From: Planctomycetota bacterium
Lineage (GTDB): Bacteria; Planctomycetota; UBA1135; UBA2386
Reading direction: 5' to 3'
DNA: 64,000 nucleotides
Assembly: GCA_016794425.1 (NCBI GenBank)
Contig: JAEUHR010000036.1
Location: forward strand, 1 to 64,000
Shown here: positions 1 through 64,000 of the stretch, piece after piece
Layout: every line of letters begins with the position of its first letter
How positions within the stretch are numbered: the stretch's first letter is position 1
Translations under genes and position numbers: made by a program
Notes under the pieces: generated by a model
What the model was told of the DNA's origin: nothing
The model's input: only the letters and a program-made list of their open reading frames with translations
Databases searched by the model: none

Positions 1-141
1 CCGGGGGCGATGCTCGGGCTGTTGCCGCGGCAGCTGCGGCGCACGGAGGTCCTGGCGTGGCGCCAGGACTGGGGTGACCGCAGCATCCACCCGATGTGCC
101 AGGACGGGTCACGCACGGTGCGCGACGCGGTGGCGGCGTGA
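1..141 (+). CDS. C-terminal end of an unknown protein (5' truncated)
   Basis: An open frame enters the window at its left edge and ends with TGA at 139-141, giving 46 residues that include a WRQDWGDRSIHP stretch. The start lies outside the window. Codon choice (G/C at third positions) is compatible with real coding sequence. I do not recognise the family. It could be the tail of an enzyme, but nothing visible decides this. A convergent lipoprotein gene ends about 60 bp downstream. Confidence 0.45.
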   Translation, partial: PGAMLGLLPRQLRRTEVLAWRQDWGDRSIHPMCQDGSRTVRDAVAA

Positions 142-199
142 GTTCGCGCCAGGACCTCGGCCAGCACCGGGCTCTGGCACCGGTGATCCACTCAGGTCA

Positions 200-706
200 T
201 CAGTTTCCCGGCGGCGCTTCGGCCGGCCGCGCCGCGACGGTCGGCGCGTAGCGCACGCCGTCGTTGCCGAACAGCAGCGCGATGCGTTCGTGGCCGCGGT
301 GGCGCACGCCGTGCGGGGTCACGACGTACTCGTCGCGGTCGTGGTAGAGCACGCCCCACGCGAGCCATTCGCGGTCGCCGTGTTCGATGTCGGCGCCGTG
401 CGCGTCGACGTACCACTCGTCGCGGCTGCCGGCGCAGAACGCCGGGCCGTAGGACCGGAAGTGCTCGAGGTGGTAGCCCGCGGCCATCGGCACGGCCGTG
501 CGCTCGAACGAGACCACGTCGAGGTACAGCAGCGGGATCCAGGTGCCGCAGTCGAGGCGATCCTGGCCCGATGCCTCGAGGTCCGCGATCAGCTTCGGGA
601 TGTCGAAGCTGCCGTCGGCCCGGCGCGCCTGGTCGAAGTCGTAGGTCGAACAGGCCGGCAGCGCGGCGAGCGCGGCTGCGGCCACGGCGAGGGGGAAGCG
701 GTGCAT
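200..706 (-). CDS. Small predicted lipoprotein, function unknown
   Basis: Encodes 168 residues. The start MHRFPLAVA was chosen over an upstream in-frame start because it opens directly into a signal peptide ending in a lipobox (LPAC, Cys at about residue 19), so the mature protein should be lipid-anchored. The rest is soluble, rich in Trp, Tyr and His (for example WYVDAHGADIEHGDREW), with no domain I can name. It is transcribed divergently from the thioesterase gene, with 78 bp between the starts. Exported lipoprotein is well supported; its role is unknown. Confidence 0.7.
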   Translation of the reverse strand: MHRFPLAVAAAALAALPACSTYDFDQARRADGSFDIPKLIADLEASGQDRLDCGTWIPLLYLDVVSFERTAVPMAAGYHLEHFRSYGPAFCAGSRDEWYVDAHGADIEHGDREWLAWGVLYHDRDEYVVTPHGVRHRGHERIALLFGNDGVRYAPTVAARPAEAPPGN

Positions 707-770
707 GGCGTCGGCCGGGATGATCGCACCGCGGGCGGGAATGTGCACTTGGCTCACGCGCACAGCGCCC

Positions 771-776
771 TAGAGT
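771..776 (+). promoter_or_regulatory. -10-like TAGAGT, 8 nt before the thioesterase start
   Basis: TAGAGT lies 8 nt upstream of ATG 785. A weak -35-like TTGGCT sits at 749-754 with a 16-bp spacer. Transcription would begin close to the start codon, giving a leaderless or nearly leaderless mRNA. It is one of a recurring set in this window. Confidence 0.5.
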
Positions 777-784
777 CGGGCCCG

Positions 785-1270
785 ATGACCCAGCCGCCTG
801 TGCTCCCGCCGCGTCCCGTCGCCGCCAGCAAGGTGGAGATGACGGAGATCGTGTTCCCCAACGACGCGAACCCGCTCGGCAACGTCATGGGCGGCCGTGT
901 CATGCACTGGATCGACATCTGCGCCGCCGTCGCGGCCGGCCGGCACGCGCGCACGCCGGTCGTGACCGCCAGCGTCGACCGCATCGACTTCCACAACCCG
1001 GTGCCGATCGGCGGCGTGGTCGTGCTGCTGGCGTCGGTCAACTACGCCGGCCGCACCTCGATGGAGGTCGGCGTCAAGGTGTTCCAGGAGGAGCGCGCCA
1101 CCGGCGACCGCAAGCACGTCGTGTCGGCCTACCTGACGTTCGTGTCGCTGGATCCGACCAGCAAGGCGCCGCGGCCGGTGCCGCCGGTGCTGCCGGAGAC
1201 GCCGGACGAACGGCGCCGCTACGAGGCCGCCCAGGCGCGCCGCGCGCGGCGGCTCGCCGAGCGCAGTTGA
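785..1270 (+). CDS. Acyl-CoA thioesterase, hotdog fold (YciA/BACH type)
   Basis: Encodes 161 residues, the usual size for a single-hotdog acyl-CoA hydrolase that cleaves acyl-CoA to free acid and CoA in the cytoplasm. The family signature is clear: FPNDANPLGNVMGGRVMHWID near residues 21-41, with the conserved Asn and the GG before the long hotdog helix, followed by VTASVDRIDF and a strand around GRTSMEVGVKV. The ATG at 785 is the last start before the conserved core and lies just after a -10-like box. The C-terminus is a charged helix rich in Arg and Ala. Chain-length preference cannot be told from sequence. Confidence 0.9.
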   Translation: MTQPPVLPPRPVAASKVEMTEIVFPNDANPLGNVMGGRVMHWIDICAAVAAGRHARTPVVTASVDRIDFHNPVPIGGVVVLLASVNYAGRTSMEVGVKVFQEERATGDRKHVVSAYLTFVSLDPTSKAPRPVPPVLPETPDERRRYEAAQARRARRLAERS

Positions 1271-1323
1271 GCCCCGGCGGGGGCGGATCCGACGGTCCGG
1301 TGGCAGGCCCGCCGGCGGCTCGC

Positions 1324-1329
1324 TACAGT
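1324..1329 (+). promoter_or_regulatory. -10-like TACAGT, 12 nt before the Clp N-domain gene
   Basis: TACAGT is followed 12 nt later by ATG 1342. It fits the TANNNT-near-start pattern seen repeatedly in this window. No clear -35 element is visible in the G+C-rich sequence upstream. Confidence 0.45.
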
Positions 1330-1341
1330 CTCGCCCCCCGC

Positions 1342-1794
1342 ATGTTCGACGACTTCGCCGAAAAGACCGTCCTGGCCGTCAAGAAGGCCGAAGAACTGGC
1401 GCAGCAGCTCGGCGACGAGTCGGTCGCGACCGGCCACGTGATCTACGGGCTCACGGTCGATCGCAGCGTCTGCCTGCACCACATCTTCCAGGACCTGAAC
1501 GTCGATCCGGACATGTTCTCGGGCTACGTGAAGAGCCTGCCGCGCGAGCCCGTGGTGCCGAACGGGCCGTTCAACCGCCACGTGCACACGGTGTTCGAGC
1601 GCGCCAAGGACGCCGCCAAGCAGCTCGGCAGCAAGAAGGTCGAACCCGAGCACCTCGCGCTGGCGCTGCTGTCGGTGAAGTCCGGCTCCTGCTACGAGAC
1701 GCTGAAGGAGTTCGCGATCGACCCCGAGTACGTGCAGGGTCTGATCCTGCAGGCGATGGGGCTCGACCCGGAGATGGTGCCGGACTGGTTCTGA
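1342..1794 (+). CDS. Clp repeat (N)-domain protein, ClpA/ClpC N-domain-like
   Basis: Encodes 150 residues beginning MFDDFAEKTVLAVKKAEELA, the two-fold repeated helical domain that ClpA/ClpC/ClpB carry at the N-terminus for substrate or adaptor binding. The second half shows the repeat (RAKDAAKQLGSKKVEPEHLALALL). There is no AAA+ domain, so this is a free-standing Clp-N protein. Such proteins may act as adaptors or compete for ClpS-type sites, but that is inference. ATG 1342 was chosen because an earlier frame extension is only Gly/Pro-rich. It stands alone between the thioesterase and a gene remnant. Confidence 0.85.
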   Translation: MFDDFAEKTVLAVKKAEELAQQLGDESVATGHVIYGLTVDRSVCLHHIFQDLNVDPDMFSGYVKSLPREPVVPNGPFNRHVHTVFERAKDAAKQLGSKKVEPEHLALALLSVKSGSCYETLKEFAIDPEYVQGLILQAMGLDPEMVPDWF

Positions 1795-1860
1795 CCGCGG
1801 CCGCGCGGCGACCCTGCGAATCGCGGCCGTGAGCCTGTCTCGGCGACATCGAGTGTCCGA

Positions 1861-2097
1861 CCGGCGCCGACACGCTTCTGGCTCAGTGCGAACCGCCGCA
1901 ACCTCGTGTTTCGCGATCCGGCGCTGCAGGACCGCGTCGCCGACAACACCGGCCGCGACGACTGGCAGACCGAAGCGCAGTCGATCCTGTTCGGCACCGA
2001 CTTCGGCATCGTGACCCACATCGATACCGGACCCGACGGTGCGCTGTGGCTGGTCAGCCCGTCGACCGGGTCGGTGCGCCGCATCTTCGCGCTCTGA
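1861..2097 (+). pseudogene. Remnant of a PQQ-dependent sugar (glucose/sorbosone) dehydrogenase C-terminus
   Basis: The frame ending with TGA at 2095-2097 encodes RNLVFRDPALQDRVADNTG and then FGTDFGIVTHIDTGPDGALW and a final VSPSTGSVRRIF. This matches the last blade of soluble PQQ-type sugar dehydrogenases, where a GPDG-hydrophobic motif is followed by a Gly-rich turn and an I/V-x-R-I ending. About 75 residues remain of a family of roughly 350-450. No start codon or upstream blades exist, because the frame is closed by the stop of the preceding gene at 1792-1794. I read it as a decayed gene end; a short expressed peptide from GTG 1906 is much less likely. Confidence 0.5.
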
Positions 2098-2173
2098 CGC
2101 GGCCGGGCACTCTCCAGCGGCGGCGGCGATCCGGCCGAGATACCATCGGCCGCGCCCTGTCGCCCGCTCCGGA

Positions 2174-3586
2174 ATGACCCAGCTTCGCACGCTCGTCGTG
2201 ATCGCCCACCACGGCGAGTCGCACCGCCACTTCGTGCGGGACCTCGCGCGCCGCTACCGTTCGATGCCGCGCCTGCAGGCCGACGTCGTCGTCACGGCCG
2301 AGCAGCCGAAGGACTGCGGGCCCGACGTCGCCGAGGTGCGCGTCGGCCTGCCCGACAAGAACCCGTGGTCGCTGCCGTTCGCGCACCAGCAGGTGTTCGC
2401 CGAACGCGTCGACCGGTACGACCTGTTCGTCTACAGCGAGGACGACATCGGCGTCACCGAACGCACGATCGACGCGTTTCTGGCTGCCACGCCGCATCTG
2501 GCGCCGGACGAGATCGCCGGCTTCCTGCGCTACGAGGTCGACGCCGACGGCAAGCCGCGGCTCAACGACCTCTGGGGCCACTACCACTGCGTGCCCGGGT
2601 CGGCGCGGCGCCGCGGGCCGTACCTGGTCGCCGAGACCACCAACGAGCACGCTGGCTTCTACGTCGTCACGCAGGCGCAGCTGCGGCGCGCGCTGGCCAG
2701 CGGCGGCCTGTCGCGTGGGCCGCGCGTCACGCGCTACCACCTGCCGGAGACCGCGGCGACCGACATCTACACCGGCTGCGGCTTCAAGAAGGTCTACTGC
2801 GTCTCGCACGCCGACGACTTCCTGATCCACCACCTGCCGCAGAAGTACCTGCCGATGCTCGACGTCACGATCGACGAGTTCCGGCACCAGGTGGCGGTGC
2901 TGGAACGGATCCTCGACGGGCAGCATCCGGCGACCGAACTGTGCGCGGTCGAGTCGCCGCACTGGCCGATGCGCTGGCCGAAGTCGTACTTCGAGCCGGC
3001 GCGGCCCGAACTGCTGGACGCCGTGCCGGCACAGTGCCGGCGCGTGCTGTCGGTCGGCGCCGGCTTCGGCAAGCTCGAGCGCGCACTGCAGGCGCGCGGC
3101 CACGAGGTCACGGCGCTGCCGCTCGACTCGGTGCACGGCGGCGCGCTGGCGCGGCACGGCGTGCAGATGGTCTACGGCGAGCTGCGCGAACTGCTGCGCA
3201 CGCTGCCGCGGCGCTCGTTCGACGCGGTCGTGTCGAGCAACCTGCTGCACCTGCAGCCCGATGCGGCGGCGATCGTGCGCGGGTGCGCCGAACTGGTCGC
3301 GCCCGGCGGCGCGCTGGCGCTGACCGGCGTCAACCTGAACCGCCTGACGACGCGGTGGAAGCGCCGGCTCGGGCTCGACGAACACGAACGGCTGCGCTCG
3401 TTCGAGCGCGGCGGCTTCTGCATCCTGCCGCCGTCGGCGTTCGCGCACGAGGCGCGCGCGGCCGGGCTCGTCGACGTCGCGACGACCTGGTTCGAACCCG
3501 ATCGCGTCGGCGCGCGGCTGCCGCGCAAGGTGCTCGGCGAACTGACTGCCCGCAACTGGCTGCTCGCGGGCCGGCGGGCGCCGTGA
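2174..3586 (+). CDS. Two-domain protein: glycosyltransferase-like N-half, SAM methyltransferase C-half
   Basis: Encodes 470 residues. The N-terminal ~260 residues look like a nucleotide-sugar transferase fold: a first strand LRTLVVIAHHGESHRHF, an acidic YSEDDIGVT motif resembling a DxD site, and a conserved EHAGFYVV stretch. The C-terminal ~180 residues form a class I methyltransferase with a Gly-rich motif I (VLSVGAGFGKLERAL near residue 290) and a motif IV-like FDAVVSSNLLHLQPD. The ATG at 2174 follows a TACCAT box at 2141-2146. It ends in a 4-bp GTGA overlap with dinB, so the two are translationally coupled. The likely role is modification of a glycan; substrates are unknown. Confidence 0.7.
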   Translation: MTQLRTLVVIAHHGESHRHFVRDLARRYRSMPRLQADVVVTAEQPKDCGPDVAEVRVGLPDKNPWSLPFAHQQVFAERVDRYDLFVYSEDDIGVTERTIDAFLAATPHLAPDEIAGFLRYEVDADGKPRLNDLWGHYHCVPGSARRRGPYLVAETTNEHAGFYVVTQAQLRRALASGGLSRGPRVTRYHLPETAATDIYTGCGFKKVYCVSHADDFLIHHLPQKYLPMLDVTIDEFRHQVAVLERILDGQHPATELCAVESPHWPMRWPKSYFEPARPELLDAVPAQCRRVLSVGAGFGKLERALQARGHEVTALPLDSVHGGALARHGVQMVYGELRELLRTLPRRSFDAVVSSNLLHLQPDAAAIVRGCAELVAPGGALALTGVNLNRLTTRWKRRLGLDEHERLRSFERGGFCILPPSAFAHEARAAGLVDVATTWFEPDRVGARLPRKVLGELTARNWLLAGRRAP

Positions 3587-4791
3587 CCGGCGCGCCGCAG
3601 GGGCTGTCGCGCACGGTCCTGCACGCGGACATGGACGCGTTCTACGCGGCCATCGAACAGCGCGACCGGCCCGAACTGCGCGGCCGGCCGGTGGTGGTCG
3701 GCGGCAGCGGGCCGCGGCAGGTGGTCAGCACCGCCAGCTACGAGGCGCGCAAGTTCGGCGTGCATTCGGCGATGCCCGGCGTGCGCGCGCGGCAGCTGTG
3801 CCCGCAGGCCGTGTTCGTGCTGCCGCGCATGGACGTCTACGCCGCCGTGTCGGCGCAGGTCCGCGCCGTGTTCGACCGCTTCACCGACCTGGTCGAGCCG
3901 CTGTCGCTCGACGAGGCGTTCCTCGACGTCACCGGCAGCCGCGCGCTGTTCGGCTGTGGCGCCACGATCGCGCGCCGCATCAAGGACGAGGTGCAACGCG
4001 CGACCGAGCTGACGGTCAGCGTCGGCGTCGCGACGTCGAAGTACGTCGCCAAGGTCGCCAGCGACCTGAAGAAGCCCGACGGGCTGGTCGTCGTGCCGCC
4101 GGGTGAGGAGCGCGCGTTCCTGGCGCCGCTGCCGGTGTCGCGCCTGTGGGGGGTCGGGCCGACCACGCAGCAGCAGCTCGAACGCGCCGGTCTGCGCACG
4201 ATCGCCGACGTGCAATCGCGCAGCGAACGGCAGCTCGTGCAGGCGTTCGGCGACAGCCTCGGGCCGCACCTGTTCGTGCTGGCCAACGGCCTCGATCCGC
4301 GCGCGGTCGAGCCGCTGCGCGAGGCGCGCTCGATCGGCCACGAGATGACGTTCGCCGAGGACTTGACCGACGCCGACGAGGTGCGCGACACGCTGCTGCA
4401 GCTGTGCCAGATGGTGGGGCGGCGGCTGCGCCGCGAAGGCGTGCGCGGCTCGGTCGTGCGGCTCAAGCTGCGCCACCCGGACTTCACGACGCTGTCGCGG
4501 CAGCGCAAGGTCGCGGCGACCGCCGACGACCTCGAACTGCACCGGACCGTCTGCGAACTGCTGGCCGGCTGCTGGCCCGGCCGGCCCGGCGTGCGGCTGC
4601 TCGGCGTCACCGCGGCGCAGCTGGTGCCGTTCGACGCGCCGGTGCAGGGCGGCCTGTTCGCGGCGCCGCCGCAGAAGCGCGACCGGCTGCTGGCCGCGAT
4701 GGACCGGATCCGGGACCGCCACGGCGAGAGCGCGGTGCGCCACGGCGTCGAACGGCGGCACACGAACCCGTGGGGGCCTTCGCCCGAGTAG
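3583..4791 (+). CDS. dinB: DNA polymerase IV (Y-family)
   Basis: Encodes 402 residues. This error-prone translesion polymerase has catalytic Asp16 in HADMDAFYA and the Asp110-Glu111 pair in LSLDEAFLDVT. The fingers motif YEARKFGVHSAMP and the HhH region (LPVSRLWGVGPTTQQQL) are present, followed by a little-finger domain. A beta-clamp-binding motif QGGLF lies at residues 355-359, and the protein continues about 45 residues beyond it, so the clamp motif is internal rather than terminal. The GTG start at 3583 overlaps the upstream stop. No LexA-like operator is evident because the gene is read through from the upstream gene. Confidence 0.95.
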   Translation: MTGAPQGLSRTVLHADMDAFYAAIEQRDRPELRGRPVVVGGSGPRQVVSTASYEARKFGVHSAMPGVRARQLCPQAVFVLPRMDVYAAVSAQVRAVFDRFTDLVEPLSLDEAFLDVTGSRALFGCGATIARRIKDEVQRATELTVSVGVATSKYVAKVASDLKKPDGLVVVPPGEERAFLAPLPVSRLWGVGPTTQQQLERAGLRTIADVQSRSERQLVQAFGDSLGPHLFVLANGLDPRAVEPLREARSIGHEMTFAEDLTDADEVRDTLLQLCQMVGRRLRREGVRGSVVRLKLRHPDFTTLSRQRKVAATADDLELHRTVCELLAGCWPGRPGVRLLGVTAAQLVPFDAPVQGGLFAAPPQKRDRLLAAMDRIRDRHGESAVRHGVERRHTNPWGPSPE

Positions 4792-4798
4792 TGCTGGT

Positions 4799-4832
4799 GG
4801 GTCGGCCCGCCGCCGCCATCACCTGCCGACCC
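4799..4832 (+). terminator. Possible intrinsic-type hairpin after dinB
   Basis: GGGTCGGC at 4799-4806 pairs perfectly with GCCGACCC at 4825-4832 around an 18-nt loop, starting 8 nt after the dinB stop. There is no T-run, so termination would be weak or Rho-assisted. The remaining sequence to 5010 shows no gene. Confidence 0.3.
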
Positions 4833-5010
4833 GCCGACCTTGCCACCGGCCGGTCGCGTCGGCACCGCGTGAAGGGGCTTGCCCCGCCTGCGCCGCCCCA
4901 ACATCATGCCGACCGCGGGAGCGAGGATTCTCGCCAGGGTTGAAACATCGACGCCGTGATGGCGGTCCGAGTCACCAAGGCCGAACCTCGCGCCTTCGCC
5001 TGCCCCCGGC

Positions 5011-6627
5011 ATGCCCCAACTGCCCCCCGTACGCCGCCAACCGACCGCGCCGCTGCGGGCGGTGCTCGCCTGCTCGGCCACGCTGGTCGCCTGTTCGTCG
5101 GCCCACTACCGCGCCGACGCCGATGCCGACGTGGCCGAGACGCTGGCTACCGCGACGCAGCAGACGCTCGGCGGCCGCGAGCAGTGGGTGCTGCGGCCCG
5201 AACTCCAGCGCAAGGACGCCGCGCCGCCGCCGGCCGAGCAGCCGCTGCCCGCCGAGCCGGTCGCGCCGCCGCCGCGCACCGTCGACCTGCCGCAGTCGCT
5301 GTCGCTCGCCGTGCGGCAGAACCGCACGTTCCTGGCGCAGCGCGAGGCGCTCTACCGCGCCGGCCTGTCGATGGCGCTGACGCGGTTCCAGTTCGGGCCG
5401 CAGTTCGCCGCGACCGTGAACTACCTGTGGCCGCGCAGCGATGGCGGCGGCCAGTCGCACCGCGCCGGCGCGACGCTGAGCGGTTCGCAGATCCTGCCGA
5501 CCGGCGGCACGGTCTCGGTTTCGACCGGGCTCGACGCCGAGTGGCTGCGCGACCACGGCGGCCCCGACGACGAACTGTTCGGCGGCTCGGCCGGCGTGAC
5601 GCTGACGCAGCCGCTGCTGCGCGGCGCCGGCCATGCGATCTCGCACGAGCCGCTGACGCAGGCCGAGCGCCAGCTCGCCTACGCGATCCGCGACTTCGAA
5701 CTGTTCCGCCAGGACTTCACGATCGAGGTCGCGCAGAGCTTCTTCGCGCTGCGCAGCCAGCAGCAGACGCTGGCCAACGAAGAACGCAACCTCGCCCGCG
5801 CCGAGTTCGACCGCCGGCAGGCCGAGGCGCTGCTGCAGGTCGGCCGCAAGGCCGAAGCCGAGGTGTTCCTGGCGCGGCGGCGCGAGATCGAGGCGCGCGA
5901 CCAGCTGATCGACGCGAGCGCCGCGTTCGATCGCGCCGTCGACGAGTTCAAGATCCTGCTCGGTCTGCCGACCGAAGCGCCGCTCGAACTCGCCGAGGTC
6001 GAACCGGTCTACGAGCCGGTGCGGTTCGAGGTACGGTCGGCGATCGCGGCGGCGCTGCACAACCGGCTCGACCTGATCACGCAGCGGCAGGCGCTCGAGG
6101 ACACCGAGCGCTCGCTGCACATCGCCGAGAACGACCTGCTGCCGGACCTGAACCTGGTCGCTAACTACGGCCGCACCGGCAGCGGCGACCGGCTCGGCGA
6201 CGCGGCGCCGGACCGCTGGAGCTCGTCGGTCGGCGTCGAGTTCGTGCTGCCGCTGCAGCGCCTGCCGCAGCGCAACGCGTACCGCTCGAGCCTGATCGCG
6301 CTCGAGCAGGCGCGGCGCGAGCTGCAGCTGCGCGAGGACCAGCTCGAACTCGAGATCCGCAACGCGATGCGGCAGCTGCACTCGATCGAGGAGCGCATCA
6401 CGCTGCAGGAGGACCAGATCGTGCACGAGCGCCGCGCGGCGCGCGTGACGCGCATCCGGTTCGAGGGTGGTGCCGGCAGCAACCGCGACCTGCTCGAAGC
6501 CGAACAGGCGCTGATCGACGCCGAGAACGCGTTGATCCGGCTCAAGGTCGATCATTTCGTTGCACGGCTGCGGTTGCTGCGCGACATGGGTGTGTTCTTC
6601 GTCGACGACGAGGGGATGTGGCGATGA
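5011..6627 (+). CDS. Outer-membrane efflux protein, TolC family, predicted lipoprotein
   Basis: Encodes 538 residues. After a signal peptide with a lipobox (LVACSS, Cys near residue 28) and a Pro-rich linker come two TolC-type repeats rich in long coiled-coil helices, such as SFFALRSQQQTLANEERNLA and the Glu/Arg-rich helix near residues 425-470. These trimers form the channel-tunnel of tripartite exporters. The second repeat shows the typical HIAENDLLPDLNL turn into a beta strand. It is the first gene of a tight four-gene operon and overlaps the adaptor start by 4 bp (ATGA). Being lipid-anchored is common for NodT/OprM-type members. Confidence 0.88.
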   Translation: MPQLPPVRRQPTAPLRAVLACSATLVACSSAHYRADADADVAETLATATQQTLGGREQWVLRPELQRKDAAPPPAEQPLPAEPVAPPPRTVDLPQSLSLAVRQNRTFLAQREALYRAGLSMALTRFQFGPQFAATVNYLWPRSDGGGQSHRAGATLSGSQILPTGGTVSVSTGLDAEWLRDHGGPDDELFGGSAGVTLTQPLLRGAGHAISHEPLTQAERQLAYAIRDFELFRQDFTIEVAQSFFALRSQQQTLANEERNLARAEFDRRQAEALLQVGRKAEAEVFLARRREIEARDQLIDASAAFDRAVDEFKILLGLPTEAPLELAEVEPVYEPVRFEVRSAIAAALHNRLDLITQRQALEDTERSLHIAENDLLPDLNLVANYGRTGSGDRLGDAAPDRWSSSVGVEFVLPLQRLPQRNAYRSSLIALEQARRELQLREDQLELEIRNAMRQLHSIEERITLQEDQIVHERRAARVTRIRFEGGAGSNRDLLEAEQALIDAENALIRLKVDHFVARLRLLRDMGVFFVDDEGMWR

Positions 6628-8173
6628 AGTGGCAGCTCGCGCTCGGTGCATGCCTCGCGGCCGGTGTGGTCGCCGCGGTCTGGTTCTGGCCGGCGACGCG
6701 CGCGGTCGCCGCGGTGACCGACCACGACCTGTTCGCGGTGCGCCGCGGCGACCTGGTCGTGACGCTGACCGAGAACGGCACGATGGTCGCGAAGGAGTCG
6801 AAGAAGGTCGTCAGCAAGATCAAGGGCGAGAGCAAGATCCTGTTCCTGGTCGAGGAGGGCAAACAGGTCGAGGAAGGCGAGGTCGTCTGCCGGCTCGATC
6901 CGACCGCGGCGCAGGAAGCGCTCGAGCAGGTGCAGCTCGAGGTGCTGCAGACCGAGGCCAACCTGAAGACCGCGCGCACCGAGCACGAGATCCAGGCGGT
7001 CGAGAACGCCGCCGCGCTGACCAAGGCGCGAACCGAACTCGAACGCGCGCGCAAGGAGATCGAGAAGTACCGCGAGGGCGAAGCGCCGCAGGAGCGCAAC
7101 AAGCTGCTGGTCGCGATCAAGAGCGCCGAGACCGAACTGAACCGCGCGCAGAAGAAGTACGAGGACAGCAAGAAGCTGCTGGCCGAGGCCTACATCAACC
7201 AGTCGGAGCTCGACGAGGACAAGATCGCGTTCGAGCGCACCGAGGTGCTGAAGGACAGCGCCGACACCGACCTGCGGTTGTTCGACAAGTACACGTTCCC
7301 GATGCGGGTCGAGGAGCTCGACACCAAGCTCGCCGACGCGCAGCGCGAGGTCGAGACGGCGCAGAAGCGCGGCGAGTCGCAGCTCGGCCAGAAGGCCGTC
7401 GCGGTGCAGCAGGTCGAGAAGCGGCTCGCGGTGCAGAACCAGCAGCTGAAGGAGCGCACCGCCGACCTCGACAACATGACGTTGACCGCGCCGTGCCCCG
7501 GCATCGTCGTCTACGGCAACCCGCACGAGCCGTGGTACCGCGAGAACGTCAAGGTCGGCGGCGCGATCCGCGGCAACTTCACGGTGCTGACGATCCCGGA
7601 CCTGCGCGTGATGCAGGTCAAGCTGAAGATCCACGAGGCCGACATCAGCAAGCTGCGGCTCGGCCTCGGCGCGACGGTCACGACCGACTCGTACCCGGGG
7701 CTGCGGCTGCCGGCCGAGGTCACGAAGATCGCGACGGTCGCCGGTTCGAGCAGCGACTGGGGCAACCAGTCCGACGTGAAGTCGTTCGACGTCGAGGTGA
7801 CGCTGGCGCCCGGGACCACGCAGTTGCGGCCCGGCATCAGCGCCAAGGTCGAGATCCACTGCGACACGCGGCCGGCGACGTTGTTCGTGCCGCTGCAGTC
7901 GGTGTTCGCCGAGAACGGTGAGCACTTCTGCCACGTCGCCGCGATCGGCGGCGAACCGCAGCGCCGCCGGGTCGAGGTCGGCGCCAGCAACGACAACTAC
8001 GTCGAGGTGACCGGGGGGCTCGCCGAAGGCGAACGCGTGCTGCTCTACAACCCGTCGCTGCCGGGCGCCGGCAGCGCGCCGCCGCCGGCGCCGACGCCGG
8101 CCGAAGGCGCGCCGGCGACCGCCGGCAAGGACGAGGCGCGCGGTGCCGTCGAGGCGACGGCGGGCAAGGGTTC

Positions 8174-8177
<4 letters not shown>
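6624..8177 (+). CDS. Periplasmic adaptor (membrane fusion protein) of a MacAB-type exporter
   Basis: Encodes 517 residues. An N-terminal membrane anchor (residues ~5-24) is followed by the first half of a lipoyl-like domain, a very long alpha-helical hairpin (roughly residues 95-290, Glu/Lys/Gln-rich), the second lipoyl half (LTAPCPGIVVYG) and beta-barrel domains, as in HlyD/MacA proteins. The C-terminal ~40 residues are an Ala/Pro/Gly-rich tail. ATG 6624 was preferred to a GTG six bases upstream because it gives the ATGA overlap with the previous stop. It should link the inner-membrane ABC transporter to the lipoprotein channel encoded just upstream. Confidence 0.88.
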
Positions 8178-8892
<715 letters not shown>

Positions 8893-8908
<16 letters not shown>

Positions 8909-10161
8909 TCGTCGAGGCGCTGCGCAACCTGCTGCGCCACAAGCTGCGGTCGCTGCTGACCGCGCTCGGCATCGTGTTCGGCATCGCGTCGGTCGTCGCG
9001 ATGGTGTCGGCCGGCGAAGGCGCGCGGCGCGAGATCCTCGACCAGATCCGCGAACTCGGCACGCACAACGTGATCGTCAACGCGCAGAAGCCGCCGGCCG
9101 AGCAGAAGCCGGACAAGGAGGAAGGCGACTACGTGCTCGAGTACGGGCTGACGTTCCACGACCTGCGGCAGATCCGCGCGACGCTGCCGGCGGTCACCGA
9201 CGCGCTGCCGGTGCGCGACGTCAAGGACTGGCTGTGGTTCCAGAGCCGCCGTGTCGAGGCGCGGATTCGCGGCGTCACGCCGCGCTACTTCGAACGGCTG
9301 AACCTCACGCCGGCGCTCGGTCGCCGGCTCGACGACGACGACGGCCGCGAACGGCGCCGCGTCTGCGTCGTGCGTGCGCGCGTGCTGCAGGAGGCGCGCT
9401 ACGTCGGCGATCCGCTGCGGCTCGACCTGAAGATCGGCGCCGAGTACTACCGCGTCGTCGGCGTGCTGCCGGACTTCGCCAGCAAGAACCCCGACCGTGC
9501 GATCCTCGGCCTCGACGACCGCGCGCTCGAGGTCTACGTGCCGTTCGAGACCGTCGTCGACCGCCGCGGTCTGACGCAGAGCACGTTCGAGTCCGGCACC
9601 TGGGAGGTGTCGCGCGTCGAGCTGCACCAGATCGTCTGCACGGTCGCGGACGAGGCCGACGTCGCGTCGGCCGCGCGCGGCATCCAGGCGATCCTCGGCC
9701 GGCTGCACGCGCGCCGCGACTACCAGGTCACGGTGCCGATCGAACTGCTGCAGTCGCGCGCGCAGACGCAGCGCACGTTCGACATCGTGCTGCCGGTGAT
9801 CGCCGGCATCGCGCTGCTGGTCGGCGGCATCGGCATCCTGAACATCATGCTGGCCAGCGTGACCGAACGGACGCGCGAGATCGGCATCCGGCGCGCGATC
9901 GGCGCGTCGCACCGCGACGTCACGCTGCAGTTCCTGGTCGAGACCGTCACGCTGGCGCTGATCGGCGGCGTGCTCGGCGTGCTGCTCGGCATCGGCGGCA
10001 GCATGCTGCTGGAGCGCTTCACCGACTGGAAGCCGGTGATCACGTTCGGCGCGGTCGCGGTCGCGATGGGCATCTCGTGCCTGACCGGCATCGTGTTCGG
10101 CATCTACCCGGCGCGCCGCGCGGCGGCGATGGACCCGGTGCGCGCGCTGCGCCACGAGTGA
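8893..10161 (+). CDS. ABC transporter permease, MacB/FtsX type
   Basis: Encodes 422 residues from GTG 8893 (MLGELIVEALRNLL). The topology is that of MacB: one N-terminal membrane helix (residues ~20-40, SLLTALGIVFGIASVVAMVS), a large periplasmic MacB-PCD-like domain, then three C-terminal helices with the FtsX signature RTREIGIRRAIGAS between them. The C-terminus has the typical PARRAAAMDPVRALRHE ending. With the three upstream genes it completes a tripartite exporter that could expel a peptide, lipid or antibiotic; the substrate is not visible in sequence. Confidence 0.93.
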
Positions 10162-10171
10162 CCGCGCGCCG

Positions 10172-11203
10172 TCACTCGACCTTCCAGGCCGGGCGGTAGT
10201 GGATGCCGACGTTCAGGATGCGCTGCAGCAGCTGGCCGTAGTCGAGCCCGGCGTGGGCCGCCGACTCGGGGAAGTCCTCGCCGGGCGACAGGTCGCTGTT
10301 GACGTTCGCCTCGATCACGTACGGGCGGTTCTGTTCGTCGAGGCGCAGGTCGATGCGCGCGTAACCCGACAGGTGCAGCGCGCGGTAGGTGCGCTTGCAG
10401 ATCGCGACGATGCGGTCCTCGAGGTCCTGGCCGAGGTCGCGGGCGCGGCCGGTCTGCAGGCCGATGCGCTTCTGGTAGCGCACGTCCCACTTGACGCGCG
10501 ACGTCGCGATCGCCTCGTTGCCCTCCGGCAGCTTGTCGAACCACAGCTCCCAGATCGGCATCACCTCGAGCCGTTCGTTGCCGAGGATGCTGACCGTCAG
10601 TTCGCGGCCCTGCAGGAACTGCTCGGCGACGACGTCGGTCTGCAGCGTGCGGTGCAGGAACTCGACGCGTTCGGCGAGCTCCTCGTCGTCGCGCACCACC
10701 GACGCCTGCGAGATGCCGGCGCTGCCGTGCTGCACGGCCGACTTGACGATCACCGGGAACTGCATGCGCCGCGGCAGCCGCGCCTTCTTCGTGCGCAGCG
10801 GGAACACCGCGAACGCCGGGCACGGGATCCGGTGCCACGCCAGGATCTGCTTGCTGAGCGCCTTGTCGCCGGCCAGCACGATGCCGCGCGGGTTGCAGCC
10901 GGTGTACGGCTGCTTCAGCAGCTCGAGGTAGCTGACGAAGTGCGCCTCGTAGGTCACGACGTCGTGGAAGTCGGTCAGGATGTTGAACACGACGTGCGGC
11001 TGCCATTCGACGACCGCGTCGCGCACCGGCCGCAGCTCGTCGCCGACGCCGAGCACGCGCACCTCGTGGCCGAGCGCGCGCAGCGTCTTCACGACCTCGA
11101 ACTCCATCTGGTAGGTCCAGGTCTCCTCGGCCGACAGCTCGGCGGCGTTGTCCGGCGGCACCAGCACGTCGTGCATCGCGACCAGTACGCGCAGCTTCCT
11201 CAT
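10172..11203 (-). CDS. ATP-grasp ligase, D-Ala-D-Ala ligase-like
   Basis: Encodes 343 residues. An N-terminal Rossmann-like part (MRKLRVLVAMHDVLVPP) precedes an ATP-grasp fold with lid residues PVIVKSAVQHGSAGIS, the AEQFLQGRELTVSIL strand and a metal/phosphate-binding end IEANVNSDLSPGEDFPE. In D-Ala-D-Ala ligases the last motif is E-x-N-T-x-P-G, so this member departs from the canonical residues and probably joins something other than two D-alanines. It overlaps the stop of the zinc metallopeptidase gene by 4 bp (ATGA), so the two are co-translated. A peptide or amino-acid ligase acting with a peptidase is a reasonable inference. Confidence 0.82.
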   Translation of the reverse strand: MRKLRVLVAMHDVLVPPDNAAELSAEETWTYQMEFEVVKTLRALGHEVRVLGVGDELRPVRDAVVEWQPHVVFNILTDFHDVVTYEAHFVSYLELLKQPYTGCNPRGIVLAGDKALSKQILAWHRIPCPAFAVFPLRTKKARLPRRMQFPVIVKSAVQHGSAGISQASVVRDDEELAERVEFLHRTLQTDVVAEQFLQGRELTVSILGNERLEVMPIWELWFDKLPEGNEAIATSRVKWDVRYQKRIGLQTGRARDLGQDLEDRIVAICKRTYRALHLSGYARIDLRLDEQNRPYVIEANVNSDLSPGEDFPESAAHAGLDYGQLLQRILNVGIHYRPAWKVE

Positions 11204-12237
11204 CGACGGAACCTCGGTTTGTGGCCGCGCGACAGCGCCAGCGTGACCATCGTCGTCAGCACGGCGGCGCCGAGCCGCGACTGGTCGGCCGGCCGCGCGA
11301 GCCGCAGGTCGAGTTCGCGGCAGCGCACGGTCATCGCGTCGATCGCCTGGTCGACGACGTAGCGGTACTGCCCGGTCAGCGCCGACACCTTGCCGCGCAG
11401 CTCGACGCGCAGCTGGCGCAGGAACGTCGCCGCGCGCTGGCGTCGCGACCCGGGGCCCGGTTCGGCGAACACCATGCGCAGCTCGCGGTCGTGCCGCCAC
11501 GGCTGCTGCGTGCCGTACGACGCCTGCTTCTTGCGGTAGTGTTCGCGCAGCGTCATGCGCACCTGCGGCAGCGAGTCGGGCCGGTCGCGCGTGCGCACCG
11601 GCGGCGGCAGGTCGCCGATGTCGCGCAGCATCGCGTCGAGGCGGTGCAGCTTCTTCAGTGCCGGCCAGCCTTCGTAGACCTTCTGCCAGCGCGACTGCGG
11701 CGCGAGCCACACCGCGAAGCTCTCGGCGTAGTCCTCGGCCGGATGGCTCTGCGCGTACCAGGCGCCGAGGTGCTGCACGTAGTGCTTGCTGGTCGGCCGC
11801 ACCTGGTAGGCGGTCCGGTACGGCGCGCTGTAGCGGCCGAACGTGCGCCGCCAGTCGGCGCGGCGGTGCAGCTGGTACGCGTTGTCCATCGCGTGCGCGG
11901 CTTCGTGCCGCAAGAGCTTCATGCACCAGTCGTGCGTGCTGCCTTCGGCCTCGAACATCATCGCGTGCTCGAGCCGCACGAGGCGCCGGTGCGCCAGGTA
12001 GAACGGCACCGCGAACCCGGTCGATCCCTCCGGCGTGAACCAGTCAGTCGACAGCCACGCGTAGGGCCGGAACACGAGGCCGGCGCGCGCCATCTCGTCG
12101 TGCAGGCGGTCGATGCGGCGGCCGATCGCGGTGCCGTCGAGGGACAGGTCGAGGTCGCAGAGGCGCACGTCGAGCAGTTGCTCGGTGGGCAGGTCGGCCC
12201 ACCAGGGTTGTCGCCGCCGCCGTCGTCGCCGTCGCAC
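11200..12237 (-). CDS. Putative zinc metallopeptidase (HEAAH)
   Basis: Encodes 345 residues. A gluzincin-like zinc site is visible: His111-Glu112-x-x-His115 in LLRHEAAHAMDNAY, and a downstream glutamate in EDYAESFAVW (Glu172) that fits a third ligand. There is no signal peptide, so it is probably cytoplasmic. Start GTG 12237 was chosen because a TATCCT box lies 8 nt upstream; this start gives an unusual run of eight arginines right after the first residue. An ATG at 12336 is possible but adds only Arg/Ser-rich sequence. It is the first gene of a two-gene unit with the ATP-grasp ligase. Confidence 0.75.
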   Translation of the reverse strand: MRRRRRRRRQPWWADLPTEQLLDVRLCDLDLSLDGTAIGRRIDRLHDEMARAGLVFRPYAWLSTDWFTPEGSTGFAVPFYLAHRRLVRLEHAMMFEAEGSTHDWCMKLLRHEAAHAMDNAYQLHRRADWRRTFGRYSAPYRTAYQVRPTSKHYVQHLGAWYAQSHPAEDYAESFAVWLAPQSRWQKVYEGWPALKKLHRLDAMLRDIGDLPPPVRTRDRPDSLPQVRMTLREHYRKKQASYGTQQPWRHDRELRMVFAEPGPGSRRQRAATFLRQLRVELRGKVSALTGQYRYVVDQAIDAMTVRCRELDLRLARPADQSRLGAAVLTTMVTLALSRGHKPRFRR

Positions 12238-12245
12238 GGCGGCCG

Positions 12246-12251
12246 AGGATA
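12246..12251 (-). promoter_or_regulatory. -10-like TATCCT, 8 nt before the metallopeptidase GTG
   Basis: On the minus strand TATCCT is followed 8 nt later by GTG 12237. It supports this start and a near-leaderless transcript for the metallopeptidase/ATP-grasp pair. Confidence 0.45.
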
Positions 12252-12328
12252 CGTCGGCGCGCCGTCGGAGCCAGCGCGATGTCCGCGGTGCCGTGCAGCG
12301 GCGCCCGGCGAACTGCCGAAGACGGCAC

Positions 12329-13132
12329 GTGCTCACGCTGCTGGGGCTCCTGCTGGTCGGCGCGGCGCTGCTGGCCCTGGCCCATGCGGCCGGGCGCCGC
12401 CGGCTCGCCGTCGCGCGCGGCCTCGCCGCCGCGCTGCTGTTGCTGCTCGGCGGCCGGGTGGTGCTGGCCGCGCGCGCCGACTGGGAGTGGGCGCTGCTGC
12501 CGTGGCCCGGCTACGCGTTCGTGCAGGGGTTCACGCTCTACGCGCTGGCGGCGGCGTTCTTCGGTGCGGCGGCGGCGGCGCTGCCGGTGCGCTGGAACCG
12601 CCGCGTCGTGCTGGCGGTCGGTGCCGCGGTGCTCGCGCACGGCCTGCACCGGCACCGCTGGCTCGCGTGGCCGGAGGTGCACGGCGACGCGCGTCGGGCC
12701 GGTGCCGACCACCATCTGCGGCAGTCGACGCACTACACCTGCGGGCCTGTCGCCTGCGTCGCGGCGCTGTCGCACTGCGGCGTCGCGGTCGACGAGCGCA
12801 CGATGGCGGCTGCGTGCCTGACGCGCCGCAGCGGCAGCTCGCTGTTCGACCTCTACCGCGGCTGCGTCGAGCAGCTGCGCGACCGGCCGTTCGACGTGTC
12901 GATCCGCTGGCTCACGGCCGAGCAGATCGTGGCGCAGGACCAGGTGCTGGTCGGTTCGAACCGCGGCGGCGGCCACGCACTGTGCATCGCCGTCACAGCC
13001 GGCGCCGTGGTCGTGCACGACCCGCTGGCGGCGACGGCCCGGCCCGGTTCGCCGGCGTTCCTGCGCGACGAGTTCCGCGGCCCGGCGGTCGTCGTGCGCC
13101 GCCGCGCCGCCGGGCCCGTGCCCGCGCGCTGA
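12329..13132 (+). CDS. Membrane-anchored C39-like cysteine peptidase
   Basis: Encodes 267 residues. The N-terminal ~110 residues hold three to four hydrophobic helices. The C-terminal half is a papain-like C39 domain with a plausible triad: Cys138 in HYTCGPVACVAAL, His216 in GGGHALCI and Asp231 in VVHDPL. C39 domains cleave after double-Gly leaders when fused to ABC exporters; stand-alone membrane forms such as this one have unknown substrates. GTG 12329 begins directly at the first membrane helix. It is divergent from the metallopeptidase gene (91 bp apart) and convergent with a glycosyltransferase. Confidence 0.75.
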   Translation: MLTLLGLLLVGAALLALAHAAGRRRLAVARGLAAALLLLLGGRVVLAARADWEWALLPWPGYAFVQGFTLYALAAAFFGAAAAALPVRWNRRVVLAVGAAVLAHGLHRHRWLAWPEVHGDARRAGADHHLRQSTHYTCGPVACVAALSHCGVAVDERTMAAACLTRRSGSSLFDLYRGCVEQLRDRPFDVSIRWLTAEQIVAQDQVLVGSNRGGGHALCIAVTAGAVVVHDPLAATARPGSPAFLRDEFRGPAVVVRRRAAGPVPAR

Positions 13133-13141
13133 CGCCGCGGC

Positions 13142-14233
13142 TCAGGGCCGCGCGGCGCGCACCGCCTCGAGCCAGCCGTGGCCGAAGCGCTGGTCGGGTT
13201 CGAGGTAGTGGCCCTCGCTCCACTCGTTCCACGACGCGACCAGCACCAGCGGATCGTCGACGCCGACCGGTGAACGGAACGCGTGCGCGCGCTGCAGCGC
13301 GGCCGCGAAGTGTTCGGGATGCTCGCCGGTCACGACCGGCGACCACGGGTACTTGTCGGGCCGCCGCGGGCCGAAGTCGGCGCCGCGCGGCGATGCGTCC
13401 CAGCCCGGCGCCACCGACGGCATGTACGGCAGGCCCGACGCGGCGGCGAAGTGCCGCCACTCGCCGGCGCGCCGCTCGGCGCAGGCGCGGTAGTCCTGCT
13501 CGAACGGCCCTTTCCAGTCCGGCAGCAGCACGTAGTGCGTCACGCTGTCGAAGCCGACGTCGCGCACCAGCGGCAGCGTGGCCGCGTTCGGTTCGATCGC
13601 CGCCAGGTGCAGGTCGCGGTGGCCGTGGTCCTGCAGCCAGCGCCGTGCCGCCGCGATCGCGGCGCGGGCGCCAACGACGCCGAGTTCGCGCACGAAGAAC
13701 GTCGAGTCGAAGATCGACAGGTAGCTGCGCCCGCCGACCGTCACGTAGTTGTGCCGCACGAAGTAGTTCGTCGCCAGCAGCGCGACGAAGCGCACGAAGT
13801 CGTCGACGTCGCTCGGCACGGCGCGCTCGGGGTCGAGCACGGGCAGGTCCTCGCGCAGCACCGGCAGCACGCGGCGCGGCATCCGGTTGGCCCACATGCA
13901 GGCGAACGGCATCGTCGCGCCGGGTTCGCTGCCGAGGAACCCGCGGTCGAGGCCGGCCTCGAACACGCGCTTGCCGCGGCACCAGAACACGCCGAACACC
14001 AGCGCGTCGACGCCGTGCGCGCGCGCCAGCTGCAGCCGGCGTCCGACCTCGAGCGGGTCGCGGTCGTCGTACTCGCCGAGCAGCGGCACCTTCGGCTGCG
14101 CGTGGCCCGGGAAGCGCGGTCGGCAGGCGCGCACGAGGTCCCATTCGGTGAAGCCCGGGCCGAATGCGACCTCGCGTTCGGGGATCGCATGCCAGCCGGT
14201 GTAGACGTAGACCGCCGTTCGCACGGGCGGCAT
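13142..14233 (-). CDS. WbsX-type glycosyltransferase / glycoside hydrolase 99-like protein
   Basis: Encodes 363 residues. The hallmark of the WbsX (GH99-like) family is present near the C-terminus: ASWNEWSEGHYLEPDQRFG. Also typical are the N-terminal YVYTGWHAIPE and the central WCRGKRVFEAGLDR stretches. Members occur in O-antigen and capsule clusters, and are annotated as glycosyltransferases on that basis, although the fold is a TIM barrel. ATG 14233 is the first start before the conserved first strand. It sits alone here, about 30 kb from the main polysaccharide locus, and is divergent from a sigma-factor gene. Confidence 0.82.
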   Translation of the reverse strand: MPPVRTAVYVYTGWHAIPEREVAFGPGFTEWDLVRACRPRFPGHAQPKVPLLGEYDDRDPLEVGRRLQLARAHGVDALVFGVFWCRGKRVFEAGLDRGFLGSEPGATMPFACMWANRMPRRVLPVLREDLPVLDPERAVPSDVDDFVRFVALLATNYFVRHNYVTVGGRSYLSIFDSTFFVRELGVVGARAAIAAARRWLQDHGHRDLHLAAIEPNAATLPLVRDVGFDSVTHYVLLPDWKGPFEQDYRACAERRAGEWRHFAAASGLPYMPSVAPGWDASPRGADFGPRRPDKYPWSPVVTGEHPEHFAAALQRAHAFRSPVGVDDPLVLVASWNEWSEGHYLEPDQRFGHGWLEAVRAARP

Positions 14234-14303
14234 CGTGCCGGCGCCGCCGCGACGGTGCGATTTCGATGTCCCGGATCGCGCGGCGGCCGACAATCCGCGC
14301 CCC

Positions 14304-14837
14304 GTGGACAGCCGCGCCCTGTTCGAGATCCTGACCCGCGACCACATCGACTCGGTGCGCGCCTGGCTGCTGGCGACGCTGCGCGACGGCGCCGCGGCCG
14401 AGGACCTGCTGCAGGAGACGTTCCTGGTCGCGTGGCGCGTGCTCGATCGCTACGACCGGCAGCTGCCGTTCGGCCCGTGGGTGCGCGGCATCGCCGCGAA
14501 GCTGGTGCTGAACCACCGCCGCAAGCTCGGCCGGGCCCGCGTGCACTACTGCGACGACGAGGTGCTCGGCCATCTGGATCGCGGCTTCCGCGACGTCGCC
14601 CGGCTGCCCGGCTGCACGTTCGACGAGCAGCTCGACGCGCTGCGCGACTGCCTCTCGCGGCTGACCGGAGCGCAGCGTGAGTCGATCCGGCTGCACTACG
14701 AACACGGCCTGCACTGCAAGGAGATCGCGCACCGGCTCGGCATCGGCTTCGAGGCGGTCAAGAAGCACCTGCAGCGCGGCCGCGCGCTGCTGCACCGCTG
14801 CCTGCAGACCAAACTGCCCGACGGAGAACCGGCATGA
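14304..14837 (+). CDS. ECF-type RNA polymerase sigma factor
   Basis: Encodes 177 residues. Sigma region 2 is visible in AAAEDLLQETFLVAWR and PFGPWVRGIAAKLVLNHRRK, and region 4 in LTGAQRESIRLHYEHGLHCKEIAHRLG followed by the recognition helix FEAVKKHLQRGR. GTG 14304 was chosen because earlier in-frame sequence is not conserved-looking and a GACAAT box lies 9 nt upstream. Its stop overlaps the start of the next gene (ATGA), which encodes a membrane protein of anti-sigma type, so the pair is probably a sigma/regulator module. Confidence 0.88.
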   Translation: MDSRALFEILTRDHIDSVRAWLLATLRDGAAAEDLLQETFLVAWRVLDRYDRQLPFGPWVRGIAAKLVLNHRRKLGRARVHYCDDEVLGHLDRGFRDVARLPGCTFDEQLDALRDCLSRLTGAQRESIRLHYEHGLHCKEIAHRLGIGFEAVKKHLQRGRALLHRCLQTKLPDGEPA

Positions 14838-15742
14838 CCGACCGACGCGACCCGCCGATCGACCCGGCCGACGAGGCCTGGCGCGAACTGGACGACACGC
14901 TGGCCGACGGCCCGGCGCCCGCCGCGGTGCCCGACGCTGCGCGGCGCTGGCTCGCCGACCAGCGGCTGCTGCACGGCCTGCTGCGCCAGCTGCACACGGC
15001 CGACGCCGGCTCGCGCGAGGCGCGGGTCGCCGGCATCCTGGCGCGCATCGACGCCGACTGCGGGGTCGCGCGCCGGTGGTGGGTCGTCGCCGCGGCGGCG
15101 CTGCTGTTCGCGGTGCTCGGCGTGCTGTGGGTGCTGCCGGCGCAGCTGCCGACCGTCGAGGCCGCGGTGGCGCGCACGGTCGCCGAACTGCAGCGCGACG
15201 TCGATCGGCGCTACCACATGGTGGTCGTCACGGCGTCGCCGGGCGGCAAGGAGCGCCGCGTCGAGCTGGCGCTGGTCGCGCGCCCCGGGCGCTTCCGCAT
15301 CGACGGCCGGCTGCCGCACGGCACGTTCGCGGCCGGCTGCGACGGTGCCGAGTGGTGGCGAGTCGGCGGCCAGGGTCTGCTGCGCCGCGCCGGCCCGATC
15401 GCCGAGCGCGACCGCGCGTTCGAAGGTCTCGGCGACCTGCTGGAACCGGGCTACCTCGACGTGCAGGACCTCGTGCGCCGGTTGCCGCAGGAACTGCAGC
15501 TGCGCGTCGTCGAACGGACCCCCGGTGCGCGCGGACCGCAGGTGCGCATCGAGGCCGTGCCGACCGCGGCGGCGCCGCGCGGCCGGCTGCGCGCGGCGCG
15601 GCTGCAGTGCGAGGAAGCGACCGGCATGGTCACCGAACTCGAACTCGACCTCGTGCTGCCGCTCGGCGCCACGCGCCGGCTCGTGCTGCGGTACCTCGGC
15701 GAGGAACCGGCGGGGCTCGTCGACTACAGCCGACCCTGGTAG
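14834..15742 (+). CDS. Membrane protein, probable anti-sigma factor
   Basis: Encodes 302 residues. A ~75-residue N-terminal cytoplasmic part (with WRELDDTLADG and RWLADQRLLHGLLRQLH) precedes one membrane helix (residues ~78-98, VVAAAALLFAVLGVLWVLP) and a ~200-residue outside domain with beta-rich character (LELDLVLPLGATRRLVLRY). No HxxxCxxC zinc anti-sigma motif is present. The outside part resembles LolA/outer-membrane lipoprotein-sorting-like domains in its pattern of strands, but that is only a suggestion. Start overlap with the sigma gene argues that it controls that sigma factor. Confidence 0.7.
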   Translation: MTDRRDPPIDPADEAWRELDDTLADGPAPAAVPDAARRWLADQRLLHGLLRQLHTADAGSREARVAGILARIDADCGVARRWWVVAAAALLFAVLGVLWVLPAQLPTVEAAVARTVAELQRDVDRRYHMVVVTASPGGKERRVELALVARPGRFRIDGRLPHGTFAAGCDGAEWWRVGGQGLLRRAGPIAERDRAFEGLGDLLEPGYLDVQDLVRRLPQELQLRVVERTPGARGPQVRIEAVPTAAAPRGRLRAARLQCEEATGMVTELELDLVLPLGATRRLVLRYLGEEPAGLVDYSRPW

Positions 15743-15764
15743 CGCCCCGGCGCACCGGCCTCGG

Positions 15765-15770
15765 TAGGAT
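15765..15770 (+). promoter_or_regulatory. -10-like TAGGAT, 10 nt before the large membrane protein
   Basis: TAGGAT is followed 10 nt later by GTG 15781. It supports that start and separates this gene from the sigma/anti-sigma operon just upstream. Confidence 0.45.
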
Positions 15771-15780
15771 CCGGCGCGCC

Positions 15781-18700
15781 GTGACCGGCCGAACCGACAG
15801 CGCGCAGCTGCGCGACCTGCTGTACGACGCCGCGGCCCCGCCGGCCGCGGCGATGGCGGCACTGCAGGCGGCGCGCACGCGGCTGGCCGGCAACACGCCG
15901 GTCGCGCACGAACTGCTCGACGTCGAGCTGCGCTGGCTGCGCGCGCAGCCCGAGGCGGCGGCGCCGGCGATCGCGGCGGCGCTGGACCAGGCGCGGCGGG
16001 CGGCGCTGGCGCTGCGCGTGCGCGGTCTCGCGGCGGCACCGGGCGGCGATCCGGCGGCGCTGTTCGACCTCGCCGAGGCGCGCGCGGCGGCCCAGTCGAT
16101 CGGCGACGAGGCACTGCTGCGCCAGTGCGAAGCGGCGCTCGCGCGCGGCGTGCCGATGGTGCAGGCCGGCGCCGCGCTCGACCAGGAGGCCGCCGAACGG
16201 TTCGCGCTGCTGTCGACCGCGATCGACGACGTCACCGTGGCGCACCAGGTGCGGCTGTTGCACTGCAGCGGCGACCTGGCGCTGCAGCTCGCCGCGCGCA
16301 CCGGTTCGCGGGCCTGCCGCCGCATCGGCCGGCGGCTCGTGCGGGCCGCCTGGGACCGCGAACTCGCGCGGCGGCTCGAGCGGCTGATCTCGGCGCGCGG
16401 CATCGCCGCGATCGAGACCACGAACTTCGTGCTGCTGCTGGTGGTGCTGCTGGTGCTGCTGATCGAGACCACGGTCGCACTGTCGCCGGCGCAGGCGACG
16501 GCGCTGCACTGGATCGACGCCGCGGCGTGCACGTTCTTCGTGCTCGACTTCCTGCTCGAGCTGGCGCTGCACCCGCGGCGCACGTCGTGGTTCGTGCGCA
16601 ACGTGGTGACCGACCTGCTGCCGGCGGTCCCGTCGGTGTTGTGGCTGCTGCCGGGCGTCGCGGCGCCGGGTGCCGCGGACAGCCTGGTGCTGCTGCGCGC
16701 GCTGCGGCTCCTGCGCGTGACCTGGGCCGCGCGCTACGTGCAGGCGCTGCGGCCGCTGCTGCGGTCGATGCGGCTCCTGCTGTTCCTCGTGCGCGGGCTC
16801 GACGGCCTGGCGGCGCGCTTCGCGCAGCTGCTGAACCGCGAGTTCGTGTTCGTGCCGGCTGCGGCCGAGGTGCGGCGGCCGGTCGTCGAACAGGACCGGC
16901 GCGACCTGCTGTTCGCGGCGCTGCGGCGCGAACACGAACTGGCCGCCGAACTGCCGGCGGCCGCGCGCGCCGATGCCGTGCTGGCCCGCGTGCAGGCGCT
17001 CGACGCGACGCTGCGCACGATCGGCCCGTGCAGCGGCCCGCTGCGGTCGGCTGCGGTCGCCTCGCGCGAGGTGCCGATCGACCACGCGATCGAGTTCCTG
17101 TGGGCGCTGCGGCCGCAGGACATCGGGCGCTGGCTGCGGCCGACCGACGTCGCCTCGCTTGACCGCGTGCTGCGCGTGCTGTCGGCGGTGCCGGTGCGGT
17201 GGCTGCCGATCGTGCGGCGGTTCGCGGTGCATCGGCTCGCCGCGAATCCCGAGGAGCGCATCGTGCAGCTCGGCCGCCGCACCGCCGAGTGGCTCGAGTC
17301 GTGGCACGGCCGCATGCTGTTCTTCGCCGACCTGCACGGCATCGTCACCGGGCCGCAGATCCTCGATCGCGTCGCCACCGCGATGGTGAAGGCGAGCCAG
17401 CGGCCGGCCGTGCGGCTGTTGCTGTTCGGCGGCCTGTTCTCGGTGCTGCGGCTGTTCTGGGTCGACAACTGCCTGTCGCGCATCGTCGGCATGCCGCTGG
17501 TGCTGCTCGGCGGCGTCTGCCTCGTGTTCCTGACCGTCGGCCACTGGCTGAAGCGGCTCGCCGGCCAGGCCGCCGAGAACTACCGGCTGACCAGCGAAGC
17601 GCACTTCCTGTCGCAGCTCGAGCGGCTGAAGCCGCACTACGAAGCCATCGACCTCGGCTTCCTGGCGCGACGCGTGTTCGGCGACGGGCCGCGCGGCGAA
17701 CGCGCGCTCGAGGCGCTGCGCGAACAGGTGCGCAGCGTGCGCACCGGCGTGCCGATCGAAGGCGAACGGCTGCCGCTGTCCCTGCGCCTCGAGGCCAACC
17801 GCGTGGTGCTGCTCTACCTGCACTTCCTCGACGGCGCGCCGCTGCACGAGAGCGACGTCAAGACGACCGAGCAGCTGCTGGCGAACCACTCGCTCGAGAA
17901 CCTGCGGCAGACGCACCTCGGCTGCGACCGCCGCGACCGCAAGCGGCTGCGCCGGCTGCGGCTCGACGACGGCTCGCTCTTGGCCGGCCCGTACCTGTGG
18001 TTCCGGTTCATCACCGAGAGCGTCGCGGTCGAGTGCGCCAAACGGATCGCCGGCTACAACCAGTTCTGCCTGCCGCTCGCGGCCCAGGCCTCGGCGACGC
18101 CGGCGCAGCGCGCGGCGATGGCCGAGTGGCTGCGGCGCCGGCGCGACCCGCGCGGCGGTCGCACGCTCGGCGAGCGCGGCCGCGCGCGCCAGCCGGTCGC
18201 GCTGGCGACGACCGAGTTCACGGCGTTGGACTTCGTCGGCGGCGATCCGCAGCGCGACCGCCACATCGAGGCGCTGTTCGGCGCCGAGGTGCTGGCGGTG
18301 CTGCAGACCGATCGCCGCACGATGGTGCGCGAGATCTTCGGCACGCGGCCGGTGCACCACTTGCCGCAGCACGAACGCAGCTTCAACCCGCTGCGGTTCC
18401 ACCAGCGGCGGCTGTCGCACGGGCGCGTGCTGCTGGCGCCGCTGCTGCTCGGCTGGCGCTTCGTGCGCACGGTCTGGTGGGTCGTGCTGCGCGTGCGGCA
18501 GATCGTGCGCGAGGTGCTCGACCCGGAGCTGGCGATGCAGCGCCGCGAGATCGGCCAGGCGCCGTTCGCGGTCGCGCTGCGCAAGATCCACCGCATGAAG
18601 GCGCCGGGCCTGCTCGAGGCGATCCGGATGCGAATCGCGCTGGACCCGGTCTACGCCGGCGCACCGGCCGGCTGGACGGCGCCGGCCGTGTTCGCCGAGG

Positions 18701-19374
18701 AAGCCGAGTTCGAGCGCGACCTCGCGTTCCTGCACCTCGGCGAGCGCCAGGCGGTCGAACTGCGCGACGCGGCCGCGGCGGTGCGGCGCCACACGACCGC
18801 GCTGCACGCGGCGCTGGCGTGGCTGCCGCCGCTCGGCGCCGCGACGGACCCCGCCGTGCGCGCGGCCGGCGAACTGGCGGTGACCGCAGCGTGGATCGCC
18901 GACAAGGACGCGGCGCGCACGCTGCTGGCCGCCGAGCGCTGGCGCGCCGAGGAGCTGACCGCGCTGCTGGCGGCCGGTGCTGTCGGTTCGCGCTGGTTCC
19001 GCTGCACCACGGCGCTGCGCGGCGTGTTCGTGCGGCACCCGGTCGATCGCTGGCTCGAACGGCACGGCCGCGACCTGCCGGCCGCCGCGCGGCCGGTGCT
19101 GCGCTTCGCCTACGCGCGCGACCACGGCGGGCTGCGCCGGCTGCTCGACGCGTGGCTCGTGCTGCCGCCCGGCGCCTCGCCGGCCGCCACCGCGATCGAG
19201 GTGCTGCGGGCTGCCTACGCGGCCGGCGCGGCGTTCGAGCGCGACCTGCAGGCGCTGCGCGCGGTGCAGTCGCTGGCCGTGCTCGACGTGCGCAACTACC
19301 GCGACCTGGTGTTCCGCCTCGGCGACTACGCGGCCGACGGCGAGGATCCGCGGCTCGGCGGCGACCTGCCCTGA
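15781..19374 (+). CDS. Large membrane protein with voltage-sensor-like segment, function unknown
   Basis: Encodes 1197 residues. A ~210-residue helical N-terminal part leads to four hydrophobic segments near residues 213-231, 245-262, 275-295 and 302-335. The last is an amphipathic Arg-rich helix (LRALRLLRVTWAARYVQ) like an S4 voltage sensor. No selectivity-filter sequence follows. A second membrane pair lies near 544-590 (LLLFGGLFSVLRLFW and PLVLLGGVCLVFLTV). The remaining ~600 residues are soluble and Arg/Leu/Ala-rich, with HFLSQLERLKPHYEAIDLGF and DDFVGGDPQRD-like patches that I cannot assign. It has its own promoter-like box. Call: real, family unrecognised. Confidence 0.78.
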   Translation: MTGRTDSAQLRDLLYDAAAPPAAAMAALQAARTRLAGNTPVAHELLDVELRWLRAQPEAAAPAIAAALDQARRAALALRVRGLAAAPGGDPAALFDLAEARAAAQSIGDEALLRQCEAALARGVPMVQAGAALDQEAAERFALLSTAIDDVTVAHQVRLLHCSGDLALQLAARTGSRACRRIGRRLVRAAWDRELARRLERLISARGIAAIETTNFVLLLVVLLVLLIETTVALSPAQATALHWIDAAACTFFVLDFLLELALHPRRTSWFVRNVVTDLLPAVPSVLWLLPGVAAPGAADSLVLLRALRLLRVTWAARYVQALRPLLRSMRLLLFLVRGLDGLAARFAQLLNREFVFVPAAAEVRRPVVEQDRRDLLFAALRREHELAAELPAAARADAVLARVQALDATLRTIGPCSGPLRSAAVASREVPIDHAIEFLWALRPQDIGRWLRPTDVASLDRVLRVLSAVPVRWLPIVRRFAVHRLAANPEERIVQLGRRTAEWLESWHGRMLFFADLHGIVTGPQILDRVATAMVKASQRPAVRLLLFGGLFSVLRLFWVDNCLSRIVGMPLVLLGGVCLVFLTVGHWLKRLAGQAAENYRLTSEAHFLSQLERLKPHYEAIDLGFLARRVFGDGPRGERALEALREQVRSVRTGVPIEGERLPLSLRLEANRVVLLYLHFLDGAPLHESDVKTTEQLLANHSLENLRQTHLGCDRRDRKRLRRLRLDDGSLLAGPYLWFRFITESVAVECAKRIAGYNQFCLPLAAQASATPAQRAAMAEWLRRRRDPRGGRTLGERGRARQPVALATTEFTALDFVGGDPQRDRHIEALFGAEVLAVLQTDRRTMVREIFGTRPVHHLPQHERSFNPLRFHQRRLSHGRVLLAPLLLGWRFVRTVWWVVLRVRQIVREVLDPELAMQRREIGQAPFAVALRKIHRMKAPGLLEAIRMRIALDPVYAGAPAGWTAPAVFAEEAEFERDLAFLHLGERQAVELRDAAAAVRRHTTALHAALAWLPPLGAATDPAVRAAGELAVTAAWIADKDAARTLLAAERWRAEELTALLAAGAVGSRWFRCTTALRGVFVRHPVDRWLERHGRDLPAAARPVLRFAYARDHGGLRRLLDAWLVLPPGASPAATAIEVLRAAYAAGAAFERDLQALRAVQSLAVLDVRNYRDLVFRLGDYAADGEDPRLGGDLP

Positions 19375-19429
19375 TTTTCCCGGCTGTCCCGGTCACACTC
19401 GGCAGCGCCGCGGGACTCCCACGGTGACC

Positions 19430-22354
19430 ATGGAACCGCTGTCCGACCACCCCGACACGCTGGTGCTGCGCGACCTCGCCTGGGTGCGGACGCTGGCGCG
19501 GCGGCTGCTCGGGGACCCCGACCTCGCCGACGACGTGGCGCAGGAGACGTGGCTCGAAGCGCGCACGGCGCCGCCGCGCCGTCTCGACGGCGGCCTGCGC
19601 GGGTGGCTCGCGACGGTGGTCCGGCATCGCGCACAGAAGCTGCGCCGCGGCGAAGCGCGCCGGCAGGCGCGCGAACGCGCGGTCGCGGCGGCCGCGCCGA
19701 CCGCGACCGGCGACTCGGTCGTCGAACGCGCCGCGCTGCACCGCGAGCTGATGACGGCGGTCATGGACCTCGACGAACCGCTGCGCACGACCGTGCTGCT
19801 GCGCCACCTCGACGGACTGTCGACCGAAGACGTGGCGGCGCGCCAGGGCATCACCGCGGTCGCGGCGCGCAAGCGGCTGTCGCGCGCGCTGCAGCTGCTG
19901 CGGCAGCGACTCGACCGTGGCCACGCCGGCGGCTTCGTCGCCTGGAGCGTCGCGTGGCGCAGCCACCTCGGCATCGCACCGGCCGGGGGCGGCTCGCTGC
20001 TGGCATGGTGCCTGGTGGTCGGCATGCAGGCGAAGTGGTGGGCGGCCCTGGCCGCGCTGGTGGCGTTGTCGTTGTGGTGGTGGTGGCCGCGGCCGGCGCC
20101 GAGCGTCGCGCCGGTCGCCGTGTTGGAACCGGGGCCGGCCGCCGGTGCGCCGGTCGATGCGCCGCCGCCGATTCCGGCCGCGGGCCGCACCGCGCTCGCG
20201 ACTGCGGCGATCGAAGTCGTCGACGAACTCGGCCGCCCGCGTGCCGGCGTCACGGTGCTGGCGCTCGCCGGTGGCGCGCTGCGACAGCAGGTCGCCAGCG
20301 ACGCGACCGGCCGCGCCGAGTTCGCCAGCGTCGACCACGACGAGTGGCTGTGTGCCGCGCCGGGCATGGTGCCGCTGCGCGCGCCGCGCACGGCGGCGGC
20401 ACCGCAGCGGATCGTCTACCCGCTCGGCCTCGTGGTGGCCGGCACGGCCGTGCCGCCGGCCGGCACCGGCGCCGCGGTCGAGCTGCGGCTCGAACACGAC
20501 CGGCCGTCGCCGTGGGCGGCCGGGCTCGATGCGGCGGCGCTGGCGGTCCTGGCGGCGCTCGGCGTGAAGGAACGCGAGCTGTTGCTGCGGCTCGATGCCG
20601 AGCGGCAGTTCCGGTTCGCGGGTCTGGCGGCCGACTGGAGCGGTGCTCTGACCACCGACGGCGCCTGGACGCTGCGCGAGACCAGCGGCCTCGGTCATGC
20701 CGACGGAGCGACCGCCGTGCTGCTGCTCGAACCGGTGGCCGACCTGCGCCTCGAACTGGGCGCGCCGTTCGTCGTGCGCGGCCGGCTGCTGGCGGCCGGC
20801 GTGCCGACCGCCGGCATCGACGTGGTCGTGGTCGCGCCGGACCTCGCGATCGGTTCGGCGCCGCGGCAGGCGCAGAGCGACGGCGACGGCCGGTTCGCCG
20901 TCACGGTGCCGCGGCCGGCGCCCGACGCGCCGTGGCGCGGCGAACTGCTGGTCGGCACCGACGGCGACGACTTCGCGCAGCGCCGCGTCGAAGCCGCCGG
21001 CGGCCGGCCCGAGATCGACGTCGGCGAGATCGAGATCGGCCGCACGCTCGCGTTCCGCGTCCGCGGTGCCGATGGCGCGCCGCTGGTCGGCGCCAGGGTG
21101 CACGTGGTCGGCAACGGCCGCGCGTTCACGTCCGGCTCCACCGACGTGGCCGGCAACGCGCGGCTGTGCGGCGTTCCGGCCGACGCAGCGTGGGCGACGG
21201 TGCGCGCACACGGCCATCGGCTCGCGCGCGTCGCGCTGCCGGCGGCCGGTGAGGTCGCGGTGCAGCTCGACCGCGGCAACGGCATCGACGTGACGGTGCG
21301 CACCCGCGGCGGCGAACTGGCGGCCGACCTGCGCGTGCGCGTCGAGGCCGAGCGGCTGCCGTTCGACGCCGGCACCGGGCCCGGGCCGCTGCAGCCGTTC
21401 GTGCAGGCGTTCCCGCTCGACCGCGCGGGACGGCTCGAGCTCGGCGACCTGGCGCCGGGCCTGCTGCTGCGCATCGTCGCGATCGACGAGACCGGGCACG
21501 AGCTCGCCAGTTCGTCGGTGGTGGCGCCGCCGCTCGGCCGGATCGACAGCCTCGAGCTGGTCGTCGACGCGGCGCAGTTCCACGTCACCGGCACCGTGCG
21601 CGACGCCGCGGGTCGGCCGGTGGCGCGCGCACGCGTGTACGCCGAACAGGACGGCCAGGCGCTGACCGCGCGCAGCGACGGCGACGGCCGCTTCCGGCTC
21701 GGGCCGTTGCGCGCGCCGCTGGCGGCTGCGCACGTCGAGATCGTGCACCCCGCGTTCCCGACCTGGCTGCGAAACGACCAGGTGCTCGGCCCCGACGCGC
21801 CGCTCGACGTCGTGCTCGAAGGCAGCCGCACCGTGCGCGCGTGGCTGCGCCAGCCCGACGGCGCGCCGCTGCCGGCCGGCCGGGTCGAGGCGTGGATCGC
21901 GTTCGACGGCGCCGCGACGGTGCTCGGCCGCGTCGAGACGGCCGGCGAGGTGCGCTTCGAACGCGCGGCGGCCCGGCCGGGGCGGCTGACGGTGCGGTTC
22001 GGCGGCCGCGAGTGGCAGCAGCCGATCGCTGCTACGGCCACCGACGTCGAGGTCGCGCTGCCCGCGGTCGGCCAGCTGCACGCGACCTGTGACCGGTCGC
22101 AGCTCGAAGCCGGCGAACGGATCGCGGTGGTCGTCACGCCGCTGGAGCCGGCCGGCGAGCCGGATCGGCAGTACCTCCCGGGCGAAGTGGACCCGACCGC
22201 ACCGGCCTTCGTGCTGCTGCTCGCCGAGGGCCGCTACCGGATCGCCGGCGAGGCACGTAGGTTCGGCGGCGGACGGCCGCGCGTGCGGGCGTTCGGCGCG
22301 CCGCGCGAGATCGAGGTCACGGCCGGCGGCGTCGTGCAGCTGTCGCTGCCGTGA
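19430..22354 (+). CDS. Sigma-70 family factor fused to a membrane helix and carboxypeptidase-regulatory-like repeats
   Basis: Encodes 974 residues. Residues ~1-165 are an ECF sigma factor: region 2 with DPDLADDVAQETWLEA and LRGWLATVVRHRAQK, region 4 with PLRTTVLLRHLDGLSTEDVAARQG and a helix ending KRLSRALQLLRQRL. A membrane helix at ~202-220 (WWAALAALVALSLWWWW) follows. The outside ~750 residues hold several carboxypeptidase-regulatory/CNA-B-like beta sandwiches, with repeats such as GRPRAGVTVLAL, GAPLVGARVHVVG, GRPVARARVYAE each followed by DGDGRF-type turns. One chain thus joins a transcription factor to a cell-surface domain, as seen in Planctomycetota. ATG 19430 is preferred; an in-frame GTG lies six bases upstream. 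Confidence 0.88.
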   Translation: MEPLSDHPDTLVLRDLAWVRTLARRLLGDPDLADDVAQETWLEARTAPPRRLDGGLRGWLATVVRHRAQKLRRGEARRQARERAVAAAAPTATGDSVVERAALHRELMTAVMDLDEPLRTTVLLRHLDGLSTEDVAARQGITAVAARKRLSRALQLLRQRLDRGHAGGFVAWSVAWRSHLGIAPAGGGSLLAWCLVVGMQAKWWAALAALVALSLWWWWPRPAPSVAPVAVLEPGPAAGAPVDAPPPIPAAGRTALATAAIEVVDELGRPRAGVTVLALAGGALRQQVASDATGRAEFASVDHDEWLCAAPGMVPLRAPRTAAAPQRIVYPLGLVVAGTAVPPAGTGAAVELRLEHDRPSPWAAGLDAAALAVLAALGVKERELLLRLDAERQFRFAGLAADWSGALTTDGAWTLRETSGLGHADGATAVLLLEPVADLRLELGAPFVVRGRLLAAGVPTAGIDVVVVAPDLAIGSAPRQAQSDGDGRFAVTVPRPAPDAPWRGELLVGTDGDDFAQRRVEAAGGRPEIDVGEIEIGRTLAFRVRGADGAPLVGARVHVVGNGRAFTSGSTDVAGNARLCGVPADAAWATVRAHGHRLARVALPAAGEVAVQLDRGNGIDVTVRTRGGELAADLRVRVEAERLPFDAGTGPGPLQPFVQAFPLDRAGRLELGDLAPGLLLRIVAIDETGHELASSSVVAPPLGRIDSLELVVDAAQFHVTGTVRDAAGRPVARARVYAEQDGQALTARSDGDGRFRLGPLRAPLAAAHVEIVHPAFPTWLRNDQVLGPDAPLDVVLEGSRTVRAWLRQPDGAPLPAGRVEAWIAFDGAATVLGRVETAGEVRFERAAARPGRLTVRFGGREWQQPIAATATDVEVALPAVGQLHATCDRSQLEAGERIAVVVTPLEPAGEPDRQYLPGEVDPTAPAFVLLLAEGRYRIAGEARRFGGGRPRVRAFGAPREIEVTAGGVVQLSLP

Positions 22355-22377
22355 CCGCGAGGTGCCGGAGGCAACCG

Positions 22378-24453
22378 ATGCGGATCGCCCTTGTCGTCGC
22401 TGTCGTCGTCGGAACCGTCGCCGCGCCGCGCGCGCAGACGGTCGTGCCGGTGCCCGAGTTCGGGCGCGGTGACCCGGCGGCGCTGTCGTGCCGCGTGACC
22501 GCCGTGGCCGAGAACCGGGAGCAGCGGCTGCTGACCGTCGAGGTGCGCAACACGGGCCTGCTCGCCGCGGAACCGCTGGAGTTCGTGATCGAGGCGAAGG
22601 ACACCAGCGGCGCGGTGCGCAGCGAGACGTTCCGCCGCGTGCAGGCGCCGCTGGCGCGCCGCTTCGGCCGGCCGGTGCCGCCGGGCGGCAAGCAGACCTA
22701 CGTCGTCGCTGTGACGCTGCCGGTCGCTCGCGGCGCGAAGGGCGTCCGCGTCGCTGCGGCCGCCTGGTGCCACGGCGGCGTGGTCGCGGCGCCGGACCTG
22801 CGGCTCGGCGAGCCGCGCTCGGTGTCGCGCTCGTCGCTGGCCGGCACGTTCCCGGTCACCGAGGTCGAGCTGCAGAACCCGTTCGACCGCGACGTCGACC
22901 TGCTGCTGCGCGTGCAGCTGACGCAGCCGCGCGACACCACCGTGCTCATGGGGCTGCGGCTCGCCGCCGGCCAGCGCCGCGCGTGGATCCTGCCGTCGTT
23001 GCCGGGCACGGTGCCGTATCTCGACGAGGCCGCCGTCGCGTGCCCGATGCGCGCGACGGCGTTCGAGCTCGTGGACTGGAGCCTGGTCGCGCCGAACGAT
23101 GCCGCGGCGGCCGCGGCGTTGCTGCAACCGGCCTACGAGGCTGCCTATCGCTGGCCGGCGGCGGTGCAGGCGGTCAGCGGCAGCTTCGTGTTCCGGCAGC
23201 GGCGGCAGCGGCCGAATGCGCCCGGCGCCTACGACGAAGCCGAAGCGCGCGGCCGCTACACGCTGCAGCGCGGCGCCGAGCCGGCGGTGCAGTTCGACGG
23301 CACCGCGCTGAGCGGCGTGACCGGCGCGATCGAGGCGGCGTTCGAGTTCGTCGCCTGGCCCGAGTGGGACGAACTGTGCCGCCGCAACGAACTGGTGCTG
23401 GTCGCCGACGACCGCGTCGAGTTGCGCGGCTCGGGCTGGGGCGTGCCGCGCGGCGGTGCAGCGTCGACGCTGACGACCGACGGCGGCGCGGCCAGCGTGC
23501 TGCACGCCGACCTCGCGATCGCCGGCGATCGGATCGTCTCGCGCGGTTTCGGCGACCTGCGCACGGCGTGGGAGCTGCGCGCGACGGACCGGCGCTGGTT
23601 GGTCGTGCGCACCGCGTCGACGTCGATCGTCTCGACCTGGGCCTACGGCACCTGCGGCGGCGAATTCGTGCCGGTGCAGTGGTCGTGCACGCAGAGTTTC
23701 GGCGGCGTCGTCGCGAGTGCGGAGCGGCTCGAACTCGGCGCGCCGACGTTCGCCGAGCACGCACGCGTCGCGCCGACACCGCCGGCCGGTGCCGGCGCAC
23801 CGATGCTGCGCGCAGCCTGGGACCGCGGCTGCCGGCTGCCCGCCGCACCGCTGGCGATCGAGGCCGCGTTCGTGGCGAACAACCCCGGCACCGACCTCGG
23901 CTGGCACGGACGCAAGCGCGTCGCCGGCCGGTTCACCGCGACCGGCTTCGGCCGGCACATGCAGTCGTTCCACGTCGCCTTCGACGACGCCGCGCAGGCC
24001 GAGATCGAACACGAACTCGCGTTCCTGCTGCGCGACCGGCTGCTGATGTGGTGGGGCCGCGAGTTCGCCGATCGTCTGCCGTTCGACGAGTTCTTCGCCG
24101 GCGCCACGATCGACGGTCCGCAGATCGACGGCAGCTTCGCCATCGCCGGCGGTCCCGTCGTCAGCGTCGCGACCGCGGGCGGCCTCGTGCGCGGCTGGCG
24201 TACCGCCGACGGGGCCGAGGTCCGGCTGACCTGGTCGACCGTCGGCGGCCACGAAGTCGTGCAGCGCTGGGAACGCCAGCACCCGAAGGCGGGGCGCGGC
24301 GCGCCGGCGTGGACCGAGACGATGGTGGTCGGCTGGACCGTGGTCGACCAGCTGCCGTGGCCGACCTCGATCGCACTCGGCCAGATCTTCGGCCGCGAGT
24401 TCGGCACCGAGACGATCACCCTGAAGAACCTGGTCGTGAAGGAGGCCCGATGA
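22378..24453 (+). CDS. Large exported protein, function unknown
   Basis: Encodes 691 residues. A signal peptide (MRIALVVAVVVGTVAAPRAQ) is followed by an Ig-like beta domain (LTVEVRNTGLLAAEPLEFVIEA) and then a long beta-rich region with many Trp and paired aromatic residues (WSTVGGHEVVQRWERQ). The pattern suggests a cell-envelope protein, but I do not recognise a family. It begins 23 bp after the sigma-fusion gene and its stop overlaps the next gene (ATGA), so all three probably form one transcription unit, which could make it a target or partner of the sigma/surface protein. Confidence 0.75.
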   Translation: MRIALVVAVVVGTVAAPRAQTVVPVPEFGRGDPAALSCRVTAVAENREQRLLTVEVRNTGLLAAEPLEFVIEAKDTSGAVRSETFRRVQAPLARRFGRPVPPGGKQTYVVAVTLPVARGAKGVRVAAAAWCHGGVVAAPDLRLGEPRSVSRSSLAGTFPVTEVELQNPFDRDVDLLLRVQLTQPRDTTVLMGLRLAAGQRRAWILPSLPGTVPYLDEAAVACPMRATAFELVDWSLVAPNDAAAAAALLQPAYEAAYRWPAAVQAVSGSFVFRQRRQRPNAPGAYDEAEARGRYTLQRGAEPAVQFDGTALSGVTGAIEAAFEFVAWPEWDELCRRNELVLVADDRVELRGSGWGVPRGGAASTLTTDGGAASVLHADLAIAGDRIVSRGFGDLRTAWELRATDRRWLVVRTASTSIVSTWAYGTCGGEFVPVQWSCTQSFGGVVASAERLELGAPTFAEHARVAPTPPAGAGAPMLRAAWDRGCRLPAAPLAIEAAFVANNPGTDLGWHGRKRVAGRFTATGFGRHMQSFHVAFDDAAQAEIEHELAFLLRDRLLMWWGREFADRLPFDEFFAGATIDGPQIDGSFAIAGGPVVSVATAGGLVRGWRTADGAEVRLTWSTVGGHEVVQRWERQHPKAGRGAPAWTETMVVGWTVVDQLPWPTSIALGQIFGREFGTETITLKNLVVKEAR

Positions 24454-25430
24454 AGCTCTGGTCGTGCACGTGGTGGCTGCTGGTCGCGACGGCGTTGCCG
24501 GCGCAGCAGGTCTGGCTGCAGGGCGGCGAGGTGCTGCCCGGCAGCGTCGTCGCCGTGAAGGACAACCGCGCGCAGATCCGCGGCCCCGACGGCGCGCTGC
24601 GGCAGTTGCCGGTGCGGCAGGTCGACCGCGAGGTCGCTGCCGACGGCCAGGTGCGGCGGTTCCCGGCCGAGGCGCACGCCGGCGAACTGGCGGCGGCCGA
24701 ACGCGCGCTGCTCGATCAGGTCGCGCGCGGCGCCGAACTGGCGGTGCCCGAACTGATCGCGGCGACCGAGCGACCCAGCACCGCGCTGCTCGAGTCCCTG
24801 CGGCAACGGCTGGCCGAGCGGCGGCCGGCGGTGCAGGCGGCGGCGGCGCAGGCGCTGGCCGCCAGCGCGGTGCCGGACGCCGTGCGCGCGGCGCTGACCG
24901 CGGCGGTCGACGACCGGTCGGGCAAGCTGCTCGCGGCGGTGGCGGGGGCGCTGACCTCGGGCGCCGCGCTCGGCGCACTGGCGGCGGCCGACGCCGGCGA
25001 ACTGGTCGCGCGCGGCTTCGCGGCGAAGGATGCGACGTCGCGCTTCACGATGGCCTGGATCGGCGTGCAGCTCGACACCGACGGCGGCAAGGCGGCGCTG
25101 GCGAAGTTCCTGACCGACGGCGACCACCATCGGCGCGAGTCGGCGGCGATGGCGCTGGCCGAGCACGGCGATGCGGCCGGTGCCGCCGTGCTGCTGACGA
25201 TCGCGCGGCGCGACCGCGCGCCGGTGCAGCAGGCCAACCGCGACGCCTCTGCCGAGACGCGCGCGCTGGTCGACCGGCTCGCGCTGCGCGAACGGTGCCG
25301 CGCCTGCGAACTGCTCGGCGCGCTGCGCCACGCGGCGGCGCTGCCGGTGCTCGAGCGGCTGGCCGGCGGCAAGGACGGAGAACTCGCGGCGGCGGCGCGT
25401 GCGGCGGTGGCCGCGATCCGCGGTGCGTGA
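24450..25430 (+). CDS. Exported protein with HEAT-like helical repeats
   Basis: Encodes 326 residues. A signal peptide (MKLWSCTWWLLVATALPAQQ) leads to a short beta segment (GGEVLPGSVVAVKDNRAQI) that resembles an Sm/PRC-barrel-like strand pair. Then come several Ala/Leu-rich helical pairs of ~35 residues (for example RRPAVQAAAAQALAASAVPDA, RRESAAMALAEHGDAAGAAV, CELLGALRHAAALPVLERLA) typical of HEAT or PBS-lyase repeats used for protein binding. Its start overlaps the preceding stop (ATGA). Role is inferred only as a binding scaffold in the periplasm. Confidence 0.78.
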   Translation: MKLWSCTWWLLVATALPAQQVWLQGGEVLPGSVVAVKDNRAQIRGPDGALRQLPVRQVDREVAADGQVRRFPAEAHAGELAAAERALLDQVARGAELAVPELIAATERPSTALLESLRQRLAERRPAVQAAAAQALAASAVPDAVRAALTAAVDDRSGKLLAAVAGALTSGAALGALAAADAGELVARGFAAKDATSRFTMAWIGVQLDTDGGKAALAKFLTDGDHHRRESAAMALAEHGDAAGAAVLLTIARRDRAPVQQANRDASAETRALVDRLALRERCRACELLGALRHAAALPVLERLAGGKDGELAAAARAAVAAIRGA

Positions 25431-25436
25431 GCCGCT

Positions 25437-26339
25437 TCAGCGGCGGTCGAGGCTCGACGCCAAGACGCCGAGCACGATCGTCAGGCCGCCGGCCAGCTGC
25501 ATCGGGCCCATGCGGTCGCCGAGCGCGAGCCAGGCGACCAGCGCCGCGAACAGCGGCTGCGTCGTGAACAGCAGTGCTACGTGCACCGGCGGGATCCGGT
25601 GCTGCACGCGGCCCTGCACCGCGATGCCGAGCGTGTTCGCCAGCGCGCCGAGGTAGACCAGCGCCGCGATCAGGCCGGGCGTCCACGCGGTCGCCGCGAG
25701 GCGGGCGGCGGTCAGTTCGCCGGTGCTGGTGCCGACGGCGGTGGCCACCACCGCGGTGACCAGCAGCTGCCAGCTGCAGAACGCGAGCGGCGGCACCGTG
25801 CGGCCGAACCGCGACAGCAGCAGGATGTGCGCCGCGTAGGCGGTCGACGAGCCGATCTGCAGCAGGATGCCGCGCGGCGTGTCGACGACGGGTGTGCCCG
25901 CCGGCACCTCGCCGGGCCAGCACAACAGCGCCATGCCGGCGAGCCCCAGCACGAAACCGAGCACCGACAGCGCGCCGAAGCGGGCGCGGAAGAACACGAA
26001 ACCGCCGACCCCGGCCAGCAGCACGATCAGGCCCGACAGGAAGCCGCCCATCGAGGCCGAGGTCTCGTTCATGCCGAGCGTCTGCAGCAGGTAGCCGAGC
26101 GCGAGCAGCGCGCCGGCGAGCAGGCCCGGCCGCGCCGCCGCGCGCAGCTCGGCGCCGAAGCCCGGCCGCACGAACGGCAGCACGCACGCCACCGCGAGCC
26201 AGAAGCGCAGCGCGACCACCGCGAACGGCGGCAGCGACTCGAGCGCGACCTTGACCACGGCGTAGCTGCCGCCCCAGATCGCGATCATCGCGGTCAGCAG
26301 CAGATGCGGGACGTAGCGCGCGCCGGCGGGTTCGCTCAT
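25437..26339 (-). CDS. EamA/DMT-family transporter
   Basis: Encodes 300 residues with ten predicted membrane helices in two EamA repeats. The first repeat begins LLLTAMIAIWGGSYAVVKVAL and the second GILLQIGSSTAYAAHILLL. Such proteins export amino acids or other metabolites from the cytoplasm. The Glu in the usual FxxxPxxaall-LgE motif is replaced: the sequence reads TTQPLFAALVAWLALGDRM, with Asp where Glu is common. ATG 26339 lies 11 nt after a TATCGT box. The gene is convergent with the HEAT gene and divergent from a GT2 gene. Confidence 0.88.
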   Translation of the reverse strand: MSEPAGARYVPHLLLTAMIAIWGGSYAVVKVALESLPPFAVVALRFWLAVACVLPFVRPGFGAELRAAARPGLLAGALLALGYLLQTLGMNETSASMGGFLSGLIVLLAGVGGFVFFRARFGALSVLGFVLGLAGMALLCWPGEVPAGTPVVDTPRGILLQIGSSTAYAAHILLLSRFGRTVPPLAFCSWQLLVTAVVATAVGTSTGELTAARLAATAWTPGLIAALVYLGALANTLGIAVQGRVQHRIPPVHVALLFTTQPLFAALVAWLALGDRMGPMQLAGGLTIVLGVLASSLDRR

Positions 26340-26350
26340 GCGAGGCGCGG

Positions 26351-26356
26351 ACGATA
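26351..26356 (-). promoter_or_regulatory. -10-like TATCGT, 11 nt before the EamA gene
   Basis: On the minus strand TATCGT is followed 11 nt later by ATG 26339. On the other strand a TAGGAA at 26415-26420 stands 9 nt before ATG 26430 of the divergent GT2 gene. Confidence 0.4.
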
Positions 26357-26429
26357 GGGGCGCACGGCGTCGGCGCCAGCGCAACAAGTCCTGGCGGTGG
26401 CCGGCCCGGCCGCGTAGGAATGTCGGCGG

Positions 26430-27521
26430 ATGGCCGCGCCTCGCGTCACCGTCGTCGTCGTCAACTGGAACGGCCGCGAGTTCCTGTCGGCGTGCCTGCG
26501 TTCGGTCGCGGCCGCCGCGGCCGCCGGGGAGACGACCCTGCGCACGATCCTGATCGACAACGGGTCGAGCGACGGTTCGCAGGCGTTCGTGCAGCGCGAG
26601 TTCCCGGACGTCGGCTTCGTGCAGCACGAGCGCAACGACTACACCGCCGCGAACAACCTCGGTGTCGCGCGCGCCGAGGGTGACTATGCGCTGCTGCTGA
26701 ACACCGACGCGGTGCTGCGGCCGGGCTGCCTGCGCGCGCTGGTCGCGGCGCTCGACGCCGATCCGCGTGCGGCGGCGGCGGCGCCGAAGATCGTGTTCCC
26801 CGACGGGCGCATCTGCACGACCGGCATCGAGCAGCGCGCCGACCTCTACTGGGTCGACCGCGACCAGGGCAAGGCCGATCCCGGTACGGCCGGGCCGGCG
26901 CAGCGCGTGTTCGGCGTGTCGGGCTGCTGCGCGCTGTTCCGCACCGCGGCCTGGCGCGCGGTCGGCGGCCAGGACGAAGACTTCCACATGTACTACGAGG
27001 ACGTCGAGCTGGCGCTGCGGCTCGGCGCTGCCGGCTGGCACGCGCTGTACGTGCCGGCCGGCGTCTGCGAGCACATCGGCCACGGCTCGATCGCCAAGGC
27101 GCCGACCTGGAAGGACGAACTCGGCGAACGCAACCGCCTGCTGGTGCTGGCGCGGCACTTCGGCGACCGCTTCGCGGCCGAGCTGGTGCGGTCGCCGTGG
27201 TTCCAGTCGGCGCGGCCCGAACAGGTGCGCGAACTGCTGCCGAAGCTCGCGGCGCGCCGCGGCCAGGGTTCCGGCGAGGCGCTGCTGCTCGACCTGCTGC
27301 TGGCGCTGCGCGACCAGGTGCGCGACTACGCCGGTGAAATCGGCGCGCAGTGGGGTGAACACCGCAACCTGCCGAAGATCCTCGGCGAGCGCGAACAGTG
27401 GATCGCGCTGCTGCTCGAGGAGGTCGCGCGGTTGCGGCTGTGGCGGCTGCCCGGCAAGCGGCTGAAGCCGGCCGAGAAGGCGTTCCTCGAGCGCGTGCGC
27501 GGGCGCGGCCCGCGGAGCTGA
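26430..27521 (+). CDS. Family 2 glycosyltransferase (rhamnosyltransferase-like)
   Basis: Encodes 363 residues. The GT-A fold is clear from the first strand VTVVVVNWNGREFLSACL, the LIDNGSSDGS turn, the NNLGVARAEGDYALLLNTDA stretch holding the metal-site NTD variant of DxD, and the acceptor-side YYEDVELALRLGAAGW. This is the WcaA/RfbF-like group that transfers sugars such as rhamnose to surface glycans. A ~100-residue helical C-terminal extension follows. It is isolated from the main polysaccharide locus and is followed after 43 bp by a membrane transporter gene. Confidence 0.92.
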   Translation: MAAPRVTVVVVNWNGREFLSACLRSVAAAAAAGETTLRTILIDNGSSDGSQAFVQREFPDVGFVQHERNDYTAANNLGVARAEGDYALLLNTDAVLRPGCLRALVAALDADPRAAAAAPKIVFPDGRICTTGIEQRADLYWVDRDQGKADPGTAGPAQRVFGVSGCCALFRTAAWRAVGGQDEDFHMYYEDVELALRLGAAGWHALYVPAGVCEHIGHGSIAKAPTWKDELGERNRLLVLARHFGDRFAAELVRSPWFQSARPEQVRELLPKLAARRGQGSGEALLLDLLLALRDQVRDYAGEIGAQWGEHRNLPKILGEREQWIALLLEEVARLRLWRLPGKRLKPAEKAFLERVRGRGPRS

Positions 27522-27564
27522 AATGCCCCGCCCGCGGCTCGCCGCCGGTGCGCCGGTCCCGTAG

Positions 27565-28887
27565 ATGCGCGCCGTGACGGACTTCCTGCTGCGGCTGCTG
27601 CGGTTGCACGACGCCACGCGCGACGAACGCCGCGCGGCGTTCTGGACCGCGGTCGCGTTCTGCGGCGTGCTGTTCGCCTACTACCTGCTGCGTCCGCTGC
27701 GCGAGAACGTCGCCTCGGCGTTCGCGCAGCAGGACCTGCTGTGGCTGTTCGTGCTGACGCTGGTGCTGACGACGGCGCTGAACCAGCCGTACGTGGCGCT
27801 GGTGCGCCGGCTGCCGTCGCACCGCTTCCTGCCATACGCGCTGCACGCGTTCGCGATCAGCTTCGTCGCGCTGGCGGCCGTGTTCGCCGGCCACGAAGGC
27901 GCGCTCGGCCCGCTCGGCTGGCAGGACGGGCGCGACCTCGGCTACGCGTTCTTCTACTCGTGGGTGACCGCGTTCAGCGTCTGCGGCGTGACGCTGGTCT
28001 GGGTGCACGCGGTCGAGTGGTTCTCGCCGCAGCAGGGCAAGCGGCTGTTCGGGCTGGTCTCGGTCGGCGGCACGCTCGGCGCGATGCTCGGCTCGAAGGC
28101 GTCGAAGGCGCTGGCGGGCTGGAGCTACGGCGAGGTGCTGCTGCTCGCGGCGGTGGCCGTGGAACTGGCGATCGTCGCCTGGTGGTGCGCGCTGCGCGCG
28201 TGCCGGACGATGGGGGCCGCGCGGCCTGTCGCGGCACCGGCACCGGCACCGGCACCGGCGCCGGCTGCGGTGCCGTCGTTCGCGCGCGGCGTGCGGCGCG
28301 TGGTGACCGATCCGTACCTGCGCGGCATCGCGCTGTTCGTGCTGATCGCCGCGGTGGCGGCGACGACGTTCTACTACCAGCGCATCGCGCTGGCGCGCGA
28401 GCTGCTGTTCGACGACGCGGCGCGGCGCTCGGTCGAGGCCGACATCAACTTCTGGCAGAACGCGCTGTGCCTGGGGCTGCAGCTGGTGCTGACGAGCCGC
28501 GTGCTGCTGTTCTGCGGCATCGCCGTCGCGCTGTGCACGATGCCGGTGGCGAGCTTCGTCGGCCTCATGGCGTTCGGCCAGTGGCCGCTGGTCCCGGTCT
28601 ACGCGACCGTCGAGGTGCTGCGGCGCATGCTGCAGTTCGGCATCGACAAGCCGGCGCGCGAAGTGCTGTCGACCGCGCTGGGGCGCGACGACAAGTACGT
28701 CGCGAAGGCCGTGATCGACACCGCGGTGCTGCGCACCGGCGACGTGCTCGGCGCGCTGGTCAACGACCTGCTGCTGCGGCTGCAGATCGGCGGCGCGGGC
28801 CTGCTCGGCTTCGCGGCGCCGCTGTTCGCGGCCTGGGCCGGCATCGGCGTCTGGCTCGGCCGGCGCTGCCGCGAGCGCTCCGGCTGA
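27565..28887 (+). CDS. MFS-type membrane protein related to nucleotide (ATP/ADP) transporters
   Basis: Encodes 440 residues with about 11-12 membrane helices. The stretch RRMLQFGIDKPAREVLSTAL followed by DDKYVAKAVIDTAVLRTGDV matches the conserved C-terminal core of the NTT/Tlc family and its free-living relatives (arPaRe-x-L and KYKAKxxIDT). A Pro/Ala linker of repeated GGCACC hexamers (28232-28261) sits in the central cytoplasmic loop. In non-parasitic bacteria the substrate of these proteins is unknown. ATG 27565 is used; GTG 27574 is an alternative start, preceded by a TAGATG sequence at 27562. Confidence 0.8.
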   Translation: MRAVTDFLLRLLRLHDATRDERRAAFWTAVAFCGVLFAYYLLRPLRENVASAFAQQDLLWLFVLTLVLTTALNQPYVALVRRLPSHRFLPYALHAFAISFVALAAVFAGHEGALGPLGWQDGRDLGYAFFYSWVTAFSVCGVTLVWVHAVEWFSPQQGKRLFGLVSVGGTLGAMLGSKASKALAGWSYGEVLLLAAVAVELAIVAWWCALRACRTMGAARPVAAPAPAPAPAPAAVPSFARGVRRVVTDPYLRGIALFVLIAAVAATTFYYQRIALARELLFDDAARRSVEADINFWQNALCLGLQLVLTSRVLLFCGIAVALCTMPVASFVGLMAFGQWPLVPVYATVEVLRRMLQFGIDKPAREVLSTALGRDDKYVAKAVIDTAVLRTGDVLGALVNDLLLRLQIGGAGLLGFAAPLFAAWAGIGVWLGRRCRERSG

Positions 28888-28890
28888 ACG

Positions 28891-30027
28891 TCAGCGCGCG
28901 TCGATCTGGTAGCGCAGCCAGCGGCACTCGATCGGCCCGTTGCGCACCGGGAACTTCTGGCTCGCACGCAGGCCGAGCTGCCGCGACAGCTCCGGCGCGC
29001 CGCACAGCACGTACGCCGACGCACCGCCGCAGCGTTCGTGCAGGAACTGCCCGAGCGCGCGCCAGTCGTCGGCGAGCGCGCGCGGGTCGTCCTGCAGCCG
29101 TTCGCCGTACGGCGGGTTCGTGACCACCAGCGCCGGCGGGAACGGCGGCGCGAAGTCCCGCACGTCGCCGTGCACGAGCTGCACCTTGCCGCCGAGGCCG
29201 GCGGCGCCGATCGCCTGCTGCGCGATCGCGATCGCGCCCGGGTGGCGGTCGTTGCCGCACAGCTTCGGCACGCGTTCGGCGCCGGCGGCGGCGCGCGCCT
29301 CGGCCTGGTCGTAGAGCGCGCGCCACGCGCCGAGGTCGGTGTCGCACCAGCGTTCGAACGCGAACGTGCGGCCGAGCCCCGGCGCGCGGTCGGTGGCCAG
29401 CCAGGCGGCCTCGATCAGGAACGTCGCCGAGCCGCACATCGGGTCCAGCACCGGCGAGCGGCGGTCCCAGTCGGTCAGCAGCAGCAGGCCGGCGGCCGTC
29501 GCTTCATTGAGCGGGCTCCTGTGCAGCACCTCGCGGTAGCCGCGCTTGTGCAGCGGTTCGCCGCCGAGTTCGCGGTACAGGATCGCCTGTTCGCCCTGCA
29601 GCACGAGCTTGACCGGCAGGTCGGGCCGGTCGCGCGCGACGTCGGGCCGTTTGCCGGTGGCCGCGCGGAACTGGTCGCAGATCGCGTCCTTGACGACCAG
29701 CACCGGGTAGCGCGTGTCGTTGGCGAAGCTGTCCTTGACCGAGCCGTCGATCGCCAGCGTCTGCAGGTGGGTCATCGACCGCGACCAGTCGACGGTCGAG
29801 GCCAGTGCGTAGAGGTCGTCGCGGTCGCGCACGGGGCCGCGCGCGAGTTCCTCCTGCACGCGGATCGCCGAGCGCAGCCACAGGCAGGCCGCGTAGGCGG
29901 TCGCGGGTTCGTCGACGAACGAGCAGGCGCCGCGGCGCAGGGTCACGCTGCCGGCGCCGAGCTCACGCAGCTCGCGTGCCAGCACCTCTTCGAGGCCGAG
30001 CGTGCAGGCGACGTAGTAGGTCGGCAC
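28891..30027 (-). CDS. THUMP-domain class I RNA methyltransferase (RlmL/TrmN group)
   Basis: Encodes 378 residues. The N-terminus YYVACTLGLEEVLARELRELG starts the ferredoxin-like plus THUMP module that binds RNA. The methyltransferase part has motif I DPMCGSATFLIEAAW near residue 196, an acidic GNDRHPGAIAIA loop, and the catalytic motif IV NPPYGERL typical of N2-guanine or N6 RNA methylation. Length and order fit YcbY/RlmL N-half or Trm14-like enzymes that modify 23S rRNA or tRNA. It begins one base after the NuoF-like gene ends, on the same strand. Confidence 0.9.
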   Translation of the reverse strand: MPTYYVACTLGLEEVLARELRELGAGSVTLRRGACSFVDEPATAYAACLWLRSAIRVQEELARGPVRDRDDLYALASTVDWSRSMTHLQTLAIDGSVKDSFANDTRYPVLVVKDAICDQFRAATGKRPDVARDRPDLPVKLVLQGEQAILYRELGGEPLHKRGYREVLHRSPLNEATAAGLLLLTDWDRRSPVLDPMCGSATFLIEAAWLATDRAPGLGRTFAFERWCDTDLGAWRALYDQAEARAAAGAERVPKLCGNDRHPGAIAIAQQAIGAAGLGGKVQLVHGDVRDFAPPFPPALVVTNPPYGERLQDDPRALADDWRALGQFLHERCGGASAYVLCGAPELSRQLGLRASQKFPVRNGPIECRWLRYQIDAR

Positions 30028-30028
30028 G

Positions 30029-31261
30029 TCAGGATCCGGCCGGCGTGCCAGGCCCGGCGGCGCGCGCGAAGTCCTCGGCGAAGCACTGCACCGCGCTGAG
30101 CACCGGCGCAGCCGCCATCTCGATCAGCGAGCAGAAGCCCTTCTTGCGCGAGAACTCGGCGAGCTTCTGCAGTTTGTCCTGGTAGCCCGGGCCCTTGCCC
30201 TGCTGCACCGCTTTCAGGATGTGCACGAACTGGTTGGTCTCCATGCGGCACGGCGGGCACTGGCCGCACTGTTCGCGCATGAAGAACTCGGCGATCTCGA
30301 GCGTCAGCGCGACCGTGTCGGTCGCGTCGTCGACGATGCGCACGCCGCCGCAGCCCGGCGAACTGCCGAGCGGCCGCAGCGTCTCGTAGGCGATCGGCAC
30401 GTCGAGGTGCGCCGCGGCGACGAAGCCGCACGACATGGCGGGCAGCACGGCACGCACGGCGCGGCCGTTCGCGAGCCCGCCGCCGCAGTCGTCGATCAAC
30501 TGCCGGAACGTCGTGCCGAACGGCAGTTCGTAGACGCCGGGCCGCCGCACCTCGGCGCCGAGCGTGAACAGCAGCGTGCCCTTGCTCTCGGTGGTGCCGA
30601 TCGCGGCGAACGCGGCGCCGCCGTGCCGCGCGATCCAGGCCGTGTGCGCCAGCGTCTCGACGTTGTTGACCGTGGTCGGCTTCTCGAACAACCCGAGCTC
30701 GCCCGGGAACGGCGGCTTCTTGCGCGGCTTCGCCGGCTTGCCCTCGATCGCGTTCAGCGCCGCGGTCTCCTCGCCGGCGACGTAGGTCGGCGGTCCGAGG
30801 TGGAGCGCGATCGGCAGGTGCATCAGGCCCTGTTCGTCGAGTTCGCGCAGCGCCTGTTCGGCGGCGGCGCGCGGGCCGTGCATGTCCTCGATCAGGTAGA
30901 GCCACGCCTTGGTCGCGCCGGTCGCGATGCCGGCCAGCATCAGGCCCTCGAGCACCGCGTGTGGGTGGCGTTCGACCAGCACGCGGTCCTTGCGGCTGCC
31001 GGGCTCGTGTTCCCCGCCGTTGGCGACCACGTAGCGCGTGTCGTGGCCGGAGTTCGCGGCCAGCTCCCACTTGCGAGCGGTCGGGAACGCGGCGCCGCCG
31101 CGGCCGCGCAGCCCCGCGATCGCGACTTCGCGCCGCAGCTGTTCGGGCGTGCCGTCCTGCAGCAGGCGCATCAGGCCGTCGTAGCCGCCGCGGGCGCGGT
31201 ACTCGGCGAACGTCTCGGGGCCGTCGTGGGGCAGCGGCGTCAGCAGCAGTCGGGGAGCCAC
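30029..31261 (-). CDS. nuoF: NADH-quinone oxidoreductase subunit F homologue, solitary
   Basis: Encodes 410 residues from GTG 31261. It is a 51-kDa subunit: NADH/FMN-binding GLRGRGGAAFPTARKW, the second glycine-rich segment EPGSRKDRVL, YVAGEETAALNAIEGK, and ligands of the N3 4Fe-4S cluster in CGQCPPCRMET (near residues 328-334) with a distant Cys in SAVQCFAEDF. No NuoE, NuoG or other complex I gene is nearby, so it may serve a soluble NADH-dependent complex or a scattered nuo set. A start at ATG 31297 would add 12 residues; GTG is preferred because a TACCAT box lies 7 nt before it. Confidence 0.85.
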   Translation of the reverse strand: MAPRLLLTPLPHDGPETFAEYRARGGYDGLMRLLQDGTPEQLRREVAIAGLRGRGGAAFPTARKWELAANSGHDTRYVVANGGEHEPGSRKDRVLVERHPHAVLEGLMLAGIATGATKAWLYLIEDMHGPRAAAEQALRELDEQGLMHLPIALHLGPPTYVAGEETAALNAIEGKPAKPRKKPPFPGELGLFEKPTTVNNVETLAHTAWIARHGGAAFAAIGTTESKGTLLFTLGAEVRRPGVYELPFGTTFRQLIDDCGGGLANGRAVRAVLPAMSCGFVAAAHLDVPIAYETLRPLGSSPGCGGVRIVDDATDTVALTLEIAEFFMREQCGQCPPCRMETNQFVHILKAVQQGKGPGYQDKLQKLAEFSRKKGFCSLIEMAAAPVLSAVQCFAEDFARAAGPGTPAGS

Positions 31262-31268
31262 GGCCGCG

Positions 31269-31274
31269 ATGGTA
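31269..31274 (-). promoter_or_regulatory. -10-like TACCAT, 7 nt before the NuoF GTG
   Basis: On the minus strand TACCAT stands 7 nt before GTG 31261. If used, it lies inside the longer reading frame, so the 12-residue extension from ATG 31297 would not be translated from this promoter. Confidence 0.4.
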
Positions 31275-31318
31275 GGTGCCGGCGTGGCCGGTTCCATCGC
31301 TGCGCCGCGGCTTTCCCC

Positions 31319-32152
31319 TCAGCTCCGGCCGCCGAGGTGGTGGCCGCAGTGCGGGCAGGTCGGACCGTGCGAGCTGGCCGCGCCGGGGCCGTGGTGACGC
31401 CGTTCCTGGCGCGCCTTGCCGAGCTGGTCGACGAACGCCGCGCCGAGCAGGCCGGCGGGCAGCGCGAACATGCCGATGCCGAGCACCGCGATCGCGCCGC
31501 CGAGCAGGCGACCGAGGTCGGTGACCGGCGCCATGTCGCCGTAGCCGACGGTGGTCAGCGTGACGATGCCCCACCACATCGTCGCGGGGATGCTCGAGAA
31601 CGTGCGCGGCTGCGCTTCGTGCTCGCAGTAGAACATCAGCGTCGAGGCGAGCACCAGCAGCACCGCCAGCAGGAACGCCAGCGACAGCAGGTCGGGGGCT
31701 TTGGTGCGCAGCACCTGCAGCAGCGTCTGCAGCGCCAGCGAGTAGCGACCGAGCCGCACGATCCGCACGATGCGCAGCAGCCGCAGCAGGCGCAGCGTGC
31801 GCAGGTCCGGCACGATGCCGGCCAGGAACGCCGGCAGGATCGCGGCGAGGTCCAGCACCGCCATCGGCGAACACGCCCAGCGCAGCCGGCCGGCGCGGCC
31901 GGCGTAGCGCGTCGTCTCCGGAGCGGCCCAGGCCCGCAGCAGGTACTCGGTCGTGAACACTGCCACCGACACGCGCTCGAACCCGTCGAACCAGGCGGCC
32001 CACGCCGCGCGCAGCGACGGCACGGTTTCGAGCACGACGGCGACGCTGTTCAGCACGATCAACGCCGCGAGGCACAGGCGCACCAGCCGGGCGGTGGGTG
32101 CCAGAGCCTGGTCGGCTTCGAGCAGCTCGTGGACACGGCGGCGCAGCGGCAC
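31319..32152 (-). CDS. Voltage-gated potassium channel, Kv type, six-helix
   Basis: Encodes 277 residues. Six membrane segments are seen, including an S4 helix with regularly spaced arginines (LRTLRLLRLLRIVRIVRLGRY) and a pore loop with filter TLTTVGYGDMAP before S6 (GAIAVLGIGMFALPAGLLG). It should conduct K+ across the inner membrane in response to voltage. The C-terminus ends in CPHCGHHLGG, a possible half zinc site. GTG 32152 is preferred over ATG 32260 because the extra 36 residues are low-complexity and a TACGCT box lies 7 nt upstream. It is divergent from the zinc-ribbon gene. Confidence 0.9.
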   Translation of the reverse strand: MPLRRRVHELLEADQALAPTARLVRLCLAALIVLNSVAVVLETVPSLRAAWAAWFDGFERVSVAVFTTEYLLRAWAAPETTRYAGRAGRLRWACSPMAVLDLAAILPAFLAGIVPDLRTLRLLRLLRIVRIVRLGRYSLALQTLLQVLRTKAPDLLSLAFLLAVLLVLASTLMFYCEHEAQPRTFSSIPATMWWGIVTLTTVGYGDMAPVTDLGRLLGGAIAVLGIGMFALPAGLLGAAFVDQLGKARQERRHHGPGAASSHGPTCPHCGHHLGGRS

Positions 32153-32159
32153 GGCGCGG

Positions 32160-32165
32160 AGCGTA
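32160..32165 (-). promoter_or_regulatory. -10-like TACGCT, 7 nt before the K+ channel GTG
   Basis: On the minus strand TACGCT stands 7 nt before GTG 32152. It fits the near-leaderless pattern and supports this start. Confidence 0.4.
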
Positions 32166-32258
32166 GCGGGCGGGGGGCGTCGTTCGTAGCGAGGCGGGGC
32201 CGAGTGGGCGACGCGCGGCCGCCGCGGATCTGCTCCGATTGCCGGTGGAGGTTCCACC

Positions 32259-32759
32259 ATGAGGCATCATGCATCGTCGCGCGCGCTGGCATTCGCCCGC
32301 GCCCGCAAGGCCGCCCACACCTGGGTCGATCCGTACCGTCCTGCCGGCAAGCTCTATCCGGCTGCCTGCGGGCAGTGCGGTGCCACGGAGTGGCAGGGGC
32401 GCTGGCGTTGGGACGAGCCGCTGCCGGACCTGCCGCGTGTCCTGTGCCCGGCCTGCGAACGGATCCGCGACGGGGTGCCGGCGCACGTGCTCGAGCTGAC
32501 CGGCGCGCTGCCGCCGCGGTGGAACGAGGTGCGCGGCATGATCGGCAACGTCGAGCGCGCCGAAGTGGCCGAGCATCCGCTCGAGCGCGTGATGCGCGTC
32601 GAGGTGCGCGACGACCGCGTGCTGGTGCCGACCACCGGCCTGCACATCGCCCGGCGGCTCGTCGCGGCGCTGGTGCGCCGGTTTCGTCGCGAGATTCGGA
32701 TCACGTTCGGCGACCACGCGACGACGGTCGAGTGGCTCGAGCCGCGCCGCCGCGCGTGA
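32259..32759 (+). CDS. BCAM0308-family zinc-ribbon protein
   Basis: Encodes 166 residues. Two Cys pairs (AACGQCGATEW and VLCPACERIRD) form a zinc ribbon near residues 33-64, and are followed by LIGN-ERAE-like sequence (MIGNVERAEVAEHPLERVMRV) and an alpha/beta end with TTGLHIARRLVAALV. This order matches the small BCAM0308-type family, whose function is unknown. A good ribosome-binding site GGAGG sits 7 nt before ATG 32259, in contrast to many genes here. The gene is divergent from the K+ channel gene. Confidence 0.75.
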   Translation: MRHHASSRALAFARARKAAHTWVDPYRPAGKLYPAACGQCGATEWQGRWRWDEPLPDLPRVLCPACERIRDGVPAHVLELTGALPPRWNEVRGMIGNVERAEVAEHPLERVMRVEVRDDRVLVPTTGLHIARRLVAALVRRFRREIRITFGDHATTVEWLEPRRRA

Positions 32760-32767
32760 CCCGGGCG

Positions 32768-32798
32768 ATCGGCCCGCGCGCCGGTGCGCGGGCCCGAT
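32768..32798 (+). terminator. GC-rich hairpin after the zinc-ribbon gene
   Basis: ATCGGCCCGCGC (32768-32779) pairs with GCGCGGGCCCGAT (32786-32798) around a 6-nt loop with one bulged C. It starts 8 nt after the stop codon. There is no T-run, so it may act as a weak terminator or mRNA end. Confidence 0.4.
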
Positions 32799-32919
32799 GC
32801 GCTCCCCTCGCGGCCAGCCGAGGGCCGCCGATGCCACGCAATCCTGGTGCGGAGCCGCGCCGTCCCTATCATGTGCGGCCCCGAATCGCCAACCCCGGCG
32901 TCGGCACACGAGACACGTC

Positions 32920-34590
32920 ATGCAACTGACCCCGCTGCTCCAGGTGGCGACCGCCGTCGTTTTGTCCGGCGCCGCCTTCCCCACGTCCGCCGTCCGCCCC
33001 GACGAGGGCATGTGGCCCTTCGACGGTCTGCCGCTGAAGCGGCTCAAGGAGAAGTACGACTTCGAACCGACCCAGCAGTGGCTCGAGCACGTGCGGCTCG
33101 GCTCGGTGCGTTTCGACACCGGTGGCTCGGGGTCGTTCGTGTCGCCGAACGGGCTCGTGATGACCAACCACCACGTCGCGCTGGAGACGATCCAGAAGAT
33201 CTCGACGCCGGAGAAGGACTGGGTCAAGGACGGGTTCAGCGCCCGCCTCTACGGCAGCGAGGTCAAGGGCACCGATCTGACGCTGCGCCAGCTGATCGAG
33301 ATCAAGGACGTGACCGCCGAGATCCTCGCCGCGAAGGCCGCGGACAAGACGCCCGAGGGCAACGAGTGGCGCGCCAAGTTCGAGGAGATGTGCGCGGCGC
33401 TGAGCGACGATGCCAAGCACATCAAGGCCGATCCGGTGCAGCTGTACGACGGCAACCAGTTCCGGATCCACGTCTACCACGTCTACGACGACGTCCGCGT
33501 CGTGTTCGCACCCGAGAAGCAGGTCGCGTTCTTCGGCGGTGAGCCGGACAACTTCACCTACCCGCGCTTCGACCTCGACTGCGCGTTCTTCCGCGTCTAC
33601 GAGGACGACAAGCCGATCGACTCGTCGAAGTTCTACTTCCAGTGGAACGCGCAGGGCGCCGCGACCGACGAACTGGTGTTCGTCTCCGGCCACCCGGGCA
33701 GCACCGAGCGGTCGCTGACGCACGAGGAGATGGTGTTCCACCGCGACGTCAGCGTGCCGGCGATCGTGCGCGCACTGACCCGCATGGCCGAGATGATGCA
33801 GCGGCAGATGGCGGCCAGCGAGGAGAAGGCGTTCGAGCTGCGCGACCGCTACTTCGGCATCGCCAACTCGCTGAAGGCCTACGAAGGCCACCTGCGGGGC
33901 CTGCGCGACGCGGACAGCCTGGCGCGCATCAAGGTGCGGGACGCCGAGCTGATCGAGCGCAGCGGCAAGCCCGAGGTCAAGGCCGCGTTCGAGATGATCG
34001 CCGCCGAGATGGCGAAGCTCACGGAACAGTTCGGCGGCGAGCGCCCCGACATGCAGCGCATGATGCAGGAGCACGAGCGCGTGACCGTGCAGGTCTGCGG
34101 CGCCGCGAAGGCGACCATCAACCAGGCGCGCTTCGACGTCTACGGCACCGACAACTACCCGGACGCGACGTTCACGCTGCGGCTCGCCTACGGCACCGTG
34201 AAGGGCTACGAGGCGGGCACGACGATGGTGCCGCCGAAGACGACGTTCAACGGCCTCTACGAGCGCAACGCCGCGTTCGACAATCAGCCGCCGTTCGACC
34301 TGCCGCAGCACTGGCTCGAGAAGAAGTCGAAGCTGAACCTCGACACGCCGTACAACTTCGTCTGCACCTGCGACATCATCGGCGGCAACTCCGGCAGCCC
34401 GATCCTGAACCGCAAGGCCGAGGTCGTCGGCCTGGTGTTCGACGGCAACATCGAGTCGCTGCCAGGCAACTACTGGTTCGACGAGCGCATCAACCGCTGC
34501 GTCGGCGTGCACACCGGCGGCATGCTGGAGGCGATCGACAAGATCTACGGCGAGACCGCGCTGGTCCAGGAACTGACCGGCGCCAAGTGA
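32920..34590 (+). CDS. S46-family serine peptidase (DPP7/DPP11-like), short form
   Basis: Encodes 556 residues. A signal peptide (MQLTPLLQVATAVVLSGAAF) precedes a chymotrypsin-fold peptidase with GSVRFDTGGSGSFVSPNGLV and a triad of His85 (TNHHV), Asp220 (PRFDLDCAFF) and Ser491 (GGNSGSP). S46 enzymes remove dipeptides from peptide N-termini in the periplasm. Classic members have about 700 residues, with ~430 between Asp and Ser; here only 271 lie between them, so the inserted helical domain is reduced. HHC, usual in the family, is HHV here. A TATCAT box lies at 32867-32872, 47 nt before the ATG. Confidence 0.88.
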   Translation: MQLTPLLQVATAVVLSGAAFPTSAVRPDEGMWPFDGLPLKRLKEKYDFEPTQQWLEHVRLGSVRFDTGGSGSFVSPNGLVMTNHHVALETIQKISTPEKDWVKDGFSARLYGSEVKGTDLTLRQLIEIKDVTAEILAAKAADKTPEGNEWRAKFEEMCAALSDDAKHIKADPVQLYDGNQFRIHVYHVYDDVRVVFAPEKQVAFFGGEPDNFTYPRFDLDCAFFRVYEDDKPIDSSKFYFQWNAQGAATDELVFVSGHPGSTERSLTHEEMVFHRDVSVPAIVRALTRMAEMMQRQMAASEEKAFELRDRYFGIANSLKAYEGHLRGLRDADSLARIKVRDAELIERSGKPEVKAAFEMIAAEMAKLTEQFGGERPDMQRMMQEHERVTVQVCGAAKATINQARFDVYGTDNYPDATFTLRLAYGTVKGYEAGTTMVPPKTTFNGLYERNAAFDNQPPFDLPQHWLEKKSKLNLDTPYNFVCTCDIIGGNSGSPILNRKAEVVGLVFDGNIESLPGNYWFDERINRCVGVHTGGMLEAIDKIYGETALVQELTGAK

Positions 34591-34609
34591 GGCGTGCGCC
34601 GGCGGCGGC

Positions 34610-36793
34610 CTACAGGTCGCCGTCGGCGTTGTAGCGCACGACGAACGCGTCGGCCCAGCCGACCGCCGTCAGCGTCTGGCGGTTGGCGCCGCTGCCGAAT
34701 CCGGCCGCGGTCAGGAACGACCCGGTGATCGCGAACGCGCCGTTGCCGGCGACCGCGACCGCCAGCGCCTGGTCGTGTTCGGCGCCGCCGGCAGCGCGCA
34801 CCCAGGCCAGCACGCCGTTTGCGTCGTAGCGCGCGACGAAGGCGTCGCGGCCGCCGAAGCCGACCAGCGAGACCGCCGGCGTCACGCCGGTGACCAGCGC
34901 CGAAGTCTGGAAGTGGCCGGTTGCGACGATGCCGCCGTCCGCGGTCGCGGCGACGCTGCGGACTTCGTCGTCGCCGGTGCTGCCGACGGTCTGCACGGAC
35001 TGCAGCGCGCCGTCGCTGGCATAGCGGGCCAGGAAACCGTCGAGGCCGCCGAGCGCCAGCAGTGCCAGCGGCTGTGCCGCATCGGCGAAGCCCGCCTGGG
35101 CGCGGAAGCCGCCGCCGACGACCGCGTCGCCGGCCGAGGTCACCGCGAGGCTGCGCGCTTCGTCGTCGAGGGTGCCGCCGCCGCGCCGGATCCACAGCAG
35201 CGAGCCGTTGCCGTCGTAGCGGGCGACGAACACGTCGCTGCCGCCGGTCGCGGTGAGCGCGACCGCCGCGGCGCCGTCGCCGAAGGTCGCCGTACCGCGG
35301 AAGTTGCCCGCGACCAGCACGCCGCCGTCGGCGGTCGCGGCGATCGCGCGGCCGGCGTCGTCGACGTCGGCGCCACCGAACTGGCGCACCCACAGCGGGG
35401 TGCCGGCGGCGTCGTAGCGCGCGACGAAACCGTCACTCGTCGAGAGCGCACCGCGCACGGTCAGCGACACGGTGCCGAACTGTGCCTGGGCGGCGAACGA
35501 CCCGGTCACCAGCAGCGAACCGTCGGCAGCGCGGACCAGGCCGGCGATTTCGTCGCGCAGCAGGCCGCCGAACCGGCGGGCCCACAGCAGGGCACCGTCT
35601 GCCGCGTAGCGCGCAAGGAAGCCGTCGTCGTCGCCCGCCGACTGCAGGCCGCTGGTCGGTGCTCCGCCGTCGAACGCGGCGAGGCCGTGGAAGAAGCCGC
35701 CGACCACGAAGGTGCCGTCCGGATCGGCCGCGATCGCGGCCGGCCAGTCGGCGCGCGACGGTCCGCCGGCGCGGCGGGCCCAGGCGAGGGTGCCGTCGGT
35801 CCGGTAGCGGGCCAGGAACACGTCGTCGTCGCCTTGCGCGTTCAAGTGGGTGACCTGCGGCCAGAGCCCGAACGTGGTCGAGCCCGAGAAGCGCCCGGCG
35901 GCGAGCAGGGCGCCGTCGGCGGCGAACGCCAGCGCGCGACCTTCTTCGTACGAGGTGTTGCCTTCCCGCACCGCCAGGCCGACGTCGACGACCTCGAGCC
36001 GGCCCGGCGCGGTGGCCCGGGCCACGGCGCCGTCCGGCGTGGTGGCGATGCCGAGCACGGCGTACGCGCCGACCGGGACATCGGCCGGCACCACGGCGTC
36101 GGTCGCGGTCGCACCGCGCGCGATCGTGCGCGAGGTCAGTTCGTGCTGGTCGCCGGTCGTCGCAGCGTTGCCGTCGCTGTCGGCGAGGATGCGCAGCTGC
36201 GCGGTGCCGGTGCCTGGAACCACGAACCGCACCGCGACGGTGCCGCCGCGCGCGATCTGCGCGTCGGTGGCCGGCGCGGACAGCGCCAGCGCGAGCGGAT
36301 CCGGTTCTTCGTCCGGTGGATCGACCGGGCCACCGGTCGCGATCGTGATGCGGCCCGGTGCGAACGCTGCGACGGCGGCGCGGACGCCGTCGTCGAGCAG
36401 GCCCAGCAGATGGTGCGTGCCGCTGACGGCCGTCGCGGGCAGCGGCACGTCGAGCGTCAGGTCGCCCAGTTGCTCGGGCGGCAGGCTGGCCAGCAGGATC
36501 TGATCGGTCCGCGTACCAGCATCGCCGTCGGTGTCGAGCAGCAGCCGCAGCGTCGCGCGTGCCAACGGGTCGCGCGCCTGCAGCACGACCCGCATCGACG
36601 CGAGCGGGGCGACGTCGGTGTCGCTGGCAGGCTCGCTGAGGCTCAGTGATGCCGTCGGCTGGGGCTCGACGGGTGGGTCCTGGACCACGACGCCGGTGCT
36701 GCCGCCGCCGCCGCCGCAGGCGCCAGCGAGCACCAGGGGCAGCAGCGCGACGAATCGGGAACGCGCAGATCGGTGCGGGGTGTTGGGCGGCAT
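34610..36793 (-). CDS. Lipoprotein with SBBP-type beta-propeller repeats
   Basis: Encodes 727 residues. A lipoprotein signal (LVLAGACGGGGGS) is followed by two Ig/CARDB-like domains with calcium-type acidic turns (DTDGDAGT, DSDGNAAT). From about residue 275 come some eight repeats of ~50 residues with the pattern D-x-F-[LV]-A-R-Y-x-x-[DN]-G-x-L-x-W-x-R, for example DVFLARYRTDGTLAWARR. These are SBBP/beta-propeller repeats common on the surface of Planctomycetota and Myxococcota. The last repeat ends at the C-terminus (AFVVRYNADGDL). It probably sits on the outer membrane; ligand unknown. It is convergent with the S46 peptidase gene. Confidence 0.88.
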   Translation of the reverse strand: MPPNTPHRSARSRFVALLPLVLAGACGGGGGSTGVVVQDPPVEPQPTASLSLSEPASDTDVAPLASMRVVLQARDPLARATLRLLLDTDGDAGTRTDQILLASLPPEQLGDLTLDVPLPATAVSGTHHLLGLLDDGVRAAVAAFAPGRITIATGGPVDPPDEEPDPLALALSAPATDAQIARGGTVAVRFVVPGTGTAQLRILADSDGNAATTGDQHELTSRTIARGATATDAVVPADVPVGAYAVLGIATTPDGAVARATAPGRLEVVDVGLAVREGNTSYEEGRALAFAADGALLAAGRFSGSTTFGLWPQVTHLNAQGDDDVFLARYRTDGTLAWARRAGGPSRADWPAAIAADPDGTFVVGGFFHGLAAFDGGAPTSGLQSAGDDDGFLARYAADGALLWARRFGGLLRDEIAGLVRAADGSLLVTGSFAAQAQFGTVSLTVRGALSTSDGFVARYDAAGTPLWVRQFGGADVDDAGRAIAATADGGVLVAGNFRGTATFGDGAAAVALTATGGSDVFVARYDGNGSLLWIRRGGGTLDDEARSLAVTSAGDAVVGGGFRAQAGFADAAQPLALLALGGLDGFLARYASDGALQSVQTVGSTGDDEVRSVAATADGGIVATGHFQTSALVTGVTPAVSLVGFGGRDAFVARYDANGVLAWVRAAGGAEHDQALAVAVAGNGAFAITGSFLTAAGFGSGANRQTLTAVGWADAFVVRYNADGDL

Positions 36794-37216
36794 GGGGGGG
36801 GCGAGAGGGAACCCGCGAACCCTAGCTCACACCGCGGACCGGGGTCCGTGCTTCGTCTCAGCGCGAGGCTCGCACCGGCTGGCGTCGTCCGCGACCTCGG
36901 GAGCACGCCACGCGCCAGCACGACATGCCCGGAGAGATTTCGGAAGGATTTTTGGCGCCTCTCGTCGCCGGAATGCCATTCTGGCTAGCTCGAAGCGCGC
37001 TACCGTCGATCGCAAGCGGACCTCGGCGGACGGCAAGGACGGCAGCGCCCGCGGTGCCGGTGTCCGGCGCGCAAGCGCGGCGACGAACCCTCCATGCCAC
37101 CGCAGGGACAAGGGAACCGGGCCATCGCGCACCGCGCCGTCGGGCGCAGATTCCACAATGCGGTTCAGCGGGTGACGGTCGTACGTATCCCAATGCTCTC
37201 TACGCACTTACCTAAC
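36794..37216. other. Intergenic region without a convincing gene
   Basis: This stretch separates a divergent lipoprotein gene from the exported-paralogue genes. It is less G+C-rich than its surroundings. Short open frames exist but show neither the codon bias of neighbours nor recognisable protein features. A TAGGGT box (minus strand, 36819-36824) lies 25 nt before ATG 36793 and may serve the lipoprotein gene. A promoter for the plus-strand gene follows at 37217. Confidence 0.5.
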
Positions 37217-37244
37217 TTGACAGGCTCGCCGATCCCAATATTTT
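37217..37244 (+). promoter_or_regulatory. Consensus-like sigma-70 promoter for the exported paralogue pair
   Basis: A perfect -35 box TTGACA (37217-37222) is followed after 16 bp by TATTTT (37239-37244), inside the most A+T-rich patch of the window. Transcription would begin near 37251, giving a leader of about 75 nt with an AGGA ribosome-binding site at 37313-37316, 9 nt before ATG 37326. It is the only near-consensus promoter seen here and suggests high, sigma-70-driven expression. Confidence 0.65.
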
Positions 37245-37325
37245 TCCACAGTCTCGAACCGGGAACCACCAGTTGCCCGCCCCCTCGAGCGCATCTTGAC
37301 TCGCAACTCCCTAGGAAACCTCGAC

Positions 37326-38369
37326 ATGAAGATCTTCGCTCCCATCCTGGCCGCGGCCTGCGTCGCCAGCCTTGCCTCGGACGCCCTTGCCGGCGGCCGT
37401 GAACCCGGCAGCCTGCTCGTGTATCCGGTCCACCGTTCTGGCGGCGCCCCGGGCACGCCGAGCAACGGCGTCGCCCCCGGCTTCTTCACGGTCGTGTCGG
37501 TCACGAACACGAACCTGAACCCCGCGACGATCCTGAGCCTCGGCGGCTCGACCAACGTCCACTTCTACTACGTCAACGTCTCGCGCAACCAGTACAACCA
37601 GTTCGAGCCGTACGGCTGCTCGATCTTCAACCGCGTCGAGCCGCTGACGCCGGCCGACACCCTGTCGGTCCTGACCGGCTGCCACAACGCGACGTTCGGT
37701 GGCCAGGAAGGCTACCTGGTCGTCGCCGCGGAGAACCCGGCCCTGTTCCAGACCTCGTGGTCGCACAACCACCTGCTGGGCTCGGAGCTGGTGCTCGCAG
37801 CCAGCGGCCTGTCGTTCTCGGTCGAGGCGGTGGCGCTGAAGTCGCCGGTCGCGGCCGGCCAGCCGACCGACGTCAACTCGAACGGCGCCTACGACTTCGA
37901 CGGCGTCGAGTACGAGGCCCTGCCGGACCTGCTCTACATCGACTCGTTCATCGCGATCCAGGACTCGGCCCTGACGCTGATCAACTTCACCGGCACCGAC
38001 GCGGACAAGAACCGCGTGCTGCTGTCGGTGTGGAACGACTACGAGTTCCCGCTGTCGGCGACGGTCGAGTTCAAGTGCTGGTTCGAGGCACGCCTCTCGC
38101 AGGTCAGCACGCTCTTCACGGAGCAGTTCCTGCGCAGCACGCCGAACGACCCGAACGAGCTCGACATCAGCTGCGACGGCTACCACGATCTCGAGACCGG
38201 CTGGGTCTCGATCGAGAGCCTCGGTGTCCGCAATCCGGGTGGCCAGCTGATCGCCGCGGACGGCGCGATGCTGGGCGCGATCACCACCGGCGTCGGCTCG
38301 CTGATCAACGGCGGCCGTCTGCTGGCGGAGAGCGTGGTCAAGCAGACCAACGGCTCGTTCGCGCACTGA
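37326..38369 (+). CDS. Exported protein, family unrecognised (copy 1 of a tandem pair)
   Basis: Encodes 347 residues. The start ATG 37326 follows an AGGA site and opens a signal peptide (MKIFAPILAAACVASLASDA) ending before AGGREPGSLLVYPVH. The mature part is beta-rich, with FDRVEPLTPADTLSVLTGCH-like and WNDYEFPLSATVEFKCWFEA blocks and a near-terminal SLGVRNPGGQLIAADGAMLG. All of these recur in the next gene, so the two are paralogues. Few cysteines (three or four) could form disulfides. With its strong promoter and downstream terminator it is likely an abundant secreted or surface protein. I do not recognise the family. Confidence 0.8.
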   Translation: MKIFAPILAAACVASLASDALAGGREPGSLLVYPVHRSGGAPGTPSNGVAPGFFTVVSVTNTNLNPATILSLGGSTNVHFYYVNVSRNQYNQFEPYGCSIFNRVEPLTPADTLSVLTGCHNATFGGQEGYLVVAAENPALFQTSWSHNHLLGSELVLAASGLSFSVEAVALKSPVAAGQPTDVNSNGAYDFDGVEYEALPDLLYIDSFIAIQDSALTLINFTGTDADKNRVLLSVWNDYEFPLSATVEFKCWFEARLSQVSTLFTEQFLRSTPNDPNELDISCDGYHDLETGWVSIESLGVRNPGGQLIAADGAMLGAITTGVGSLINGGRLLAESVVKQTNGSFAH

Positions 38370-38401
38370 TCGGATCGGGTCTTCGCACCCGATTCCAACA
38401 G

Positions 38402-38438
38402 CGGGCAGGTGGGGCATCAGGCCCCACCTGTCCGTTTT
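38402..38438 (+). terminator. Strong intrinsic terminator between the exported paralogues
   Basis: CAGGTGGGGC (38406-38415) pairs perfectly with GCCCCACCTG (38421-38430) around ATCAG. Four further pairs including one G-U extend the stem to 14 bp, and TTTT follows at 38435-38438. It lies 33 nt after the stop of copy 1 and should insulate it from copy 2. Confidence 0.85.
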
Positions 38439-38595
38439 GCGTTCCGCGGCGGGTGCCGCGTCCCGAGTCGGGACGATGCGGCGGCTCGGCGCGCGGTCGC
38501 TCGGCCCGTGGTCGCGGCGCGGGGTAGCGTTCGAGGCCGCGTGTTCACCCGTCTTCCGGGCCTTCGTCGCGTGGCACCCCTCGACCCCGCCGCCG

Positions 38596-39612
38596 ATGCG
38601 ATCCTCCCTGCTGGCCCTGTCGCTGTTCGCCGCGAGCTGCTGCGTGGACGATCTCCATGCCGGCGGCCGTGAGCCCGGAAGTCTGTTGATCTACCCGGTG
38701 CACCACTCCGGCGGCGGGCTGTTCACGGTCATCACGGTGACCAACACCAGCCTGATGCCGGCGTCGGTCGGCACGCTCGGTGGCACCACGAACGCGCACT
38801 TCTACTACACGAACGTCGTGCCGGATCCGGCCGATCCGTTCCGGCCGTTGAACTGCACGGTGTTCGACCGCGTCGAGCCGCTGACGCCCGCAGACACGCT
38901 GACCGTGCTGACCGAATGCCACAACCTCGGCTTCGGCCTGCAGCGCCAGATGGGCTACCTGGCGGTCGTCGCCGAAGACCCGACGCAGTTCGAGACCGCG
39001 TGGTCGCACAACTACCTGATCGGATCGTCGCTGGTGTTGAGTGCGACCGGCTTCGCGTACCGGCTCGAGGCGCTGACGTTCCAGTCGCCGGCGCCACACG
39101 GGGCCGCGACCGACGTCGACGCCGACGGCCGCCGCGACTTCGACGGCGTCGAGTACGAGATGCTGCCGGACCGGCTCTACCTCGACTCGTTCCTGGCCGA
39201 AGCGGACCCGCAGCTCGCGCTGCTGAACCTGACCGGCGACCTGGCCGACGTGCACATGGTCCTGTTCTCGGTCTGGAACGACTACGAGATGCCGCTGTCC
39301 GCGACGGTCTCGTTCCACTGCTGGTTCGAGACGCGGCTGGCGCGGATCAACACGCTGTTCGATCCGGTGTTCCTGGCCGGCATGCCGAACGATCCCGAGG
39401 AGGTCGACACCAACTGCGACGGTGTCGACGACCTGACATCGGGGTGGTTCCTGCTGCAGAGCCTCGGCGTCCGGACGCCGGGCGGCCAGCTGATCGCTGC
39501 CGACGGTGCGCTGCTCGGCGCCCTGACCGCCGGCACCACCAGCATCTGTGATCCGCGCCGCCAGCTCGGCGAGAGCGCGGCCAAGCAAGCCAACGGCTCC
39601 CTGAACCACTGA
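38596..39612 (+). CDS. Exported protein, paralogue of the preceding gene (copy 2)
   Basis: Encodes 338 residues. ATG 38596 opens a signal peptide (MRSSLLALSLFAASCC) leading to AGGREPGSLLIYPVHHSGGG, matching copy 1 almost exactly at this point. The two align along their whole length, including FDRVEPLTPADTLTVLTECH, FDGVEYEMLPDRLYLDSF, WNDYEMPLSATVSFHCWFE and SLGVRTPGGQLIAADGALLG. The signal peptides and the leader DNA differ, so only the mature protein is conserved. The signal end (SCCVDD) could also be read as a lipobox. No consensus promoter is seen; a TAGCGT at 38525-38530 is a weak candidate. Confidence 0.8.
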   Translation: MRSSLLALSLFAASCCVDDLHAGGREPGSLLIYPVHHSGGGLFTVITVTNTSLMPASVGTLGGTTNAHFYYTNVVPDPADPFRPLNCTVFDRVEPLTPADTLTVLTECHNLGFGLQRQMGYLAVVAEDPTQFETAWSHNYLIGSSLVLSATGFAYRLEALTFQSPAPHGAATDVDADGRRDFDGVEYEMLPDRLYLDSFLAEADPQLALLNLTGDLADVHMVLFSVWNDYEMPLSATVSFHCWFETRLARINTLFDPVFLAGMPNDPEEVDTNCDGVDDLTSGWFLLQSLGVRTPGGQLIAADGALLGALTAGTTSICDPRRQLGESAAKQANGSLNH

Positions 39613-39620
39613 GATCCGCG

Positions 39621-40907
39621 ATGAACCGTCTCCTGACTCTCGTGTTCCTGGCGCTGCTCGGCGCCGTCGCGTGGTTCCGTTTCGGCGGCGGCGCGGCGGC
39701 GACCGGCCAGCCGGCGCTCAACGACATGGAACGCATCGCCGAATCGGCTCGTGCCGTGCGCGAGGCCGCGGTGGCGAAGTACCCGCTGCTGACCGTGCGC
39801 CAGCTCGGCAACGGCCTGCCGGACAGCGGCGAGTGGCGCGGCAAGCCGGTGGTCGCCGACCTGAACGGCGACGGCAAGCTCGACTGCGTCACGTCGATCC
39901 GGCGCTTCGACAAGGTCCGCATCGCCGACGGCCTGCGCGCCTACCTCGGCGACGGTGCCGGCGGCTGGCGCCTCGCCGACGCGGGGCTCGCGAAGGACAT
40001 GGGCTACGGCGGCGCCGACGTCGCCGACCTCAACGGCGACGGCCGGCTCGACATCGTCTATTCGGGCCACGACCTGCCGCCGCGCGGCTTCCTGAACTTC
40101 CTCGGCTTCGAAGGCCACGACGAATGGGTGCCGCTGGAGCCGCTGATGGACCTGGCCGGTGTCTCGTGCGCCGACGTCGCGCTCGGTGACTACGACCGCG
40201 ACGGCGCGCCGGATCTGGCCGTGATGGGCTTCTTCCCGAAGACCGGCGGACTCTACGTGCTGCGCAACGACGGCTCGGGTGCGTTCGAACCGAAGCAGCA
40301 GCTGCTCGAGGCGTCGCACTACGGCGCGATCGTGCGGTTCGCCGACGTCGACGGCGACGGCGGTGTCGAACTGATCGCGGCGACGTCGATGGGGCCGAGG
40401 GTCTGGCGCTGGCGCGAAGGTGCGTGGAGCGAGTTCGCCGACGGCCTGCCGTCGACGTTCGGCCCGAACGAAGTCAGCGGCATCACGCGCGGCATCGCCG
40501 CCGCCGATCTGGACGGCGACGGCCGCGCCGAGCTCGCGGTCTGCGGCCTGCCCAACGGCGTGCACGCGCCGGTGGCGCTGTATCGCCACGACGGCACCGC
40601 CTGGCGGCGGTTCGACAGCGGCCTGCCGGACAGCGAATCGTGCTTCGACATCGTGTTCGCGCGCCTGGCCGGCGGCGACCGCGGTCTGTTCCTCGCCTGC
40701 CAGCACGGCGTCGTCGTCGTGCGCTGCACAGCCGACGGCGCCTGCGAGGTCGTCGGTCGCATCCCGCTGACCGAGGGCGTGCTGAACCTCGGTGCCGGCG
40801 ACGTCGACGGTGACGGCGCCGACGACGTGCTGCTGATGCAGCAGACCGACCTCGGCTGCGTCGGTTTCACGCTGCCCGCGACCACCGCCAAGAGCATCGC
40901 CCGATGA
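39621..40907 (+). CDS. FG-GAP/VCBS repeat beta-propeller protein
   Basis: Encodes 428 residues. One N-terminal hydrophobic helix (LLTLVFLALLGAVAWF) acts as signal or anchor. Six calcium-binding propeller motifs are visible: DLNGDGKLD, DLNGDGRLD, DYDRDGAPD, DVDGDGGVE, DLDGDGRAE and DVDGDGADD, each starting a blade of the integrin-alpha-like fold. These proteins are usually outside the cytoplasm and bind proteins or glycans. It starts 8 bp after the exported paralogue and overlaps the next gene by 4 bp (ATGA), so the three form one unit. Confidence 0.88.
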   Translation: MNRLLTLVFLALLGAVAWFRFGGGAAATGQPALNDMERIAESARAVREAAVAKYPLLTVRQLGNGLPDSGEWRGKPVVADLNGDGKLDCVTSIRRFDKVRIADGLRAYLGDGAGGWRLADAGLAKDMGYGGADVADLNGDGRLDIVYSGHDLPPRGFLNFLGFEGHDEWVPLEPLMDLAGVSCADVALGDYDRDGAPDLAVMGFFPKTGGLYVLRNDGSGAFEPKQQLLEASHYGAIVRFADVDGDGGVELIAATSMGPRVWRWREGAWSEFADGLPSTFGPNEVSGITRGIAAADLDGDGRAELAVCGLPNGVHAPVALYRHDGTAWRRFDSGLPDSESCFDIVFARLAGGDRGLFLACQHGVVVVRCTADGACEVVGRIPLTEGVLNLGAGDVDGDGADDVLLMQQTDLGCVGFTLPATTAKSIAR

Positions 40908-41428
40908 AGACCTCCCCGAATCGTTCCGTTGCCGCGCTGCTGGTGATCGGCAGCGCGATCTGCCTCGCCCTGCTGCCCTGGTCGCGCTGGTTCGGCAAGT
41001 CGCTCGACGAGAAGCTGACCCAGCGTCTGGCCGAGTACGTGCAGCTGCGCATCGCCGAGGACTGGGTGTCGATCTACGCGATGGTCGACCCGGTCGACCG
41101 CCGCGTGGTGCCGATCCAGCGGTTCCTGGTGCTCTACGCGTCGGGCGCGATCCGCACGATCTCGCTGACCGAGACGTCGCGCGCGATCGACCTCGAGAAG
41201 GGCACGGCCGCGATCGAGATGACGCTCGACGGCGAACTGCGCCTGGACCGGCTGCCCCCGGAGACCCGCAAGACCCTGGCGCCGCACGACGAGTCGTCGC
41301 GCCGCCAGACCGGCGCCTACACCGCGAACTGGTCGCTGCGCGACGGGCAGTGGTGGCTGCGCCTCGAGCGCGAGGCCGTCACCGGGCGGTCCAGCGACGG
41401 CAAGCCGATCGGCACGCTCGGCGGCTGA
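40904..41428 (+). CDS. Small membrane-anchored protein, function unknown
   Basis: Encodes 174 residues. One N-terminal membrane helix (VAALLVIGSAICLALLPW) is followed by an alpha+beta domain outside the cytoplasm, with AEYVQLRIAEDWVSIYAMVDP and WSLRDGQWWLRLE. The pattern (a helix, then a curved sheet ending in a Trp-rich strand) resembles SnoaL/NTF2-like folds, but this is only a suggestion. Its start overlaps the propeller gene stop (ATGA), so it is probably a partner of that protein. Confidence 0.68.
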   Translation: MKTSPNRSVAALLVIGSAICLALLPWSRWFGKSLDEKLTQRLAEYVQLRIAEDWVSIYAMVDPVDRRVVPIQRFLVLYASGAIRTISLTETSRAIDLEKGTAAIEMTLDGELRLDRLPPETRKTLAPHDESSRRQTGAYTANWSLRDGQWWLRLEREAVTGRSSDGKPIGTLGG

Positions 41429-41447
41429 CCGGTCGGCGCCGCGGATC

Positions 41448-43766
41448 TCAGCGGTCGAACGTGACCTCGAGGCCGGGTGTCGCGACCGAATTCGCGAACG
41501 TCGGTCCCGGGAACGCGAACCACTGGAAGTAGCACGTGAACGGCGGCAGCGGTTCCGGGATCGGGATCGGCAGGTTCGCCGAGCCGCTCGGGCTGGTCAG
41601 CACCGCGCTCGAACCGATGTAGGCCGGCGCCAGCGGGTCGATCAGCAGCGTGCAGCTGCCGAAGCCGAAGGCGCCGATCGGCGCGTTCGCCGGCGCCAGC
41701 GAGTAGAGCGCCAGCGCGATCGTCGACGGCGATGAGCCGAACAGGCTCAGCGAGCCGTACTCGTGGCCGATCCGGTGGTAGCCGCTCCAGAACGTCGCGC
41801 CCAGCGGACAGCCGGGGTTGCCGTAGCTGGCCGGCGCCGGGGTCGCGGCGTAGGTGACCCGGCCGCCCTGCACCGGCTGCGTGACGCCGTCCTCGACGCC
41901 GAACACGAACAGGTGCTGGTCGCCGTCGTCGTCGTGCACGGCGCCGCCGCCGGTGCCGATCGTGCCGGCCGCCGACCAGGCCGTGAACCCCTCGACGACC
42001 TCGTTGCGGTAGCCGAGCTTGTGCACGTAGACCCGGTCCTGCAGCGTGTCGTGGTGGGCGACCAGCGCGTGCGAGCGCGTCAGCGAGTCGTACGAGACGC
42101 CGGTCAGCACCAGCGACTTCACGAAACCGGTGTCGGCGACGACGCGCGGCAGACCGATCGCCGGCACGCCGAAGTCGTAGCTCTCGCAGGAGACGCGGCT
42201 GCCTTCGATCGCCAGCGTCTTGAACGGGATCACGGTGTTGTCGGCCAGCGTGCAGGCGATCACGTACTCGTCGTCGAGGCCGTCGACGATCGGGCCGAGC
42301 TTGTGGTCGTTGTTCGGGAAGTTGCTGGCCGACACCCAGACGCCGGGCAGGAACGCGCCCGCGGCATCGATGCGGCGGCCTTCGACGTCCCAGTCGTCGA
42401 CGCCGCCGGGCGCCGTGTTCCAGTAGGTCTGGAACGCGATCAGGAAGTCGGCAGCGCTGCCGGCGCGCGCGTAGCGGTTGATGCTCGGCCGTTCGCGGTC
42501 GCAGGCGCCGGCCGGGTCGGTGCCGGTCACCTCGGTGGCCGCGCCGAGCGCGCCGGCGCCGGCGACCGACAGGTCGAGGCGGGCGAACCAGATGCGGCTC
42601 GTGTCGTCGAACGTGTGCGTGCCGCCGGCGCCGAGGTTCAGGTCGCGCTGCCAGCACAGCACCGCGTGCACACCATTGGCGAAGCCCGCGTAGCCGCCGA
42701 CGTCGGGGTGCAGGTCGCTCGAACCGGCCGGCGGCAGCACGAAGCCGACCGTGCTGTCGAGCGCGGTGTCGGTGGCGGCGTGCGGGTGCCAGCGCACGCC
42801 CTTGACGCCCGACGCGAACTCGCGCGTGAACACCGCGCACCAGCGATCGGCGCCGCCGACGAACGTGACCTCGGGTTCGGTCGTGTCCCAGGTCGTGTCG
42901 AGGTCGGCGAACACGAGCCCGAGGCTCGGCGTGAAGTCGTCGCCGAACAGCCGCAGGAACGTGTCCTCGTCGGTGGCCGACGCGTGGCGCTGCAGTGCCA
43001 CCATCAGCTGGTTGTTCTCGTCGTCGCGGGCGACGTCGCACGCGCGCGGCTGGCCGAGCGGCAGCGTGCCGCTGGTCGACAGCAGCGTCGGCGACACCAG
43101 CGGATCGACCAGCAGCGGCCAGCGCGCCGCCGCGACGGCCGCGGCCGGCAGCACGAGTTCGAGCCAGCCGTCGCCGACCACCGTGTGCAGCGCGAACGCG
43201 CGGCCGTCGGCGTCGATCGCGGTGCAGCGGCCGTAGCGGACCAGCGCGGTGCCGGCCGCGTCGAGGAACAGCACGTCGGCGTGGCCGTGGTCACCGTGCG
43301 CCGCCTGCAGCGACGTCGTCAGTTCGCCGCGGATCCGCAGTTCGCCGTCACCGGGGCGCGCCGCGAACCAGAACGACTGCTCGAGGCCCTCGAGCCGCAC
43401 GTCCCAGCGTTCCTCGGCGGCGCCGCGGGCGAACACGAACCGGGTCGTCGTCGGCGCGCTGCCGTGGCCGTCGCCGAGCGGCAGCGGCGCGCCGCCGAGC
43501 GTGATCGCCGCGGTGCGCCACGCGAACGGCTGGTTGTGCGGATAACCGGCGCCGAGGTACGGCACGAATTCGACGCCGTCGGCGCCGAACCGGACCTTGT
43601 AGTCGGCGCCGGCCGCGAACACGCCGCCGCCGCCGCCGAGCGGGTCCGGCGCCGCGGTGTGGATCGGCACCAACGCCGGCGGCAGCGGCGCCGCGTCGAA
43701 ACCGGGAACGGGGGACTGCGCCGCCAGACCGGCCAGCAGCGCACACGAGACGACGAGGGAGCGCAT
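41448..43766 (-). CDS. Large exported protein with a Planctomycetota-type C-terminal domain
   Basis: Encodes 772 residues. A signal peptide (MRSLVVSCALLAGLAAQS) precedes a long beta-rich body with repeated FDDTSRIWFARLDL and DLNLGAGGTHTF-like strands, some of which look like a propeller. The last ~110 residues (from YGNPGCPLG) form a compact domain with two Cys, ending in a strand (GLEVTFDR). A comparable end is seen on the pyroglutamyl-peptidase-like protein at 60.5 kb, so it may be a sorting or anchoring module. A TAACCT box lies 9 nt before the ATG. Function unknown. Confidence 0.78.
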   Translation of the reverse strand: MRSLVVSCALLAGLAAQSPVPGFDAAPLPPALVPIHTAAPDPLGGGGGVFAAGADYKVRFGADGVEFVPYLGAGYPHNQPFAWRTAAITLGGAPLPLGDGHGSAPTTTRFVFARGAAEERWDVRLEGLEQSFWFAARPGDGELRIRGELTTSLQAAHGDHGHADVLFLDAAGTALVRYGRCTAIDADGRAFALHTVVGDGWLELVLPAAAVAAARWPLLVDPLVSPTLLSTSGTLPLGQPRACDVARDDENNQLMVALQRHASATDEDTFLRLFGDDFTPSLGLVFADLDTTWDTTEPEVTFVGGADRWCAVFTREFASGVKGVRWHPHAATDTALDSTVGFVLPPAGSSDLHPDVGGYAGFANGVHAVLCWQRDLNLGAGGTHTFDDTSRIWFARLDLSVAGAGALGAATEVTGTDPAGACDRERPSINRYARAGSAADFLIAFQTYWNTAPGGVDDWDVEGRRIDAAGAFLPGVWVSASNFPNNDHKLGPIVDGLDDEYVIACTLADNTVIPFKTLAIEGSRVSCESYDFGVPAIGLPRVVADTGFVKSLVLTGVSYDSLTRSHALVAHHDTLQDRVYVHKLGYRNEVVEGFTAWSAAGTIGTGGGAVHDDDGDQHLFVFGVEDGVTQPVQGGRVTYAATPAPASYGNPGCPLGATFWSGYHRIGHEYGSLSLFGSSPSTIALALYSLAPANAPIGAFGFGSCTLLIDPLAPAYIGSSAVLTSPSGSANLPIPIPEPLPPFTCYFQWFAFPGPTFANSVATPGLEVTFDR

Positions 43767-43775
43767 GGGGCCGCG

Positions 43776-43781
43776 AGGTTA
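43776..43781 (-). promoter_or_regulatory. -10-like TAACCT, 9 nt before the large exported protein
   Basis: On the minus strand TAACCT stands 9 nt before ATG 43766. On the plus strand, TACACT at 43823-43828 lies 18 nt before GTG 43847 of the divergent exporter gene, so this 80-bp gap probably holds both promoters. Confidence 0.4.
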
Positions 43782-43846
43782 CTCGCCGCGACGCTCGCAG
43801 TCGCAACCGCACGGCAGATCGGTACACTCCGCGCCCCTCGGAGTCC

Positions 43847-44662
43847 GTGCAGACCTTCACCGACATCGTCCGCTACCGGTTCGTGCTCGAGAACCTGGTC
43901 GCGAAGAACCTGAAGACGCTGTACCGGAACATGGCGCTCGGGTTCTTCTGGTCGATCCTGAACCCGCTGGTGATGGCGATCGTGCTGACCGCGGTGCAGC
44001 TGCGGTTCTTCGGCGCGCGGCACGACTGGCCGAGCATGTTCCTGTGCGCGCTGATCCCGTACAATTTCTTCGCCTACTGCCTGTCGGGCTCCGCCTACTC
44101 GGTGACCGGCAACGCGAGCCTGGTGACGAAGGTGCGCTTCCCGCGCCAGATCCTGCCGGTGTCGGTGATCGTCACCAACCTCGTGCACTTCGCGATCCAG
44201 TCGTCGCTGGTGGTCGCGTCGCTGCTGTGGTTCCCGAAGATCGCCGACCCCGAAACCGGCGCGACCGTCGCGTGGTTCGGCTGGCAGCTGCTGTGGTTGC
44301 CGGTGATCCTGGTCGTCAACATCGGCCTCGTCGTCGGCGTGGGCCTGCTGGTCGCCGGCGCCAACGTCGTCTACCGCGACGTGCAGTACATCGTCGAGTC
44401 GGTGATGACCGTGATGTTCTGGCTGTGCCCGCTGGTCTACGACGGCGGCGCGATGCTCGCGAACGGCCCGCGCTGGCAGTTCTGGCTCTACTTCGCGAAC
44501 CCGCTGTCGGGCCTGCTCGACTCGTACCGCCGCGTGCTGTTCCACGGCACCGCGCCGGACCTCGGCGTGCTCGGGCTCGCGGCCCTGGTGACCGCGCTGC
44601 TCGGCGCCTGGGGCGTGCGCAGCTTCTGGAAGCACGAACACCGTTTCGCCGACCTGCTGTGA
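43847..44662 (+). CDS. wzm: Polysaccharide ABC exporter permease (Wzm type)
   Basis: Encodes 271 residues with six membrane helices. The family signature is clear: NLKTLYRNMALGFFWSILNPL before the first helix, CALIPYNFFAYCLSGSA, VRFPRQILPVSVI, and NVVYRDVQYIVESV before the last helices. Wzm permeases pass finished polysaccharides on lipid carriers across the inner membrane in the ABC-dependent O-antigen or capsule route. GTG 43847 is the only start before the conserved N-terminus. The stop lies right at the start of the ATPase gene. It opens the polysaccharide locus. Confidence 0.93.
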   Translation: MQTFTDIVRYRFVLENLVAKNLKTLYRNMALGFFWSILNPLVMAIVLTAVQLRFFGARHDWPSMFLCALIPYNFFAYCLSGSAYSVTGNASLVTKVRFPRQILPVSVIVTNLVHFAIQSSLVVASLLWFPKIADPETGATVAWFGWQLLWLPVILVVNIGLVVGVGLLVAGANVVYRDVQYIVESVMTVMFWLCPLVYDGGAMLANGPRWQFWLYFANPLSGLLDSYRRVLFHGTAPDLGVLGLAALVTALLGAWGVRSFWKHEHRFADLL

Positions 44663-44664
44663 CG

Positions 44665-45423
44665 ATGGAACCCGCGATCCGCTTCGAGAACGTCGGCAAG
44701 CGCTACGTCGTGCGGCACCAGCGGCCGTTCCTGGCGCGCGAACTGCTGCGGTCGGTGCTGCAGCGGCCGAGCCACCACAACGAGTTCTGGGCGCTGCGCG
44801 ACGTCAGTTTCACGATCGGCAAGGGCGAGTCGGTCGCGATCCTCGGCACCAACGGCTCGGGCAAGAGCACGACGCTGGCGCTGATCGCGCAGACGACGCC
44901 GCCGACCGAGGGCGCCGTCACCGTGCACGGCCGGCTCGGGCCGCTGCTCGAGCTCGGTGCCGGCTTCCATCCCGACCTGACCGGCTACGAGAACGTCTAC
45001 CTGAACGCGTCGCTGCTCGGCCTGTCGCGGCGCGAGGTCGACGGCCTGCTGGGCCGCATCGTCGAATACTCCGGCATCGGCGACTTCATCGACGCGCCGA
45101 TCCAGACCTACTCGACCGGCATGAAGGCGCGGCTCGGCTTCGCTGTGGTCGCGCACATCGATCCCGACGTGCTGCTGCTCGACGAGGTGCTGTCGGTCGG
45201 CGACGGCCAGTTCGCGCACAAGTGCGAGGCGACGATCCGGCAGTTCCAGCAGGCCGGCAAGACGCTGTGCTTCGTGTCGCACAGCCCGTCGCAGGTGCTG
45301 GCGCTGTGCCAGCGCGCGATCTGGCTCTACGGCGGCCGCGTGCAGCAGATGGGTGCCGCCGCCGAAGTGTGCGCCGCCTACCAGCGGTTCCTCGACGACG
45401 GCGTGCTCGGCGACCAGGCCTGA
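44665..45423 (+). CDS. wzt: Polysaccharide ABC exporter ATPase (Wzt type), without C-terminal binding domain
   Basis: Encodes 252 residues from ATG 44665; GTG 44659 is equally possible and would overlap the permease stop. The motifs are Walker A GTNGSGKST, Q-loop region GAGFHPDLTGYENVYLN, signature YSTGMKARLGF and Walker B LLLDEVLSVGDGQF, all of the Wzt/TagH/KpsT group. The protein ends soon after the nucleotide-binding domain, so it lacks the C-terminal carbohydrate-binding domain that in long Wzt proteins recognises a modified glycan end. Export should therefore not depend on a terminal cap. Confidence 0.93.
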   Translation: MEPAIRFENVGKRYVVRHQRPFLARELLRSVLQRPSHHNEFWALRDVSFTIGKGESVAILGTNGSGKSTTLALIAQTTPPTEGAVTVHGRLGPLLELGAGFHPDLTGYENVYLNASLLGLSRREVDGLLGRIVEYSGIGDFIDAPIQTYSTGMKARLGFAVVAHIDPDVLLLDEVLSVGDGQFAHKCEATIRQFQQAGKTLCFVSHSPSQVLALCQRAIWLYGGRVQQMGAAAEVCAAYQRFLDDGVLGDQA

Positions 45424-45451
45424 TCGGCGGGCGGTAGGCGTCGGGAAACGG

Positions 45452-45479
45452 TTGCTGGCGCGGATGCCGCGGCTACGTT
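45452..45479 (+). promoter_or_regulatory. Promoter-like TTGCTG-N16-TACGTT, 11 nt before the methyltransferase
   Basis: TTGCTG (45452-45457) and TACGTT (45474-45479) are separated by 16 bp, and ATG 45491 follows 11 nt after the -10 box. It is the best-spaced example of the near-leaderless pattern and starts a two-gene unit. Confidence 0.45.
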
Positions 45480-45490
45480 GACGCCGTACC

Positions 45491-46666
45491 ATGCTCCAGA
45501 GCGTGCCCCTGCAGCGCCCCTTCGTTTCCGCCGGCGGACACGCGTTCGTGGCTGAGATCCCCGTGGAGGCACGGCAGGCGCTCGCCGCTGGTTGCGTCGG
45601 TCTGGTGGCCGAGGACGGCAAGGTCGTGGGCCCGGCCGAAGCGCTGCACGATCACATCCGCGCGGCGGGTCGCGGCGCGTTCTCGGTCTGGGGCACGCAT
45701 GTCTACTTGTCGTCGACGGATTACAGCAACTGCAACCAGAACGGGCGTGGCTACGCGCTGCTGATCGTCGATGTCGGATCGCCCGCTCTGCGGGAGGCGC
45801 TGGCGCGTCGCGACGACCTGGTGCTGGACCTGCTGCATCGCAACCGCGAATACAACAACAGCGTGGTGGCGAACTTCCTCGGCTACCACCAGGTCACGAC
45901 TTCGCATCTGCGCCGCCACGGCCTCGCCACGCCGCGCGCCGCGCTGGAACTCGGCACCGGCCGGACGCCGTACACCGCGCTCCGTTTCCTCGCCGCCGGC
46001 GTCGAGCGGTTCGTCGCCAACGACGTGCAGACGATCGAACGGTCCTGGCCGGCCGCGCGGCTGCGTCAGCTCGCGGGTCTGCTCGACCTCGTCGACCAGG
46101 ACGCCGGCGAGCGGCTGCGGGCGCGCACGGTTCCAGCCGCGGACGGCGCGGGCAACGTGACGGTGCGCGGCCTGGAGATCGCCGACAGGTGTCCGTTCGA
46201 GCAGGCACCGATCGGCGGCGGCTTCGATCTGATCTTCTCGACCTCGGTGCTCGAACACGTCGGCCGGCCGCGTCAGGTCGTCGAGCGCATGCACGAGCTG
46301 CTGTGGTCGGGCGGTCACGTGTGGCACTGCATCGACTTGCGCGACCACCGCGACTTCGACCGACCCCTCGACTTCCTGCGGCTGACGGTGGAGCAGTACG
46401 CCGCAATCGACACGGAGAATCGGCTGCGAGCCAGCGACTGGTTGGATCTGTTCTGCGACTGCGGCTTCGAGATCGTCGACCGCCAGTACTCGACACTGCG
46501 GGCCGGCGGCAAGGGCGGCAACGCCGACCTCGTGCACGCATCGGTGCCGCCGGCGACACCGTGGGTCGACGACGCCCTGCGCGCGACGTTCCAGCCGCCG
46601 TTCGCCGCCATGGACGCGACCGACCTGTCGATCCTCGGCCTCACCGTGTTGTGTCGCAAACCGTGA
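45491..46666 (+). CDS. SAM-dependent methyltransferase with a novel N-terminal module
   Basis: Encodes 391 residues. Residues ~4-96 form a copy of the shared module: PLQRPFVSAGGHAF, then LVAEDGKVVGPAEALHDHIR, and SVWGTHVYLSSTDYSNCNQNG (given in part). The class I methyltransferase follows: motif I ALELGTGRTPYTALRFL near residue 155, VERFVANDVQ and motif IV FDLIFSTSVLEHVGRPRQ. The C-terminal part HVWHCIDLRDHRDFDRP fits family 11/UbiE-like enzymes. It probably methylates a sugar or glycan end. Its end overlaps the next start (GTGA). Codon choice is slightly more relaxed than in neighbours. Confidence 0.82.
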   Translation: MLQSVPLQRPFVSAGGHAFVAEIPVEARQALAAGCVGLVAEDGKVVGPAEALHDHIRAAGRGAFSVWGTHVYLSSTDYSNCNQNGRGYALLIVDVGSPALREALARRDDLVLDLLHRNREYNNSVVANFLGYHQVTTSHLRRHGLATPRAALELGTGRTPYTALRFLAAGVERFVANDVQTIERSWPAARLRQLAGLLDLVDQDAGERLRARTVPAADGAGNVTVRGLEIADRCPFEQAPIGGGFDLIFSTSVLEHVGRPRQVVERMHELLWSGGHVWHCIDLRDHRDFDRPLDFLRLTVEQYAAIDTENRLRASDWLDLFCDCGFEIVDRQYSTLRAGGKGGNADLVHASVPPATPWVDDALRATFQPPFAAMDATDLSILGLTVLCRKP

Positions 46667-48633
46667 GCGGGATCGCCGAAGAGGCTACACCGCCCGCGAT
46701 GCAGCGCGGCGACTTGCTGCTGCACCGTCACCTGCAGCAGCTCGGCCAGCCGGTCGTCGTGATATCCGCCGAGCCGGTGCCGGCGTGGTTGCGTTCGCTG
46801 CCTGGGCTCACCGAAGTGTTGTCGCCGGCCGCGTGCTGCGAATGGCGACCCACGACCGCCGCCGCGGTCGCCGTGTTGCCGGACGAAGCGGGGATCGATG
46901 CGGCCGTGCTCGCGACCTGGCAGAGCCATGGCGTGCGGCTCGCGCGACGTCACGGTTCCGGGTGGCGCGTCGCCGAGGGCCCCCTGCCGCGGTCCGTCGG
47001 TGGCTTCGCCGAGTGGTTCGTGCGCCGGCTGCCCGTCGTCGCGGGCTGGTTCGGCGTGCTGCCGTTGCAGGCGCCGTTCCGCCACGACGGCGGGCACTGC
47101 TGGTGGGTGTCGTTGCGTGGGCTGCGCCGGCGGCCGCCCGGGAATGCGCGTGTGCCGATGGTGTTCGAGGATGGCCGTCCGTTGCCGCACCCGGACAGCA
47201 TCCACGACGACATCCGCCGGCTTGGCGGTGGCCGCTATTCGGTGTGGGGCGACGGTCTCTACTTCTCCACCAGCGACGGCAGCGACCCGGCGCACAACGG
47301 TCGTCGCTACGAGGCGCGCATCGTGGTGCCGGGGGGGGCGGGCGAACTGACCGCACCCGAGCACGACGAGACGTCGTTCGCCGCCCATCTGGCCGGCCTC
47401 GCGCGCAACCGTTCGGGACCGCCGCCCGTGGGTCGCCGCGTGCTGATCGTCATCAGCTCGCTCGGGCCGGGCGGCGCCGAGCGCCAGTTCGCCTACCTCG
47501 TGCGGGGTCTGTGTGAACGTGGTTTCGAACCGGGCATCCTGTCGCTGGACGGCTTCGAGGGGCCGGCCGGTCACTACCTGTCGCTGCTGCGGGGCCTTCG
47601 CGTCGAGTTGCTCGACGGCAGTCGGGTGAACCCGGACTTCACCCCCGAGCGTGTCGGGGACGCGACCCGGTGTGCTGCCGCGGTCGAGGCACTGGTGCGC
47701 GCGCCGGACGTGTTCGCCAACGAACTGTTCCGCATCGCGTCGCACGTGTCCGTGTTCGCGCCGGACGTGCTCCATTGCGCCCTCGACAAGCCGAACGTGC
47801 TCGGCGCGATCGCCGGGCTGTGTGTCGGCGTGCCGCGCATCGTGCTGTCGCTGCGCAACGTGAACCCGAGCCACATCCCGAGGCTCGAACTGCCTTGGTT
47901 CCGGCGGTGGTACGGCGTGGTCGCCGGGCTGCGCGGCGTCGTGTTGTCGGCCAACTCTCGTGCCGGTGGTGCTGACTACGCGGCGTGGATCGGCGTACCG
48001 GTCGACAGGGTCGCCACCGTGCACAACGGTCTCGATGCCGATGCCGTGCGCGTGCCTGCCGAAGATGCAGTCACGGCGCTGCGACGCAGCCGCGGCCTCG
48101 CCGACGGGGATCCGGCGCTGGTGGGGGTGTTCCGCATCTCCGCCGAGAAGCGACCCGCGCTCTGGCTCGAGGTCGTGGCGGCGCTGCGGCAGCGCCTGCC
48201 GCGTCTGCACGCGTTCCACGTCGGCGACGGTCCGGACGCGGCTTCCATGGATGCGCGGATCGCCGAGCTGGGGCTCGGCGACGTGGTGCATCGGCTCGGC
48301 CGTCAGGCGGATCCTGCCGTGGCGATCTGCGCCGCCGACCTGCTGCTGCTCGTGTCCGAGTTCGAGGGCGTGCCGAACGTCGCGCTCGAAGCGCAATGGC
48401 TGCAGCGGCCGGTCGTCACGACCGCCGCCGGCGGCGCGGCCGAGGCCGTGCACGACGGGGTCACAGGCCGCGTCGTCGAGCTGCCGACGGCGGTGGCGCT
48501 GGCGGCCGCCTGCGCCGACCTGCTCGCCAATCGGGAACGGGCGCGGCAGATGGGCCAGGCCGGGCGCGCGTTCGTCGCGCGGGCCTTCGCCGTCGACCGC
48601 ATGGTCGACGAGAGCGTCGCGCTCTACCGGTGA
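46663..48633 (+). CDS. Family 4 glycosyltransferase with novel N-terminal modules
   Basis: Encodes 656 residues from GTG 46663, with the GTGA overlap; ATG 46699 is an alternative. Residues ~13-110 are a domain starting RGDLLLHRHLQQLGQPVVV. Residues ~134-224 are a copy of the shared module (PLQAPFRHDGGHCWW, HDDIRRLGGGRYSVWGDGL, then SDPAHNGRRYEARI). The GT-B fold follows from ~255: VLIVISSLGPGGAERQFAYL, with the C-terminal donor site EFEGVPNVALEAQWLQRPVV. Both upstream domains are also present in the AsnB fusion. It probably adds a sugar to the exported glycan. Confidence 0.85.
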   Translation: MSGIAEEATPPAMQRGDLLLHRHLQQLGQPVVVISAEPVPAWLRSLPGLTEVLSPAACCEWRPTTAAAVAVLPDEAGIDAAVLATWQSHGVRLARRHGSGWRVAEGPLPRSVGGFAEWFVRRLPVVAGWFGVLPLQAPFRHDGGHCWWVSLRGLRRRPPGNARVPMVFEDGRPLPHPDSIHDDIRRLGGGRYSVWGDGLYFSTSDGSDPAHNGRRYEARIVVPGGAGELTAPEHDETSFAAHLAGLARNRSGPPPVGRRVLIVISSLGPGGAERQFAYLVRGLCERGFEPGILSLDGFEGPAGHYLSLLRGLRVELLDGSRVNPDFTPERVGDATRCAAAVEALVRAPDVFANELFRIASHVSVFAPDVLHCALDKPNVLGAIAGLCVGVPRIVLSLRNVNPSHIPRLELPWFRRWYGVVAGLRGVVLSANSRAGGADYAAWIGVPVDRVATVHNGLDADAVRVPAEDAVTALRRSRGLADGDPALVGVFRISAEKRPALWLEVVAALRQRLPRLHAFHVGDGPDAASMDARIAELGLGDVVHRLGRQADPAVAICAADLLLLVSEFEGVPNVALEAQWLQRPVVTTAAGGAAEAVHDGVTGRVVELPTAVALAAACADLLANRERARQMGQAGRAFVARAFAVDRMVDESVALYR

Positions 48634-48730
48634 CTCGCTTCGGCCGCCGAGCAGTTCGTGATGAGCGGCGAGGTGTACGGCGACGGCGCAGCCGGCATGC
48701 TCGCCGGGGCCGGCCACCCGGCGCGGGGAG

Positions 48731-51700
48731 TCACGAAGGCGATCCGCGGTAGATGGCCAGCGTGTCGTCGACCATGCGCGGCAGCGAGAAGCGCTGCTGC
48801 ACGGCGGCATGGCCGGCGTCGCCCATGCGCGCGCGCAGCGCCGGGTCCTGCAGCAGCCCCGCGACCGCCGCGCCGAGTCCGTCGGCGTCGCCGACGTCGC
48901 ACAGCCTGCCGTGCACGCCGTCCTCGACGACCTCGACGCAGCCGCCGGCGCGCGTCGCGACGACCGGGCGGCGGAACCACATCGCCTCGAGCAAGGCGTT
49001 CGGCGTGCCTTCGATGCGCGAGGTCAGCAGCACGACGTCGGCGGTGCCGTGGATCGTCGCCACGTCGTGGCGACGGCCGACCAGGTGCAGGCGTGGTTCG
49101 ATCGCGAGCTCACGCGCCAGCTGTTCGACGTCGCGCTGCATCGGGCCGATGCCGGCCAGCACGGCGTGCAAGTCCGGCACGCGACGCAGCGCCGCCGCGA
49201 TCGCGCGCACGAACACCAGCGGCTGCTTCTCCTCGGCGAGCCGCAGCAGGCCGGCGCACAGCGGCGCCTGCAGCGGGATGCCGAACTCGGCGCGGAACGC
49301 CTGCCGTTCGGCGTCGCTCGAGCTGCCGAGGGCGGCGGTGTCGAGCCCGTTGCGCACCAGCCGGAAGCCCGGGTCGACGCCGAGCCAGGCGCGGTAGTCG
49401 TCGGCGCAGACGCGGCTGTTCGCGAACATGCGCACCCGCGGGCTCGTCGCCAACAGCCGGTAGTACGGTGCGAACCACGGCCGCAGCTGGTGCGGGTAGT
49501 GCGTCGGGTTGAAGCTGCGGATGCCGAGCGCCGCCAGCGGCACGCCGGCCAGCAGCGCGGCGATGCCGCCGCTGATGTTCGGCCCGTCGAGGCAGCAGTG
49601 CGCGACGTCGGGCTGCAGGGTCGCGAAGTGCGAGAACAGCCGCCAGACCTCGTCGCGCAGTCCCGCCGGCAGGCTCGCCAGCAGGCGCAGGCGCCGGTCG
49701 CAGCGCGCGGCCGCGCCGAGGGTGAACCGCGCCGCCGGGTGGTTGGCGGCGACCAGTTCGACGCCGGTGCCGTGCAGCAGCGCGCGGTAGTGGCCGGCGC
49801 TGCCGTCGAGGCCGGACAACGCGAGCACGCTGACGCGGTGGCCGCGGCGGTCGAGTTCGACGGCGAGGTTGCACAGCTGGCGTTCGGTGCCGCCGGGATG
49901 CAGCGCGCCGATCACCATCGCGATGCGGCTGCCGGTGCCGAGTTCCGGCACGTGCGGTGCGGGCTCGGCCGCGAGCTGCGCCAGTTCACGGTCGAACTCG
50001 GCCGGCGACGCCAGCGCGGGCTGCAGCTCGACGCCCTGGCGCGCGTCGTCGTGGGCCAGCGTCGAACCGGGCGGGTACAGCACCAGCTGGTAGGTGCGGC
50101 CGTTGCGGTTCGGGTTGCCGTTGTCGCTGGCGGCGAACCAGATCATGTCGTCCCAGACCGAGTAGCGGCCGAGGCCGAGCCGGCGCACGTCCTCGTGCAC
50201 CGCGTCGGCGGGGCCGAGCGCCGTGCCGTCCTCGAGCACGACCGGGCGCCAGCCCTGCTGCAGCAGCGCCAGCGGCACGCGCATGCGACGCAGTGACGCG
50301 AGCCAGCAGGCGCCGCCGTCGTGCGGGAACGGCCGGCGGAAGCGGAACCGCAGCGGCAGGGGCCCGGGCTGCCGACGCTGGCGCAGCCGTTCGAGGCCTT
50401 CGCGCGCATCGAGCGCCAGGTGCGCCAGCGGCGTGCGGCCGAGGAAGTGCAGCAGGCCGCCGCGCGTGCTCGACTGCAGCGCGACCAGGTAGCGGCGGCC
50501 GTTCGTGGTCGGATCGCTGTTGTCGCTGGCGGAGAACCACAGCCACTCGCCGTCGAGCGCGTGGCGGCCGCGGCCGAAGTGCACGATCGCCTGCGGGCTG
50601 CTGCCGTCGTGCGGCAGGCGGCGGTCGTTCTCGTAGACGACGAGCCGCGCGGTGCGGTCGAGGGCGCGCGCCCGCGCGAGCTTGGGCAGCGCGATGCGCC
50701 ACGCGAAGCCGCCCGCCGGTTCGATCGCGCCGGGCCGCGCCGGCAGCCGTTCGCCGAACAGCCGGTCGGCGAGACGCGGCGGCGTGCCGCCGCCGACGGT
50801 TGCGCTGGCGGCCGTGTCGCGCGCGCGCCAGCGGTCGCCGATGCGGTGCAGGATCGTCTGGCCGCGTTCCGACAGCGCGCCGACCACGTCGGCGTGCGCC
50901 TCGCGCAGCGGCGTCGTGAACACCGCCGGGCCCAGCGGCAGTCCGGCCAGCAGTGCGTGGTCGGGCGGTGCGGTGCCGTTCCAGTCGAGCACGCGGTTGT
51001 GCATGGGGGCCGGCGTCTCGGTCGGCTGCGGCGTCACCAGCAGCGAGCCGGCCGGCAGTTCGTGCACCCAGCTCGGCAGCTCGTCGGCGCAGAACACGAT
51101 CGGCGGCAGCGCCTGCGACCGCAGGTGCTGGCACAGCAGCAGGTCCTCCTGGCGGCAGCCGGTGCCGATCGCTTCGGCGAGCGGTCGCACCTCGATCGGC
51201 GCCGCGGTGGTCGCCGGTTCGCCGCGCCGCTGCGCGTGCTGGCGCAGCCAGATCTCGAGCACCAGCACCAGCCAGGCCTGGTAGAACGAGAAGTTGCCCG
51301 GGCTCGCGAGCCGCCGCGCGTACGCCGCGCGGCCCTTCGCGTCGATCCACTGCGCCAGCTTGCTGTCGCCGACCAGCACCAGCTCCTGCAGCCAGGCGAG
51401 CATCTTGTCGCGGCCCCAGCCGGTCTTGGTCGGCACGCCGAAGCCCATCTTGCGGCGGTCGAGCCACTGCCGCGGCAGGTAGCGCTGCGCGACCTCCTTC
51501 AGCACCAGCTTGCCCTGCGGGCCGAGCAGGCTGCCCGGTGCGTAGCAGTCGTCGACCGCGAGCTGCTCGGCGAACGCGGCCAGTTCGCGGCTCAGGAACG
51601 GCGTGCGCACCTCGAGCGAGTGCTGCATCGACATCCGGTCGACCTTGGGCAACACGGCGCCGGGCATGTAGTGCGCGGCGTCGTAGGCGCGCATGCGGTG

Positions 51701-53035
51701 CAGCAACGGCCCCGGGTCGCGGCCCATGCGGCGTCGCAGCGACGCCAGCAGCGCGGCCGTGCGGGGCGGCACCGCGCCGAACAGCTCGGCGAGGTGTTCG
51801 TCGCAGTGGATCAGCATGCGGCTGCCGAAGTACTGCCGCCCGGCGTCGAAGTCGGCGAGCCTGCTCTCGTCCTGCAGCGTCGCGAAGTAGCGGCCGTAGC
51901 CGCCGAACATCTCGTCGCCGCCGTCGCCGGACAGGCAGACCGTGACCTGCTCCTTGGCGATCTTCGACACCAGGAACGTCGGCAGGCACGAGCTGTCGCC
52001 GTTCGGTTCGTCGAGCACGGTGCCGATGTGGTGCATCAGCGGCAGCACGTCGAGTTCGAGCACGCGGTCGTGGTGGTCGGTGCCGAGGTGCTGCGCGACC
52101 TGGCGCGCGAACAGGTGTTCGGTCTCGTCGGGCGCGTTCTCGAAACCGATCGAGAATGTCTTCACGGTGCCGCCGAGCGCCTTCGTCATCAGCGCGACGA
52201 CCGTCGAGCTGTCGACGCCGCCGGACAGGAACGCACCGAGCGGCACATCGGCGATCATGCGGCGCCGGATCAGCCGCAGCAGGATCGCCTCGAGTTCTTC
52301 GGCCAGTTCGCCCATCGGCCGCGACGGCCGCACGCCGCCGCGCGGTGCGAACGCGAAGTGGCGGCCGATCCGCGTCTCGCCGCCGGCGTGCAGGCGCAGC
52401 CAGTGGCCGGGCTTCAGCTTCTGCGCGTGGCGGTAGATCGAGCGCGGCGCGTCGACGTACTGCAGCGCCAGGTACTCGGCGATCGTGTCGGCGTCGATCG
52501 CCGGATCGAAGCCCGGCACGCGCGTCAGGGCGTGCAGCTCACTGGCGAACGCGAACCAGCCCGGCCCCTGGCTCCAGTAGAGCGGCTTCTCGCCGAACGG
52601 ATCGCGCGCCAGCAGCAGCGTGCGCTCGGCGCTGTGCCAGTGCGCGAACGCGAACTGGCCGTCGAGCCGTTCGATCGCGCCTTCGCCGCGGCCGGCGAGC
52701 AGGTGCAGCAGCACCTCGGTGTCGCTGCGGGTCGCGAATGCGTGGCCCTGCGCCTCGAGTTCCTGCCGCAGCTCGAGGTAGTTGTAGATCTCGCCGTTGA
52801 ACGACAGCGCGTGGCGGCCGTCGCCGAGCACGAATGGCTGGTGGCCGCCGGAGCTGGTGTCGATGATCGACAGGCGCCGGTGCGCCAGCGCGCAGGCCCC
52901 GTCCGGCGACAGCCAGACGCCGCGGTCGTCCGGGCCGCGGTACGGCATGCTGTCGGCCATCGCCGCGGCGATGCGCGTACGTTCCTCGGGGCTCCACTTC
53001 CCCTCGAGGTCGACGATGCCCGCAATGCCGCACAT
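48731..53035 (-). CDS. Asparagine synthetase (glutamine-hydrolysing) fused to a family 4 glycosyltransferase
   Basis: Encodes 1434 residues in one uninterrupted frame. Residues 1-~610 are an AsnB: catalytic Cys2 (MCGIAGIVD), glutaminase site LSFNGEIYNYLELR, and the synthetase PP-loop FLSGGVDSSTV near residue 268 with CLSGDGGDEMFGGYGRYF. From ~629 come the DLLLCQHLRSQ domain shared with the neighbouring GT4, then two copies of the shared module (~774-854, ending SDPTTNGRRYLVAL; ~894-989, with LGRYSVWDDMIWF), then a complete GT4 (~1030-1434; ALHPGGTERQL, RIEGTPNALLEAMWFRRPVV). In polysaccharide clusters, AsnB-like proteins amidate uronic acids, so amidation coupled to transfer is a likely role. 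CAGAAT lies 12 nt before ATG. Confidence 0.87.
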   Translation of the reverse strand: MCGIAGIVDLEGKWSPEERTRIAAAMADSMPYRGPDDRGVWLSPDGACALAHRRLSIIDTSSGGHQPFVLGDGRHALSFNGEIYNYLELRQELEAQGHAFATRSDTEVLLHLLAGRGEGAIERLDGQFAFAHWHSAERTLLLARDPFGEKPLYWSQGPGWFAFASELHALTRVPGFDPAIDADTIAEYLALQYVDAPRSIYRHAQKLKPGHWLRLHAGGETRIGRHFAFAPRGGVRPSRPMGELAEELEAILLRLIRRRMIADVPLGAFLSGGVDSSTVVALMTKALGGTVKTFSIGFENAPDETEHLFARQVAQHLGTDHHDRVLELDVLPLMHHIGTVLDEPNGDSSCLPTFLVSKIAKEQVTVCLSGDGGDEMFGGYGRYFATLQDESRLADFDAGRQYFGSRMLIHCDEHLAELFGAVPPRTAALLASLRRRMGRDPGPLLHRMRAYDAAHYMPGAVLPKVDRMSMQHSLEVRTPFLSRELAAFAEQLAVDDCYAPGSLLGPQGKLVLKEVAQRYLPRQWLDRRKMGFGVPTKTGWGRDKMLAWLQELVLVGDSKLAQWIDAKGRAAYARRLASPGNFSFYQAWLVLVLEIWLRQHAQRRGEPATTAAPIEVRPLAEAIGTGCRQEDLLLCQHLRSQALPPIVFCADELPSWVHELPAGSLLVTPQPTETPAPMHNRVLDWNGTAPPDHALLAGLPLGPAVFTTPLREAHADVVGALSERGQTILHRIGDRWRARDTAASATVGGGTPPRLADRLFGERLPARPGAIEPAGGFAWRIALPKLARARALDRTARLVVYENDRRLPHDGSSPQAIVHFGRGRHALDGEWLWFSASDNSDPTTNGRRYLVALQSSTRGGLLHFLGRTPLAHLALDAREGLERLRQRRQPGPLPLRFRFRRPFPHDGGACWLASLRRMRVPLALLQQGWRPVVLEDGTALGPADAVHEDVRRLGLGRYSVWDDMIWFAASDNGNPNRNGRTYQLVLYPPGSTLAHDDARQGVELQPALASPAEFDRELAQLAAEPAPHVPELGTGSRIAMVIGALHPGGTERQLCNLAVELDRRGHRVSVLALSGLDGSAGHYRALLHGTGVELVAANHPAARFTLGAAARCDRRLRLLASLPAGLRDEVWRLFSHFATLQPDVAHCCLDGPNISGGIAALLAGVPLAALGIRSFNPTHYPHQLRPWFAPYYRLLATSPRVRMFANSRVCADDYRAWLGVDPGFRLVRNGLDTAALGSSSDAERQAFRAEFGIPLQAPLCAGLLRLAEEKQPLVFVRAIAAALRRVPDLHAVLAGIGPMQRDVEQLARELAIEPRLHLVGRRHDVATIHGTADVVLLTSRIEGTPNALLEAMWFRRPVVATRAGGCVEVVEDGVHGRLCDVGDADGLGAAVAGLLQDPALRARMGDAGHAAVQQRFSLPRMVDDTLAIYRGSPS

Positions 53036-53179
53036 GTGTCGGCGACGATTCTGCGGCTCGGCCGCGCGGATGCAATCGAGCGCTGCGAACGTCCGGCGGT
53101 GGTGGCGCCGCGCCGTACGCGCGCCGGCGGCGGGCCGCGGCTGGACTGTGCCCGGTGCGAACGGCAGGATGGACGCCGC
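53036..53179. other. Divergent promoter region in the polysaccharide locus
   Basis: This 144-bp gap separates the divergently read AsnB fusion and a glycosyltransferase gene. CAGAAT (minus, 53048-53053) and CAGGAT (plus, 53165-53170) lie 12 and 9 nt before the respective start codons. These are one base away from the TANNNT pattern. Nothing else is seen. Confidence 0.4.
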
Positions 53180-54406
53180 ATGGCTCCGCGCGCGCTGCGC
53201 TTCCTGTTCGCCCGGCGCGGCGAGAGCCTCGGCACGCTGGTCGGCCTGTTCTGGCGGTCGTTGCGCGCCGAAGGCCTCGGGCCGACCTGGCGCCGGCTCC
53301 GCAGCTACGTCGGCACGGTCGCGGCCGCGGCCGAGACGCCGCTGCCGCCGCGGTCGACGCAGAAGGACGTGTTGTGGGTCGCGGGCTGCCCCGGCCACCC
53401 GCGGCGGTGGCGCTGCGAGCACGCGCTCGAGCGGCTGCAGCTGGCGGGCGGCAGCGGCGACGTCGTCGACTGGCCGGCGGTGCCGCTGGCCGACTACCTG
53501 GACTGCTACCGGACGTTCGTGCTGCAGCGCGTGCCGCACGAGCCGTCGGTCGCGGCGTTCGTGGCGGCCGCGCGCGCGGCCGGCAAGCGCGTCGTCGTCG
53601 ACGTCGACGACCTGGTGATCCACGAACGCTACGGTCCCGAGCTGCCGATCCTGGCCGGCTACGGCGAACTCGGCCGCGAGCTGTACGTGCAGCAGCTGCG
53701 CCGCATCGGCCAGGTGCTGGCGCTGGTCGAGGCCGCGCAGGCGGCGACGGCGACGCTGGCGCGCGAGCTGCAGCGCTGCTTCCCGCACCTGCAGGTCGAG
53801 GTCGTGCGCAACGTCGCCAGCCGCGCGATGGTCGAGCGCAGCGCCGCCGCGCTCGGCGTCGCCGCCGACCGGGCCGAGGACGGCACCGTCACGCTGGGCT
53901 ACTTCGCCGGCACGCGCACGCACGACGCCGACCTGGGGACGATCGCCGACGCGCTGGCCGCGGTGCTGGCGGCGCGGCCGGCCGCGCGCCTGCTGCTGGT
54001 GGGCGAGGTCGAACCGCCGGCGGCGCTGCGGCCGTTCGCGGCGCGCATCGAGCGGCGGCCGCCGGTGCCGTGGCCCGAGCTGCCGGCGCTGCTGCGCCGA
54101 GCCGACGTGCACCTGGTGCCGCTGACCGACACCCTGTTCACCGCCTGCAAGAGCGAGCTGAAGTGGGTCGAGGCGGCACTGGTGGGGCGACCCGTGGTCG
54201 CCGCGGCGGTGGGGCCGTACCGCGACTGCGTGCGCCCCGGCCAGAACGGCTGGCTCGCGGCCGACGCCGCGGCGTTCGCGGCGGCGCTGCTGGCGGCGAT
54301 CGACGACCCGGCGGCGCGCGTGCGGCTCGGCGCTGCGGCGCGCGCCGAGGTGCTGGCTCAGTGGACCACGGCCGCCGGTGCGGCTCGGCCGCAGACCTCG
54401 GCGTAG
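53180..54406 (+). CDS. Family 4-like glycosyltransferase
   Basis: Encodes 408 residues. The N-terminal domain has VLWVAGCPGHPRRWRCEHALERL and RVVVDVDDLVIHERYG. The C-terminal GT-B domain has LGYFAGTRTHDADLGTIADAL (an acceptor-side motif seen in GT4 proteins) and the donor end ELKWVEAALVGRPVVAA with PGQNGWLAAD. The classic EGxPxxxLEA motif is reduced to SELKWVEAAL. Its last 49 bp overlap the convergent neighbouring glycosyltransferase gene. Role: sugar addition in surface-polysaccharide assembly. Confidence 0.85.
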   Translation: MAPRALRFLFARRGESLGTLVGLFWRSLRAEGLGPTWRRLRSYVGTVAAAAETPLPPRSTQKDVLWVAGCPGHPRRWRCEHALERLQLAGGSGDVVDWPAVPLADYLDCYRTFVLQRVPHEPSVAAFVAAARAAGKRVVVDVDDLVIHERYGPELPILAGYGELGRELYVQQLRRIGQVLALVEAAQAATATLARELQRCFPHLQVEVVRNVASRAMVERSAAALGVAADRAEDGTVTLGYFAGTRTHDADLGTIADALAAVLAARPAARLLLVGEVEPPAALRPFAARIERRPPVPWPELPALLRRADVHLVPLTDTLFTACKSELKWVEAALVGRPVVAAAVGPYRDCVRPGQNGWLAADAAAFAAALLAAIDDPAARVRLGAAARAEVLAQWTTAAGAARPQTSA

Positions 54407-55533
54407 ATGCGCTGCAGCCGCGCCGCGGTGACCGCGAACGAGAACGTGGTCTCGATGCGCCGGCGGCCGGCTGTGCCGAGCCGCGCGCGGTGCGCCGGAT
54501 CGCCGGCCAGCCGGTCGAGTTCGGCCGCGAGCGCCGGCGCGTCGTCGCTCGGCACCAGCACGCCGCTGCCGTCGGCGACCACGTCGGTGCAGCCGCCGAT
54601 GCGCGTCGCGATCGACGGCAGGCCGCAGCTCATCGCCTCGAGCAGCGCGTTCGGCAGACCCTCGCGGCGGCTCGGGAACACGAACGCGTCGGCGGCGGCG
54701 TAGAAGCCGAGCGGGTCGGTGCGTTCGCCCGCGAAGTGCACGCGGTCGGCGATGCCGAGGTCCTGCGCGGTCGCCGCCAGCCGCTCGCGTTCGGGGCCGT
54801 CGCCGACCACCAGCAGCCGGCCGTGCCGCGCCACCGTGCTGGCGGCCCACGCGGCCAGCAGCACGTCCATGCCCTTGCGCTGCACGAGGCGGCCCACGAA
54901 CAGCGCCGCGAACTCGCCGTCGGCCAGCTGCAGCGCCGTGCGCGCGGCTGCGCGCGCGGCCGCGGCCGGCGGCGCGAACCGTTCGGTGTCGACGCCGTTC
55001 GGCGCCAGCACCGCCTGGTCGGGACGGAAGCCGCAGGCGATCGCCTCCTGCCGGATCGACTCGGACAGGCACAGCAGGCGATCGGCGCGCAGCAGCCAGC
55101 GGAAGAACAGCCGGAAGTGCAGCGAGCGCTGGTCGCGGTATTCGCGCACGTCCTGCTCGGTCGCGACCTTGACCAGCACCGGCACGCCGAGCAGGCGGCC
55201 GATGCGCGCGCAGCAGGCGGCCAGGAACGTCAGTGCGTGGCAGTGCACGACGTCGTACTCGCGCCGGTGGTGCTGCAGGAACCGCAGGAACGCGACGAAC
55301 AGCGCGGCCCAGTTGCGGCGGTGCGGCGGCGAGTGCGGCAACCGCAGGATCGCGACGCCGTCGCGTTCTTCGCGCGGCGCGTGGCCCCACGGGTTGTTCG
55401 ACAACAGGAACGTCGGCACGCCGCGGCTGCGGAAGTGCCGCGCCAGCGACAGCGCCTGCAGTTCGTAGCCGCCGATGCGGTCGAAGTCGGGCACGACCAT
55501 GACCGGGCGCAGGGCTGGCGGCGGCGATTCCAT
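54358..55533 (-). CDS. Family 4 glycosyltransferase
   Basis: Encodes 391 residues. It is a standard GT-B enzyme: acceptor-domain start VMVVPDFDRIGGYELQALSLARHF, linker LAPNGVDTERFAPP, ALFVGRLVQRKGMDVLLAAW, and the donor-site FVFPSRREGLPNALLEAMSCGLP, with the EGLPNALLEA signature. The C-terminal end overlaps the convergent glycosyltransferase gene by 49 bp, so both proteins share DNA on opposite strands. It lies 5 bp downstream of the next gene in the same direction, and the two are likely one transcript. Confidence 0.92.
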   Translation of the reverse strand: MESPPPALRPVMVVPDFDRIGGYELQALSLARHFRSRGVPTFLLSNNPWGHAPREERDGVAILRLPHSPPHRRNWAALFVAFLRFLQHHRREYDVVHCHALTFLAACCARIGRLLGVPVLVKVATEQDVREYRDQRSLHFRLFFRWLLRADRLLCLSESIRQEAIACGFRPDQAVLAPNGVDTERFAPPAAAARAAARTALQLADGEFAALFVGRLVQRKGMDVLLAAWAASTVARHGRLLVVGDGPERERLAATAQDLGIADRVHFAGERTDPLGFYAAADAFVFPSRREGLPNALLEAMSCGLPSIATRIGGCTDVVADGSGVLVPSDDAPALAAELDRLAGDPAHRARLGTAGRRRIETTFSFAVTAARLQRIYAEVCGRAAPAAVVH

Positions 55534-55538
55534 CGGCG

Positions 55539-56780
55539 TCAGCGGTGCCGGGCGTCACGCAGGATGCGCGCGATCGTCGGCGCGTGGTGGCGGCGATCGA
55601 AGCGCTGCACGGCGCGCGTGCGGCCGTTCGCGCCGAGCCGGCGGCGCCGCGCCGGGTCCTGCAGCAGCGCCGCCAACGCGTCGCACCACGCGCCGTCGCC
55701 GTCGGCGTAGAGGCCGCACTCGCCGTCGGCGCCGCCGGTCGCCGGATTGGCGCCGACCGGCGACGCGACGAACGGCACGCCGCAGGCCATGTACTGCACC
55801 ATCTTGAACGCCGCCTTGCCGGCGGCCCAGGCGTCGTCGTCGAGCGGCATGATGCCGACGTCGAACTGCTGGATGCGCTCGACCTCGCCGTCTTGCCGCC
55901 ATTCGACGAACTCGAGCGAGTCGGGCAGGCCGGCCAGCTGGTCCGGCGGGACGCGGTTGCAGACCACGCGCAGCACGAAGTCGCAGCGTTCGGCCAGCCG
56001 CCGCAGCGAAGGACCGATGCGGCGCAGGTAGTGCAGGTTGCCGGACGTGCCGACCCAGCCGACGACGGGCCGCGCTGCGGGCGGCCGTTCGGCCGCCGGT
56101 CGGAACTCGTCGGTGCACAGCGTCGTCGGCACCACGTGCACCGAGGCGGTGTGCCGGCGCGCGAACGCCGCCAGGTGGTCGTTGGCGGCGATCACCGACG
56201 TCGCCAGCGCGCAGATGCCGGCGATCTTGTCGTGCAGCGCCGCATCGATGCCGCCGCCGCCTTCGTTCCACGGCGGCTGCACGAAGATCGCGTCGTCGAA
56301 GTCGAACACGACGTGGCGGTTGTAGAGCAGCAGTTCGTGTTCGAGCCGCGACGCCGGCAGCGCCTGCAGGTCGCGCTGCAGCAACACGACGCCGCGGCCG
56401 GCCAACGCGCGGAAGTCGGCGCGCCGGTGGCGGCGCTGCTCCCAGAACCCGGCGTGCGCCTGCAGCATCGCCAGCCGCGGCCAGCGGCGGTAGCGGCGCT
56501 GCCACGCGTCGGTGGCCGTGAAGTACTTGCCCGGCCGTGACGGGTAGACCGTGCAGTGCAGGCCGAGCTCCTCGAGCAGCGGCACGTATTGCAGCGCGCG
56601 GTAGCGGGCCGCCGGCGACAGCCCGTGCACGGGGTCCGCTTCGACCAGCAGGTGCGCCTCGTCGACGGCGGGCGGCGGCGGCGCCGCGGCCCGGCGGCTG
56701 GCCGTGACGCCGAGTGCCGTGGCCCGCAGCACGTCGCAACCGAAGCGCGCAGCGGCGAGCGCACGGGCAAGGGGGCGCAT
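55539..56780 (-). CDS. Family 4-like glycosyltransferase
   Basis: Encodes 413 residues. Visible features are the AARYRALQYVPLLEELGLHC start of the acceptor domain, FDFDDAIFVQPPWNEGGGG, the RPVVGWVGTSGNLHYLRRI motif and the donor-side KAAFKMVQYMACGVPFVASP with a following NPATGGADGECGLY. It belongs to the same broad group as the 53.2-kb enzyme (GT4 with the GTxxNxHYL motif). The ATG at 56780 follows a TAGCCT box by 9 nt. It appears to lead the two-gene unit with the following glycosyltransferase. Confidence 0.88.
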   Translation of the reverse strand: MRPLARALAAARFGCDVLRATALGVTASRRAAAPPPPAVDEAHLLVEADPVHGLSPAARYRALQYVPLLEELGLHCTVYPSRPGKYFTATDAWQRRYRRWPRLAMLQAHAGFWEQRRHRRADFRALAGRGVVLLQRDLQALPASRLEHELLLYNRHVVFDFDDAIFVQPPWNEGGGGIDAALHDKIAGICALATSVIAANDHLAAFARRHTASVHVVPTTLCTDEFRPAAERPPAARPVVGWVGTSGNLHYLRRIGPSLRRLAERCDFVLRVVCNRVPPDQLAGLPDSLEFVEWRQDGEVERIQQFDVGIMPLDDDAWAAGKAAFKMVQYMACGVPFVASPVGANPATGGADGECGLYADGDGAWCDALAALLQDPARRRRLGANGRTRAVQRFDRRHHAPTIARILRDARHR

Positions 56781-56789
56781 GGCGCGCGC

Positions 56790-56795
56790 AGGCTA
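56790..56795 (-). promoter_or_regulatory. -10-like TAGCCT, 9 nt before the last glycosyltransferase gene
   Basis: On the minus strand TAGCCT is followed 9 nt later by ATG 56780. It is a member of the near-leaderless set. Confidence 0.45.
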
Positions 56796-56843
56796 CCGCG
56801 TGCGGCGACGGGCCACCAGTTCGGCGCCCTCGCCGAGGCGGGC

Positions 56844-57179
56844 TCAGTACGGGCTGTCGAGCATGTCCCAGATGATCTGCTCGACGTCCGGCTGGCACTT
56901 GCCGGTCAGCCGCTGCACCGGTGCCCCCTTGCCCTCGATGTGCGCGGCGATCTCGGGCAGGTCGGCGGCGGTGACCTTGCTGTAGAAGATCTTGTCGGGG
57001 TAGAGCGTGACGTTGATGCCCTGGTCGCAGGCGCCGAAGCACGGGTAGCGCCGGATCTTGATGCGCTCCTCCTGCGGATCGAACTGGCGGATCAGGTCGC
57101 GCAGGCGGTCGAAGATGTCGCCGCTGCCCTTCTCGGTGCAGTCGCCACCTTCGCAGACGTAGCAGAGTCGGTTGGTCAT
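56844..57179 (-). CDS. Thioredoxin-fold 2Fe-2S ferredoxin
   Basis: Encodes 111 residues. Four likely cluster ligands are Cys9 and Cys14 (CYVCEGGDCTEKG) and Cys47 and Cys51 (YPCFGACDQG), the spacing of thioredoxin-like ferredoxins. The rest, from INVTLYPDKIFYSKVTAADL, completes the fold. It lies 69 bp after the boxB stop on the same strand, so it could carry electrons to the BoxB di-iron centre in place of, or together with, a BoxA-type reductase, which is not in the window. That role is inferred from position only. Confidence 0.85.
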   Translation of the reverse strand: MTNRLCYVCEGGDCTEKGSGDIFDRLRDLIRQFDPQEERIKIRRYPCFGACDQGINVTLYPDKIFYSKVTAADLPEIAAHIEGKGAPVQRLTGKCQPDVEQIIWDMLDSPY

Positions 57180-57248
57180 GAACGACGGGAGAACGGGGTC
57201 ATTGCGGCTGCCGGCCCAGCCGCGCGGTCGGCCGACGGTGGGCGCCGA

Positions 57249-58667
<1,419 letters not shown>

Positions 58668-58671
58668 CGGG

Positions 58672-60294
58672 TCACGTCCTTCTCCAGTCGAACCTGGCGC
58701 TCTCGGGAGCGCCGTAGCGGGTCAGTGCGCCTTCGTCGCCGGTGGCGTTCGGGCGCGTGAAGATCCAGTTCTGCCAGGCACTGAGCCGGCCGAAGATCTT
58801 GGAGTCGCAGGTCTCGGCGCCGCCGAAGCGCAGCGAGGCCTCCATGCCGGTCAACGCGTCCGGCGACAGCGACACGCGCTCCTCGAGCGCGATGCGCACG
58901 TCGTCGTCCCAGTCGATCGGGTCCAGCAGGTAGGTCGCGAGGCCCTGTTCGTCGGCTTCGGGCGCCGACAGCACCGGCTGCTCGGCGGCGAGCTTCTGCG
59001 CCTGCGCCGGCTGCGCGAGGAAGCGGTTCTGCAGCCGCGTCAGGCCGTGGCTCATCGGCAGCGCGCCGCTGCTCAGCGGGCCGATCGCCATCTGCACCTG
59101 GTCGTGGTCGAGCACGTAGACGCGGTCGCAACCGATCGTCTGCTCGAAGAACGCGCCGGCGCAGCACGCGTCCTTGTCGACCAGCGCGTACATCGACCGC
59201 GCCATCAGGTCCCAGCGGCGCAGCGTGCGCGCCATCTGCAGCAGGATCTCGTTGCAGAGCCAGTGCGAGCGGTGCGCGAACAGGTCCTTCTCGACCTGCA
59301 GCAGCGCGTCGCGGTCGCCGCGCGTGCGCAGCACCAGCAGGCCGGTCTGCTCGTGGTCGAAGCGCAGCTGCAGCAACGCGTCGTCGAGCTCGCGCCAGCA
59401 CTGCAGCGCCCAGGCCGAGCTGCCGGCCTGCTCGTACTCGGCGCCGGTGCGCGGCTGCTTGCCCTGCGGCCCGGTCACCGTGATCGTCGCGCGGCGGCCT
59501 TCGCCCTCGAGCTCGACCGACACGTGGCGGTAGCGGTAGCCGGTGTCGGTGCGCTCGAAGCGGATCGGCTCGAGCGTGATGCCCTTCGGTGCCTTGTTCG
59601 GCAGCGTCGCGGCGAGTTCCTTGGCGCGCGTCTGCACCTTCTCGGCGAACTGCGACTTCTGCCAGATCGCGTCGACGAGGCCCCAGGCCAGCGCCTTCTT
59701 GCCGCGCAGGCCCTCGGCCATCGTGCAGAACACGTCGGCGCGGTCGCGCCGCACCTTGCGCTTGTCGACCAGCCGCGTCAGGCCGCCGGTGCCCGGCAGC
59801 ACGCCGAGCAGCGGCACCTCGGGCAGCGACACCGCCGAGTTGTTGTCGTTGACGAGGTGGATCTCGTCGCACGCCAGCGCCAGTTCGTAGCCACCGCCGG
59901 CGCACGCGGCGTTGACCGCGCAGATCGCCTTCAGGTTCGAGTGCTGGCTCGCGTCCTCGAGGCTGAGCCGCGTCTCGTTGGTGAACTTGCAGAAGTTGAC
60001 TTTGAACGGGTGCGTGCTGCCCGCCAGCATCCGGATGTTGGCGCCGGCGCAGAACGCGCGCTCCTGCGCGCTGCCGACCACCACGACCTTGACGTTCGGG
60101 TGCTCGAAGCGCAGCCGCTGGATCGCGTCGGCGAGTTCGATGTCGACGCCGAGGTCGTAGCTGTTCAGCTTCAGCTCGTAGCCGGGCGCGAAGGGGTGCT
60201 CGGCGTCGACGTTCATGCGCAGGTGCGCGACGTCGCCGTCGGTCGTGAGCTGCCAGTGCCGGTAGCTCGAAGGGTGGCGTTGGAAGTCGGTCAT
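58672..60294 (-). CDS. boxC: 2,3-epoxybenzoyl-CoA dihydrolase BoxC
   Basis: Encodes 540 residues from ATG 60294, close to the ~555 of known BoxC. It is an enoyl-CoA-hydratase (crotonase) superfamily enzyme that opens 2,3-epoxybenzoyl-CoA and releases formate. The N-terminal crotonase half shows VVVVGSAQERAFCAGANI, the oxyanion-hole NAACAGGGYELALACDEI and LPEVPLLGVLPGTGGL. The C-terminal half repeats the fold and ends in FGRLSAWQNWIFTRPNA. It is the first gene of the box operon, followed by boxB. Its leader DNA (60295-60500) is A+T-richer and holds an imperfect inverted repeat. Confidence 0.95.
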   Translation of the reverse strand: MTDFQRHPSSYRHWQLTTDGDVAHLRMNVDAEHPFAPGYELKLNSYDLGVDIELADAIQRLRFEHPNVKVVVVGSAQERAFCAGANIRMLAGSTHPFKVNFCKFTNETRLSLEDASQHSNLKAICAVNAACAGGGYELALACDEIHLVNDNNSAVSLPEVPLLGVLPGTGGLTRLVDKRKVRRDRADVFCTMAEGLRGKKALAWGLVDAIWQKSQFAEKVQTRAKELAATLPNKAPKGITLEPIRFERTDTGYRYRHVSVELEGEGRRATITVTGPQGKQPRTGAEYEQAGSSAWALQCWRELDDALLQLRFDHEQTGLLVLRTRGDRDALLQVEKDLFAHRSHWLCNEILLQMARTLRRWDLMARSMYALVDKDACCAGAFFEQTIGCDRVYVLDHDQVQMAIGPLSSGALPMSHGLTRLQNRFLAQPAQAQKLAAEQPVLSAPEADEQGLATYLLDPIDWDDDVRIALEERVSLSPDALTGMEASLRFGGAETCDSKIFGRLSAWQNWIFTRPNATGDEGALTRYGAPESARFDWRRT

Positions 60295-60392
60295 GCGGGC
60301 GACGGGGGTCAGGTCCGCGGGAGCGGGAGGGCGCAGAAGATCGGGTCTCCTGGCCGGCTTGGCAAGCAGGATACAGCAGGAAATCGCACTCC

Positions 60393-60418
60393 AGAACATG
60401 CGATAAAATGCACATTCT
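60393..60418. promoter_or_regulatory. Imperfect inverted repeat upstream of the box operon
   Basis: AGAACATGC (60393-60401) and GCACATTCT (60410-60418) are inverted copies matching at 7 of 9 positions, around GATAAAAT. It lies about 100 bp before the boxC start, in an A+T-rich patch, where an operator for a benzoyl-CoA-type regulator could sit. No regulator gene is in view. Confidence 0.3.
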
Positions 60419-60500
60419 GCGCCAGCACGGGCGCGCGCCGGCGCGGCTCGCTTACGGTCCGGCCCTTCCCTCCGACCCTCTCTCCGTCGCGCGAGGTCCG

Positions 60501-61631
60501 ATGACGCCGTCGCTGTTGCCCTTCGTCGCCGCCCTGGCGACCACCATGCTGCTGCCCGCGCAGCGCCCCAAGATCCTGCTGACCGGCTACTGGCCGCCGA
60601 GCAACGAAGCGATCCGGCACTGGAGCACCAACCCGGCGCAGAACCCCGGTGGCTGGCTCGGGTCGGACTGGGAGAGCCGCGGCTACGACGTGCACGCGTA
60701 CTTCCCCGAGTTCACGCCGCCGACCTGCACCAGCTGCGGCACCGGCAACGGCGACCTGACCGTCGACTACCAGGACACGTCGGCCGACTTCTGGGCCATC
60801 GCCGACGCGATCCAGCCGATCGCGATCATCACGTTCTCGCGCTCGTCGACGCAGGTCGTCTGGGAGCTCGAGATGAACCAGTACAACCGCACCGTCTGGG
60901 TCAACGACTACGTCGCGCCGGTGCAGCCGACGCGCAGCCCGCCCGACGCGTCGGTGCCGGCGGACTTCCTGCGGCCGAGCCTGCTGCCGGTGCAGAACAT
61001 CGTCACCGCGATCACGGTCGCCGGCCTGCCGGTGAACCCGTACATCTGCTGGTCCGGCAACGGCGGCGGCTTCCTGTCCGAGTTCATCGCCTACCACGGC
61101 GTCTGGTACCAGGCCGTGCACGCGTCGCCGACCGATCCGGCGTGGTGCGTCACGGCCGGCCACGTGCACGTCGGCCGCAGCCTGAGCTGGGCCAATGCGC
61201 GCGCGGCGGCCGAGATCACGCTGCGCGAGGTGATCCTGCAGGTCGACGCGGTGCGCGCGGCGACGGTCTGCCAGCAGGACCTCGGCTTCGGCGGGCCCGG
61301 CAGTGCGACCTTGCGGGCGTGCGGCCAGCCGTTGAACCAGAACGGCAACGTCGCCGACCTGCGACTGCTCGGCGGCGCCCCGAACACGATCGGCGTGCTC
61401 GCATTCAGCGACCAGGTGAACCCGGTGCCGCTGTTCGGCGGCACGGTCGTGACGCTGCCGCTGCTGCACACGCAGCTGATCGTGCTCGACGCGGCCGGTG
61501 AGTGGTTCTGGGACGACGGCCTGGTGGGCTTCACCGGTGGCTTCCCGACGCTGAGCACGCAGGTCGGCTACCTCGACGCCGCGCAGCCGCAGGGCTGGGG
61601 CCTCACGAACGCGCTGCTGCTGCAGTTCTGA
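60501..61631 (+). CDS. Exported pyroglutamyl-peptidase-like protein, catalytic Cys replaced by Ser
   Basis: Encodes 376 residues. A signal peptide (MTPSLLPFVAALATTMLLPA) precedes a Peptidase_C15-like domain: PKILLTGYWPPSNEAI start, GYDVHAYFPEF, and a central SGNGGGFLSEFIAYHG where C15 peptidases have AG-x-x-x-C-N. Ser193 takes the Cys place. AGHVHVG (His221/His223) aligns with the catalytic His motif. The last ~110 residues from CQQDLGFGGPGSATL form a domain like the C-terminal one on the 41.4-kb exported protein. It may be a Ser variant or a binding protein; activity is uncertain. Divergent from the box operon. Confidence 0.68.
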   Translation: MTPSLLPFVAALATTMLLPAQRPKILLTGYWPPSNEAIRHWSTNPAQNPGGWLGSDWESRGYDVHAYFPEFTPPTCTSCGTGNGDLTVDYQDTSADFWAIADAIQPIAIITFSRSSTQVVWELEMNQYNRTVWVNDYVAPVQPTRSPPDASVPADFLRPSLLPVQNIVTAITVAGLPVNPYICWSGNGGGFLSEFIAYHGVWYQAVHASPTDPAWCVTAGHVHVGRSLSWANARAAAEITLREVILQVDAVRAATVCQQDLGFGGPGSATLRACGQPLNQNGNVADLRLLGGAPNTIGVLAFSDQVNPVPLFGGTVVTLPLLHTQLIVLDAAGEWFWDDGLVGFTGGFPTLSTQVGYLDAAQPQGWGLTNALLLQF

Positions 61632-61739
61632 TCGCGCGCCGACCGGGCGCGTCGCTTCCCAGCGCCGCGCGCCGCCGCTAGCTTCGTGCGCGGGTGGGGC
61701 CGTGCACCGGCGGCAGCGCCCGTTCCTCCGCCACCCAAC

Positions 61740-64000
61740 GTGCACCAGAAAGGCCTGTCGATCGAGCTGCAGCACACCGGCCGGCTGTGCTTCGCGATGC
61801 AGCAGAACGCGGTGCCGTGGTTCACCGCGCTGCGGCTCAGGAACGACGGCGCCGAGCCGGTGGCGGACCTGCGCGTCGAGTTCGAGCTGCTGCCGTTCGC
61901 GCTGCCGGCCGAACTGCACGTCGCGCAGGTGCCGGCCCGCGCCGCGCTCGAGCTGGCCGCGCCGGACCTGACGCTGTCCGGCGGTGCGTTCGCGAACGCG
62001 GTCGAACGCACGCGCGCCGATCTGGTCGTGCGCGTGCGCCGCGGTGCCGACCTGCTGGCGACGCGCGGCGAACCGGTCGACGTGCTGGCCTACAACGAAT
62101 GGCCGGGCCTCGGCGTCATGCCGGCGCTGCTGGCAGCGTTCGTGCAGCCGAACCACCCGGCGATCGCGCCGTCGGTGCGCGAGGTCGCCGCCGAGCTGCA
62201 GCGGCGCACCGGCGACGCCGCGCTCGACGGCCACGACCGCGCCGATCCGGCGCGCGTGCGCGCGACGATCGCGGCCGTGTTCTTCGTGCTGGCGCGCTGC
62301 GGCCTGGTCTACGTCGCGCCGCCGCCGAGTTTCGAGCGCGACGGGCAGAAGGTCCGCACGCCGGAACAGGTGCTCGGCGAACGGCTCGGCACCTGCCTCG
62401 ACCTGGCGCTGCTCTGCGCCGGCGTGCTCGAAGCCTGCGGGCTGCAGCCGGTCGTGCTGGTGCAGGCCACGCACGCGTTCGTCGGCGCCTGGACGATCCC
62501 CGGCGCCGTCGCCGACGTCGAACTCGGCCCCGCGATCGAACTGCGCAAGCGCTGCGACCTCGGCGCGCTGGTCTGCTTCGAGGCGACGGCGCTGTGCAAC
62601 GGATCCGGCTTCGACGCCGCGGTCGCGGCCGCGCGGCGCCGGCTCGACGACGACGCGGCGTTTGCGTGCGCGATCGACGTCGACGCCGCGCGGCGCATCG
62701 GCATCCGGCCGGTGCCGCCGCGCACCGCGATCTACGACGCGGTCGAGCCGCTGCCGCCAGCGGCCGCGAGCGACCTGCCGGCTGCGGGTGCGGCGACGCC
62801 GGTTGCACCGGTGGTCGACGACGTCGGGCCGACGCCGGCGCGGCCGCCGCACGATCGGCTCGAGCACTGGAAGAGCAAGCTGCTCGACCTGACGCTGTGG
62901 AACCGGCTGCTGAACTCGGTCGCGACGCGCAAGACGATCCCGCTGTGCGGGCACGGGCTCGCGGCGCTCGCGGCGCGGTTCACCGGCGGCGGCCGGCTGC
63001 GCGTGCACGCGCGGCCGCGGCTCGGCGCCGCCGACCACGATCCGCGCGATCTGGCGCTGATGGCGCAGCGCAGCGGCGTCGACGTGCAGGCGGTATGGCT
63101 CGCCGAGGAGCTGCGGGCCGGCCGCGTGCGCGCCGATCTCGACGCCGACGACCTCGACGCGCGGCTCGTCGAGGTGTTCCGCCACGCGCGCACGACGCTC
63201 GAGGAGAGCGGCGCCAACACGCTCTACCTGGCGCTCGGTTGCCTGCGTTGGTACGAGTCGCCGCAGTCGAGCACGCCGCGCCGGGCGCCGCTGCTGCTGC
63301 TGCCGCTGGTGGTCGAGCGGCTGTCGGTGCAGGACGGCTTCCGCTTCGTGCGCGACGACGACGAGCCGCGGCTCAACCAGTCGCTGATCGCGATGCTGCT
63401 GCAGGACCACGACCTGCGGCTCGGCCTCGGCGACGCGCCGCCGGAGGACTCGGACGGCGTCGTCGACGTCGCGGCGGTGTTGGCCGCGTTCCGCGCGGCG
63501 GTGGTCGGCATGCCGCGCTGGGAGGTCGAAGAGACCGCCAGCATCGGCTTCTACTCGTTCACGAAGTACCTGATGTGGCTCGACCTCGCGGCGCGCGACG
63601 AGCTGCTGCAGAGTCCCGTGCTGCGCCACCTGGTCGAGCGGCCCGGCGCGACGTTCGCGCAGGAGGCGCCGGAGGTCGCGCGCGACGAACTGGACGACCT
63701 CGATCCGGCGACCGTGTTCGCGCCGAAGGACGCCGACAGCTCGCAGCTGGCCGCGGTGCTGGCCGGCGCGGCCGGCCGCACGTTCGTGCTCGAGGGGCCG
63801 CCGGGCACCGGCAAGTCGCAGACGATCACGAACCTGATCGCGCAGGCGCTGGCGAACGGCAAGCGCGTGCTGTTCGTCGCCGAGAAGCGCGCCGCGCTCG
63901 AGGTCGTGCAGCGCCGTCTCGACGAGGTCGGCATCGGCGCGTTCTGCCTCGAACTGCACTCGAGCAAGAGCGGGCCGAAGGCCGTGCTGGCGCAGCTCGG
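61740..64000 (+). CDS. DUF4011-type superfamily 1 helicase with transglutaminase-like N-terminus (3' truncated)
   Basis: At least 753 residues are encoded and the frame runs off the window. An N-terminal beta domain (GLSIELQHTGRLCFAM) leads to a transglutaminase-like part with Cys219 (LGTCLDLALLCAGVLEACG) and His245 (VQATHAFVGAW). Then comes the DUF4011 helix pair (LEHWKSKLLDLTLWNRLLN near residue 380) and a Walker A GPPGTGKSQTITNLIA with Lys692. Full-length relatives are ~1500-2000 residues and often end in a nuclease-like and a DUF3320 domain. They are thought to act on nucleic acids, perhaps in defence. GTG 61740 was chosen; GTG 61686 is also in frame. Confidence 0.85.
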   Translation, partial: MHQKGLSIELQHTGRLCFAMQQNAVPWFTALRLRNDGAEPVADLRVEFELLPFALPAELHVAQVPARAALELAAPDLTLSGGAFANAVERTRADLVVRVRRGADLLATRGEPVDVLAYNEWPGLGVMPALLAAFVQPNHPAIAPSVREVAAELQRRTGDAALDGHDRADPARVRATIAAVFFVLARCGLVYVAPPPSFERDGQKVRTPEQVLGERLGTCLDLALLCAGVLEACGLQPVVLVQATHAFVGAWTIPGAVADVELGPAIELRKRCDLGALVCFEATALCNGSGFDAAVAAARRRLDDDAAFACAIDVDAARRIGIRPVPPRTAIYDAVEPLPPAAASDLPAAGAATPVAPVVDDVGPTPARPPHDRLEHWKSKLLDLTLWNRLLNSVATRKTIPLCGHGLAALAARFTGGGRLRVHARPRLGAADHDPRDLALMAQRSGVDVQAVWLAEELRAGRVRADLDADDLDARLVEVFRHARTTLEESGANTLYLALGCLRWYESPQSSTPRRAPLLLLPLVVERLSVQDGFRFVRDDDEPRLNQSLIAMLLQDHDLRLGLGDAPPEDSDGVVDVAAVLAAFRAAVVGMPRWEVEETASIGFYSFTKYLMWLDLAARDELLQSPVLRHLVERPGATFAQEAPEVARDELDDLDPATVFAPKDADSSQLAAVLAGAAGRTFVLEGPPGTGKSQTITNLIAQALANGKRVLFVAEKRAALEVVQRRLDEVGIGAFCLELHSSKSGPKAVLAQL

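Follow-up and report, generated by a model that had tools for sequence, protein, structure and literature searches.

Genes of the module-bearing locus

In the window, by which we mean the whole stretch of 64,000 nucleotides that was analysed, four copies of one module of about 85 residues lie in three genes, in reading frames without stops: a methyltransferase, a GT4 glycosyltransferase, and a fusion of an AsnB-type amidotransferase with GT4. These genes, and the exporter and further glycosyltransferase genes of the same locus, are collected in Table 1. The sequence-only reading had placed four copies in these three genes, and all four were found, with coordinates that differ from its own by a few residues.

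Table 1. Genes, domains and module copies of the locus, with positions in the window.
Feature	Position	Strand	Evidence
ABC-2 type exporter permease, Wzm-like, without module	43847..44662	+	ABC2_membrane 5e-15
ABC exporter ATPase, Wzt-like, 253 aa	44662..45423	+	ABC_tran 5e-20; only ATPase domain found
N-terminal module + class I SAM methyltransferase, 391 aa	45491..46666	+	ORF; Methyltransf_11/12/23 within residues 231-329
Module copy in methyltransferase	45500..45772	+	BLAST E 1.8e-13 from GT4 copy; profile E 4.8e-38
N-terminal domain + module + GT4 glycosyltransferase, 656 aa	46663..48633	+	Glycos_transf_1 E 1.4e-25
Uncharacterised N-terminal domain of GT4 protein, ~113 aa	46699..47037	+	Also in AsnB fusion
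Module copy in GT4 protein	47059..47328	+	Profile search; predicted structure pLDDT 90.3, pTM 0.81
AsnB-type amidotransferase + N-terminal domain + module 1 + module 2 + GT4, 1434 aa	48731..53035	-	Asn_synthase 1.6e-75, GATase_6 3.3e-42, Glyco_trans_1_4 2.1e-27
Module copy 2 of AsnB fusion, ahead of GT4 domain	50072..50359	-	BLAST E 6.9e-22; profile E 2.7e-37
Module copy 1 of AsnB fusion	50471..50746	-	BLAST E 5.1e-12; profile; predicted structure pLDDT 95.3, pTM 0.85
GT4-type N-terminal domain in AsnB fusion, approximate	50747..51058	-	Similarity to GT4 residues 6-216 through relatives; borders by eye
Three further glycosyltransferase genes, without module	53198..56780	.	Domain search; comparison with relatives

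The exporter permease is found in the same order in the sister genome G710, with 91% identity. The methyltransferase gene is missing there (locus L176), the ABC ATPase gene being followed directly by the GT4 gene, and other module genes are present instead. The GT4 gene, which has a GTG start and overlaps the methyltransferase stop, encodes a protein whose architecture is the same in G710 (55% identity over 664 aa) and in locus L044; its N-terminal domain has no match in Pfam. The clusters of relatives also encode module-only proteins behind a TM helix, module-bearing membrane proteins that resemble SGNH hydrolases in their GDSx motif, and a module-bearing membrane protein with a transglutaminase-like motif; the last two kinds were assigned by these motifs and have no Pfam match.

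Residues 6-216 of the GT4 protein share 30-34% identity with the N-terminal domain and module 1 of the relatives' AsnB fusions, and the last ~535 residues of the AsnB fusion share about 39-43% with the neighbouring GT4 when compared through relatives. The layout of N-terminal domain, module and GT4 is common to the two adjoining proteins, and the fusion consists of AsnB followed by a paralogue of GT4 in which the module is doubled. An assembly artefact was ruled out, as the fusion is full-length in three relatives (83, 75 and 65% identity). Because its C-terminal part is a paralogue of the neighbouring GT4, the GT4 protein and the AsnB fusion are not independent carriers, and the methyltransferase is the only independent carrier within the window. 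The sequence-only reading thus holds in its main point, but its view that the three carriers here "differ completely" is not supported.

The copies form one domain family

Used as a single BLAST query, the GT4 copy retrieves the other three window copies at E 7e-22, 2e-13 and 5e-12, values that exclude chance as the source of their likeness. The coordinates of the copies come from a six-row profile of which the copies are themselves rows, so that the BLAST values are the independent measure. Identity to the GT4 copy is 37-52% in the alignment; copy 1 of the AsnB fusion is the most divergent, has no SxW motif, and is predicted to have the same core fold. Two further copies lie on other contigs of the same genome. 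One (C59) is in a radical SAM protein of 656 residues, where it separates a SPASM-like segment from the radical SAM domain; the other (C15) is in a PMT-like membrane glycosyltransferase, within the loop that follows its first TM helix.

AlphaFold2 models of the isolated module are confident for both copies modelled (the GT4 copy and AsnB copy 1; Table 1), and these agree in the order of their core: strand, strand, helix, strand, strand, strand. In both, the core strands are arranged around a single conserved helix. The agreement between these two copies does not refute the earlier treatment of the copies as one module, and neither does the Pfam search described below. The models differ in an extra helix in a variable loop of AsnB copy 1 and an extra N-terminal strand in the GT4 copy. 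With such confident isolated models, and with carriers that include lyases, glycosyltransferases and a sulfatase, the module is predicted to be a compact, discrete folding unit within carbohydrate-active enzymes.

The sequence-only reading had recognised no named family, and our searches of Pfam, NCBIfam, PHROGs and the PDB agree. Scanning 84 module copies against Pfam-A gave chance matches only (E 0.03-0.3, each in one member), so that no existing Pfam domain was matched; against NCBIfam, one of 84 copies matched a LigD phosphoesterase domain at 0.0025 and all others lay above 0.01. A profile of the 84 sequences gave a single match among PDB sequences, at E 1.1. The module copies had no match in PHROGs, where the methyltransferase of a viral contig matched in its methyltransferase part only. 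TviE/PRK15179 was set aside as a candidate: the glycosyltransferase part alone matches it, and the module does not. Foldseek searches of the PDB with the two models gave best E values of 0.36 and 0.12, with TMq at most 0.46 among the matches listed; those to aminopeptidase N, Shr HID2, titin and fluorinase were rejected as below significance. In the papers searched we found neither the string NSDPRTNGR nor any description of the module. It represents a genuine family of domains that the sources searched do not describe; its fold is predicted with confidence and has no counterpart among solved structures.

Conservation within the family is pronounced at particular positions (numbered as in the GT4 copy): E39, D75 and Y86 are present in 100% of copies; D78, N82 and S72 in 96%; S74 and S77 in 92%; R84 and W65 in 90%; and H51 in 86%, with R55 a further conserved residue. 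Across phyla and hosts, three residues are invariant and around a dozen more are nearly so, with many polar ones among them.

Distribution and carriers

A scan that took one genome per bacterial or archaeal species, with a narrow pattern that makes its counts a lower bound, found at least 49 loci, in Planctomycetota, Pseudomonadota (Alphaproteobacteria among the module-bearing groups), Myxococcota and other Deltaproteobacteria, Bacteroidota, Armatimonadota, Acidobacteriota, Verrucomicrobiota, Lentisphaerota and Chloroflexota. The module occurs in 13 of 294 genomes of the window's phylum and in four of 61 relatives (the window's own genome counted in each), in three of 240 genomes in the class of a Magnetospirillum, that one included, and in one of 149 in the class of a Pedobacter, which is the Pedobacter itself. 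Genomes hold from one to 10 copies, and 12 of the 29 searched whole have a single one. The family is widely and thinly spread, in a patchy manner.

Pfam assigned the carriers to glycosyltransferases (GT4, GT41-like weakly, and PMT_2 below the cut-off), to other enzymes (methyltransferases, radical SAM proteins with a SPASM or B12 domain, PhyH and Gfo/Idh/MocA), to pectate lyases of two families (Pectate_lyase_4 and Pec_lyase) and PcRGLX, and further to sulfatase, GDSL, phosphodiesterase, transglutaminase core, PKD with CBM6, and TPR; several carriers have no Pfam match. Transglutaminase-like proteins are the commonest carriers. The module may be N-terminal, C-terminal, internal, in tandem or stand-alone. 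The proposal that it is mobile between unrelated catalytic domains therefore stands, resting on the methyltransferase in the window and, very strongly, on other genomes, where the carriers are many unrelated enzymes, largely in glycan loci.

A crude hydropathy scan places a hydrophobic segment just upstream of the module in many carriers, among them sulfatase, PMT-like, membrane glycosyltransferase and module-only proteins, and finds none in the GT4, GT41, methyltransferase and radical SAM carriers; thus the module seems to be active on both sides of the membrane.

In Magnetospirillum SS-4, eight copies are packed into about 27 kb (G303:C56), and the other genes of this cluster include AsnB, WbqC, sugar dehydratase and radical SAM genes. 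At five Pedobacter/Arcticibacter loci the module is carried by a PL1-type, pectate-lyase-like protein in a conserved biosynthesis cluster, with the same neighbours each time (GT4, AsnB, epimerase, GT4, Polysacc_synt_2). The four of these genomes that were searched whole (G298, G301, G312, G314) have exactly one copy each, so that there is no second module with which it could pair; a lyase encoded among synthesis genes can be expected to encounter the polymer that they make. On a Solidesulfovibrio plasmid, a protein composed of TM segment, module and GDSL domain is encoded among IS elements and glycosyltransferases.

Host labels were set by hand, on the basis of Pfam and similarity; in a tree of 111 modules they require 47 changes, compared with 84.5 when shuffled. 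For the multi-copy genomes, the corresponding counts are 50 and 57.8 for the genome label, and 37 and 56.2 for the host label. Module copies follow enzyme type more than genome, with repeated exchanges; we do not claim individual transfers, because the tree has few columns and 61 of its 108 forks are open.

A candidate glycan-binding module

We propose that the module is a candidate lectin-like, carbohydrate-binding accessory domain of an uncatalogued family, a reading to which we give a probability of roughly 0.6; it is probably a new kind of glycan-binding module. The reading is drawn from what the carriers have in common, which for many of them is glycan chemistry and not one catalytic type, and from the freedom of the module's position, as is usual for binding modules. 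With carriers on either side of the membrane, the ligand should be one that is present on each, and an exported glycan is such a ligand. The lone, lyase-borne copy in the Pedobacter/Arcticibacter synthesis cluster, the conservation of polar residues across phyla and hosts, and the fact that species differ in the module genes carried at the window locus all argue in the same direction. A glycan is thus the simplest shared ligand, being found in the cytosol and outside, met by synthetic, decorating and cleaving enzymes alike, and open to recognition by a lone copy. The sequence-only reading had offered the growing glycan, its lipid carrier or a scaffold as the shared partner; the glycan is the best fit among these, and the lipid carrier becomes less likely with secreted lyases among the carriers.

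The residues E39, H51, R55, W65, S72, S74, D75, S77, D78, N82, R84 and Y86 (GT4 copy) may form the glycan site: conserved polar residues with one tryptophan and one tyrosine would suit a sugar. The ligand would most plausibly be a product of the local gene cluster, either the polymer or a lipid-linked intermediate. In the cytoplasm the module could tether glycosyltransferase, methyltransferase and other enzymes to the nascent chain; outside, it could tether lyases, sulfatases, esterases and membrane-anchored module-only proteins to the chain once exported. Against glycan binding stand the lack of a match to solved CBMs and lectins by sequence or fold, and carriers without an obvious glycan link (transglutaminase-like, PhyH, TPR and oxidoreductase proteins). 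The module tree also calls for caution: since it groups copies by host type more than by genome, those that share a locus may differ in their ligands.

A crowded locus such as that of Magnetospirillum is also expected of an assembly tag, and so counts against glycan binding too. In this main rival explanation, the enzymes of a locus would be brought together in a complex by modules that bind one another or a shared partner; this would agree with the presence of the module in several adjacent genes, with an architecture that is kept in sister species, and with tandem and module-only proteins that resemble hubs. However, module-module pairing cannot be the general function where 12 of 29 genomes have a lone copy, the secreted Pedobacter pectate lyases included; the presence of carriers on both membrane sides also speaks against it, and a scaffold surface would not usually keep the same polar residues so strongly from phylum to phylum. 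We therefore consider the tag rather unlikely.

It is more doubtful still that the shared ligand is a small or lipid-linked one (polyprenyl-phosphate carrier, nucleotide sugar or metal) and not a glycan chain. The acidic, Asn-rich conserved loop SDxSDPxxNGR could, by its composition, hold a metal or phosphate, and several carriers are membrane proteins, but secreted lyases and sulfatases do not handle lipid carriers or nucleotide sugars. A neutral or structural cap, that is a spacer or solubility domain spread by recombination among neighbouring genes, would explain the very varied hosts and positions and the patchy distribution (as in four of 61 relatives), yet it accords so poorly with the invariant and nearly invariant residues, many of them polar, and with the clustering by host type on the tree (47 changes against 84.5 shuffled) that we hold it to be very improbable.

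Comparison with known systems

CBMs are rarely found on cytosolic biosynthetic enzymes. The module resembles the CBMs of polysaccharide lyases and hydrolases in being small, beta-rich, accessory, position-independent and present on lyases, and in one carrier it lies beside PKD and CBM6; in contrast, none of the CBMs in Pfam or the PDB matches it in sequence or fold, and it is also carried by cytosolic biosynthetic enzymes. Polypeptide GalNAc-transferases have a ricin-type lectin domain fused to the glycosyltransferase, which directs the enzyme to its partly glycosylated product; this domain is of a different family and belongs to one family of enzymes, whereas the module is found on many. The coiled-coil extension of WbdD has a scaffold role. 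WbdD of E. coli O9a is a polysaccharide methyltransferase with a non-catalytic coiled-coil extension (PMC3482155). The window methyltransferase too has a non-catalytic extension, although that of WbdD is a coiled coil and not a beta-rich domain, and is not common to several enzymes. The carbohydrate-binding domain of Wzt, from the O-antigen ABC exporter, recognises the glycan of its own locus (PMC9445017). The window locus also has an ABC exporter, but the Wzt domain is part of the exporter ATPase, whereas here the module is on synthetic enzymes; we found no similarity between the two, the Wzt domain having no Pfam match in the module copies and being absent from the exporter ATPase of the locus. 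The module may work like the GalNAc-transferase lectin domain or the Wzt domain, without kinship to either.

The module offers a handle on uncharacterised enzymes, as any protein that carries it can be taken as a candidate glycan enzyme. Should the module bind the chain, it would explain in general terms how soluble enzymes locate a polysaccharide, nascent or exported, and would be a transplantable targeting domain.

Relatives in viruses

On IMG/VR contigs, which are putatively viral, the module is found on methyltransferases and on TM-anchored module-only proteins. A Foldseek search of a viral structure library gave five significant matches (E 2e-9 to 6e-8), all to giant-virus proteins of Harvfovirus and Hyperionvirus (A0A3G5A4X5, A0A3G5ADE5, A0A3G5A2W3, A0A3G5AEI9 and A0A3G5AAL9), with TMq 0.73-0.81 and 29-42% identity. 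One of these is unnamed; the others are annotated as galacturonosyltransferase 6-like, radical SAM, glutamine amidotransferase type 2 (AsnB-like) and methyltransferase. These proteins, known here from structural match alone, are true relatives of the module carriers, and differ from those of the window genome in being viral, the fold being the same and the partner enzymes nearly so.

That enzymes of giant viruses have the same module fold supports the glycan-binding reading, and that the enzyme types are nearly the same points to a flow of glycan-pathway genes between bacteria and giant viruses. A domain that the searched libraries lack thus turns up repeatedly in the polysaccharide loci of different phyla, and in giant viruses as well. 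We tentatively suggest, as a possibility that goes well beyond glycan binding as such, that this is a new glycan-recognition domain, with a fold unseen in solved structures, which serves as a locus-wide address tag: bacteria, phages and giant viruses would put the same reader on the enzymes with which a given polysaccharide is made, decorated and cleaved, whether these work inside or outside the membrane, and an enzyme would enter the pathway by gaining this reader.

The same viral structure search also returned weaker matches to phage proteins at ranks 6-10 (prob 0.99-1.00, E 2e-3 to 3e-2, 10-16% identity), which we regard as a lead only.

Glycosyltransferase proteins and the neighbouring gene

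In both GT4 proteins of the window the module follows another uncharacterised domain, some 110 residues long (table below), for which a Pfam search with the window copy gave no match; a region of similar length also precedes the module in the module-GT4 proteins of two Deltaproteobacteria loci (L139, L141). In the larger of the two, amidotransferase and glycosyltransferase are joined in a single protein of 1434 residues, an unusual pairing of enzymes that is conserved in three relatives. Next to the polysaccharide locus, the PaaA/PaaC-like protein shares 88.6% identity across 193 residues with another genome (G711).

Features in and beside the polysaccharide locus
Feature	Position	Context
Second uncharacterised domain, ~110 residues	46699-47037	N-terminal to module, GT4 protein
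Second uncharacterised domain, ~110 residues	about 50747-51058	N-terminal to module, AsnB-GT4 fusion
AsnB-GT4 fusion	48731-53035	
PaaA/PaaC-like protein	57249-58667	Adjoins polysaccharide locus

Carriers of the module elsewhere

The commonest carriers are transglutaminase-like proteins (14 loci), several with a hydrophobic segment upstream; a glycan is not obviously their substrate. In five Pedobacter and Arcticibacter loci, an exported pectate-lyase-like protein is a constant component of the AsnB-containing polysaccharide biosynthesis cluster.

Phage proteins in the viral structure library resembled the module's fold with Foldseek probabilities of 0.89-1.00 at 10-18% identity (ranks 6-10 and 13), one being named a xylosidase and another a right-handed beta helix; these could be distant relatives borne on tail proteins. 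Near-identical methyltransferases with a C-terminal module were also seen in IMG/VR contigs of several metagenomes (five loci).
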